Assembly: GCA_030833315.1 (NCBI GenBank)
Contig: JAURHM010000029.1
Location: 1-39,940 of the forward strand
Direction: 5' to 3'
DNA length: 39,940 nucleotides
DNA from: Burkholderiales bacterium
GTDB taxonomy: Bacteria; Pseudomonadota; Gammaproteobacteria; Burkholderiales; SG8-41
A program made the position numbers and the translations under genes. The first letter of the stretch is position 1; each line of letters starts with the position of its first letter. The notes under the pieces were generated by a model, which ran no database searches, had not been told where the DNA came from, and worked only from the letters and a program-made list of their open reading frames with translations. This document shows positions 1-39,940 of this stretch, piece after piece.

Positions 1-2
1 CG

Positions 3-698
3 TCGCGGGCGCTGCAGTCGGACCTGATGCTGCTGCTGGCGCGGACGACGCCGGTCGAGCAGGTGAAGAAGCGCTCGGACGGGCTGTCGGTCTTCCTGGT
101 CGATCTGCGTGATGCCCGGGGCAAGGGCCTGGAAGTGAAGCCGATCCGCAATATGGTTAACCACGAAACCAACCAGTTGTTCATCGACAATCTGGAGCTC
201 CCGGCGGAGAACCTGATCGGCGAGGAGGGCAAGGGTTTCAAATACATCCTCGACGGCCTCAATGCCGAGCGCATCCTGATTGCCGCGGAATGTATAGGTG
301 ACGGCTACTGGTTTGTCGACCGTGCAACAAAATATGCGAGGGACCGTGTCGTGTTTGACCGCCCGATCGGCCAGAACCAGGGTGTGCAGTTCCCGATCGC
401 GCGCAGCTACGTCAACGTCGAAGCCGCCAACCTGATGCGTTACAAGGCGGCCGCGTTGTTTGATGCCAAACAACCCTGCGGCGCCGAAGCGAATATGGCC
501 AAGCTGCTGGCGGCCGATGCTTCCTGGGAAGCGGCGAATGCCTGCCTGCAGACCCACGGCGGTTTTGGTTTTGCCGCGGAATATGATGTCGAGCGCAAAT
601 TCCGCGAAACGCGGTTGTATCAGGTGGCGCCGATCTCGACCAACCTGATCCTGTCCTACGTCGGCGAGCATATTCTGGGCATGCCGCGGTCGTTCTGA
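3..698 (+). CDS. acyl-CoA dehydrogenase, C-terminal part (5' end outside window)
   Basis: FAD-dependent acyl-CoA dehydrogenase, which would introduce an alpha-beta double bond into an acyl-CoA in the cytoplasm. The open frame runs in from the left edge, reading SRALQSDLMLLLARTTPV, a stretch typical of the middle beta-domain of this family. It continues into the C-terminal four-helix domain, with QTHGGFGFAAEYDVERKFRE near the end, the usual cofactor/dimer-contact region. About 230 residues are present, so roughly the first 150 are missing. The stop TGA shares its A with the ATG of the following CoA-transferase gene, implying translational coupling and one operon. Together they suggest activation and oxidation of an organic acid as its CoA thioester. 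Family call is firm; the substrate is unknown. Confidence 0.9.
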   Translation, partial: SRALQSDLMLLLARTTPVEQVKKRSDGLSVFLVDLRDARGKGLEVKPIRNMVNHETNQLFIDNLELPAENLIGEEGKGFKYILDGLNAERILIAAECIGDGYWFVDRATKYARDRVVFDRPIGQNQGVQFPIARSYVNVEAANLMRYKAAALFDAKQPCGAEANMAKLLAADASWEAANACLQTHGGFGFAAEYDVERKFRETRLYQVAPISTNLILSYVGEHILGMPRSF

Positions 699-1879
699 TG
701 GCTGCGCTGCCGCTTACGGAAATCACCGTCGTTGCGCTGGAGCAGGCGGTCGCCGCACCGTTCTGTTCCCGCCAGCTCGCCGATCTCGGCGCACGGGTGA
801 TCAAGATCGAACGGCCCAAGGTCGGTGACTTTGCCCGCGACTATGATCAAACGGTGAAAGGCCAGTCGGCCTACTTCGTCTGGCTCAACCGTTCCAAGGA
901 AAGCCTGACGCTCGACGTCAAGCATCCCGAGGCGAAGAACATTCTCGCCAAGCTGATCAGTGAAGCGGATGTGTTCATCCAGAACCTCGCGCCGGGGGCG
1001 GCGAAGCGTCTGGGACTGGGCGCTGCGGAATTGCGCGCCAAACATCCGAAACTGATCGTTTGCGATGTCTCGGGTTATGGCACGACCGGACCGTATTCCA
1101 AAAAGAAAGCCTATGACCTGCTGGTGCAGGGCGAGGCGGGCGTGCTGTCGCTGACCGGGACGCCGGAGTCGCCGGCGAAGGTCGGCATTTCCATTACCGA
1201 CATCGGTACCGGGCTGCATGCCTATGCAGCCATCCTTGCGGCGCTGTATACGCGCGAGCGCACCGGTGAGGGCGCACATATCGATTTGACCATGTTCGAA
1301 ACCATGGCCGAGTGGATGGGGCATCCGCTGTATTACACGCATTTCTCGGGCAAGGCACCGCGGCGCAGCGGGCCGGACCACGCGACCATCGTGCCCTACG
1401 GGCGTTTCCGAACCAAAGATGGCGACGTGCTGTTCGGCATCCAGAATGAACGCGAGTGGGCGAACTTCTGCGACAAGGTGCTGAGCCGGCCGGAACTGGC
1501 GAAGGACCCGCGTTACGACAACAACACCAAACGCACGGCCGCGCGGGCTGAAGTGGTAGCGCTGATCGAGAACACCTTTGCGCCGTGGACCAGCGATGAG
1601 GTGGTTGCCAAGCTGGATACGGCCGACATTGCCAATTCACGGCTCAACACGCCGGATCAGGTCTGGGATCACCCGCAGCTGCAGGCACGGAATCGCTGGC
1701 GGGAAGTCGAAACCCCCGCGGGCCCGATACCGGCCTTGCTGCCGGCGGCGACTTTTGAAGGTTTCGAGGCGCGGATGGATCCGGTGCCGGCGGTAGGGGC
1801 GCAGACCGATTCGATTCTGTCCGCGCTGGGGTATGACGCTGCGAAGATCGCGCAGCTTCGCAATGAAGGCGCGATCTGA
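698..1879 (+). CDS. class III CoA-transferase (CaiB/BaiF family)
   Basis: 393-residue CoA-transferase of the CaiB/BaiF (formyl-CoA transferase) family, normal length for the group. It would move CoA between a donor thioester and a free carboxylate in the cytoplasm. Family hallmarks are the early stretch VVALEQAVAAPFCSRQLADL, DLGARVIKIERP, and GYGTTGPYSKKKAYDLLVQG. By my alignment the position of the catalytic Asp169 of oxalate-type formyl-CoA transferase falls in IDLTMFET and is Glu (about residue 201) instead of Asp. The ATG overlaps the stop of the acyl-CoA dehydrogenase gene by one base, so the two are probably co-translated. Substrate cannot be read from sequence. Confidence 0.9.
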   Translation: MAALPLTEITVVALEQAVAAPFCSRQLADLGARVIKIERPKVGDFARDYDQTVKGQSAYFVWLNRSKESLTLDVKHPEAKNILAKLISEADVFIQNLAPGAAKRLGLGAAELRAKHPKLIVCDVSGYGTTGPYSKKKAYDLLVQGEAGVLSLTGTPESPAKVGISITDIGTGLHAYAAILAALYTRERTGEGAHIDLTMFETMAEWMGHPLYYTHFSGKAPRRSGPDHATIVPYGRFRTKDGDVLFGIQNEREWANFCDKVLSRPELAKDPRYDNNTKRTAARAEVVALIENTFAPWTSDEVVAKLDTADIANSRLNTPDQVWDHPQLQARNRWREVETPAGPIPALLPAATFEGFEARMDPVPAVGAQTDSILSALGYDAAKIAQLRNEGAI

Positions 1880-1903
1880 TTTCGAAGGTTTGTGCCGTAA
1901 GAC

Positions 1904-3136
1904 TTATTTCTTGAGGACACCGGCGCTCTGCCAGTCGTAAGCGCGGCGGTCCATCAGCAGCTCCGGTTTCATTTCCTTCGGCGAGTTCACGCCGACCAGC
2001 GCCATGTCGGTCATCAGTTCGCTGCGCAGCAGGTTGATGACATGCTGCGCACCGTGTTCACCGCCCGCGGCAATCGCATAGAGGAATGGGCGGCCGACAA
2101 AAACAAAGTCGGCGCCGAGCGCCAGGGCTTTCAGCACATCAGTGCCGCGGCGCACACCGCTGTCCATCATCACTGCCATATTGCCGGCATTGGCCTTGAC
2201 CGCAGGCAGCACACGCAAGGGGCTTACCGCGCCGTCAAGCTGGCGACCGCCGTGGTTGGAAACCATCACGCCGTCGACGCCGGCGTCGCGGGCGCGTGCG
2301 GCATCCTGCGGATCGAGGATGCCTTTCAAAACGAGTTTGCCTTTCCACAGCCTGCGCATCAGGTCGACGTGCTGCCATGACAGCCGGTCACGGCGACCTG
2401 CCTGGCGGTTCAGTGCGGAGATCATCGGCACGCGCGGGCCCATGTTCTCGAAATGCGGCATACCGTGGTTCAGCGTGTGTTTGAGCATCGACAGCGCCCA
2501 GCGCGGGCGGATGCCCATGTCCCAAGCCAGCCGCAGCGACGGTCGCAGTGGTGTGCTGAAGCCGGTGCGCACATTGTTCTCGCGATTGGCGAGCACCTGT
2601 ACGTCGACCGTCAGCACCAGCGTGTCGTAGCCGGCCTTCTCGACGCGGGTGATCAGTTGTTTGATCACGTCGTCTTCGCCCGGCAGGTAGGCCTGGAACC
2701 AGGCGGTCTTGCCTTCCAGCTTGACCCGTTCCAGCGCAGTGAGAGCTGCGCCGCTGACTACCATCGGGATGTTGTTGCGCGCCGCGGCACGGGCGAGCGC
2801 GACGTCACCGTCCGCGCAGGCCATGCCGGTGCCGCCCATCGGCGGGATGCCGAAGGGCAGGTCGTACTGCTTGCCCATCAGGGTGGTTTTGAGGCCGCGG
2901 TCGCCGGTGTCGACCAGCGTTTTCGGGATGAACTGCAGTTCATCCCACACCGCACGGTTGTCGTGCAGCGAGGCATTGGTTTCGGCACCGCCGTTGATGT
3001 AACCGAAGATCGGCCGCGGGATGCGGCGCCGGGCGGCGTCCTCGAAATCATCGAGGGCGAGCATTTTCTGCAAAATGCGGGGTGCGGAAGAGGAGAGGGC
3101 CGCAGTGGCGGCATTTTCGTAGCTGACGCTGGACAT
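1904..3136 (-). CDS. FMN-dependent alpha-hydroxy-acid dehydrogenase (L-lactate dehydrogenase/mandelate type)
   Basis: 410-residue TIM-barrel flavoprotein that oxidises L-2-hydroxy acids to 2-oxo acids. Family signatures are clear: the N-terminal DFEDAARRRIPRPIFGYING segment, PFGIPPMGGTGMACADGD, and the active-site stretch VSNHGGRQLDGA, whose His is about residue 295. The phosphate-binding C-terminal part is DSGVRRGTDVLKALALGADF. The start is placed at the ATG ending at 3136 (MSSVSYENA). The frame stays open a further 138 codons upstream, but that extension has no family character and would cover the promoter region of the divergent Bug gene. No strong Shine-Dalgarno is visible. It converges with the CoA-transferase gene (24 bp apart). 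The electron acceptor, oxygen or quinone, is not evident. Confidence 0.88.
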   Translation of the reverse strand: MSSVSYENAATAALSSSAPRILQKMLALDDFEDAARRRIPRPIFGYINGGAETNASLHDNRAVWDELQFIPKTLVDTGDRGLKTTLMGKQYDLPFGIPPMGGTGMACADGDVALARAAARNNIPMVVSGAALTALERVKLEGKTAWFQAYLPGEDDVIKQLITRVEKAGYDTLVLTVDVQVLANRENNVRTGFSTPLRPSLRLAWDMGIRPRWALSMLKHTLNHGMPHFENMGPRVPMISALNRQAGRRDRLSWQHVDLMRRLWKGKLVLKGILDPQDAARARDAGVDGVMVSNHGGRQLDGAVSPLRVLPAVKANAGNMAVMMDSGVRRGTDVLKALALGADFVFVGRPFLYAIAAGGEHGAQHVINLLRSELMTDMALVGVNSPKEMKPELLMDRRAYDWQSAGVLKK

Positions 3137-3296
3137 GTTTTTACAGTGGGGTGATTGCGGTGGAGTGCTGATGATACCGTTTGCCGGGCGACTTCGCCCG
3201 TGCCGCGCTGCGTCCGGGGCGGGGATTGATGCTAGGATCGACAAGGTTGCCGTGAAAATACCGAGCAGCCGATAAAAAACCAGGAGGAGTATCGAT

Positions 3297-4334
3297 ATGC
3301 AATCAAACACCCGCAATGCGCAGGCATTCCGTGGTTTCGGTGATGTCTGCAGGCGTCTCGTCACTCCTGTCCTGCAGGCGCTGGGCTTCCTGTTGCTGTC
3401 TCTGGGACTGGTATCGCCTTCGCTGGCGCAGCAGCAATACCCCAACCGGCCGTTACGGCTGTTGTTGCCGTTTCCGCCGGGCGGTTCGACGGACATCCTC
3501 GGACGCATCGTCGCCCAAAGTTTGAGCGAAAAACTCGGGCAGCCGGTCATTTCCGATAACCGCCCCGGCTTGGGAGGCTATCTAGGGCTCGACATGGCAT
3601 CGAAGGCGGCGCCCGATGGCTACACCTTCACCATTACCTCTCTGGTCTACGCCAGCGGCCCGGTAACTTATCCGGACATGAAGCTGAATCCGCAGAAGGA
3701 TTTGACCTCGATCGGGCAAATTTCCGAAGCGCCAAACTATCTGGTGGTCAACCTCGGTGTGCCGGCGAAGTCGATGAAGGAACTGGTCGACCACGTCCGC
3801 GCCAATCCGAAGAAGCTGCACTTCTCGACCAGTGGTGTCGGTTCAACGCTGCATCTGTCGGCGGCGATGATGAACAGCATCACCAAAATGGACATGGTGC
3901 ACGTGCCGTACAAGGGGGGCGGCGGTCCGGCGATGACCGCGGTGCTCGGCGGCGAGGTGCAGGTGATTGTGCTGGGGCCGGCCGCAATTCAGCATTTCCG
4001 CGCCGGCAAGGCGCGTGCGCTGGCGGTGCTGAGCGACCAGCGTATCTCAGTGACGCCGGATGTGCCGACCGCGAAGGAGCAGGGTTTCGACGTCGTGGTG
4101 GCGGGCTGGCACGGCATGCTCGCACCTGCGGGTACACCGCGCCCGATCATCCAGCGGCTGAACAAGCACTGGGTGGACAGTGCGAACAGCCCGGATGTAA
4201 AGGAGCGGCTGGAAAAACTCGGATTTTTCCCGCGTCCCGGCACACCAGAGCAGTTCACGGACTACCTCAAGAACGAGACCGTGCGCTGGCAGCGCTTGAT
4301 CAAGGAAATTAACCTGGAATCGGCGCGCGGATGA
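3297..4334 (+). CDS. Bug-family (TctC-like) periplasmic tricarboxylate-type receptor
   Basis: 345-residue periplasmic solute-binding protein of the Bug/TctC family, which captures small carboxylates or related metabolites. The signal peptide has an unusually long N-region: a hydrophobic core at about residues 23-40 and a likely signal-peptidase site SLA-QQQ after residue 44. The mature protein opens with the typical YPNRPLRLLLPFPPGGSTDI, and later shows VPYKGGGGPAMTAVLGGEV. The start is supported by AGGAGGAG at 3282-3289. No TctA/TctB genes are adjacent, so it is an orphan receptor, as is common in Burkholderiales. The flanking hydroxy-acid dehydrogenase and VOC genes suggest a hydroxy- or aromatic-acid ligand, which is inference only. 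Confidence 0.92.
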   Translation: MQSNTRNAQAFRGFGDVCRRLVTPVLQALGFLLLSLGLVSPSLAQQQYPNRPLRLLLPFPPGGSTDILGRIVAQSLSEKLGQPVISDNRPGLGGYLGLDMASKAAPDGYTFTITSLVYASGPVTYPDMKLNPQKDLTSIGQISEAPNYLVVNLGVPAKSMKELVDHVRANPKKLHFSTSGVGSTLHLSAAMMNSITKMDMVHVPYKGGGGPAMTAVLGGEVQVIVLGPAAIQHFRAGKARALAVLSDQRISVTPDVPTAKEQGFDVVVAGWHGMLAPAGTPRPIIQRLNKHWVDSANSPDVKERLEKLGFFPRPGTPEQFTDYLKNETVRWQRLIKEINLESARG

Positions 4335-4359
4335 TTCCTTGCAACCGTTGTTGCGCATC

Positions 4360-5226
4360 ATGAGATTGCGCAGTGTCGAATTGGCCATGCCGCAGGCGCA
4401 GGCGGCCGCCGAATTTTTACAAACCCCCTGGGGGCTGATGTCTGCCGGATCGCGCAAGGACACGCTGTTCTTGCGCGGCACCGGTACTCACCCCTATATC
4501 CTGTCCGTCAGCGAGGCTGCGGCGCCGGCAGTTCGTGCCATCGAGTTTTCCGGTGCATCGGCTGAAGTCGCTGCGGTGCAGGCAAGGACGCATGCTGCAG
4601 GTGTCCCTGTGCAGTTGTTTTCGGAACTTGATGCACCGGGCGGCGGAGCTGGTTTTGTTGTGGAAGGGCCGGAGAAACAGAAATACCGCTTCATTACCGA
4701 GGATGCTCCGGTGGCTGAGCTGCCGCCAGAGCGTGACCGGCCGCTCCAGATTACCCATGCCGTACTGAACGCGGTGGATGTCGCGGCCTGCGAGCGTTTT
4801 GTCAACGGGGCATTGGGATTCGAGGTTTCCGACCGCACGAAAATGATGACTTTCGTGCGTTGCAACCGCAAGCACCATGCACTGGCTTACGCACATTCGG
4901 ATGTGTCATCCCTCAACCACATTGCCTTCGAGATGAACGATTCCGAGGGTGTCATGCGCGGGATCGGCCGTATGCGGGATGCCGGTTATGACGTCGTGTG
5001 GGGACCGGGCCGTCATGGGCCCGGCAACAATGTCTTTGCTTACTTTATTGCACCTTTTGGCGGTGTGATCGAGTACACCGCCGAAGTCTCGGAGATCACT
5101 GACGACTATCGGGTCGGTTCGCCGGAGGACTGGAAGTGGCCTCCCGGGCGCATCGACCAGTGGGGTATCTCTACCAAAGATACGAAGAGAATCCCCGAGG
5201 CCGAGCGCAGATTCCGTTTCGGCTGA
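4360..5226 (+). CDS. VOC-family protein, extradiol-dioxygenase-like
   Basis: 288 residues from ATG 4360 (an in-frame TTG at 4339 would add 7). Two vicinal-oxygen-chelate modules are present, as in type I extradiol ring-cleavage dioxygenases: an N-terminal module from residue 1 to about 110, and a C-terminal module from about 130. The C-terminal module keeps a plausible 2-His-1-carboxylate iron site: His133 in ITHAVLN, His187 in LNHIAFEM and Glu238 in GVIEYTAE. The end contains the usual ring-cleavage-type run WGPGRHGPGNNVFAYF. It could therefore be a true catechol-type dioxygenase or a related ring-cleaving enzyme. It starts 25 bp after the Bug receptor stop, so the two are probably co-transcribed, hinting that the imported ligand is aromatic. 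Substrate unproven. Confidence 0.82.
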   Translation: MRLRSVELAMPQAQAAAEFLQTPWGLMSAGSRKDTLFLRGTGTHPYILSVSEAAAPAVRAIEFSGASAEVAAVQARTHAAGVPVQLFSELDAPGGGAGFVVEGPEKQKYRFITEDAPVAELPPERDRPLQITHAVLNAVDVAACERFVNGALGFEVSDRTKMMTFVRCNRKHHALAYAHSDVSSLNHIAFEMNDSEGVMRGIGRMRDAGYDVVWGPGRHGPGNNVFAYFIAPFGGVIEYTAEVSEITDDYRVGSPEDWKWPPGRIDQWGISTKDTKRIPEAERRFRFG

Positions 5227-5282
5227 CAGGACTCGCAGCACAGGCTTGGCGTTGCGGTTCCGGTCGCGGATTACACCGGTGC

Positions 5283-5903
5283 TCAGTTGCCGTCTTGGCC
5301 GGTTGCCACCGCCAGTCTGACCAGTTCGGCAACATTGCGCGCTCCAAGCTTGGCCATGATGCGTGCTTTGTGCACTTCGACTGTTCTCGGACTGATACCG
5401 AGGTCACGGGCGATTTCCTTGGCATGCAAACCACGCGCGGCGAGTTGCAGGACTTCGCGTTCACGCCCGGTCAGCGCCGCGATTTTTTCACGGTCTGCGC
5501 TGGATTGGCGATTCTCGTCAAGCCGTCGCTGCTCTGCATTGAAAGCCGTTTCGATGGCCTTGATCAGCTCGGTGTGATCGAAAGGTTTCTCCAGAAAATC
5601 GATGGCCTGTGCCTGGAAAGCCGTGCGTGCGGTGGCTACGTCGCCATGCGCGGTAATGATGATGAATTGCAGCGGGCTTCCACGCTGTTTCAGTTCAGCC
5701 TGCAGATCGATGCCGGTCATGCCCGGCATGCGCAGGTCGGCAACCACGCAGCCTGCCCAGTCGGGCTGGCAGGCTGCAAGGAATGATTCAGCATCGGCGA
5801 ACAGCGAAACCCGGTAGCCGGCAAGGCCCAGCATTAGCGACAGTGAATCGCGAATCGAGGCGTCGTCATCGACGATATAGACGGTCAGTTGTTCTGTTGG
5901 CAT
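5283..5903 (-). CDS. FixJ/NarL-type response regulator
   Basis: 206-residue two-component response regulator. The receiver domain occupies about residues 5-120, with acidic pocket D12-D13-D14, phospho-acceptor D56 in VVADLRMPG, T84 and K106. The C-terminal LuxR/FixJ DNA-binding domain (about 140-200) contains LTGREREVLQLAARGLHAKE and ISPRTVEVHKARIMAKLGA. It overlaps the 3' end of the upstream histidine kinase gene by 19 bp, so the two form a cognate, translationally coupled pair. The regulon is not visible. The divergently transcribed antiporter gene upstream of the kinase and the VOC/Bug genes downstream are the nearest candidates. Confidence 0.93.
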   Translation of the reverse strand: MPTEQLTVYIVDDDASIRDSLSLMLGLAGYRVSLFADAESFLAACQPDWAGCVVADLRMPGMTGIDLQAELKQRGSPLQFIIITAHGDVATARTAFQAQAIDFLEKPFDHTELIKAIETAFNAEQRRLDENRQSSADREKIAALTGREREVLQLAARGLHAKEIARDLGISPRTVEVHKARIMAKLGARNVAELVRLAVATGQDGN

Positions 5904-7444
5904 GGCAGTATCAAACGAAATTCGCCGCGTCCGGAGTGGCTCGCTTCAATCGAACCGCCATGCGCTTCGGCAATGGCAAGGCTCATGGCAAGGCCGAGAC
6001 CCATGCCGCTGGGCTTGCCGGAGGAAAAGGGTTTGAACAGGCGGTCGTGCTGGCCCGGTGCGATGCCGGGGCCGCTGTCGAGAACTGTCAGGGCAATCCG
6101 TTGCCCACTGCGGGGTTGCACTGCAATGCGGATTTTTCCGCTGCCGTCGCCGGAGGCTGACAGCGCTTCAACGGCATTGGCGATCAGGTTGCGCATGACC
6201 ACCTCGATCTGCAGGCGGTCGATATGGAGAACGGACAGATCGTTACCCTGGCCGATATCGAGGCGGATGGGACGCTCGCCGATCAGTTGGCTGGCGATGC
6301 GCTGCGCTGTCGCCAGCAGTTCATCGACCGGTACTGTCTCCAGGCGCGTGTTGCCGCTGCGGAAAAAATCGCGCAACCGTCTGACAATTCCTGCGGCACG
6401 CTCGGTTTCGCCCAGCAGTTTGTCGAGGACTTCCGGCAGCTGCGCGGCATTGCCCCTGTCAATCAGCATTCGCGCGGACTGGCCGTAGTTGGCCAACGCG
6501 GTGAGCGGCTGGTTGATTTCATGCGCTATTGCGCCGGCCATCTCACCGGCGGCGGCAAGCCTCAGGCTCTGGCGCAGGCTTTCCTCGGCGCGCTCGCGCT
6601 CATCGACCATCATACCGAGGAAGAGACCGGTCAGCGTGAGCGTGGCGACCAGCGTTTGCAGTTCGACCAGTGAGGAAATCGTCACCGCGTCATCGTGGAT
6701 GACGAATACCACACCCAGTTGCACGATCGCGGTGGCGACGATGGCACCGTTCATCCCGGAACGGATCGCGATCCAGATCAGCGGCAGGAACAGCAGGTAG
6801 AAGTGGGTCGCAGAGTCTCCGGTAAGCCCCTTGAATACCAGCCACATCGTACTGCAAAGGGCAAAGAGCTGCAGCCAGGCTTCCGGGCGGCGCGGCAGGG
6901 CGGCGAGACCGCTGCGGCGGCGCGGATCGGCTGCGGCCAGCAAAAGCGGCGCTGTCACGAGGATGCCTACGGCGTCACCAATCCAGAAACGCAGCCAAGC
7001 GTCGAAAAACGGGAGTTCACCGATCATGCCCGACTGGCGGAGCAGGCCGATGAACAGTGCCGAAATCAGCGCAGCACCTGCAAAGACGATCCCGGTAAAG
7101 GCCGTGAGCTGCGGAAGCGTGCGCAGGGCAGCGCCGTGCATGGAGCGGCGAAGAGACCAGGACATTAATGCGTAGCAGCTGCCGAGCAAAAGCCCCATCG
7201 GCAGCGCCACGGCCAAGCCGCCCGGGGCCTCGCGGACAATGAACTCGGAGGCGACGATGGTGGCGAGAACCGCAGGCAGATTACCGAGGCCCCCCAGTAT
7301 CAGCCAGACGATGGCCAGCGCCGGCTGCGGGTTCCACGGGGTGATGTTGAACAGCCCGATGGGGTCGATGTAGCTGGCCCAGTCGAGCGCGACGTAACAG
7401 GGCGCAAACAGCGCGGCGTCACGCAGGTAACGGGGGACATTCAT
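5885..7444 (-). CDS. MASE1-domain sensor histidine kinase
   Basis: 519-residue membrane histidine kinase. The N-terminal about 285 residues form a MASE1-type multi-helix sensor module, opening with the diagnostic FNITPWNPQPALAIVWLI. The cytoplasmic part has the H-box GEMAGAIAHEINQPLTAL (phosphorylatable His308), the N-box MRNLIANAVEAL, and the G1 and G2 boxes DSGPGIAPG and GMGLGLAM. Start chosen at ATG 7444 (MNVPRYLRDA); an in-frame TTG 13 codons upstream gives a less natural N-terminus. It overlaps the response regulator gene by 19 bp. The signal sensed by MASE1 domains is generally unknown; no PAS or GAF domain is present. Confidence 0.92.
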   Translation of the reverse strand: MNVPRYLRDAALFAPCYVALDWASYIDPIGLFNITPWNPQPALAIVWLILGGLGNLPAVLATIVASEFIVREAPGGLAVALPMGLLLGSCYALMSWSLRRSMHGAALRTLPQLTAFTGIVFAGAALISALFIGLLRQSGMIGELPFFDAWLRFWIGDAVGILVTAPLLLAAADPRRRSGLAALPRRPEAWLQLFALCSTMWLVFKGLTGDSATHFYLLFLPLIWIAIRSGMNGAIVATAIVQLGVVFVIHDDAVTISSLVELQTLVATLTLTGLFLGMMVDERERAEESLRQSLRLAAAGEMAGAIAHEINQPLTALANYGQSARMLIDRGNAAQLPEVLDKLLGETERAAGIVRRLRDFFRSGNTRLETVPVDELLATAQRIASQLIGERPIRLDIGQGNDLSVLHIDRLQIEVVMRNLIANAVEALSASGDGSGKIRIAVQPRSGQRIALTVLDSGPGIAPGQHDRLFKPFSSGKPSGMGLGLAMSLAIAEAHGGSIEASHSGRGEFRLILPCQQNN

Positions 7445-7585
7445 CACAGGACGGACTCTCGGAGAGCGGCAGCAAAGGGTCAATAAGGGAAATTACTTAC
7501 GCAAACCTGCCAATAGCGGCAGCTCATGCAGGTGATTATCGTAGGCAGTGTCAAAACTGCCAACCCCTCAATTCAGGGAGGAACC

Positions 7586-8998
7586 ATGAATACGATCAAT
7601 CCCACAACATTGCAAATCATCGGGGCCGTGCTGTTCGGCCTTGCCATTGCACATACCTTCGCGACGCGCTACTTCGAGCGTCTCGCACATACCGATCGCG
7701 CGCATTCAGGCCTGTGGCATCTGCTGGGTGAGGTCGAGGCGGTATTCGGTTTCTGGGCGCTGTTGCTGCTCGGATTCATGACGCTGGCCTGGGGCTGGGG
7801 CGGTATGACCGCTTATCTCGATGATCGGCGGTTCATCGAACCGATGTTCGTGTTTGTGATCATGGTGATCGCCGCGAGCCGGCCGATCACTCAGTTCACT
7901 TATGATGTAGTCCAGATTTCTGCAGGCGCGATGCCGCTTCAGCGCAGCCTGGCGATGTTTTTCCTGAGTCTGTCTCTGGTGCCGATGCTGGGCTCCATCA
8001 TTACCGAGCCGGCGGCCATGACCATTGCCGCGCTGATGCTGCGCGACGGAGTGTTTGCGCAGAACATTTCCACCCGCATCAAGTACGCCACCATCGCCGT
8101 ATTGTTCGTCAATGTGTCGATCGGTGGCGCGTTGACCAATTTTGCTGCGCCGCCGGTGCTGATGGTAGCGGCAAAATGGGATTGGAGCAGCGCTTTCATG
8201 TTTGCGACATTCGGCTGGAAAGCGGCGTTCGCCGTGCTCATCAACGCAGGCCTTCTGACCATCCTGTTCCATCGTGAGCTCGAGCAGGCCGCCGCTACCG
8301 ATTCGGTGATGCGGCGTCCGACGCGTACATCGCGTGTACCGGGTGTGTTCGTCGCGTTCAACCTCGTGCTGCTTGGCGGTGTGGTTTTTGCGAACCATGA
8401 TCCGGAAGTGTTCATGGGCCTGTTCCTGCTGTTCCTGGGGCTGGCCGAGGCTTACAAACGGCATCATGACCGACTGATGATCCGCGAGGCGCTGATGGTG
8501 GCGTTCTTCCTGGCCGGTCTTGTGGTGCTGGGCGGCAAGCAGCAGTGGTGGTTGCAGGAACTGCTGGAAGGCATGAGCGGTTCGACGCTGTTTGCCGGTG
8601 CAACCCTGCTCACTGCGGTTACGGACAATGCCGCGCTGACCTATCTTGGTTCACTGGTTGAAGGCATCAGCGATGAATTCAAGTATGCACTGGTGGCGGG
8701 TGCGCTCGCGGGTGGTGGCCTTACCGTGATAGCCAATGCGCCGAACCCGGCAGGCTATGCAATCCTCAAGGATCGTTTTGAAGACCATTCGATTAACTTG
8801 TTCGGGCTGTTTGCGGCTGCGGTACCGCCGACGCTGGTTGCGGTGTTTTGCCTGTGGGGGCTGAATCATCTGGCTTATGAGATGTTCAGCCTCGCGGCCT
8901 GGCGGGACTGGTTTGCCGGCGTGGACCGTTCGTTCGCCTTCCTGCTGTTGCTTCCGGTGGTGGTCGCAGCGGTCGGACTGTGGTCCGTGCGGCGGTAA
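7586..8998 (+). CDS. putative Na+/H+ antiporter family membrane protein
   Basis: 470-residue polytopic inner-membrane protein with about 11-13 hydrophobic segments. It resembles the putative Na+/H+ antiporter group in the ion-transporter superfamily. Recognisable stretches are the conserved SIITEPAAMTIAALMLRDGV, a helix-breaking loop with an acidic residue, and in the second half LLTAVTDNAALTYLGSLVEG, the same kind of loop, giving an inverted-repeat look. The start at ATG 7586 follows GGGAGGAA (7577-7583); a longer in-frame ATG at 7526 lacks a good ribosome site. It is transcribed divergently from the kinase/regulator pair, 141 bp apart, so it may be their target. The transported ion is not established by sequence. 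Confidence 0.82.
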   Translation: MNTINPTTLQIIGAVLFGLAIAHTFATRYFERLAHTDRAHSGLWHLLGEVEAVFGFWALLLLGFMTLAWGWGGMTAYLDDRRFIEPMFVFVIMVIAASRPITQFTYDVVQISAGAMPLQRSLAMFFLSLSLVPMLGSIITEPAAMTIAALMLRDGVFAQNISTRIKYATIAVLFVNVSIGGALTNFAAPPVLMVAAKWDWSSAFMFATFGWKAAFAVLINAGLLTILFHRELEQAAATDSVMRRPTRTSRVPGVFVAFNLVLLGGVVFANHDPEVFMGLFLLFLGLAEAYKRHHDRLMIREALMVAFFLAGLVVLGGKQQWWLQELLEGMSGSTLFAGATLLTAVTDNAALTYLGSLVEGISDEFKYALVAGALAGGGLTVIANAPNPAGYAILKDRFEDHSINLFGLFAAAVPPTLVAVFCLWGLNHLAYEMFSLAAWRDWFAGVDRSFAFLLLLPVVVAAVGLWSVRR

Positions 8999-9036
8999 TC
9001 AGCGGGTCGGAGTCAGGACTGAGTCAGTACTGAACG

Positions 9037-9067
9037 AAAAAAGCCCGGCTGAGCCGGGCTTTTTTTT
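9037..9067. terminator. bidirectional Rho-independent terminator
   Basis: A GC-rich hairpin (AGCCCGG, loop CTGAG, CCGGGCT at 9042-9060) is flanked by an A-run on the left and a run of eight T on the right. It can therefore stop transcription from both the antiporter gene on the left and the convergent DUF1080 lipoprotein gene on the right. Confidence 0.92.
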
Positions 9068-9081
9068 GGTTGCAGCCGTCT

Positions 9082-9687
9082 TTACAGCGGCTTGATCAAC
9101 AACTTGCGCCATTTGATGGCACCGCCGGGAATGCCGTTGGCGCCCGTCGAATATTGCAGCGAGAACGGACCTTCCTTGAACTGGCTGTTGTTCATGCTGG
9201 AAGTGACCGCGCCATTGAGTGCGACAGTGACATCGCTGCCTTTGACGTAAATTTCATAGGTGTTCCATTTGCCGCCGGCCTTGGGCGGCGGATTGCCAAC
9301 ACGGGCGAAGTCGACGATCGCACCGGTGCTGTATTCCTGGCCGGGGCGCTGGTCAAAAATATTCACTTCGTATGAATTGTTGGCGCCGATCTGTTTCGGA
9401 TTCTGCGCGCGCAGGAACAGGCCGCTGTTGGTGGTGTGGTCGGCCCAGAATTCGGCATAGATCTGGAAATCCTTATACGACTGCTTGGTCACCAGATGGC
9501 CGCCTTTGCCTTTGTCGGCAACGATCAGCCCGCCTTCCGTGCGCCAGTTGGCGTCGCCGATGCGGTCAAAATTTTCCAGGCCTTTTCCGTCTTCGATCAA
9601 CGCAACCCAGCCGGCCGAAGGCGTATGGGCGCAACCGGTGATGAACAGTGCGAAAGCGAGCGCGAACGGTGCGAACAGGCGTTTCAT
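9082..9687 (-). CDS. DUF1080 (3-keto-disaccharide hydrolase-like) lipoprotein
   Basis: 201-residue predicted lipoprotein. The signal peptide ends in the lipobox ITGC (Cys19), so the protein is likely anchored by lipid in the inner or outer membrane. The mature part is a single concanavalin-like beta-sandwich of the DUF1080 type, with FLRAQNPKQIGANNSYEVNI, QEYSTGAIVDFA and WNTYEIYVKGSDVTVALNG. Family members act on or bind carbohydrates; some are 3-keto-disaccharide hydrolases. The start at 9687 is supported by GGGGGAGA upstream; the frame stays open further but without signal-peptide character. It stands alone between a terminator and the divergent Bug gene, so its partner pathway is not visible. 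Confidence 0.85.
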   Translation of the reverse strand: MKRLFAPFALAFALFITGCAHTPSAGWVALIEDGKGLENFDRIGDANWRTEGGLIVADKGKGGHLVTKQSYKDFQIYAEFWADHTTNSGLFLRAQNPKQIGANNSYEVNIFDQRPGQEYSTGAIVDFARVGNPPPKAGGKWNTYEIYVKGSDVTVALNGAVTSSMNNSQFKEGPFSLQYSTGANGIPGGAIKWRKLLIKPL

Positions 9688-9828
9688 ATTATTGGTCTCC
9701 CCCAGATTAGCCCCGACCGGACGGCCGGCGACAAGCGGCGATTTTGCGCCGCCTGAATGCTTTGTCAAGAAGCGGCGATGTGCGTCTGCCGCATTTTCCG
9801 GCGCCCGTCGCCTGCACCCGGCGGTGGC

Positions 9829-9843
9829 TCATGTCATACATGA
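9829..9843. promoter_or_regulatory. candidate operator in the intergenic region before a Bug receptor gene
   Basis: A perfect inverted repeat TCATGT-cat-ACATGA lies 60 bp upstream of the ATG at 9904, in the divergent intergenic region between the DUF1080 gene and the Bug receptor. The GT-N3-AC core resembles sites bound by GntR-family regulators, which often control carboxylate uptake. Short palindromes of this size arise by chance, so this is a weak call. Confidence 0.3.
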
Positions 9844-9903
9844 TAAGCTCGGAAAAAGCGCAGTGGTTTCAAATTGTTATCCGCTAGGGGAGTTCCGTTG
9901 CAC

Positions 9904-10878
9904 ATGAAAAAAGTCATCCTGCTGGCGTTGGTGCTGGCAATGCAGTCCGTGTTTGCAGTGCAGGCAGCAGATGTTGCCGGCGATTATCCGCGTCGTTCGG
10001 TGCGCTTCATTGTTCCATTTGTTCCGGGCGCAGGTACTGACCTCACGACTCGGACGGTGGCCAAAAAGCTGACTGAAACACATGGACAGCAATTCATTGC
10101 CGATAACCGTGCGGGTGCTGCTGGCTCCATTGGCGCGGATATCGCCGCGAAGGCCAATCCGGATGGTTACACCATTTGCCTGATTTCCTCTGGGCATACG
10201 GTGCTTTCGGCGACGAATGACAAATTGCCTTATGACCTGGAGAAGGATCTGCATGCGGTGTCGCAGGTATCGACGCTGTTCTATGTGCTGACCGTGAATC
10301 CGTCATTTCCCGCGAAAACGGTCAAGGAACTGATCGCCTATGCCAAGGCGAACCCCGGCAAGGTTAACCTGGGGTCATCAGGCACCGGCGCCTTGCAGCA
10401 TTTTGCCGGTGAGATGCTGGCCTATCAGGCTGGCGTGAAATTCACCCATGTGCCCTATAAAGGCGGTGCTGCGTCGCTGGCGGCGGTGATGGCCGGCGAA
10501 GTGCAGATGAGTTTCACCACGCTGCTCAGCGCACGGCCACATATGTCTTCCGGAAAAATCCGCATTCTCGGCATCACTGCGGGCAAGCGCTCGCCGGCGA
10601 TTCCCGACATTCCCACCATTGCCGAATCCGGTGTGCCGGGATTCGAGGCCAATCAGTGGTATGGCGTCGTGACTTCCGGCAAGGTGCCGATGCCCGTCGT
10701 CAACAGGCTGTCAGCGATGCTCAAGGAAGCGGTGAATTCGCCGGATGTGGTGGAGCGGCTCGCGGCCGATGGTTCAACGCCGCTGACCAGTACACCGGCG
10801 CAGTTCAAGTCGCATATCAGTTCCGAAATCAGCAAGTGGCGCCGTCTGGTCAAGGATGCCGGACTGCAGATGAACTGA
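9904..10878 (+). CDS. Bug-family (TctC-like) periplasmic receptor
   Basis: 324-residue periplasmic carboxylate-type receptor. The signal peptide (MKKVILLALVLAMQSVFAVQ) is cut near AQA/AD at residues 21-22. The mature protein opens with the family pattern DYPRRSVRFIVPFVPGAGTD, followed later by THVPYKGGAASLAAVMAGEV. Start at ATG 9904 with AGGGGAG about 11 nt upstream; a TTG two codons earlier is also possible. It has no adjacent TctAB. The convergent neighbour is a citryl-CoA lyase-like gene, and an MmgE/PrpD gene follows, suggesting a citrate- or methylcitrate-like acid as ligand, which is only inferred. This is the second of three such receptors in the window. Confidence 0.92.
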   Translation: MKKVILLALVLAMQSVFAVQAADVAGDYPRRSVRFIVPFVPGAGTDLTTRTVAKKLTETHGQQFIADNRAGAAGSIGADIAAKANPDGYTICLISSGHTVLSATNDKLPYDLEKDLHAVSQVSTLFYVLTVNPSFPAKTVKELIAYAKANPGKVNLGSSGTGALQHFAGEMLAYQAGVKFTHVPYKGGAASLAAVMAGEVQMSFTTLLSARPHMSSGKIRILGITAGKRSPAIPDIPTIAESGVPGFEANQWYGVVTSGKVPMPVVNRLSAMLKEAVNSPDVVERLAADGSTPLTSTPAQFKSHISSEISKWRRLVKDAGLQMN

Positions 10879-10899
10879 ACGGCAGGGCCGGTATCACGA

Positions 10900-10986
10900 T
10901 CAGGGTTTGCTGACTGCGAATTTCACCAGCAGGATCAGGATGCCGATCACGGCCATGATCAGCGCACCGGTGATCACCTGAAACAT
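10900..10986 (-). CDS. possible 28-residue single-helix membrane peptide
   Basis: A short frame beginning MFQVITGALI and ending FAVSKP, almost entirely one transmembrane helix with a basic tail. It lies 40 bp downstream of the citryl-CoA lyase-like stop on the same strand. The helix resembles the C-terminal segment of the small DUF2970 family, but the usual N-terminal half of that family is absent. The same frame is open further upstream to 11082, inside the lyase gene and without family character. No good ribosome-binding site is visible. It could be a remnant, a genuine small protein or chance. Confidence 0.3.
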   Translation of the reverse strand: MFQVITGALIMAVIGILILLVKFAVSKP

Positions 10987-11026
10987 GCTCAGCGTGGCGC
11001 CGTCGGTACCGGCGGCGTATCCGGTT

Positions 11027-11806
11027 TCATGGCTGACGCAGATGTGCCGTGGCTTCTTCTTCGGCGCGCTGCTTGATTTCATAAGCCATCGGATTTTTCA
11101 TCTCCTCGAGGATGTGGCCGACGAGGCCGATGGCGCGTGCCAGCACGCCGATGCCGCGGACGATTTTCCACGGCAGTTGCAGTTCGCTGGCAATGGCGCC
11201 GATGGCACCGGTGGCATTGACCGGCAGCGATTTGCCGTAAACCTTTTCGGCCTGGGCGCCGACTTTCTGCATCAGCTTGACGTAGGGGCCGTTGTAACCT
11301 TGCTCGGCGGCAATCTCAAACAGTCGCGGTGCGCGCGGGTCGACCGGTTTGTGCAGGGTGTGGCCAATGCCCGGTACAATCTGCTTGCGGCTGTGGAAGC
11401 GCTCAACAATCTGCACGGCGAGCTGATCGAGGTCGGCATCAACCGTAGGGTCGGGCAGGGCTTCCTGCAGCATGCGCGCGGCGGTTTCCATGCTGCCGAC
11501 AAACACGCTGCCCAGACCGCAGAGGCCGGCGGCAACCGCGGCCTGCATTGCTTCGGGGGCGCCGGTATAGGTCATGCGCGCGGCAATCGAACTGGGTGTC
11601 AGGCCGTGTTCGACCAAAGTCACGGCAATGGCGTTGAACATCACTGATTCACGCGGGGTCGGCAGGCGGTCGGTGATTTCGAGAAAGGCCATGTCGCCCA
11701 GCGACAGTTTGCCGAGGATTTCGGTGCACAGATCGTGGCCCTTGACGGTGATGCGATCGACGGCGCTCCAGGCGATATCGGTGCGGATGGATTTGCGTTT
11801 AGCCAT
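11027..11806 (-). CDS. citryl-CoA lyase / short citrate-synthase-like protein
   Basis: 259-residue protein with a citrate-synthase fold but much shorter than citrate synthase (about 430 residues), matching the group annotated as citryl-CoA lyase. Diagnostic stretches are YTGAPEAMQAAVAAGLCGLG and GIGHTLHKPVDPRAPRLFEI. The latter carries the His and the DPR arginine that in this superfamily contact the CoA ester and carboxylate. It would cleave, or possibly make, a citryl-type CoA thioester in the cytoplasm. Start at ATG 11806 (MAKRKSIRTD); an earlier in-frame ATG gives no family residues. It is transcribed divergently from the MmgE/PrpD gene (125 bp between starts), consistent with a shared promoter region for tricarboxylate breakdown. 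Confidence 0.8.
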   Translation of the reverse strand: MAKRKSIRTDIAWSAVDRITVKGHDLCTEILGKLSLGDMAFLEITDRLPTPRESVMFNAIAVTLVEHGLTPSSIAARMTYTGAPEAMQAAVAAGLCGLGSVFVGSMETAARMLQEALPDPTVDADLDQLAVQIVERFHSRKQIVPGIGHTLHKPVDPRAPRLFEIAAEQGYNGPYVKLMQKVGAQAEKVYGKSLPVNATGAIGAIASELQLPWKIVRGIGVLARAIGLVGHILEEMKNPMAYEIKQRAEEEATAHLRQP

Positions 11807-11931
11807 GACAGTATTCCGGGGTTGATGTGGATCAATCGAGCTTAGCACTGGCGACGGAAGGCTGCATTTTCGGGCTAAGGGGGCGCCGTTTCACTTTAAA
11901 ATGGCGCTTCCTCAAGGAGTCGGAGTCCATC

Positions 11932-13329
11932 ATGCAAACATCTGCCAAAAAACAAAATCCTGCGGCCGTGGGCAGTCCCACGCAGCAACTATGCGCTTTT
12001 CTGTCCGCGATCCGTTACGAGGATCTGCCGGCGCCTGTAGTGGCGCGTACCGAGGAACTGTTTCTCGACTGGTTCGCGTCGTCGCTGGCTGGCAAGGGTG
12101 CAAGGCCGGTGTCGGTGATTGACGGCTTTGCCTCTGCGATGGGGCCGGGGGACGGTCCGGCGGAAAACCTGCTGACCCGCAAACGCACATCGCCTTTTTT
12201 TGCGGCACTGGTCAACGGCGCGGCTTCGCATTTTGTCGAACAGGATGATCTGCACAACAGTTCGGTGCTGCATCCGGGCACCGTGGTGTTTCCGGCCGTG
12301 CTGGCCGCGGCGCAGGATGTCGGCGCTACCGGCAAGGAACTGATCGCGGCATCGGTCGCCGGTTATGAGTGCGGGGTGCGTGTCGGCGAGTTCCTCGGTC
12401 GTTCCCATTACAAGATTTTTCACACCACAGGCACCGCAGGCAAACTGGCTGCCGCTGCCGGCGTGGCGCATATCCTGAAGCTGGACGCCGACAGGATGCA
12501 GCATGCCCTGGGTTCTGCCGGAACGATGGCTGCAGGCCTTTGGGAATTCTTGCGCGACGCGGCGGATTCCAAACAGCTCCACACGGCGAAAGCTGCCGCC
12601 GACGGACTGATGGCGGCTTATATCGCACGCGACGGATTTACCGGTGCGCGGGAGATTTTTGAAGGCAAACAGGGCATGGCAGCCGGCATGTCGAGCGATT
12701 CCGATGCGCGCTGGCTGACCGACGGCCTCGGCACGCGCTGGGCCACGGCAGAGACTTCGTTCAAATACCATGCATCCTGCCGTCATACCCATCCTGCGGC
12801 CGATGCGCTGCAGATGCTGATGAAGCAGAATCAACTGAAGGCCGATGACATCGTCAAAGTCACGGCGCATGTGCATCAGGGCGCGATTGACGTGCTCGGG
12901 CCGGTGACCGATCCGCAGACCATTCACCAGTCGAAATTCTCGATGGGTTTCGTGCTGGCGATGATCGCCACGCTGGGTCGTGCCGCTCTCGCAGACTTCA
13001 CTGAAAATTCATTAAAAAACAAAGAATTACGTAACTTCCATGACCGTGTGACCATGGTGCTTGACCCCGAGGTCGATGACGCCTATCCGCGGCGCTGGCT
13101 GGGTCGGGTTTCCGTGCAGACACGCGACGGCCGCACGCTGGAGTGCCGCGTCGATACGCCCAAGGGCGATCCCGGCAACACGCTGTCGCGCCAGGAACTC
13201 GAAGACAAGGCGCAGCGGCTGGTCAGTTTTTCGGGCGCTGCCACCCCAGATGAAGTCCGGCAGTGCATCCAGCGCATCTGGCATCTGCGCAACGAAGCCG
13301 GCGTACGCGATTTCCTGGCGGGTTGGTAG
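11932..13329 (+). CDS. MmgE/PrpD family protein (2-methylcitrate dehydratase-like)
   Basis: 465 residues, the usual length of MmgE/PrpD proteins, which include 2-methylcitrate dehydratase, cis-aconitate decarboxylase and many uncharacterised lyases/isomerases. Seen are the helical N-domain with ELFLDWFASSLAGKGARPVS, the ASHFVEQDDLHNSSVLHPGT active-site region, SVAGYECGVRVGEFLGRSHY, and KYHASCRHTHPAADALQ. Start at ATG 11932 with GGAG six nt upstream; earlier in-frame codons cover the promoter area. It is followed six bases after its stop by the exporter adaptor gene. Divergent from the citryl-CoA lyase-like gene, so it probably acts on a citrate-like acid. The precise reaction is not deducible. 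Confidence 0.87.
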   Translation: MQTSAKKQNPAAVGSPTQQLCAFLSAIRYEDLPAPVVARTEELFLDWFASSLAGKGARPVSVIDGFASAMGPGDGPAENLLTRKRTSPFFAALVNGAASHFVEQDDLHNSSVLHPGTVVFPAVLAAAQDVGATGKELIAASVAGYECGVRVGEFLGRSHYKIFHTTGTAGKLAAAAGVAHILKLDADRMQHALGSAGTMAAGLWEFLRDAADSKQLHTAKAAADGLMAAYIARDGFTGAREIFEGKQGMAAGMSSDSDARWLTDGLGTRWATAETSFKYHASCRHTHPAADALQMLMKQNQLKADDIVKVTAHVHQGAIDVLGPVTDPQTIHQSKFSMGFVLAMIATLGRAALADFTENSLKNKELRNFHDRVTMVLDPEVDDAYPRRWLGRVSVQTRDGRTLECRVDTPKGDPGNTLSRQELEDKAQRLVSFSGAATPDEVRQCIQRIWHLRNEAGVRDFLAGW

Positions 13330-13335
13330 AGCGCC

Positions 13336-14541
13336 ATGGCGCTGACGCTGCCCATGCGCCGGATGATGCCAATCATCGCCGTGGCCGCTGTGGCGGCGAT
13401 TGTGCTGCTCCTTGTGTTGCGTCCCAAGGCGGTCGCGGTGGACATCCTGACTCTGGCCGCAACGGATGTGCAGACCGGTGTGGTTGCCAGCGGTCGCGTG
13501 CTGCCGCCCGCCAAAGTTGAAATCGGTGCCACCATCACTGCCCGGGTTGATCGGGTGCTGGTGCGGGAGGGCGCGCGCATCGCCGCGGATCAGCTACTGG
13601 TGGAGCTGGAACGTGGTGAACTGGCCGCCGCTGCTGCGCAGGCACGCGCAGCGCTGGCTCGCGCCAAAGCGCGGGTTTCTTCGGTGCAGACCCTGGCGTT
13701 GCCGACGGCACAGGCGGGATTGAAACAGGCGGAAGCCAATCTTCTGCAAGCCGAACGGGATGACAAACGCAATCGTGATCTGATGGCGAAAGGGTTCATC
13801 AGTCAGTCGCGTGTGGATGAAGCAGAGCGCCAACTGGACATCGCGCGCAGCCAGCTGGCCAGCGCGCGTGCCCAGGCTGGTGCGCAGTCTTCAAGCGGTG
13901 CTGAAGCCCAGCAGGCGCAGAGTCAGCTGGCGGAAGCCGTGGCTGCGCTGGAAGCCGCGGAAGCCAAACTCGCACAGACGCGTATTCGCGCACCGGGTGC
14001 CGGCGTGGTGCTGGAACGTCTGGTCGAGCCCGGTGACATCGCTCAAGCCGGTCGCCGGATGATGAGTCTGGCGCTGGACGGTCCGGTGCGTCTGATCGTG
14101 CAGGTCGATGAAAAAAATCTGCCGCTGATCACCCAGGGCGCCTCGGCGATGGCTGCGGCCGATGCGTTTCCCGCAGAGCGGTTTGAAGCGGTGGTCAATT
14201 ACATTTCGCCGGGTATTGATGCCAGCCGCGGGTCGGTGGAGCTGCGGCTGGATGTGGCCAAACCGCCGGCGTTGCTGAAGTCCGACATGACGGTTTCGAT
14301 TGACCTGCAGGGGCCGCTGTTGAAGCAGGTCCTGATGCTGCCGGCAGACGCCGTACGCCAATTACAGACCGAGGCGCCGTGGGTGCTTGTTGACCGTGAG
14401 GGCGTTGCAAGCAGAATGGCAGTGAAGGTCGGTTTGCAAACCCAAGGGCGCGTGGCGGTTACCGAAGGCCTCAAGGCCGGTGATCGGGTGATCCTCAATC
14501 GCGAAGTGGCAGCCGGCAGCCGGGTTCGCGACCGGCGATGA
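13336..14541 (+). CDS. HlyD/MacA-family efflux adaptor (periplasmic)
   Basis: 401-residue membrane-fusion/adaptor protein. One N-terminal transmembrane anchor lies at residues 10-28. A lipoyl/barrel-sandwich half-motif follows (VEIGATITARVDRVLVREGA), then a long alpha-helical coiled coil of about residues 90-215, rich in Ala/Gln/Glu. The second lipoyl half is TRIRAPGAGVVLERLVEPGD, and a beta-barrel domain completes the protein. It links an inner-membrane transporter to the periplasm or an outer-membrane channel. It is the first gene of an adaptor-permease-ATPase set, the MacAB-like arrangement. Its stop overlaps the start of an 11-codon mini-ORF that in turn overlaps the permease ATG. Substrate unknown. 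Confidence 0.9.
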   Translation: MALTLPMRRMMPIIAVAAVAAIVLLLVLRPKAVAVDILTLAATDVQTGVVASGRVLPPAKVEIGATITARVDRVLVREGARIAADQLLVELERGELAAAAAQARAALARAKARVSSVQTLALPTAQAGLKQAEANLLQAERDDKRNRDLMAKGFISQSRVDEAERQLDIARSQLASARAQAGAQSSSGAEAQQAQSQLAEAVAALEAAEAKLAQTRIRAPGAGVVLERLVEPGDIAQAGRRMMSLALDGPVRLIVQVDEKNLPLITQGASAMAAADAFPAERFEAVVNYISPGIDASRGSVELRLDVAKPPALLKSDMTVSIDLQGPLLKQVLMLPADAVRQLQTEAPWVLVDREGVASRMAVKVGLQTQGRVAVTEGLKAGDRVILNREVAAGSRVRDRR

Positions 14542-14573
14542 ACGCGCTGGTTAATGGAGGCGCCCAGCCATGA
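14538..14573 (+). CDS. 11-codon mini-ORF bridging adaptor and permease genes
   Basis: ATG at 14538 overlaps the adaptor stop (ATGA), and the frame reads MNALVNGGAQP before a TGA that overlaps the permease ATG at 14570 (again ATGA). The first 13 bases, ATGAACGCGCTGG, are exactly repeated at the permease start (14570-14582). This looks like a duplicated start region that may serve as a translational relay. The permease has its own GGAGG at 14556-14560, so the peptide itself may have no function. Confidence 0.35.
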   Translation: MNALVNGGAQP

Positions 14574-15796
14574 ACGCGCTGGGGTTTGAACTGACGGTAG
14601 CCCTGCGTTTCCTGCGTGAAGGGCGCATGCAGACGGCATTGATCATCGGCGGCGCTGCCATCGGCGTTGCGGTGATTTTTTTCATCACGGCTGTGCTCAC
14701 CGGCGTGCAGGGTGATCTGATCAAACGCGTTACCGGGGCGCAAGCGCATATTGTCATCAAGCCGCCGGAAGAAACCGTGGCGCCGTTGATTGCCGGGGAT
14801 GCCGACGGCACGCGGCTGTCTTCGATCCAGGCGCGGCCTCAGCGACTGACCACCATCGACGGCTGGCCGGCACTGGCGCGCGTAACGGAAGCCACGGAAG
14901 GTGTGATTGCCGTGGCGCCGGTAGCGACAGGATCGGGGCTGGGGATCAAAGGCGAGGCATCGCGATCGGTGGTGATTGTCGGTACCGAACTCGAACGTTA
15001 CCTGCGCGTGGTCCGCCTCGATGACAAGGTCAAGTCGGGTGTACTGGTGATTGAGCCCGGCGATGCGCTGATCGGCATTGAATTGGCCAAAGACCTCGGC
15101 GCCGTACTTGGTGATCGCTTCCGCGTGCAGACCGCGCAGGGCGGCAGCGAAGTGTTCCGCATCCGCGCCTTGCTTGATCTGGGTTCGCGCGAACTGAACC
15201 GGCGTTATGTGTATACGGATCTGCGTGCGGCGCAGAGCCTGCTGGGCATCCCCGGACGCATCACCAATCTGGATGTGGCCGTACGCGACATCATGAAAGC
15301 CGAAATCATTTCGGCACAGTTGCGCGCGCAGTCGGGGCAACTGATTGAAAGCTGGATACAGACCAACAATCAGGTATTCGCGGCGATCAAGAACCAGGAC
15401 ATCATGACGTTGCTGATCCGGTTTTTCATCACTGTGGTGGTGTCGCTGGGTATCGCCAGCGTGCTGGTGGTGTCGGTGGTACAGAAGCGCAAGGAGATCG
15501 GAATTCTGCGCGCAGTCGGTGCCACGAGACGGCAGATGCTCAGCGTGTTCCTGCTGCAGGGCGTGATCGTCGGCGTCGGCGGGGCATTGCTGGGGTCGGT
15601 GCTGGGAATGATGCTGGTCTCGTTTTTCAGTCGCATCCTGCGAAACGCCGAGGGACAGGCGCTGTTCTCGCTGTCTTTTGATTTCAGGCTGATCGGCTAT
15701 GTCGTCGCCGGCGCCGCCGTACTCGGGCTGATCGCTGCGGTGCTGCCGGCGCGCAATGCGGCACGGCTGGATCCGGCGCAGGCGATCCGGGGCTGA
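14570..15796 (+). CDS. ABC exporter permease (MacB/FtsX-like)
   Basis: 408-residue permease of the MacB/FtsX/LolC type. One transmembrane helix lies near the N-terminus (about residues 22-45). A large periplasmic MacB-type core domain covers about residues 46-270. Three helices follow at the C-terminus, including LIRFFITVVVSLGIASVLVV, the coupling segment KRKEIGILRAVGATRRQMLS, and the end VLPARNAARLDPAQAIRG. Such mechanotransmission permeases extrude lipopeptides, macrolides or lipoproteins, or signal across the membrane. The start has GGAGG nine bases upstream. The stop is followed one base later by the ATPase ATG, so co-translation is likely. Confidence 0.9.
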   Translation: MNALGFELTVALRFLREGRMQTALIIGGAAIGVAVIFFITAVLTGVQGDLIKRVTGAQAHIVIKPPEETVAPLIAGDADGTRLSSIQARPQRLTTIDGWPALARVTEATEGVIAVAPVATGSGLGIKGEASRSVVIVGTELERYLRVVRLDDKVKSGVLVIEPGDALIGIELAKDLGAVLGDRFRVQTAQGGSEVFRIRALLDLGSRELNRRYVYTDLRAAQSLLGIPGRITNLDVAVRDIMKAEIISAQLRAQSGQLIESWIQTNNQVFAAIKNQDIMTLLIRFFITVVVSLGIASVLVVSVVQKRKEIGILRAVGATRRQMLSVFLLQGVIVGVGGALLGSVLGMMLVSFFSRILRNAEGQALFSLSFDFRLIGYVVAGAAVLGLIAAVLPARNAARLDPAQAIRG

Positions 15797-15797
15797 G

Positions 15798-16526
15798 ATG
15801 AGCGCGAACGGGAAAGCACCGCTGGTCGAAATCAGCGGACTGCACAAGACTTATAACGAGGGGCTGCCGAATGCCGAAGAGGTGTTGCACGGCATTGATC
15901 TGGTGATCCAGCCGGGTGAGTTCACCGCACTGATCGGTCCGTCAGGTTCCGGCAAAAGCACCTTGCTGAATATTCTGGGCCTTCTTGAAAGTGCTTCGGG
16001 TGGCCTTTATCACCTGGGCGGGCGCGATGTCACGGCGTTTGATGATGATGAACGTACGCTGGCGCGGCACGAAGTGCTGGGGTTCATATTCCAGTTTCAT
16101 CATCTGCTGCCTGCGTTCACTGCAGTGGAGAACATCATGCTGCCCGGATTGATGGGGCGGAGCCGAGGGGTGCTGCAGAGCGATCTGCGCGAACGCGCGA
16201 TGGAACTGCTGGATGCGGTCGGCCTGCATGATGCCGCCGACAAAAAACCGACCGAACTGTCTGGCGGCATGCAGCAGCGCGTGGCAATAGCCCGAGCACT
16301 GGTGCGTGGTCCGCAAATGGTGCTGGCCGACGAGCCGACCGGCAATCTGGATACGCACAGCAGCGATACGATATTTGCGCTGCTTCGCCAGTTCAACCGC
16401 AATCGGGGCACCGGGCTGCTGATCGTGACCCATGATCCGCGGCTGGCGGCGCGCTGCGACCGCATCATCGAACTGGTGGATGGCCGCATCGCGTCGGATA
16501 AACCCAATACGCCGGTAGTGACGTGA
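15798..16526 (+). CDS. ABC transporter ATP-binding protein (LolD/MacB-type)
   Basis: 242-residue ATPase subunit. Walker A is IGPSGSGKSTLLN, the Q-loop lies in FIFQFHHLLPAF, the signature motif is LSGGMQQRVAIARAL, Walker B is MVLADEPTGNLD, and the H-loop is IVTHDP. The N-terminal DLVIQPGEFTALIG and the FQFHHLLPAFTAVENIMLPG pattern are typical of LolD and FtsE-like subunits. It would power the adjacent FtsX-like permease in the cytoplasmic membrane. The ATG lies directly after the permease stop. Convergent with the DUF2007 gene seven bases downstream. Because LolD-like names depend on the permease, the full exporter is best called MacAB-like. Confidence 0.92.
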   Translation: MSANGKAPLVEISGLHKTYNEGLPNAEEVLHGIDLVIQPGEFTALIGPSGSGKSTLLNILGLLESASGGLYHLGGRDVTAFDDDERTLARHEVLGFIFQFHHLLPAFTAVENIMLPGLMGRSRGVLQSDLRERAMELLDAVGLHDAADKKPTELSGGMQQRVAIARALVRGPQMVLADEPTGNLDTHSSDTIFALLRQFNRNRGTGLLIVTHDPRLAARCDRIIELVDGRIASDKPNTPVVT

Positions 16527-16533
16527 GCGTGTC

Positions 16534-16848
16534 TCAGGGCCGGCCGGCGCCGCACTGCCAGCAGTCGGTAAACTGACCTTCACTGAATTCATTGCAGCGC
16601 GTGCATTGCCAGCGCTGATCGGTCATTGCGGCCGCAACCCGGCCCTGCAGGAGATCACGGAGCAGGCGATCGGCTTCATCCAATTGCCGGTCGTCTGTCA
16701 CCCATACGGCGCAGGCATCGAGGGGCAGTTCGCCGAATCCGCCAGCCAGCCATTCGCCGCGCACCACTGCTGCAATGCCGCATGACTGCAGCAGGCCGCA
16801 GATCAGGTGGGCTTCAGCGGGATGTCGCGCGTTGTGGATGCGTTTCAT
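16534..16848 (-). CDS. DUF2007-domain protein with C-terminal zinc ribbon
   Basis: 104-residue small soluble protein. The N-terminal about 70 residues match the putative signal-transducing DUF2007 fold (NARHPAEAHLICGLLQSCGI). The C-terminus has two Cys pairs (CTRC and CWQCG), a likely zinc ribbon. Start at ATG 16848 (MKRIHNARHP); in-frame codons upstream lack family character. No function is known for the family. It converges with the exporter ATPase gene and is divergent from the ModA-like gene, without an operon partner. Confidence 0.75.
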   Translation of the reverse strand: MKRIHNARHPAEAHLICGLLQSCGIAAVVRGEWLAGGFGELPLDACAVWVTDDRQLDEADRLLRDLLQGRVAAAMTDQRWQCTRCNEFSEGQFTDCWQCGAGRP

Positions 16849-16966
16849 TCTATTGACGAGACTAGGTGATGCCTCTTTTCGGTGCAAGGGGGATTCCGGG
16901 GGGGGTAGGAGCACCGCGGTCGGACTGGTAACATCGTGCGCTTGTACAACGCTGGGGGATAAGTAA

Positions 16967-17668
16967 ATGGCGGTATTGCGCTTGCTGAGCGCCGGTGCGG
17001 CTCAGGCGGTCTGTGAAGAAGTCATCGCGGCGTTCGAACGCGACACGGGACATCGTGTCGAGGCGGCTTATGGTGCAGTCGGTGCGATGAAGGCCCGTAT
17101 GGTCGGCGGCGAAGCGGTCGATGCCATTATCCTCAGCGCGCAGCTGATCCAGGATCTGGTTTCTGCCGGCATGGTGGCGATTTCCTCGGTTCAGGACATC
17201 GGCAAGGTCGGCACCGGCGTTGCGGTGCGCGCCGGAACGCCATTGCCGGAAGTGCGTACGCGCGAAGCGCTGCGCGCCAACATCCTTGCCGCTTCCATCA
17301 TCGTCTGCCCCGATCCGGCAACCGCCACTGCGGGCAAGATCGTGATGAAGCTGATGGAGCGCCTCGGCGTGGCTTCGCAGGTCGAGGACCGCATGCAGTT
17401 TTATCCCAATGGCAACGCGGCGATGAACTGGCTGGCGGCGAGCAACGGCAATTTTGAACTCGGCATTACCCAGAACACCGAAATCCTGCCGATCAAGGGC
17501 GTGACATTTGTCGGTCCGCTGCCCGATGAATTCCAGATGAAGACGGTTTACACCGCTGGCATCGCAGTTCGCGGGGCGCAGCCTGAACTGGCGCGTGATT
17601 TCATCCGTCGCCTGACCGCACCGGAATTCCAGCCGCAGTTGCGTGCTGCCGGCTACGAAATCGATTGA
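16967..17668 (+). CDS. ModA-like substrate-binding protein lacking a signal peptide
   Basis: 233 residues with the fold pattern of molybdate-type (ModA/class II) binding proteins: LRLLSAGAAQAVCEEVIAAF at the start, and VDAIILSAQLIQDLVSAGMV. The C-terminal ARDFIRRLTAPEFQPQLRAA is typical of ModA ends. Unlike normal binding proteins it begins directly at the first beta strand, with no signal peptide or lipobox. The start has GGGGGAT about seven bases upstream, so this ATG is good and no longer N-terminus is missing. It heads an operon with TctB and TctA genes, not ModBC, which is odd. It may be a cytoplasmic ligand-binding protein or sensor. Ligand unknown. Confidence 0.78.
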   Translation: MAVLRLLSAGAAQAVCEEVIAAFERDTGHRVEAAYGAVGAMKARMVGGEAVDAIILSAQLIQDLVSAGMVAISSVQDIGKVGTGVAVRAGTPLPEVRTREALRANILAASIIVCPDPATATAGKIVMKLMERLGVASQVEDRMQFYPNGNAAMNWLAASNGNFELGITQNTEILPIKGVTFVGPLPDEFQMKTVYTAGIAVRGAQPELARDFIRRLTAPEFQPQLRAAGYEID

Positions 17669-17679
17669 CGGGAACGCCT

Positions 17680-18147
17680 GTGGCACAGAAATCCTGGTTT
17701 TTGAAGGGCGATGTGGTGTCGGGTGCGGTACTCGCTGCGCTCGGCGTCTACATCATTTCCGAAGCACGGCAGTGGAACTATGTCGGACCGGAGGGCCCGG
17801 GTCCGGGCTTTTTCCCGATGTGGTACGGCATTGCCATGGTGGTCCTGTCGCTTTGGCTGGTGGTCGTGTCGGCGGTCCGTCCGGCGGTTGCCGGCGCGAA
17901 AGTCGACTGGAAGGGTGTCGGCCGCGCGATGCTGGTGTGGGCGGTGTTTGCACTTTGCACCGCATTGCTCAAACTGCTGGGCTTGCTGACCGTGCTGGCT
18001 TTGCTGACGCTGTTCATCGTCGGTGTGATGTACGGCAAGTCTCTGAAAATCGCCTGTGCGGCCGCTGCAGGCAATGCTCTTGGTTTTTATCTGGTGTTTT
18101 CACTGGCGCTGAATGTCGGCCTGCCGGTGGGACCGCTGGGTTTCTGA
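17680..18147 (+). CDS. tctB: TctB-family subunit of a tripartite tricarboxylate transporter
   Basis: About 155-residue small integral membrane subunit with four hydrophobic segments. It starts near KGDVVSGAVLAALGVYIISE and carries the family-typical GPEGPGPGFFPMWYG loop after the first helix. Start is taken as GTG 17680 with GGGAA five nt upstream. A TTG at 17665, overlapping the stop of the ModA-like gene, is an alternative that adds five residues. TctB pairs with TctA in the inner membrane to import the ligand delivered by the Bug/TctC receptor. It is followed eight bases later by tctA. Confidence 0.87.
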   Translation: MAQKSWFLKGDVVSGAVLAALGVYIISEARQWNYVGPEGPGPGFFPMWYGIAMVVLSLWLVVVSAVRPAVAGAKVDWKGVGRAMLVWAVFALCTALLKLLGLLTVLALLTLFIVGVMYGKSLKIACAAAAGNALGFYLVFSLALNVGLPVGPLGF

Positions 18148-18155
18148 GCTGAATC

Positions 18156-19667
18156 ATGGACGTATTAGCCAATCTCGGTCACGGCTTCATTGTTGCTCTG
18201 GAGCCGCTGAACCTGTTCTGGTGTTTCGCCGGAGTGTTCCTCGGAACCGTGGTCGGCGTGATGCCGGGCCTCGGACCGGCGGCGACCATTGCCATGCTGC
18301 TGCCGCTGACCTTCAAGATGCCGCCGACCAGTGCGCTGATCATGCTGGCGGGCATTTATTACGGCGCCAAATACGGCGGCTCGACGACGGCCATTTTGCT
18401 CAATGTACCGGGCGAATCGGCTTCAGTGGTGACCTGTCTCGACGGTTACCAGATGGCACGCAAAGGCCGCGCCGGTGCGGCGCTGGGTATTGCAGCGATT
18501 GCATCGTTCATTGCGGGCACGGTTGGCGTAGTGGCGCTGATGCTGGTGGCGCCGCCGCTGGCCAAATTCGGTCTCGCTTTCAGCTCACCGGAATATTTCG
18601 CGCTGATGGTGCTGGGTCTGGCGATGGTGGTGCTGCTGGCCGGAGAATCGCTGGTCAAGGCGCTGCTGGCGATGCTGGTCGGGCTGTGGATCGCCGGCAT
18701 GGGCATCGACCTGTTCAGCGATGCCTCGCGCTTCACCTTCGGTAACAGCGAGATGCTCGACGGCGTGGATTTTGTGATCGTCGCCATCGGTGTGTTCGCG
18801 TTGAGCGAAGTGTTCGCCAATATGGAGCAGCGCGAAGAGGGCACGATGCTGCCGGTACCCAAAGGCCTGCGTAACCTGCTGCCGACGATGGCCGAGCTCA
18901 AGGCCTGTCGCTTTGCCTTTCTCAACGGTTCCGTAGTCGGATTCATCATCGGTGTGCTGCCCGGCGCCGGTTCGACCATCGCGTCGTTCATTTCGTACGG
19001 TCTGGAAAAGGCAGTATCGAAACATCCTGAGAAATTCGGCACCGGCGTTCCGGAGGGTGTTGCTGCACCGGAAGGCGCCAACAACTCCGAGACCGGCGGC
19101 GCGCTGGTGCCGCTGCTGACGCTGGGCATTCCCGGTTCCGGCACCACGGCGATCCTGCTCGCGGCGTTTGTGCTGTGGGGATTGAAGCCCGGTCCCTTGA
19201 TGATCCAGGACAATCCCGAGCTGTTCTGGGGGCTGGTGGCCAGCATGTATGTCGGCAACGTGATGCTGCTGGTGCTCAACCTGCCGCTGATTCCGCTGTT
19301 TGCGCAAATTCTCAAACTGCCGTCGTACCTGCTGTATCCGATCATCCTCGGCATTTCGCTGGTCGGCGTTTACACCGTGTCGAGCAGCCTGTTTGACTGC
19401 TATATGCTGGCCGCCTTCGGTCTGCTGGGTTACCTGATGCGGCGTCTGGATTATCCTTCGGCGCCGCTGATTCTCGGCCTGGTGCTCGGCGACGCCATGG
19501 AACGCGCGCTGCGCCAGTCGCTGATGATGTCGCAGGGGGATCTGGGCATTCTGGTATCCCGGCCGATTTCGGCCACAATGCTGGTGCTGGCGGTGTTGCT
19601 GCTGATCATGCCGCTGTTCCGGAAGTTCAATTCCTGGCGGGTCAGGGCAATCGAGGAAAACGGCTGA
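18156..19667 (+). CDS. tctA: TctA-family permease of a tripartite tricarboxylate transporter
   Basis: 503-residue large permease with about 12 transmembrane segments and typical length. Hallmark stretches are GTVVGVMPGLGPAATIAMLL and KYGGSTTAILLNVPGESASV in the first half, repeated in spirit by GVLPGAGSTIASFISYGLEK and TLGIPGSGTTAILLAAFVLW in the second. It is the membrane translocation subunit, driven by a cation gradient, for carboxylates brought by the periplasmic receptor. The operon order ModA-like, TctB, TctA, TctC gives one complete TTT system. The ligand is not identifiable from sequence. Confidence 0.94.
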   Translation: MDVLANLGHGFIVALEPLNLFWCFAGVFLGTVVGVMPGLGPAATIAMLLPLTFKMPPTSALIMLAGIYYGAKYGGSTTAILLNVPGESASVVTCLDGYQMARKGRAGAALGIAAIASFIAGTVGVVALMLVAPPLAKFGLAFSSPEYFALMVLGLAMVVLLAGESLVKALLAMLVGLWIAGMGIDLFSDASRFTFGNSEMLDGVDFVIVAIGVFALSEVFANMEQREEGTMLPVPKGLRNLLPTMAELKACRFAFLNGSVVGFIIGVLPGAGSTIASFISYGLEKAVSKHPEKFGTGVPEGVAAPEGANNSETGGALVPLLTLGIPGSGTTAILLAAFVLWGLKPGPLMIQDNPELFWGLVASMYVGNVMLLVLNLPLIPLFAQILKLPSYLLYPIILGISLVGVYTVSSSLFDCYMLAAFGLLGYLMRRLDYPSAPLILGLVLGDAMERALRQSLMMSQGDLGILVSRPISATMLVLAVLLLIMPLFRKFNSWRVRAIEENG

Positions 19668-19677
19668 GCGATTCTTA

Positions 19678-19712
19678 ATTCAGCTGAATATTCAACGGCA
19701 AACAATGCCGTT
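19678..19712. promoter_or_regulatory. palindrome and hairpin between tctA and the receptor gene
   Basis: The 67-bp gap holds the palindrome ATTCAGCTGAAT (19678-19689), and AACGGCA-aacaa-TGCCGTT (19694-19712) can form a 7-bp hairpin, followed by GAGGAG and the receptor ATG. Such hairpins often stabilise the receptor message or form an operator. No T-run follows, so it is not a terminator. Palindromes this short also occur by chance. Confidence 0.35.
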
Positions 19713-19734
19713 CAATTTACGAGGAGAAGTGATC

Positions 19735-20709
19735 ATGACATTACGCACGTCCATCATCATGGCCGCCTGCGCCGCAGCTCTGGCGGCAGGGCCTGCTTGG
19801 GCACAGTTCAAGCCGACCAAGCCTGTTGAAATCGTGGTGCATACCGGTCCCGGAGGCGGCGCCGATGTACTGGCCCGCTTCATGACCCAGCTGATTGAAA
19901 AGGAAAACCTTGCGCCGGTGCGCTTCCAGGTCAACAACCGCGACGGTGGCGGAGGTCTGCGCGCCATGGCTTATGTCGCCGAGAAAAAAGGCGATACCCA
20001 CACCATCGCCATTTTCACCGGCAACTGGCTGACCAATCCGCTGGTGCGTGCCGAGGCCAAGTTCACGCTGAAGGACATGCAGCCTGTCGCACGCCTGGTG
20101 CTGGAGCCGGCCGTGGTAGCGGTGAAGGCCGATGCGCCGTTCAAGACCATGAAGGACTTCATTGAAGCGGCGAAAAAAACGCCGGGCACGCTGAAGCAAT
20201 CCGGCGGTTCCCAGACCAGTCGCGACAACGTGGTGCGTCAATTGCTGATGAAATCCACCGGTGCCAACTGGGCCTATATCTCCTTCCCGGGTGGCGGCGA
20301 ACGTATTGCCGCGCTGCTGGGCGGTCACGTCAACATGATGGTGATCGAGCCGCAGGAAGCCGGTGAGCACATCAAGGCTGGCAACATGCGCGTGATTGCG
20401 CAGGTCGCTGAAAAGCGCCTCGCGCCTTACCCGAATGTTCCGACGCTGAAAGAAGCCGGCTATGAAATTCCCAATGTGCCGCAGGTGCGCGGCGTGGTGA
20501 TGCCGTCTGGCGTAGCGCCGGATGTCGTGGCCTATTACGAAGACCTGTTCCAGCGCATGGTGAAAACGCCGACCTGGCGCAAGTATCTGGAAGATCAGCA
20601 GTTTGAAGACGGCTTCCAGAAGTCGGTCGAGCTTGGCAAATTCTTCGACACCTTCACCAACCAGATGCGCGAAATCCTGAAAGAGGCGGGCACCCCGGTC
20701 GTACGCTGA
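19735..20709 (+). CDS. tctC: Bug/TctC receptor of the tripartite tricarboxylate transporter
   Basis: 324-residue periplasmic receptor. The signal peptide is cut at AWA-QFK after residue 23. The mature start PTKPVEIVVHTGPGGGADVL is a more diverged version of the Bug ligand-site loop, with several extra glycines (VNNRDGGGGLRAMAYVAEKK). Start at ATG 19735 is supported by GAGGAG at 19721-19726. It lies 67 bp after tctA, which is separated from it only by a hairpin, so it is the receptor of this TTT system. A terminator follows the gene. Ligand unknown. Confidence 0.9.
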   Translation: MTLRTSIIMAACAAALAAGPAWAQFKPTKPVEIVVHTGPGGGADVLARFMTQLIEKENLAPVRFQVNNRDGGGGLRAMAYVAEKKGDTHTIAIFTGNWLTNPLVRAEAKFTLKDMQPVARLVLEPAVVAVKADAPFKTMKDFIEAAKKTPGTLKQSGGSQTSRDNVVRQLLMKSTGANWAYISFPGGGERIAALLGGHVNMMVIEPQEAGEHIKAGNMRVIAQVAEKRLAPYPNVPTLKEAGYEIPNVPQVRGVVMPSGVAPDVVAYYEDLFQRMVKTPTWRKYLEDQQFEDGFQKSVELGKFFDTFTNQMREILKEAGTPVVR

Positions 20710-20753
20710 CCGGCCCTGCGAATGCGTGGCTGCTGATTGCAGTCACGCCCGAC

Positions 20754-20778
20754 ACGGGGGTGAAAGCCCCCGTTTTTT
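20754..20778 (+). terminator. Rho-independent terminator after the TTT operon
   Basis: Hairpin ACGGGGG, loop TGAAAG, CCCCCGT (20754-20773), followed by a run of six T (20773-20778). It sits 45 bp after the TctC stop and about 20 bp before the next ATG, so the MmgE/PrpD gene has its own start of transcription or depends on read-through. Confidence 0.88.
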
Positions 20779-20798
20779 GACCTGTAGCGGATGAAACA

Positions 20799-22172
20799 AT
20801 GAGTGAAAAACTGCCTGAAGTCGCGGTCGCCGAGCGGCTCGCCGAACAAACCCTGGCCCTGAACGTCGATGCCATTCCCGCGGAAGTGCTCGCACGTGCC
20901 GAAGAACTGCTCATTGATGTGGTCGGCCTCTGTGTGGCGGCGCGCAATACCGATTACATCAAGGCGGTGATTGCCGGCGTCGATGCAGGCGGACCGTGCA
21001 CGGCAATAGGTCATACCCAGACTTTCTCGGCAGAAGCCGCGGCGCTGATCAACGGCACTGCGACGCACGGCGAGGATTTTGACGACACCTTCGAAGGTGG
21101 TCCGGTGCATTCGAGCACGGTGATCGGTCCGGCAGTGCTGGCGGCGGCGGAGCGTTTCGGATGCGACGGGCGCGACGTGCTGGCAGGATTTGTCGCCGGC
21201 GTTGAAATGCTGTGCAGGATGTCGATGGTGATCCCGAAGGCCATACACAAATCCGGTTTTCATCCGACGGCAGTGCTTGGCGCAATGGGTGCGACGCTGG
21301 CGGTGGCGCGGACGTTGAGGCTGAACAAGCAGCAGACGGTCGATGCACTGGGCATTGCCGGCAGCATGGCCAGCGGCATCATTGAATATCTCGCTGAAGG
21401 GGCTTGGACCAAACGCATGCACGCCGGCTGGGCAGCGCAGGTGGGCATACAGGCTGCACGTTTCGGTCAGCAGGGTTTTCTCGGGCCGCGTACGGTTTTT
21501 GAAGGCACTCATGGCTTGTATTACGCCTTTGCGCGTTCCGCGGCCGGTGATTACGACGTGCTGACCCGGGATTTCGGCAAGGACTGGTATATGTCGCGCA
21601 TCACCTTCAAGCCCTATGCGACGGGCACGATGAACCAGCCTTATGCCGACTGCGCGCTGCGCCTGGCGAAAAAAGGTTTTTCCGCGGAAGACGTGGTCGA
21701 TGTGCTCTGCGAAACCGCCGAAGGTTATGTGCACCGGCTGTGGGATCCGCTGCCGGCCAAACAGCGCCCGGCCAATGAATACGCCGCCAAGTTCAGCGCA
21801 CCGTTCAACATCGCCGTGGCTTTTGTCACGGGCGGGGCGGGGTTGGCGGCATTCACCGAAAAGACCGTGCGCGATGAGCGCATCCTCGCGCTGGCATCGA
21901 AAGTGAAATACGTCGTCGATCCGAATAATCCCTATCCCAAGGCCTACACCGGCCACGTGCGGATGACGCTGAAAGACGGAAGGGTTTTCGAGGAGCGTCA
22001 GCCGCATATCCGCGGTGGTGCACAGGAGCCGCTGACCCGTGCCGAGATCGAGGATAAATGCCGTCGCAACTGCGCCTTTGGCGGCTGGGGCGAGCAGCAG
22101 ATCTCAGCCTTCCTGGAGTCAGTGCCGGGCCTGCTCAAGGGTAAGCCGGATCTGAAGGCATTGCGCGCCTGA
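20799..22172 (+). CDS. MmgE/PrpD family protein
   Basis: 457-residue member of the MmgE/PrpD superfamily, the second in this window and clearly not a recent copy of the first. Visible landmarks are ELLIDVVGLCVAARNTDYIK in the helical domain, the active-site stretch TATHGEDFDDTFEGGPVHSS, GFVAGVEMLCRMSMVIPKAI, and ITFKPYATGTMNQPYADCAL in the C-terminal domain. Members dehydrate, decarboxylate or isomerise citrate-like acids; the reaction here is unknown. It follows the TTT operon beyond a terminator, so the imported ligand may be its substrate. The DsbA-like gene begins 62 bp after the stop. Confidence 0.88.
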   Translation: MSEKLPEVAVAERLAEQTLALNVDAIPAEVLARAEELLIDVVGLCVAARNTDYIKAVIAGVDAGGPCTAIGHTQTFSAEAAALINGTATHGEDFDDTFEGGPVHSSTVIGPAVLAAAERFGCDGRDVLAGFVAGVEMLCRMSMVIPKAIHKSGFHPTAVLGAMGATLAVARTLRLNKQQTVDALGIAGSMASGIIEYLAEGAWTKRMHAGWAAQVGIQAARFGQQGFLGPRTVFEGTHGLYYAFARSAAGDYDVLTRDFGKDWYMSRITFKPYATGTMNQPYADCALRLAKKGFSAEDVVDVLCETAEGYVHRLWDPLPAKQRPANEYAAKFSAPFNIAVAFVTGGAGLAAFTEKTVRDERILALASKVKYVVDPNNPYPKAYTGHVRMTLKDGRVFEERQPHIRGGAQEPLTRAEIEDKCRRNCAFGGWGEQQISAFLESVPGLLKGKPDLKALRA

Positions 22173-22234
22173 GGAGGCTGGAATAAAGTATCAATAAAAA
22201 CAGGTAGTTACCATAAACCTCACTGGGGATCGTC

Positions 22235-22882
22235 ATGAGCCAGGACATCAGCATCGACATCGTTTCCGACGTGGTTTGACCCTGGTGCTTCATCGGCAAG
22301 CGCAAGCTGGAAATCGCGCTGCAGCAGTTCGCAAAACTGCACCCCGATGAGCATAAACCGGCCGTGCGCTGGTTGCCGTTCCAGTTGAATCCCGATTTGC
22401 CCGCCATCGGCATTTCGCGCGCGGATTACATCCTGCGCAAATTCGGCGAGCGCGACAGCTCACGCTATAAACGTGTGGCGCTGGTCGGCAAGAGTGTGGG
22501 CCTCGACATGAATTTCGATGCGATAAAGGTGCAGCCGAATACGGTAAAGGCGCACCGGCTGATGCACCGTGCCGGTGAACAGGGTTTGCAGGATGCGATG
22601 GCCGAAGCGTTGTTCCGCGCTTATTTCATCGAGGGCGCCGACCTGACGAACAGTGCGGTACTGGCGGATTACGCAACACAGGCCGGACTGGATCAAGCAG
22701 AGACCCTGGCTTATCTGGACAGCGATGCCGATGCCGATCTGATCCGCAGTGCTGATCAGGAAGCACGTCAGGTCGGTATCGAAGGCGTGCCGTTTTTCAT
22801 CATCAACCGCACCATCGGCATTTCCGGCGCGCAGGACCCGGAAGTGTTGTTGCAGGCGATGGAGCAGGCCAGGGCGGGCTAG
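22235..22882 (+). CDS. DsbA/FrnE-family thiol oxidoreductase with in-frame TGA, candidate selenoprotein (U-P-W-C)
   Basis: The frame from ATG 22235 (GGGG six to nine nt upstream) reads MSQDISIDIVSDVV, TGA, PWCFIGKRKLE, and then runs without another stop to TAG at 22880-22882: 215 codons including the TGA. The downstream part is a full FrnE-type DsbA protein: VRWLPFQLNPDLPAIGIS, the helical insert, and EGVPFFIINRTIGISGAQDP with the cis-proline loop (P186). In relatives the sequence at the TGA is VCPWC; here the codon for the first active-site cysteine (residue 15) is TGA while C18 is kept. This is the exact position where selenocysteine gives a UxxC redox site. The alternatives, a nonsense mutation or base error TGC to TGA, would leave a pseudogene; the clean downstream frame argues against old decay. 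It would act as a cytoplasmic redox enzyme, since no signal peptide is present. Confidence 0.75.
22282..22306 (+). promoter_or_regulatory. candidate bacterial SECIS hairpin directly after the in-frame TGA
   Basis: Two bases after UGA (22277-22279), CUGGUGCUU (22282-22290) can pair with AAGCGCAAG (22298-22306), with one G-A mismatch and one G-U pair, around the loop CAUCGGC. A mutually exclusive alternative pairs AGCGC (22299-22303) with GCGCU (22316-22320) and has a 12-nt loop starting 25 nt after the UGA. Bacterial SECIS elements are such stem-loops within the coding region just 3' of UGA. The first loop is a little closer to UGA than in the E. coli fdhF element, and neither loop starts with the usual G. 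Pairing was done by eye. Confidence 0.4.
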
Positions 22883-22885
22883 CCT

Positions 22886-23740
22886 TCACGTGCGGAGCAG
22901 GAAGTCGCTGACGGCAGCGATCTGATCGTCGGCCATCAGCGCCGGTGCATGGCCGATACCGGCAAATTCAATCAGCCTCGGTTTCGGGCCGCGCCGGGTC
23001 ATTTCTTCGGCAGTTTCGTGAAGCAGCAGATCGGAGTCCGCGCCGCGCAGCAGCAGCGTCGGACAGCGGATTGCATCGTAGTAATTCCACAGCAGGATGT
23101 CTTTGGCCGCGGCCTTGCGGAAGGGCAGCGCGATATCCGGATCGTAGTTCATGCCCCAGCGGCCTTCGGCATCGCAATTGGCGTTGTGTTCGGCCAGATG
23201 ATGCCATTGCGCATCGGTCAGCGGCCCGAAAGGGGCGGCAACGGTACGCAGGTACTGAACGAATTCGGCGAAGCTGGCGAAGCGCGGATTGCGGCCGACA
23301 TAGGCGCCGATGCGCTCCATCGATGCCTTCGGTATCAGTGTGCCGACATCATTGAGCACCAGCCGTTGCAGCGGCGTGTTCGGGTGTGAGGCCAGCAACA
23401 TGCCGAGCATGCCACCCATCGACGTGCCGACCCAGTTGATTTCGGTGGCGCCGGCTGCGGTGACCCGCGCCATCAGCGCGGTCATGTCATTCATGTACTG
23501 CGGATATTTGTAATCGTCCTTGTTCGGCAGCCAGTCGCTTTTGCCGCGGCCGGCGATGCTGACGCTGATCACCCGCAGATCGTTTTGAAGTGCTGCAGCT
23601 AGTCCATCAAAATCGCGGCAGTTGCGCGTCAGTCCGTGCACGCAGATCACCACGCGAGGATTCGCGGGATCGCCCCAGTCGGTGTAGTGCAGGCGGTGAA
23701 AGCCACCACTGTTGAGGCACTGGAGATGGTATTCGTTCAT
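22886..23740 (-). CDS. alpha/beta hydrolase
   Basis: 284-residue alpha/beta-fold hydrolase. The oxyanion region is VVICVHGLTRNCRDFDGLAA, the nucleophile elbow GTSMGG (Ser107), an Asp lies in RGADSDLLL, and the catalytic His is in GIGHAPALM near the C-terminus. The protein would hydrolyse an ester, lactone, C-C bond or similar. Start at ATG 23740 (MNEYHLQCLN); in-frame codons upstream include an AT-rich stretch without family character. It converges with the DsbA-like gene, with three bases between the two stops, and lies downstream of the GIDE gene on the same strand. Substrate unknown. Confidence 0.9.
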   Translation of the reverse strand: MNEYHLQCLNSGGFHRLHYTDWGDPANPRVVICVHGLTRNCRDFDGLAAALQNDLRVISVSIAGRGKSDWLPNKDDYKYPQYMNDMTALMARVTAAGATEINWVGTSMGGMLGMLLASHPNTPLQRLVLNDVGTLIPKASMERIGAYVGRNPRFASFAEFVQYLRTVAAPFGPLTDAQWHHLAEHNANCDAEGRWGMNYDPDIALPFRKAAAKDILLWNYYDAIRCPTLLLRGADSDLLLHETAEEMTRRGPKPRLIEFAGIGHAPALMADDQIAAVSDFLLRT

Positions 23741-23763
23741 ATCGAAGTAATTGTTTTTATTTA

Positions 23764-24684
23764 TTATTTTACGCCGAGCCAGACAAGGCCCCAGGCGCCG
23801 AGGCCGATGAAGGCGGTGAGGTGGGCCCAGCTCCACCACAGGTAACGGCGACCGAGCGTGTCGGGCATTTCATTGGACAGCAGGAACAGCCGTTTGTCGC
23901 GCGGCTTGCGCAGCAGATGCACGCCTTCGGTCTGGCGGCCGGTCTGCTCCAGTTGCCGTTTGCGCACTTCACGAAACGCCTGCATGCGCGCCAGTTCCCA
24001 TTCCTTGAGGCTGATCGTGCCGTCCTGATCGAGATCGAAGCGTTTGAGCAGATTCTGCCGGTCGTTTTTCCAATCGCTGAGCAGGGCGCTGACATCTTCG
24101 CGCTCTTCGGCGACCGACGGTGCGTTGGCGGTATGGGTGACGAATTCGCCGATGGCATAAAGCGTATCGCCTGGCAGCAGCAGCCATTCGTTGTAACGCA
24201 TATTGCCCTGCTGCCAGGACTTGTGTTTGCTGGTGACGACCTCGGCGCCGTCCGGTGAAATCACGCAGGCGCCGCTGTCATCAACCAGAAAAAAATGCGC
24301 GACGCTGCAGCCTTCATCGACGGTTTTCCATTTGTCGTCGCTTTGTTCTTCCTCGACGGTATAACGGTACCAGCAGCAATGGCGTTGGCTGACCGGGCAA
24401 TGCACCGTCGAGCCGTCGATCAGCCGGCCGACGCCCAGCAGTTCGACATAACCCTGCGCTGCGGATGCTACCCGTGATGTCGGCAGGTCGTTGATCTGCC
24501 GGTAGCGCCGGTGATTGCCGAGCCAGGCGAAAAAACTGACCACGGACATCGCGAGCAGGGCGAAGGGCCAGACTTCCGGCGTGTCGGCCTGTGCAGCGAT
24601 GGCGATGATGATGAAATGCAGGCCGCCGGACAGCAGCAGCGGCCCGCTGCTGCTGTTGCGGGCGCCGTTGAACGTAAACGTCAT
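23764..24684 (-). CDS. GIDE-domain membrane protein with an EF-hand
   Basis: 306-residue membrane protein. Two hydrophobic segments lie near the N-terminus (about 16-31 and 39-55), and one at the C-terminus (about 286-304). The central domain resembles the GIDE region shared with mitochondrial E3 ligase MUL1/MAPL, seen in LLGVGRLIDGSTVHCPVSQR, CCWYRYTVEEE, and PGDTLYAIGEFV. An inserted canonical EF-hand loop, DLDQDGTISLKE at residues 217-228, has acidic residues at positions 1, 3, 5 and 12, so it probably binds calcium. The bacterial protein has no RING domain and is not a ligase by sequence. It sits 10 bp downstream of lemA, a recurrent neighbour of GIDE genes. Function unknown. Confidence 0.78.
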   Translation of the reverse strand: MTFTFNGARNSSSGPLLLSGGLHFIIIAIAAQADTPEVWPFALLAMSVVSFFAWLGNHRRYRQINDLPTSRVASAAQGYVELLGVGRLIDGSTVHCPVSQRHCCWYRYTVEEEQSDDKWKTVDEGCSVAHFFLVDDSGACVISPDGAEVVTSKHKSWQQGNMRYNEWLLLPGDTLYAIGEFVTHTANAPSVAEEREDVSALLSDWKNDRQNLLKRFDLDQDGTISLKEWELARMQAFREVRKRQLEQTGRQTEGVHLLRKPRDKRLFLLSNEMPDTLGRRYLWWSWAHLTAFIGLGAWGLVWLGVK

Positions 24685-24694
24685 TCAGTGCTGC

Positions 24695-25270
24695 TCAGGA
24701 CTTGAACAGCTGGCCGACGTCGACGTTCTTCTTTTCCTCTTCGGTGAATTCGAGCAGCTGCGCGGCCTTGAAGCCCATCATGGAAGCAATGATCGCGTCG
24801 GGGAACTGCTCGATGCGCACATTGTTGATGTTGACCGACTCGTTGTAGAACTCGCGGCGGTCGGCGATGGCGTTTTCCAGGCTTGAGATGCGCGTCTGCA
24901 ACTGCTGGAACGTCTGGTTGGCCTTGAGTTCGGGATAGGATTCGGCCAGCGCGAAAAGGCTGCCGATGGCCGAACGCAGCGTGCCTTCGGCCTGGCCCAG
25001 CGCCGGCATGTTCTGCGCTTCACGCGCCGAGAATACCTTGGAGCGGGCTTCGATGACCTTGGTCAGCGTCTCCTGCTCGAACTTCATGTACTGCTTGCAG
25101 GTTTCGATCAGCTTGGGCAATTCGTCGTGGCGCTGCTTGAGCAGCACGTCGATATTGGCCCAGGCTTTGGAGACGTTGTGCTTGATCTGTACCAGCGCGT
25201 TGTAGATCGTAATGACATAGACCGCGATGGCGACCAGTACGGCGAGGGTGATGATGGTGCCGAGACCCAT
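24695..25270 (-). CDS. lemA: LemA family protein
   Basis: 191 residues, standard for LemA proteins. One N-terminal transmembrane helix lies at about residues 3-24 with the N-terminus outside, followed by a long cytoplasmic helical bundle. Family motifs are YNALVQIKHNVSKAWANIDV, LLKQRHDELPKLIETCKQYM and LFALAESYPELKANQTFQQL. LemA has no defined enzyme activity; in bacteria it often pairs with GIDE or TPM-type membrane proteins. Start at ATG 25270 has AGGGAGA six nt upstream. The GIDE gene follows after 10 bp, so the two form an operon. Confidence 0.93.
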   Translation of the reverse strand: MGLGTIITLAVLVAIAVYVITIYNALVQIKHNVSKAWANIDVLLKQRHDELPKLIETCKQYMKFEQETLTKVIEARSKVFSAREAQNMPALGQAEGTLRSAIGSLFALAESYPELKANQTFQQLQTRISSLENAIADRREFYNESVNINNVRIEQFPDAIIASMMGFKAAQLLEFTEEEKKNVDVGQLFKS

Positions 25271-25438
25271 GGTGTTCTCCCTGTAATCCCTTGGTGGGAT
25301 GGGGGGGATTGTATAGCAGGGGTGATGCGTGGTGCAGGTGGTAAGTCACGGTTATGGGGGGCAAACCAATACCGCCAGGCGGATCCGGCGGGTTTCCTTG
25401 AATTGCTCTTCGGCTCGGAAGGGCGGTTATGCAACTAT

Positions 25439-26947
25439 TTACCAGTTGTAAGTGACGGTATAGCGAACCGTTGTTTCAGCACCAGCAGCAATGCGTGCGG
25501 GGAAAGTGATGGTCCGCGCATCATTCTTGCGGTAGTCATGGCTCTTGCCGGTGATCTGCCAGTTGGTCCAGCGGTAGAGGTTTTCCTTGACCATCACCGT
25601 GACCGCTTCCTTTTTCTGGTTGCGCAGTTTGACTTCGATTTCTTCGGTCATGGTTTTGCGTGAAGTGTCGACGTTGAAGCTGACCTGGCGGCGTTCGCCG
25701 ATGACGTCGAAGGCAGCCCCCATCTTGATCAGCACATTTTCGTTGCGCGGCGTGTGGTCGATGACGTCTTCGCCGATGAATTCGAGGGTCTGGTCGGCGC
25801 TGTCGAGTTTGGAGACGCGGATGCGGCCGGCCGGGAGGGGCATGCCCATGTTCTGCTCTTTGGCATTTTTGAAGCCGAGGTAGACGTCGACTTTGCGGTT
25901 GCTCTGGATACCGTAGTTGCGGTCGGTGGCGGGACTGCCGTAGGGACGGGCGTCAGCGGCGCCGTAATAGACAAGGGTTTTTTCGCAGGCGACGCCGCGG
26001 GCTGCGGGGAACAGTTCCATTTGCTGGCTTGAGTTGTCGGCAATGGTTGCAGGGCGGCTGAGGGTGTAGAGGTGGTATTCGAAAAAGGATTTTTCCTCGA
26101 AACCCTTGTCGCTCATTTCCATCGCCATCGCACGTTGCGCTGCGGGCGCTGCATAGGCGCGGCCCTGCGGTTGCGGGCGGTGGACGTCGCCGGCGACGAG
26201 TTTGAGTTTGGCGTCGGTGTAGCTGGCGCCGGACTTGTTGACGATGCTGACCCAGGCACCGACATCGAGTCTGCAGCTGTTGGCGTCGCTGCCTTCCTGA
26301 TAGGTCAGGTTGTAATCAGCCCACCAGGTGATGCCGGTGGTCTGGTAAGACACGCGCGTGGCATGGTTGCCGGCGCGGCTGGCGTTGACGTCCCACACCA
26401 GGGTCGGCCTTGTGATCAGACCGCCCGGCAGTTCGGGCAGGCGCACGCCGGCGTTGTGCGGCAGGGTCTGGATGCTGCCATCGTCGCGTTTGAGTACGAT
26501 GCCGCCGGCCGTGGACAGCAGCGTTCCCGAAAAGGATTCAGTGTCGCTGCCGCGGATCTGGTCGACGCTGATGCGGCGGTCGATGTATTTCTCCAGCAGC
26601 TTTTGAGAACTGACCAGATCGAACTGGAAGTTCTGTTCGATGACCCGTGTGCCCACGGCGTCGGTCAGCGATTCAAAAAGCACGGTGGTCGGATCAATCA
26701 GCGCCGCGACATCGGTGAAGCGCACGTTGTTGCGGCCGCGGACGAGTGCGAGATCGCGCTGCTGGCTCACCACGGCATAGCCGGGCACGGCGGGGCCGCC
26801 AGCGCCGCCGCGATAGAGTTCCGGCGGTAGGGCGCCGGGACGGGCCGTGCTGTAGATGGTCAGAGCCTGACCGGTGTTTTCGGTCTGCGCAATGGCGGGG
26901 AAGGCTGCAGTGAGTGCGGCGATCATCAGGGTGGCTTGGCGTTTCAT
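25439..26947 (-). CDS. DUF4139-domain secreted protein
   Basis: 502-residue exported protein. The signal peptide is cut at AIA-QTE after residue 20, so it is periplasmic or secreted. The C-terminal about 300 residues form the DUF4139 beta-rich domain (TGITWWADYNLTYQEG, LDVGAWVSIVNKSGASYTDA, KLKLVAGDVHRPQPQ). The last part, IEVKLRNQKKEAVTVMVKEN, is the usual end of the family, here finishing in TVRYTVTYNW. The function of DUF4139 proteins is unknown. Start at ATG 26947 has AAGGAAG; in-frame codons upstream are intergenic. It lies on the same strand upstream of lemA, separated by 168 bp with no clear terminator, so a loose operon is possible. Confidence 0.83.
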   Translation of the reverse strand: MKRQATLMIAALTAAFPAIAQTENTGQALTIYSTARPGALPPELYRGGAGGPAVPGYAVVSQQRDLALVRGRNNVRFTDVAALIDPTTVLFESLTDAVGTRVIEQNFQFDLVSSQKLLEKYIDRRISVDQIRGSDTESFSGTLLSTAGGIVLKRDDGSIQTLPHNAGVRLPELPGGLITRPTLVWDVNASRAGNHATRVSYQTTGITWWADYNLTYQEGSDANSCRLDVGAWVSIVNKSGASYTDAKLKLVAGDVHRPQPQGRAYAAPAAQRAMAMEMSDKGFEEKSFFEYHLYTLSRPATIADNSSQQMELFPAARGVACEKTLVYYGAADARPYGSPATDRNYGIQSNRKVDVYLGFKNAKEQNMGMPLPAGRIRVSKLDSADQTLEFIGEDVIDHTPRNENVLIKMGAAFDVIGERRQVSFNVDTSRKTMTEEIEVKLRNQKKEAVTVMVKENLYRWTNWQITGKSHDYRKNDARTITFPARIAAGAETTVRYTVTYNW

Positions 26948-27061
26948 GGGGCTTCCTTTTTGTCGGGATACCTGCCTGTAAACGCAAGGCTGCGGCATTC
27001 GGGGTTAAACCGGGTCCGATCCTATAAAATTCAGGCCAACAGGAAAGGAGTCTGAGCCCTC

Positions 27062-27640
27062 ATGAAAAATATCTGCCTGTTTTGCGGCTCCAATAGCGGT
27101 AACGACGGGATTTACGTCACGGCGACGCAGGCTATGGTGCGGGCGATCGGCGATGCCGGGCTCGGCATTGTTTTCGGCGGCGGCAATATCGGCTTGATGG
27201 GCGTGGTTGCCGAGACGGCGCTGGCTTCGGGCGTCAACGTCACCGGCGTCACGCCACGCCGGCTGCTGGAACGTGAAATGGTGCATACCGGCCTGACCGA
27301 GCTGCATGTCGTTGAATCGATGCATGAGCGCAAGGTGATGATGGCGGAACTGTCTGATGCTTTCATTGCGCTACCCGGCGGCATGGGCACGCTGGACGAG
27401 TTTTTCGAGATGGTGACGCTGAACCAGCTCGGGGTGCAGAGCAAACCCTGCGGCCTGCTCAATGTCCACGGCTATTACGATCATCTGTATGCGTTTCTGG
27501 GGCACGCTGTGAAAGCGCGTTTCATCAATCCGGCGCACCGCGACATGATTGTGCTCGATGACGATCCGCGGCGCATGGTCACCAAACTGGCGGACTGGAC
27601 GATGCCGCAGACCAGCAAATGGATGGATCAACAGCGTTGA
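27062..27640 (+). CDS. LOG family protein (TIGR00730-type Rossmann fold)
   Basis: 192-residue cytoplasmic protein of the LOG family, phosphoribohydrolases that release a base from nucleoside 5'-monophosphates (cytokinin-activating in plants). The Rossmann segment VFGGGNIGLMG (about 37-47) and the signature PGGMGTLDEFFE (about 105-116) with the catalytic Glu are intact, as is SMHERK. Bacterial homologues often act on AMP or other nucleotides. Start at ATG 27062 follows AAAGGAG. It stands alone; soeA begins 119 bp downstream, behind a hairpin region. The bacterial substrate is not shown by sequence. Confidence 0.9.
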   Translation: MKNICLFCGSNSGNDGIYVTATQAMVRAIGDAGLGIVFGGGNIGLMGVVAETALASGVNVTGVTPRRLLEREMVHTGLTELHVVESMHERKVMMAELSDAFIALPGGMGTLDEFFEMVTLNQLGVQSKPCGLLNVHGYYDHLYAFLGHAVKARFINPAHRDMIVLDDDPRRMVTKLADWTMPQTSKWMDQQR

Positions 27641-27707
27641 GTCCGCAGGGTGGCCACATCAATGCTCCAATAAATGACCCCATAAGTATTTTTAACCCTG
27701 AATTTGA

Positions 27708-27757
27708 GGGGCAAACCCTACAATTCGCGCGGTAATCACCGACGAATGGTTTGCCCC
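27708..27757. promoter_or_regulatory. inverted repeat just upstream of the soeA start
   Basis: GGGGCAAACC (27708-27717) and GGTTTGCCCC (27748-27757) are perfect 10-bp complements separated by 30 bp. The right arm ends two bases before the soeA ATG at 27760, where no normal Shine-Dalgarno is seen. In RNA this would place the start region at the foot of a stem, and in DNA it could be a dimeric operator. A third copy of GGGGCAAACC sits in the gap between lemA and the DUF4139 gene (25358-25367). Confidence 0.4.
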
Positions 27758-27759
27758 CA

Positions 27760-30642
27760 ATGACCGCCAGCGCACAGCCCGCCGCCCGCACCGAAACCCG
27801 CAACACTACCTGTTATATGTGCGCCTGCCGTTGCGGCATCCGCGTACATCTGAAAAACGACGAAGTCCGCTACATCGAGGGCAATCCCGGGCATCCGCTG
27901 AATAAAGGCGTGATCTGCGCCAAGGGCGCATCGGGCATCATGAAGCAGTATTCGCCGGCACGGCTGACCCGGCCGCTGCGACGCAAACCCGGTTCCGAGC
28001 GCGGCGCCGGCGAGTTCGAGCCGATCAGCTGGGATGAAGCCTTCAAGGTCATGGAGGAACGGCTGGGCAAGCTACGTTCCACCGATCCGAAAAAATTCGC
28101 GCTGTTTACCGGTCGCGACCAGATGCAGGCCTTGACCGGCCTGTTCGCACGCCAGTTCGGCACGCCGAACTATGCGGCGCACGGCGGCTTCTGCTCGGTG
28201 AATATGGCCGCGGGCATGATTTACACCATTGGCGGCAGCTTCTGGGAATTCGGTGGTCCGGATCTCGACCGCGCCAAGCTGTTCGTGATGATCGGCACGG
28301 CGGAAGACCATCACTCGAATCCGATGAAGATGGCGATCTCGAAATTCAAGCGTGAAGGCGGTCGCTTCATTTCGATCAATCCGGTGCGTACCGGTTATTC
28401 GGCAGTGGCGGATGAATGGATTCCGATCCGCCCGGGTACGGATGGTGCGCTGCTGCTGGCGCTGTGCCATGAGCTGGTCAAGCTGGGTCTTTACGACCGC
28501 GACTTTCTGGTGCAGTACAGCAACGCCGGTTATCTGGTGAACCTCGATGAAAAGAGCGAAAAGTTCGGCCTGATCGCCTGCGATGAAACCGCGGAAGAGA
28601 AAAATCCGCATCGCAAGCACCAGCAACTGTGGTGGGACCGTCACAGCAAGCGCGCAGTGATCAACCACACCGGTGATTCCGATCCGGCGCTGACCGGCAG
28701 CTACCAATTGCCCGACGGCACGCCGGTAAAACCGGCCTTCGAACTGCTGCGCGAACGGCTCAGCGAATACACGCCGGAGTGGGCTGCAAAAATTACCGGC
28801 ATCGACGCGGCGAAGATCCGCAGCCTGGCGCAGGAGATGGGCGTTACGGCGCGTGATCAAAAAATCGAGTTGCCGATTGCCTGGACTGACAGCTGGGGCC
28901 GCAAGCACGACAAGGTCACCGGCAATCCGGTGGCCTTCCATGCGATGCGCGGTCTCGCGGCGCATTCCAACGGTTTTCATACCATCCGCGCGCTGTCGAT
29001 CCTGATGTCGCTGCTCGGGACCATCGACCGGCCCGGCGGTTTCCGCCACAAGGCGCCGTTCCCGCGCAGCACGCCCCCGGTGTATGCGCGAAACCCCAAC
29101 GATCCGGGTGCGGTGAAACCCGATACGCCGCTGGGCGGTGCGCCGCTGGGATTTCCGGGCGGCCCCGAAGACCTGTTCGTCGATGACAAGGGTGAACCTG
29201 TACGGCTCGACAAGGCCTTCTCCTGGGAGCATCCGCTGGCGGTGCACGGCATGATGCACAACGTGATCACCAATGCATGGAAGGGTGATCCGTACCCGAT
29301 CGATACGCTGATGCTGTTCATGGCGAACATGGCCTGGAACTCGACCATGAACACCAGCGAAGTGCGCAAGATGCTGAACGACAGGGATGCGTCGGGCGAG
29401 TACAAGATTCCCTTCCTGATTGTCTGCGACGCTTTCCAGTCTGAGACCACGGCCTTCGCCGATCTGGTGTTGCCGGATACGACCTATCTCGAACGCCATG
29501 ATGTGATGTCGATGCTGGATAGGCCTATTTCAGAATTCGACGGCCCGGTGGATTCGGTGCGGGTGCCGGTGGTGCCGCCGAAGGGCGAATGCAAACCTTT
29601 CCAGGAAGTGCTGATCGAACTGGCGGGGCGCCTCAAGTTCCCGGCGTTTACCAAACCGGATGGTTCACGCAAGTTCAAGGATTACCCGGACTTCATCACC
29701 AATTTCGAAACCGAACCGGGATCGGGTCAGGGTTTCCTGATCGGCTGGCGCGGCAAGGATGGCGACAAGGCGCTGGTCGGCGAACCCAATCCCAAGCAGT
29801 GGGAGATGTACGCCAAGAACAATTGCGTGTTCCACCACGTGATGCCGGAGTCCTACCAGTACATGCGCAACTGGAATCAGGAATATTCTGAGTGGGCGCA
29901 GAAAATGAAACTGCGGCGCTTTGCCGATCCGGTAATCATCCAGTTGTATGCCGAGGTGCTGCAGCGCTTCCGTCTTGCCGCACGCGGTCAGGGCAAACGC
30001 GTGCCGCCGGTGCACCTGCGTGAACGCATCACCACGTACTTTGATCCGCTGCCGTTTTATTACACGCCGCTGGAAGTGCAATGCACCGACACGGAGAAGT
30101 ATCCGCTGTCGGCGATTACGCAGCGGCCGATGGCGATGTATCACTCCTGGGATTCGCAGAATGCCTGGTTGCGCCAGATTCATGCGCATAACTATTTGTT
30201 CGTCAACGAGAAAACGGCAGCTGATAACGGTATTGCCGACGGCGACTGGATCTGGGTGGAGTCGATGCACGGCCGCGTGCGCTGTATGTGCCGTTGCAGT
30301 AACGCGGTGGAGCCGGGCACGGTGTGGACTTGGAATGCAATCGGCAAGGCGCAGGGCGCCTGGCATCTGTCGCCCGACGCCAATGAGGCGCGCAAGGGCT
30401 TCTTGTTGAATCACCTGATCTCGGAAGAGATTCCGATGGGTGGGGGACGCACCGTTTCCAATTCCGATCCGGTGACGGGGCAGGCCGGCTGGTATGACGT
30501 GCGGGTGCGCATCTGCAAGGCGGAAGCGGGTGAGCCCGAAGAAACCTCACCGCAGTTTGCGCCGCTGCCGGCAGCGCCCGGAACCGGCAAGGTGCGAAAG
30601 CTGTGGCAGGCCTTTGTCGCCGGTAATGGAGATTTCAAATGA
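27760..30642 (+). CDS. soeA: sulfite dehydrogenase (quinone) molybdopterin subunit SoeA
   Basis: 960-residue molybdopterin-guanine-dinucleotide oxidoreductase of the SoeA type. The N-terminal 4Fe-4S site is C18-x2-C21-x3-C25-x27-C53. The Mo-binding region shows AAHGGFCSVNMAAGMIYTIG, with Cys145 as the likely Mo ligand, followed by GTAEDHHSNPMKMAISKFKR and IPIRPGTDGALLLALCHELV. The C-terminal cap domain binds the second pterin. It lacks a Tat signal, consistent with a cytoplasmic SoeABC complex that oxidises sulfite to sulfate and passes electrons to quinone. Start at ATG 27760; a TTG at 27751 would add only MPP. It forms an operon with soeB (28 bp) and soeC. Arsenate, tetrathionate and polysulfide reductases are related but usually have a Tat signal. 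Confidence 0.87.
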   Translation: MTASAQPAARTETRNTTCYMCACRCGIRVHLKNDEVRYIEGNPGHPLNKGVICAKGASGIMKQYSPARLTRPLRRKPGSERGAGEFEPISWDEAFKVMEERLGKLRSTDPKKFALFTGRDQMQALTGLFARQFGTPNYAAHGGFCSVNMAAGMIYTIGGSFWEFGGPDLDRAKLFVMIGTAEDHHSNPMKMAISKFKREGGRFISINPVRTGYSAVADEWIPIRPGTDGALLLALCHELVKLGLYDRDFLVQYSNAGYLVNLDEKSEKFGLIACDETAEEKNPHRKHQQLWWDRHSKRAVINHTGDSDPALTGSYQLPDGTPVKPAFELLRERLSEYTPEWAAKITGIDAAKIRSLAQEMGVTARDQKIELPIAWTDSWGRKHDKVTGNPVAFHAMRGLAAHSNGFHTIRALSILMSLLGTIDRPGGFRHKAPFPRSTPPVYARNPNDPGAVKPDTPLGGAPLGFPGGPEDLFVDDKGEPVRLDKAFSWEHPLAVHGMMHNVITNAWKGDPYPIDTLMLFMANMAWNSTMNTSEVRKMLNDRDASGEYKIPFLIVCDAFQSETTAFADLVLPDTTYLERHDVMSMLDRPISEFDGPVDSVRVPVVPPKGECKPFQEVLIELAGRLKFPAFTKPDGSRKFKDYPDFITNFETEPGSGQGFLIGWRGKDGDKALVGEPNPKQWEMYAKNNCVFHHVMPESYQYMRNWNQEYSEWAQKMKLRRFADPVIIQLYAEVLQRFRLAARGQGKRVPPVHLRERITTYFDPLPFYYTPLEVQCTDTEKYPLSAITQRPMAMYHSWDSQNAWLRQIHAHNYLFVNEKTAADNGIADGDWIWVESMHGRVRCMCRCSNAVEPGTVWTWNAIGKAQGAWHLSPDANEARKGFLLNHLISEEIPMGGGRTVSNSDPVTGQAGWYDVRVRICKAEAGEPEETSPQFAPLPAAPGTGKVRKLWQAFVAGNGDFK

Positions 30643-30670
30643 CTCAATCAGATAAGCGGGAGTGCTCGCG

Positions 30671-31375
30671 ATGACCCAGCTCGCGTTGGTCATCGACCTC
30701 AATGTTTGCGTGGGTTGCCATGCCTGCGTGACCAGCTGCAAGGAATGGAACACATCGGGTGAGGCCGGTTTCATGTCGGATGACAATCCGTATGACCGCG
30801 ATCCGACGGGTACTTTCTTCAATCGCGTGCAGACTTTTGAGGTTGGCGGGTTCCCGGATACGCAGACCGTTCATTTCCCGAAGTCCTGCCTGCATTGCGA
30901 AGATCCGCCCTGCGTGCCGGTGTGTCCGACAGGGGCGAGCTACAAGCGCCCTGAAGACGGCATTGTGCTGGTTGATTACGACAAGTGCATCGGTTGCAAA
31001 TACTGTGCATGGGCTTGCCCGTACGGCGTACGCGAGCTGGACGAGCACCAAAAGGTGATGAAGAAGTGCACGCTGTGCGTCGACCGTATATACGACGAGA
31101 AGCTGCCCGAGTCGGAGCGCAAGCCGTCCTGCGTGCTCGCCTGTCCGACCAATGCACGGCTCTACGGCGATATCCATGACGAAGAGTCGATTGTGTCGAA
31201 GGCGATCCGTGAAGCCGCGGGTTATCAGCTGATGCCGGAGTGGGGTACGCAGCCCGCCAATCATTATCTGCCGCGGCGCAAGACCGAGGCGAAGCTTCCG
31301 GGCGACGTTGCCGCTCGCACTGACAATCCGCTGAACATCGATGGCCCCGCGCCGGTATCCGGCCGGGCCCGATAA
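30671..31375 (+). CDS. soeB: iron-sulfur electron-transfer subunit SoeB
   Basis: 234-residue ferredoxin-type subunit with four Cys-rich sites: C13-x2-C16-x2-C19-x3-C23 at the N-terminus, CLHCEDPPCVPVCPTGA, CIGCKYCAWACPYG, and CTLCVDR with a distal CVLACPTNA. It would carry electrons from the SoeA molybdenum centre to the membrane quinone subunit on the cytoplasmic face. Start at ATG 30671 with CGGGAG nearby; a GTG nine bases upstream is a weaker alternative. SoeC starts 12 bp after its stop. The cysteine set is typical of DmsB/PsrB/SoeB-type subunits. Confidence 0.88.
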   Translation: MTQLALVIDLNVCVGCHACVTSCKEWNTSGEAGFMSDDNPYDRDPTGTFFNRVQTFEVGGFPDTQTVHFPKSCLHCEDPPCVPVCPTGASYKRPEDGIVLVDYDKCIGCKYCAWACPYGVRELDEHQKVMKKCTLCVDRIYDEKLPESERKPSCVLACPTNARLYGDIHDEESIVSKAIREAAGYQLMPEWGTQPANHYLPRRKTEAKLPGDVAARTDNPLNIDGPAPVSGRAR

Positions 31376-31387
31376 CAGGACTGAGAC

Positions 31388-32326
31388 ATGAATCCTGCCT
31401 TTTCCGTTGTATTCCTGACCACGCTGCTCGGTGCCGGGCAGGGCTTGTTTCTCGCGCTGTTTGTCGTTGAAGGCGCTGTTGCTGCCGGCCTGCTGTCGGC
31501 CCCGGCATCCGGGTTTTATTCCTGCGGCAGCGCGACCGCCGTGATTCTGCTCGGTGCGGGACTGCTCGCCTCGTTTTTCCACCTGGGTCATCCCGATCGT
31601 GCCTGGCGCGCGGCGGCGATGTGGCGCACGTCCTGGCTGTCGCGTGAAGTCATTGTGCTGCCGGTGTTCATGGTGCTGGTGACGGTTTACGGCTGGATGC
31701 ACTGGCTGGGGCGGCCGGGCACGCTGACGCTGGGGCTTTTGGCGGCCGCAGTCTGCGTGCTGCTGTTTGTCTGTACCGGCATGATTTACGCCTGCATCAA
31801 GTTCCTGCAGGAATGGGCGACGCCGCTGACGCTGGTTAACTTTACCTTGCTGGGTTGCGCTTCGGGCGTGATGCTGGCGACTGCTTTGGCGGCAGTGCGC
31901 GGCGAACCGAACGTGGCGGTCCTCGGCCAGTGGGCGATGCTGCTGACGCTGGCCGGAATGGCGACGCGAATTGCTTCGCTTCGGCGCAATGCCGCGCTGA
32001 AACCCAAATCAACACTGCAAAGCGCGATCGGCATCCATCATCCGAAAGTCGTGCAGAAGGCGCAGGGTTTCATGGGCGGTTCCTTCAATACCCGTGAATT
32101 TTTCCATGGCCGCGGACCGGGCACGCTGCGCATGGTGAAGTGGTTGTTCATTGCCGCTGCTTTTGTGCTGCCGGTGGTGCTGGTCAAGTCGGGCTTGGGC
32201 GCCGGATCATCGGCGCTGCTGGTGCTGGCGTTTGCCATGCAGTTCTGCGGTCTGGTGGCAGAGCGCTGGTTCTTTTTCGCGCAAGCCAATCATCCGCAAA
32301 ACCTTTATTATCAGACGGTGTCCTGA
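31388..32326 (+). CDS. soeC: membrane anchor subunit SoeC (DmsC-like)
   Basis: 312-residue DmsC-family inner-membrane protein with about eight hydrophobic helices and short loops. It starts with MNPAFSVVFLTTLLGAGQGL and has LLASFFHLGHPDRAWRAAAM after helix 2, a conserved feature of this family. Such subunits hold the quinone site that takes electrons from the SoeB clusters. The start has AGGA eight bases upstream. It is the last gene of the soe operon; the next gene (DUF2726) starts 81 bp further on the same strand. DmsC of dimethyl sulfoxide reductases is related, but the SoeA/SoeB partners make SoeC the better name. Confidence 0.83.
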   Translation: MNPAFSVVFLTTLLGAGQGLFLALFVVEGAVAAGLLSAPASGFYSCGSATAVILLGAGLLASFFHLGHPDRAWRAAAMWRTSWLSREVIVLPVFMVLVTVYGWMHWLGRPGTLTLGLLAAAVCVLLFVCTGMIYACIKFLQEWATPLTLVNFTLLGCASGVMLATALAAVRGEPNVAVLGQWAMLLTLAGMATRIASLRRNAALKPKSTLQSAIGIHHPKVVQKAQGFMGGSFNTREFFHGRGPGTLRMVKWLFIAAAFVLPVVLVKSGLGAGSSALLVLAFAMQFCGLVAERWFFFAQANHPQNLYYQTVS

Positions 32327-32407
32327 CCACTGAATCGTTTCGATGTGCCGCCGCTGCACTGACTGGCCGCAGGTTCTGTCATGACGTATACCGTTCGGAG
32401 CTGAGTC

Positions 32408-33025
32408 ATGGTGGCCATCTGGTACCTGCTGATGCTGGCGCCGGTGATCGCGATTGTGGTTTTCTGGTGGAACTACCGGCGTAAACAGGCAGCCCTTGAA
32501 CGTCAGTCGAAGGAACGCTGGCAGGAATTGGTCAGCAAGGCTGGCAAACCGGAGAAGGAAATGACCGCCAAGGCTGCTGCGTTGCCGGCAGCCGCGATCC
32601 CGCTGAAACCGATGCCGTCAACCGCGCCGCAGGCTTATCGCGGCCGGGAACGCTTGCTGGAACCCGCGGAAACCCTTTTTTATTTCCTGCTGCGCACCCA
32701 GTTTCCCGAATATGAGGTGCTGAGCGGGGTGAGCCTGAGCCGGCTGCTGGTGATTTCTGCCGTTTCGGAAGCCGAGCGTGAACGGATGGCGAGGGGCTTG
32801 TCGTCGCATGCCGTTGATTTCGTGCTTTGCGATAAGGCAATGCAGCCGCGCATCGCCATCGATCTGCTGGCCGGCGAGGCGCCCGCGGCGCTGACGGCGG
32901 CACCGGATTTCAAGACCCGGTGTTTCGCGCATTCAGGCATCCGCTTTGTGCGGATTTCGCGGACGGCTTTGCCGAAACGTCTGGATGTGCGCAACGTGGT
33001 GCTGGGTGAGGGTGATGCGGATTAG
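32408..33025 (+). CDS. DUF2726-domain membrane-anchored protein
   Basis: 205 residues. One N-terminal transmembrane segment (about 4-21) is followed by a linker rich in Ala/Pro/Lys. A C-terminal DUF2726-like domain follows from about residue 78 (LLEPAETLFYFLLRTQFPEY, VDFVLCDKAMQPRIAIDLLA). That domain resembles restriction-endonuclease-like folds found in phage- and DNA-repair-related proteins, but no clear PD-(D/E)xK set with all residues is visible. The membrane anchor makes a DNA role uncertain. It follows soeC by 81 bp on the same strand; whether it belongs to the soe transcript is unclear. Function unknown. Confidence 0.7.
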   Translation: MVAIWYLLMLAPVIAIVVFWWNYRRKQAALERQSKERWQELVSKAGKPEKEMTAKAAALPAAAIPLKPMPSTAPQAYRGRERLLEPAETLFYFLLRTQFPEYEVLSGVSLSRLLVISAVSEAERERMARGLSSHAVDFVLCDKAMQPRIAIDLLAGEAPAALTAAPDFKTRCFAHSGIRFVRISRTALPKRLDVRNVVLGEGDAD

Positions 33026-33340
33026 GACTTTGCGCAAATTTTGAGTGCTCTGCAGTACTTGAATTGCTGTCTTGATCATTAGCTTTTTGACCGTTAAGAG
33101 CGCTTTATAACTTATTGATTCTTATGGAATAATTATTCTAACTCAAATGCCTTCCACATTGTGCTTGACGGGGTTGCAGGCATTCCGTATAACAGCCTCG
33201 CGTGTTTGGTTTCCAGGTACTTGAAAGTCAGCTGTTCCGCGTAAAGCAAGTTGTCGGTGTGCGTGCTTTTGGGGCTGTGAGATTTAAATACGATATTCGG
33301 CGAAAGCCGGCTTTAATCATCCTCAAAAGGAATGCACAAA
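33026..33340 (+). promoter_or_regulatory. long AT-rich leader/intergenic region before the cold-shock gene
   Basis: This 315-bp gap holds no open frame with coding character. It has a strong promoter (33165-33193) and then a leader of about 140 nt up to the ATG at 33341, with AAAGGAAT just before the start. Long structured leaders of this length are typical of cspA-type messages, where they control translation and stability at low temperature. A specific cold-box motif was not identified by eye. Confidence 0.55.
33165..33193 (+). promoter_or_regulatory. sigma70-type promoter for the cold-shock gene
   Basis: TTGACG (33165-33170) and TATAAC (33188-33193) with a 17-bp spacer match the -35 and -10 consensus in five of six positions each. 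The expected start near 33200 would give a leader of about 140 nt before the cold-shock ATG. Confidence 0.7.
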
Positions 33341-33547
33341 ATGGCAACAGGTACTGTTAAGTGGTTCAACGACGCCAAAGGTTTTGGTTTTATTACTCCT
33401 GACGGCGGCGGCGAAGATCTTTTCGCACACTTCTCCGGCATCGCGATGAGCGGTTTCAAGACCCTGAAGGAAGGCCAGAAAGTCTCCTTCGACATCACCG
33501 CCGGCAACAAAGGCAAACAGCAAGCCAGCAACATCCAGGCAATCTGA
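33341..33547 (+). CDS. CspA-family cold-shock protein
   Basis: 68-residue single OB-fold cold-shock protein, an RNA/ssDNA chaperone. [20 protein letters not shown] carries the RNP1 motif KGFGFI (residues 13-18), and DLFAHF (26-31) is the RNP2 motif. Start at ATG 33341 follows AAAGGAAT; an in-frame ATG three codons upstream is unlikely because it would overlap the ribosome site. It has its own promoter, a long leader and a terminator, so it is a monocistronic unit. Confidence 0.95.
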
Positions 33548-33562
33548 TTGTTGCAGCTGCTG

Positions 33563-33591
33563 AAAAAACCGGGCTTCGGCCCGGTTTTTTT
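33563..33591 (+). terminator. Rho-independent terminator after the cold-shock gene
   Basis: AAAAAA-CCGGGC, loop TTCG, GCCCGG followed by seven T (33585-33591). A tetraloop hairpin with a T-run, 16 bp after the stop. Confidence 0.93.
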
Positions 33592-33705
33592 ACGTCCGTA
33601 ATCGCTGTAAGGCGATGATTTTCCCCACCTCACGGATTCTTCACGTGTCCTGTTCTAAGTTTTAGCCTTCATCAACCCTGAGTCCGGCGAGGATCCCAGG
33701 CTGGC

Positions 33706-34431
33706 TTGAACGAGGCTGAATTGAAACAGGAACTTGCCCAGGAACCGGGTCTACCCGGGGTTCTCTCCGTCCCGCGTTATCTGCAGGAAGTCTATTGGTG
33801 GGCCTATGTCCACCCCAACGCGATCCGCGTCTTTGAGCGGCAGTGGCTGGTCAATGCCATTCTCTGGGGCAATTTTTCCAAACTGCGCGACGCCGCGCTG
33901 CAGGCACTGGGGCCGCTACAGGGGCGGATGTTGCAGATCGCCTGCGTTTACGGTGATCTGACGGCACGACTTGCCGATGGCATGTCACAAGCAGCCAGTC
34001 TCGATGTGGTTGATATCGTGCCGGCGCAGATCAGTAATCTGCAGCGCAAGCTGGCCGGCCGTTCCGGCATTACGCTGTTCCAGCGTGATTCGGCATCGCT
34101 GGGTTTCGCCGACAACAGCTATGCGGGCGCGCTGCTGTTTTTCCTGCTGCATGAGCAGCCGCAAACCGTGCGCCGCCAGACTCTCGCCGAAGCGCTGCGC
34201 GTGACGGCACCTGGCGGGCGCGTCGTGATTGCCGATTATCATTGCCCAAGCCGCTGGCATCCGCTGTATTACCTGTTTCGGCCGGTGCTCGCGTTGCTGG
34301 AGCCTTATGCGCTGGACCTGTGGCGCAATGACATCAGCCGCTGGATGCCGGAAAACATCAGGTTTCACATTGAATCCCGCCGTACGTTTTTCGGCGGCCT
34401 TTATCAACTGGTTGTCCTGGTGCGTGAGTAA
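33706..34431 (+). CDS. rquA: rhodoquinone biosynthesis protein RquA
   Basis: 241 residues of the class I SAM-dependent methyltransferase-like family, with features of RquA. The N-terminal YLQEVYWWAYVHPNAIRVFE and the VERQWLVNAILWGNF-like segment are typical. The SAM-site glycine motif is replaced by LQIACVYGDLT (about residues 76-86), lacking the usual GxGxG. FFLLHEQPQTVRRQTLAEAL and the C-terminal TFFGGLYQ complete the pattern. RquA uses SAM to place an amino group on ubiquinone, giving rhodoquinone for anaerobic fumarate reduction. No ATG exists near the front; TTG 33706 is the most plausible start, with TTG 33721 as an alternative. It overlaps nothing but is followed three bases later by the SRPBCC gene, so both are likely co-transcribed. 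Confidence 0.85.
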   Translation: MNEAELKQELAQEPGLPGVLSVPRYLQEVYWWAYVHPNAIRVFERQWLVNAILWGNFSKLRDAALQALGPLQGRMLQIACVYGDLTARLADGMSQAASLDVVDIVPAQISNLQRKLAGRSGITLFQRDSASLGFADNSYAGALLFFLLHEQPQTVRRQTLAEALRVTAPGGRVVIADYHCPSRWHPLYYLFRPVLALLEPYALDLWRNDISRWMPENIRFHIESRRTFFGGLYQLVVLVRE

Positions 34432-34434
34432 TCA

Positions 34435-35034
34435 GTGTCGCGTGGTTCCGTGATCCGTTGCTGGCTGGCAGTCCTGGTGCTGGGCTTCGGGCTCGTGCAG
34501 GGCGGCTTTGCCATGGCGGCGGAAGGCATGGTGGTTCATGCCGAGCCCCGCGGACCTGCAGTGGCGATCGATGTTCGTGCCACGGTTGCGGCACCGCACG
34601 CGCTGATCTGGAGTACGTTGACTGATTACGGCCACCTCTCGGAATTCATCCCCGGCATGCAGAGCAGCAAAATTACCGAGCGCCGCGGCACTACGGCCAT
34701 CGTTGAACAACGCGGCGAGGCTGGATTCATGGTCTTTTCCTATGGCATCGATGTGTTGGTGGCTTCGACGGAATATCAACCGGACACCATCGAGATTCGC
34801 TTACTCAAGGGCAATCTCAAACGCCTGGACGGCCGTTACCAGGTGCAACGCGGCGAGAAAGACGGCACCTGGGTGGTAAGCTGGTCCGGCATGGTCGAAC
34901 CTTCGCTGCCGCTGCCGCAGTTTCTCAACGTCCGCCTGATCCGCGGCAGTATCGTCGATCAGTTCCGCGGCATGATTGATGAAATCGAGCGTCGCGACGT
35001 AGTCCGGCGCACGGCATCCACAAAAGGACATTGA
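34435..35034 (+). CDS. secreted SRPBCC-fold protein
   Basis: 199 residues from GTG 34435. An N-terminal signal peptide (hydrophobic at about 10-25) ends at FAMA-AEG, giving a periplasmic protein. It then shows a START/polyketide-cyclase-like SRPBCC domain: VAIDVRATVAAPHALIWSTL, LTDYGHLSEFIPGMQSSKI, and the C-terminal helix SIVDQFRGMIDEIERRDV. Such folds bind lipophilic ligands, but the ligand here is unknown. It starts three bases after rquA and ends four bases before the lipoprotein gene, so the three share a transcript and perhaps a membrane-related role. Confidence 0.78.
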   Translation: MSRGSVIRCWLAVLVLGFGLVQGGFAMAAEGMVVHAEPRGPAVAIDVRATVAAPHALIWSTLTDYGHLSEFIPGMQSSKITERRGTTAIVEQRGEAGFMVFSYGIDVLVASTEYQPDTIEIRLLKGNLKRLDGRYQVQRGEKDGTWVVSWSGMVEPSLPLPQFLNVRLIRGSIVDQFRGMIDEIERRDVVRRTASTKGH

Positions 35035-35038
35035 AGGC

Positions 35039-36520
35039 ATGAAGTTCAACAGGGTGCGCGCAGCCGTGCTGCGCATTGTTGCGCCGGCGACGCTGCTGTT
35101 GCTTGGCGCCTGTGCGACGGTGCAGCCGCCGCAGAGTCAGCATCTGCAGGCCGCCGATGCCGATTTACGTGATTGTGCGCAGTGGTTCCAGGCAACCGAC
35201 GCCGCTGTTGATGCTGCCGGCGTGCGTGATCGTGAAGCTTCGCCGGTAGCGGGATTTCCTTATTTGCGCAGCACGCGGTTTCTCGCGGCATTGATGCCGG
35301 CGTCGGATACCGATGCGCTGCGGCGAACCTGGCTGGAACAACTGAGGCAGGTTGATTTGCAGGCGAGGGCGGCCGAATTGCGCAATCTGCCGGCCGCACA
35401 GACTGCCGATATCAATCAAGTACAGCGCTGCGGGGCCTTGCTGCTGAAACGTGACCTGCAGCAGCCCGAACTGTCTGCGATGCTCGCAGCACGAGTGCCG
35501 GTGGCGGATGCTTACAGTGATGGTCTGCGCATCGTCGGCCTCTATGGACTGGCACGGATTCCTTTTGCCGGCGGAGTGGCGCAATGGCATGCCGAGGCCC
35601 GTGCGATGTTCGAAAATTCCCGCAAGGGGGAGGCTTCCGCACACCCGGTTGAACGTTACGCGCCGGCAGGCATAGCCCGTTACAGCCGTGCTGAAGTCGC
35701 CGCGCTGCTGAAGCGTGCAGATCCGGCACTGGGTCTGCTGTCATTGAATGCCGATGAGACATCCCGGCTCCTGGTCACTTATGCGCCGGTATTTGAAGTC
35801 GAAACCACCGGCGAGTTTGACCGTCCCGGCGCGCTGCGTTGGGGCGGGGCGCGCCATCCGGTGCTGGATACGCAAATGCCCGTGGTTTATCAGCGCCTGA
35901 CTTACACGCGTTATGGCGGACGGACGCTGGTGCAATTGGTTTATACGATGTGGTTCGGCGAACGTCCCGCCGACAAGTCCTTCGATATTCTGGCCGGCGG
36001 ACTGGACGGCCTGGTGTGGCGCGTGACTCTGGCGCCCGACGGTGAGCCCCTGGTGTTCGATACCATGCATCCCTGCGGCTGTTATCACATGTTTTTCCCG
36101 ACCCGGCGCGCTGCTGCCCAGCCGGCGCCGGATCCTGGTGATGAATGGGCCTTCATCCCGGCAACACTGACGCGTGTGCAGGAAAATGAGCAGATCCGTC
36201 TGCGTATCGCCACGCGCAGTCATTATTTGCTCGATGTCGGCGTACAGCCGGTGGCGGCCGCAGCGCGCGGCTACGAGATGCTGGACGAGCAGATCCTGCG
36301 TTCGCTGCCCTTGCCCGGCGGCGGCTACCGCAGCATTTACGATGCGGATGCGCTGGTTGCCGGTACCGAGCGCGGTGAACGTTTCCTGTTCTGGCCAATG
36401 GGCATTCCCAGCGCCGGTGCGATGCGGCAGTGGGGTAACCATGCCACGGCCTTTCTCGGCCGGCGTCATTTTGACGATGCCGACCTGCTGGAGCGGCGTT
36501 TCCGCCTGACGCTTCACTAG
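35039..36520 (+). CDS. conserved hypothetical lipoprotein
   Basis: 493-residue predicted lipoprotein: positively charged N-terminus, hydrophobic stretch and lipobox LGAC (Cys25). The family is not recognised from memory with certainty. The mature part contains an early Ala-rich helical region (to about 215), and a beta-rich part from about residue 235. The latter holds YTRYGGRTLVQLVYTMWFGE and the distinctive HPCGCYHMFFPTRRA, with two cysteines and two histidines within a short run that could bind metal. It follows the SRPBCC gene by four bases. Function unknown. Confidence 0.75.
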   Translation: MKFNRVRAAVLRIVAPATLLLLGACATVQPPQSQHLQAADADLRDCAQWFQATDAAVDAAGVRDREASPVAGFPYLRSTRFLAALMPASDTDALRRTWLEQLRQVDLQARAAELRNLPAAQTADINQVQRCGALLLKRDLQQPELSAMLAARVPVADAYSDGLRIVGLYGLARIPFAGGVAQWHAEARAMFENSRKGEASAHPVERYAPAGIARYSRAEVAALLKRADPALGLLSLNADETSRLLVTYAPVFEVETTGEFDRPGALRWGGARHPVLDTQMPVVYQRLTYTRYGGRTLVQLVYTMWFGERPADKSFDILAGGLDGLVWRVTLAPDGEPLVFDTMHPCGCYHMFFPTRRAAAQPAPDPGDEWAFIPATLTRVQENEQIRLRIATRSHYLLDVGVQPVAAAARGYEMLDEQILRSLPLPGGGYRSIYDADALVAGTERGERFLFWPMGIPSAGAMRQWGNHATAFLGRRHFDDADLLERRFRLTLH

Positions 36521-36552
36521 CCGGGGGGGCGGGCTGCATAATCCGTCCCTCC

Positions 36553-37692
36553 ATGGCACCCGCCGCCTCCAACCCCGTCTGGGATATTTTCTGCAAGGTC
36601 GTCGATAACTTCGGCGATGCCGGTGTGTGCTGGCGCATTGCCGCCTTGCTGCATCAGGAGCACAGCCTTGCGGTGCGGCTGTGGATTGATCGCCCGCAGA
36701 TCCTGAAGGCCTTGCGGCCGGACCTCGATGCTGATGCCTCCCGGCAGCAGCTCGACGGTGTGGAAGTGATCGACTGGTCGAGAATCAAACCCGATCCGGC
36801 GTCTGCCAACGTCGTGATTGAGGCATTCGGATGCGGGTTTCCTGATGACTATGTGACGGCGATGGCCGGACTGCCGCTGCCGCCGCTGTGGATTGTGCTC
36901 GATTACCTGAGTGCCGAATCCTGGGTCGACACGCATCACGGACTGGCGTCGCCGCATCCTTCTCTGGCACTGCCGCGCTGGTATTTTTATCCCGGCTTTG
37001 CCGCAGCGACCGGTGGCCTGCCGCGCGAGCGCGATTTGCTGTCGCGCCGCGATGCCTTTGATGCGCAAGCCCGTGCCGGATTCTTCCATGAATCCGGCAT
37101 GACCGCACCGGATGCGGCTGTGCTGACGGTATCGCTGTTTGCCTATGCCGATGCGCCGGTTACGGATCTGCTGTCGGCGCTGGCTGAAGACTCATCACCA
37201 ACCTTGTTGTTGGTACCCGCAGGCGCGGTTGTGCCGGCGGTGCAGGCTTTTTTCGGCACAACGGCCGATCAGGCACGCCGCGGCAATCTGGAAGTCCGCT
37301 TGCTGCCGTTTTTGCCGCAATCCCGGTATGACCAACTGCTGTGGGCCTGCGATCTCAATTTTGTCCGCGGCGAGGATTCCTTTGTCCGGGCGCAATGGGC
37401 GGGAAAGCCCTTGGTCTGGCAACCCTACCGCCAGGACGACGGTGTCCACCAACGGAAGCTGGAGGCCTTTATACAGCGGTATACGGCCGAATTTGAACCG
37501 GCCACCGTCGTGGCAGTGGCGGCTTTTACGGCGGCCTGGAGTGCGGGAACCCCGGTCAGGGACCTATGGCCTGCATTGCGGGCGGCGCGGGGGGAGTGGG
37601 CCCGCAATGCCCTGGGCTGGTCCCGGAAACTGGCCGATTTGGGCGAAATGTCCGCCAAACTGGTGGAGTTTGTGCGCAACAAGGTAAAATAG
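36553..37692 (+). CDS. earP: EF-P arginine rhamnosyltransferase EarP
   Basis: 379-residue glycosyltransferase (GT-B fold) that attaches rhamnose from dTDP-rhamnose to Arg32 of elongation factor P. The N-terminal WDIFCKVVDNFGDAGVCWRI has the conserved D18 and D22. The C-terminal nucleotide-sugar site is RGEDSFVRAQWAGKPLVWQP. Directly upstream of efp (47 bp), the classic pairing. Start at ATG 36553; no clear Shine-Dalgarno is visible. Confidence 0.95.
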   Translation: MAPAASNPVWDIFCKVVDNFGDAGVCWRIAALLHQEHSLAVRLWIDRPQILKALRPDLDADASRQQLDGVEVIDWSRIKPDPASANVVIEAFGCGFPDDYVTAMAGLPLPPLWIVLDYLSAESWVDTHHGLASPHPSLALPRWYFYPGFAAATGGLPRERDLLSRRDAFDAQARAGFFHESGMTAPDAAVLTVSLFAYADAPVTDLLSALAEDSSPTLLLVPAGAVVPAVQAFFGTTADQARRGNLEVRLLPFLPQSRYDQLLWACDLNFVRGEDSFVRAQWAGKPLVWQPYRQDDGVHQRKLEAFIQRYTAEFEPATVVAVAAFTAAWSAGTPVRDLWPALRAARGEWARNALGWSRKLADLGEMSAKLVEFVRNKVK

Positions 37693-37739
37693 CGTGTTTT
37701 TTCCGCTTAATTTATTACGCTTAATCAAGGATGTAGGTT

Positions 37740-38300
37740 ATGAAAATTGCTCAGGAAATCCGCGCGGGCAACGTCATCATGGTCGGCAAGGACCCGATGG
37801 TGGTGTTGAAGGCCGAGTTCAGCAAGTCCGGCCGCAACGCGTCGGTAGTCAAAATGAAGCTGAAGAACCTGCTGTCGAACGGCGGCACGGAAACCGTTTA
37901 TCGCGCTGACGAGAAATTCGACGTCGTGCAGCTCGAGCGCAAGGAAGTGACGTATTCCTACTTTGCCGAGCCGTCGTATGTTTTCATGGATGCCGAGTTC
38001 AACCAGTTTGAGGTGGACAAGGAGAACATGGGTGATGCGCTGAATTACCTCGAAGACGGCATGCCCTGTGAAGTCACGCTATATGAAGGCCGTCCGATTT
38101 CGGTGGAAATCCCACAGACCCTGGTCCGCGAGATCATTTACACCGAACCCGCGGTTCGCGGCGATACCTCGGGCAAAGTGCTGAAGCCTGCAAAGCTGAG
38201 CACGGGCTTTGAAATCCCGGTGCCGTTGTTCTGCGCCACCGGCGACAAGATCGAGATCGATACACGCACTGGCGAATACCGCAGCCGCACCAAAGGCTGA
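37740..38300 (+). CDS. efp: elongation factor P
   Basis: 186 residues with the three-domain EF-P layout. Domain I carries the modification loop SKSGRNAS with Arg32 at the tip, matching the EarP-rhamnosylated branch rather than the lysine (EpmA) branch. EF-P enters the ribosomal E-site to relieve stalling at polyproline. The start has AAGGA eight bases upstream. It is followed by a bidirectional terminator. Confidence 0.97.
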
Positions 38301-38323
38301 ACTTTCGTTCCATGCAGCACGGG

Positions 38324-38353
38324 AAAACGCCGCAGAGTTTCTGCGGCGTTTTT
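38324..38353. terminator. bidirectional terminator between efp and rlmJ
   Basis: AAAACGCCGCAGA, loop GTT, TCTGCGGCGTTTT (38324-38352) gives a 13-bp stem with A-run and T-run sides. It sits 23 bp after the efp stop and touches the rlmJ stop codon, so it ends both converging genes. Confidence 0.92.
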
Positions 38354-39195
38354 CATTCCGGTATCAGCCACTCGCAGCGTGTGCCGCCTTTGCCTTCGGG
38401 TGACAGTGTGCGCCACAGCCAGTCAAGCAGGGGCGGGGCTTCCTGATCCAGCCCGTACGGCGGGTTGATGACGATCAGGCCGCTGCCGGGGATGTGTTCG
38501 CTGTAATCACGTGACTCGGTAAAGAGTTCGAGTTGCAGGGTTTTGGGAAGCCCCGCGCTGAGCAGACTGCGCTCGAAGGCCTCGATTGCCGAGCGTCCCA
38601 TCAAAGGATACCAGACGGCAGTCATGCCGGAGGCAAAGCGGCTATGTGCTTCTTTCACGGCACGTGCGACGCGCGTGAAATCTTCGCCCTGATCGAAGGA
38701 GGCATCGATGAACAGCAGGCCGCGGCGTTCCTTGGGCGGCAGGGTGGCCTTGATCGCGGTGTAGCCGTCCTGCTGCTGGATCGACGTGTGGCGAGAGTGG
38801 CGAAACTGGTTGCGCAGGGTTTCGCAGTCATCCTGGTTCAATTCGTAGAGCACCAGCCGGTCAGTCTCGCGCATCAGGCGTCGGGTAATGCAGGGTGAAC
38901 CCGGGTAGTAGCGCAATTGACCGTCAGGATTTTCAGCGTGAACAGCATCAAGATAGGGGCGCAGCAATTCGGGCGAACCGCTGCGGGACCACAGCCTTGC
39001 GATGCCTTTCTGCCATTCGCCGGTCTTTTGCGCCCAGGCGTGTTGCAGATCGTAAAGCCCTATACCGGCGTGGGTCTCCACGACGCAGTAGGGCTTGTCC
39101 TTGCGGTTGAGTGCGAGCAGCAGTCGCGTCAGCAACGCGTGCTTGAAGACGTCGGCGATATTTCCGGCGTGGAACTGATGGCGGTAGGACAGCAT
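38353..39195 (-). CDS. rlmJ: 23S rRNA (adenine-2030 N6)-methyltransferase RlmJ, with variant motif IV
   Basis: 280-residue RlmJ homologue, normal length. The N-terminal SYRHQFHAGNIADVFKHALL, AHAGIGLYDL-like segment (VETHAGIGLYDL), GSPCITRRLMRETDRLVLYE, and the C-terminal SGLIVINPPYGLDQE and EWLIPE are all family marks. In E. coli RlmJ the catalytic motif IV is DPPY(E); here it reads IDASFDQGEDF (about residues 166-176), so both prolines are lost and Tyr is Phe while the Asp is kept. The methylation of A2030 in 23S rRNA may still occur. It converges with efp through a shared terminator. Confidence 0.93.
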   Translation of the reverse strand: MLSYRHQFHAGNIADVFKHALLTRLLLALNRKDKPYCVVETHAGIGLYDLQHAWAQKTGEWQKGIARLWSRSGSPELLRPYLDAVHAENPDGQLRYYPGSPCITRRLMRETDRLVLYELNQDDCETLRNQFRHSRHTSIQQQDGYTAIKATLPPKERRGLLFIDASFDQGEDFTRVARAVKEAHSRFASGMTAVWYPLMGRSAIEAFERSLLSAGLPKTLQLELFTESRDYSEHIPGSGLIVINPPYGLDQEAPPLLDWLWRTLSPEGKGGTRCEWLIPE

Positions 39196-39799
39196 GACCG
39201 TGAGCTTTCGTGTTAAGGCATATTATATACGGATAAGATGTATAAATTATTGATTTTAATGAATAATTTTATTGATTGTGGCACCCAGGACTGAATGGAT
39301 CGGTCATGGACGATAGATCTTCGCACCGAGGGCGGCTCCAGGTAATCCTTCAAACGGCGGTTGGTCATGCCAATCAGATCTATCGTATTTGGCGCTCCTG
39401 TGATGCCCACAGAGTATGTCCTCAGTTTTTTGGTGGAGGGGGGGGCAGGTTGTTAATCAGAGCGGGCTGCGTCTATGCGGTTACAGCGCCGCTGAATACA
39501 CATCGAACCCCGGTCCAGCTGACGGGCATTTTGCTAGGGGTGCCGACCGGAGTGTCATGTATGTGTATCGCCTGCAACTGACCTTGGTTATCGGTCTTCA
39601 CCGTCTAATGGTTTGCAATACGGACTGTCAGGGTATTTTGTCTTTTTTTGATGGCAAAAATAAGGCTAAGTTATTGAATAAATTATAAAAATTATATCAG
39701 TCAGCCACCGAATGGCAAAAATGACAATTTATGCTTCAAATATGACGCAAACTTTGACATAATTGTCTAAATTGTCATTATTATTTTTTTGGTGTTCTT
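39196..39799. other. 604-bp AT-rich region without a recognisable gene
   Basis: Upstream of rlmJ and of the following partial gene the composition becomes much more AT-rich than the rest of the window, and no frame has coding character. It contains an 11-bp inverted repeat (39310-39320 and 39376-39386), a run of eight G near 39439, several short AT palindromes, and a 12-bp inverted repeat near the next start (39720-39779). It could be a degraded gene or foreign insert, or a regulatory spacer. A frame on the minus strand (39213-39410) was examined but matches no family I recognise. Confidence 0.6.
39720..39779 (+). promoter_or_regulatory. candidate operator/promoter before the Ig-like gene
   Basis: AATGACAATTTA (39720-39731) and TAAATTGTCATT (39768-39779) are perfect 12-bp complements. 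Between them lie TTGACA (39754-39759), a fair -35, and GACATAATTGTC (39756-39767), which holds GACA/TGTC as a further inverted pair. TATTAT (39779-39784) could be a -10, although the spacer of 19 is long. The recurring TGACA/TGTCA words suggest a repressor or activator array for the gene starting at 39800. Confidence 0.4.
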
Positions 39800-39940
39800 A
39801 TGCGAGCAACGATTACGCGCTTTGACAGTGACCGCGCCATATATGGCATTGGGGATGTGGTGTATGTCACTGCGGTGTTCAGTGAGGCGGTGGAGGCGCT
39901 GGCGGGTGCCGGCGGTTTCAAGCCGAGGGTTGTGCTGAGC
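39800..39940 (+). CDS. start of an Ig-like-repeat surface/adhesin-type protein (cut by window edge)
   Basis: From ATG 39800 the frame is open to the last base (47 codons). It reads MRATITRFDSDRA, then YGIGDVVYVTAVFSEAVEAL, which resembles the first strands of bacterial Ig-like repeats (GxGDxIxVTVxFSEAV) of very large surface or RTX proteins. There is no signal peptide, fitting type I secretion proteins, which carry C-terminal signals. G/C-rich third positions resume within the frame, matching the rest of the window. Only the first domain start is seen, so protein size and function are unknown. Confidence 0.55.
   Translation, partial: MRATITRFDSDRAIYGIGDVVYVTAVFSEAVEALAGAGGFKPRVVLS

Follow-up and report, generated by a model that had tools for sequence, protein, structure and literature searches.

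The gene at 22235–22882 of the window (the whole stretch of DNA analysed, 39,940 nucleotides) contains one internal stop in its frame, a TGA at codon 15 (VSDVV-U-PWCFIGKRKLE in translation), which raises the question of whether the gene is broken or the stop is read as an amino acid. The TGA occupies the first-Cys position of a CPWC motif, and the only Cys codon of the gene is codon 18. ORF listing under the standard code gave a product of 172 aa from a GTG start (22364–22882), in which the active site is missing. The preliminary description had claimed a single in-frame TGA in place of the first Cys of CPWC, an otherwise intact gene retaining C18 and the Pro loop, and truncation near 22364 with loss of the active site by ordinary gene calling; the translation, the absence of any other stop, the invariance of C18 and P186 in a 36-row alignment and the ORF listing agreed with it on each of these. 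Most likely the apparently broken gene is intact and its internal stop encodes an active-site selenocysteine (Sec). The features concerned are:

22235..22882, + strand: FrnE/DsbA-like gene of 215 codons, stop TAG (Pfam DSBA E 6.4e-42; best solved relative D. radiodurans FrnE)
22277..22279, + strand: TGA within the frame, predicted to encode Sec15 at the first position of the U-P-W-C active site (TGA or Cys across loci)
22286..22288, + strand: Cys18, predicted resolving thiol and sole Cys of the protein (invariant in the 36-row alignment)
22790..22792, + strand: Pro186, predicted cis-Pro opposite the active site (invariant in the 36-row alignment; before model strand 187–190)

With Cys put at residue 15, the product matched Pfam DSBA (PF01323) at 143.9 bits, against a cut-off of 25.6, and the UxxC motif was present as U15-P-W-C18. 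The top match by sequence among solved structures was Deinococcus radiodurans FrnE (E 3.8e-39). An AlphaFold model obtained from 36 window and locus sequences had a mean pLDDT of 96.0, and its five best PDB matches were all D. radiodurans FrnE (DR_0659; 5cnw, 5co3, 5coh, 5cp1 and 5xwh), with TM up to 0.91 and 38% identity. Likeness in sequence (E 1e-26) and fold (TM 0.87) was also found with SCO1869, a putative DsbA oxidoreductase of Streptomyces coelicolor (3gl5). Judged from the model, the fold and the position of the N-terminal CXXC correspond to those of the FrnE subfamily; the position is shared with the CP(W/F)C of D. radiodurans FrnE, the first Cys of which would here be replaced by Sec. 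The residue just before model strand 187–190, P186, is the one that we take to be the expected cis-Pro. Unlike D. radiodurans FrnE, the window protein lacks the C-terminal CXXXXC of many FrnE proteins, the gene having one Cys codon. Since FrnE of D. maricopensis and S. roseofulvus is likewise given without a C-terminal CXXXXC in section 2.4 of PMC8945050, this trait does not define the subfamily. The first strand of the model starts at residue 6 and no signal peptide was apparent in the sequence by eye, so that the protein is probably cytoplasmic.

Across 133 homologous loci, the codon equivalent to codon 15 was TGA in 40 (39 distinct, L057 being treated as a second copy of L029 because the two contigs are equally long), TGC in 65 and TGT in 28, with no other codon; the search motif admits only Sec or Cys at this position, yet all 133 loci gave a match. 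The searches kept the best 80 of 516 relatives (one of the six patterns contains the Cys codon) and 30 loci from each of two genome sets, so that the ratio of 39:93 TGA to Cys does not represent a population frequency. The nearest named record among the best 80 of 516 relatives was a Burkholderiales MAG contig with 88% identity (L057). A sequencing error is improbable as the source of the TGA, since its 39 loci belong to separate assemblies.

In a tree of 132 rows, comprising 132 of the 133 loci (the duplicate L057 omitted), the TGA rows formed one side of a single branch with a support of 99, and in a bootstrapped 71-row tree, which also leaves out the near-copies L028, L030, L033, L035 and L043 and 56 of the 93 Cys rows, they formed one clade (100/97). 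Next to the Sec clade in the larger tree stood Cys forms from f24, f19 and f40. A single change from Cys to Sec would suffice to explain the distribution, provided that the Cys form is ancestral, both trees being unrooted.

The pN/pS ratio in 18 members of the genus was 0.29 before the TGA and 0.25–0.31 after it, and in all 39 TGA genes 0.40 before and 0.22–0.44 after, values that indicate purifying selection on the codons of both sides. Codons 16–29 had the lowest pN of four regions (0.032 in the genus, 0.102 in all 39).

The assembly to which the window belongs (3.10 Mb in 105 contigs, 98.1% complete) contains a tRNA-Sec with anticodon tca and profile matches over the cut-off for selA (570.9 bits), selB (423.2 bits) and selD (414.4 bits), with selA, selB and tRNA-Sec together on contig C3. 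The Sec-decoding gene set selA/selB/selC/selD is therefore complete, and by gene content the cell is able to make selenocysteine. Of 20 matches to TIGR01553 in this genome, searched for a Sec formate dehydrogenase, none was over the cut-off and none had an internal stop. The best of them (L160, on C51), the one match in which the site was read, had the Cys form ICHSTT, its Cys presumably being at the position where Sec-type formate dehydrogenases have Sec. One in-frame TGA was also observed in selD itself (L024, minus strand; C51:34571-35500), in GGGUGCK, so that at least two selenoproteins are predicted in this genome.

The TGA form was found in 19/21 genomes of the genus, 15/16 of the rest of the family and 1/24 of the rest of the order among 61 relatives, and hence in 34 of the 37 genomes of the family overall; the lone genome from the rest of the order (G041) belongs to another family. 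Twelve of these 24 had strong matches that were all uninterrupted, and 11 gave no strong match. Even samples of the order and of the phylum were also searched. In the order sample, 121 of 399 genomes matched at 1e-30, with TGA in 16, namely 12/12 matched genomes of family f1 and 4/4 of f6; one further genome had a TAG in its FrnE match. In the phylum sample, 165 of 398 genomes matched, and TGA occurred only in the window's own genome among the matches listed. A selB over the cut-off was present in 32/35 TGA-form genomes of the relatives set. The exceptions (G003, G010 and G036) are all 74–84% complete; partial selB was seen in G010 and G036, and no selB was found in G003. G029, a member of the family that is 91% complete, had neither the TGA form nor selB over the cut-off, and no FrnE ortholog was found in two genomes of the genus that have selB, G002 (93% complete, 430 contigs) and G009 (79%, 420 contigs). 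A Cys paralogue with CPWC accompanies the TGA form in G027 and G041.

These comparisons upheld what the preliminary description had proposed. It had held that the placement of the TGA is not due to chance and had called for an alignment of homologues, and the homologous codon is TGA or TGC/TGT in 133/133 loci. It had named absence of selABCD, or further stops or frameshifts in close relatives, as grounds for dismissal; all four genes were found, and the relatives listed show the same single TGA and no more stops. In place of the read-level support that it had also asked for, there is the shared TGA of 39 loci in separate assemblies. Its proposal of a selenium-dependent thiol oxidoreductase, with Sec in place of the nucleophilic Cys, is supported by the machinery, the TGA/Cys codon pattern and the relatives.

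A pseudogene, in which a nonsense mutation had fallen by chance on the catalytic Cys, would account for a frame interrupted under the standard code. It would not account for the recurrence of this TGA in 39 distinct loci from two families, the close copies listed having no other stop, nor for purifying selection on both sides of it. An intact close Cys orthologue in the gene's own genome would have favoured a pseudogene, but only a 30% match over residues 119–191 was listed there, and we consider this explanation scarcely conceivable. The GTG at 22364 could in principle serve as a restart, giving a shortened protein without the active site. In that case codons 16–29 would be untranslated, whereas they are the region with the lowest pN, which makes a restart highly improbable. 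It is also very unlikely that the UGA is read as Trp or Cys, or passed by leaky readthrough without SelB, a reading with which the lack of a proven SECIS would agree. TGA terminates 17/25 of the ORFs picked in the window and is thus an ordinary stop in this genome; a full set of sel genes is found and shares the distribution of the TGA form; and the other 93 loci have Cys at this codon. Given one TGA at the catalytic Cys, the sel genes, a codon that is either TGA or Cys, a single clade and purifying selection, we predict with high confidence that codon 15 UGA specifies selenocysteine.

A SECIS element was sought around the codon, and two candidates were obtained from pairing counts:

22285..22303, + strand: candidate SECIS hairpin GUGCUU / AAGCGC directly 3' of the UGA (unproven)
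22270..22318, + strand: longer stem around the UGA, from a genus-only model (unproven)

In the hairpin 95.6% of cells were paired across 34 distinct sequences, against 25–57% in slid controls, and in the longer stem 97.1% across 14 distinct genus sequences; covariation was not above shuffles in either set. The first five pairs of the hairpin were intact in 31/34 distinct Sec and 55/90 distinct Cys sequences (Fisher p 0.0009, kinship ignored), a contrast that shrinks with nearness, since they were also intact in 25/31 Cys sequences drawn from the order and from other Betaproteobacteria. Arg23 was encoded by CGY in 38/39 Sec genes, as compared with 402/546 other Arg codons there, and in 63/86 Cys genes, as compared with 963/1558. 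Single-sequence folds were weaker than shuffles, and synonymous-codon shuffles gave a mean z of −0.26 to −0.57 for Sec and −0.08 to −0.36 for Cys genes. A hand-written bSECIS rule was satisfied by 27/39 Sec and 81/93 Cys genes, with no Sec enrichment, and Rfam on 22150–22500 returned no SECIS match and one snoRNA family match (E 2.5). In the genus, pS of the 14 codons after the TGA was 0.125 against a median of 0.481, the second lowest of 187 overlapping windows. This low synonymous change fits an RNA element and is supporting, not decisive, because the rank was near the middle in three sets of Sec genes outside the genus, and the Cys genes of Rhodocyclales (n = 6) ranked second lowest of 194; the Planctomycetes (n = 6) ranked 14 of 197, weakly, and three other Cys groups ranked higher. 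A SECIS at this gene is plausible but unproven.

In the window's own genome selA and selB are followed in turn by a flavoprotein gene, which comes immediately after selB, by a YaeQ gene and by tRNA-Sec. The flavoprotein gene is located as follows:

L013:7068-7973 (C3:41067-41972): pyridine nucleotide-disulfide oxidoreductase, 302 aa, directly after selB

Its product has a CxxC (CADC) at 134–137 and GGGDSA, both shared with bacterial TrxB (TIGR01292), from which it differs in its linkage to selB and in its score; since the match (E 1.4e-67, 227.6 bits) lies below the curated cut-off of 343.45, it is called thioredoxin reductase (TrxR)-like only. CADC was kept in 29/29 aligned copies, selB-linked and unlinked, L212–L214 (G003, G020 and G010) being counted as linked with selB 3.7–3.8 kb off or beyond the stretch. 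The gene lies directly after selB in 38/41 TGA-form genomes (32/35 of the relatives set and 6/6 further genomes of the order sample); the 32 include G033, in which the end of the contig truncates it. G010 and G020 have it on one contig with selB, at a distance of about 3.7–3.8 kb, and the stretch read around it in G003 contained no selB. Among those genomes of the relatives set that have selB over the cut-off, lie outside the window's family and lack the TGA form, it followed selB in 0/6 (G038, G043, G045, G048, G050 and G059). In G134 two selB-flavoprotein-tRNA-Sec clusters were seen on two contigs (L229, L230), from either two copies or a mixed bin.

At 1e-60 the flavoprotein was matched in 16/16 TGA-form genomes of the order sample and in 11/383 others. 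Reading the neighbourhoods of eight of these 11 (all but G273, G330 and G359) placed the gene next to selB in G358 and next to tRNA-Sec in G137 and G297. Around the copies of G138, G302, G243 and G095 no sel gene was found, and in G170 the contig ends 318 bases upstream of the gene. The FrnE copies of G358 are uninterrupted, G137 and G297 gave no FrnE match at 1e-30, and in G002 the flavoprotein follows selB and no FrnE was found. A flavoprotein paired specifically with Sec-FrnE was considered, and these four genomes weaken it. The gene is better described as a sel-cluster gene of wider use that is present in the TGA-form genomes tested. From its linkage, the flavoprotein may serve as reductant of the Sec enzyme or as a source of selenide; as it stands beside sel genes in four genomes in which no Sec enzyme was found, a partnership is only inferred. 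Thioredoxin reductases can reduce selenite to selenide, and there is a somewhat less than even chance that, Sec-FrnE being a selenoprotein, the selB-linked flavoprotein serves selenium supply instead, for example by providing selenide for SelD. Its position beside selB in G358 and G002 and beside tRNA-Sec in G137 and G297 favours such a role, and its match in every Sec-FrnE genome of the order sample, as against few of the others, speaks against it. Rather tentatively, we propose that the family keeps the Sec apparatus mainly for cytosolic thiol chemistry and not for formate dehydrogenase, a selenol FrnE being reduced by a dedicated NADPH flavoprotein of the sel cluster (selA-selB-trxR-like, then selC). 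No published precedent for such a relay was found in the literature searched, which covered few subscription journals.

In the preferred reading, with Sec at codon 15, the gene product would be a DsbA-like, thioredoxin-fold selenoprotein of the FrnE subfamily, probably cytoplasmic. To judge from the genes present, SelB and tRNA-Sec would decode the UGA; Sec15 would act as the nucleophile and Cys18 as the resolving thiol, the pair cycling between selenol/thiol and selenenylsulfide opposite Pro186. By analogy with FrnE, its putative role is disulfide reduction or isomerisation in the cytoplasm, with electrons that may come from the TrxR-like flavoprotein encoded directly after selB. The Sec form would have had a single origin from the Cys form, if the latter is ancestral, and would then have been kept in the family. 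The partner and substrate assignments are far less sure than Sec at codon 15.

COG2761 is, as we take it, the FrnE group. DsbA-like selenoproteins with a UxxC motif, listed under COG2761, are described from the Sargasso Sea in a paper of 2005 (PMC1088965), the GOS survey gives selenoproteins DsbA 1–3 (PMC2398784), and DsbA-like selenoproteins are reported in 41 organisms (2016, PMC5029168) and in Asgard archaea (PMC11227280); a 2026 review has a 'DsbA-like protein form 1' with PF01323 (PMC13188914). By these published descriptions, PF01323 and Sec as the first residue of UxxC are shared with the protein studied here, and Cys homologues are widespread in both cases. Sec-FrnE is thus an already known type and not a new kind of selenoprotein. 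What is new is the lineage, the keeping of Sec decoding though the one formate dehydrogenase-like site read is Cys, and the TrxR-like gene after selB. A 2006 survey gives FdhA as the sole selenoprotein of the Sec-decoding Betaproteobacteria it covers (PMC1794560), whereas here Sec-FrnE is predicted in such a lineage. No account of this Burkholderiales Sec-FrnE clade was found in the literature searched (few subscription journals covered).

Sec-FrnE thus appears to be kept family-wide in related Burkholderiales-like bacteria. Standard ORF calling loses the active site here and would do the same in relatives that share the TGA. The Sec clade, with its neighbouring Cys rows (f24, f19 and f40) and the CPWC paralogues of G027 and G041, offers a natural Sec/Cys comparison that bears on the advantage a cytoplasmic disulfide reductase would gain from Sec. 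The selB-linked flavoprotein is a candidate electron donor, bearing on the regeneration of FrnE proteins without C-terminal CXXXXC, such as those described in section 2.4 of PMC8945050.

Some minor observations were also made. A second DsbA-like gene in G033 (L197:1338-1919, minus strand), 31% identical, has one in-frame TGA in UPFC and is perhaps another selenoprotein in this genome family. The codon preceding the TGA (22274–22276) was GTT in 29/39 Sec genes as compared with 11/93 Cys genes (mostly GTC, ATC). A molybdopterin oxidoreductase of 963 aa is encoded at 27751–30642 of the window, without an internal stop. Genes for TctC and MmgE/PrpD are found near both the FrnE gene (window 18156–22172) and the sel cluster (L013:284-3415 and 8706-10145), with three TctC genes in the two stretches.
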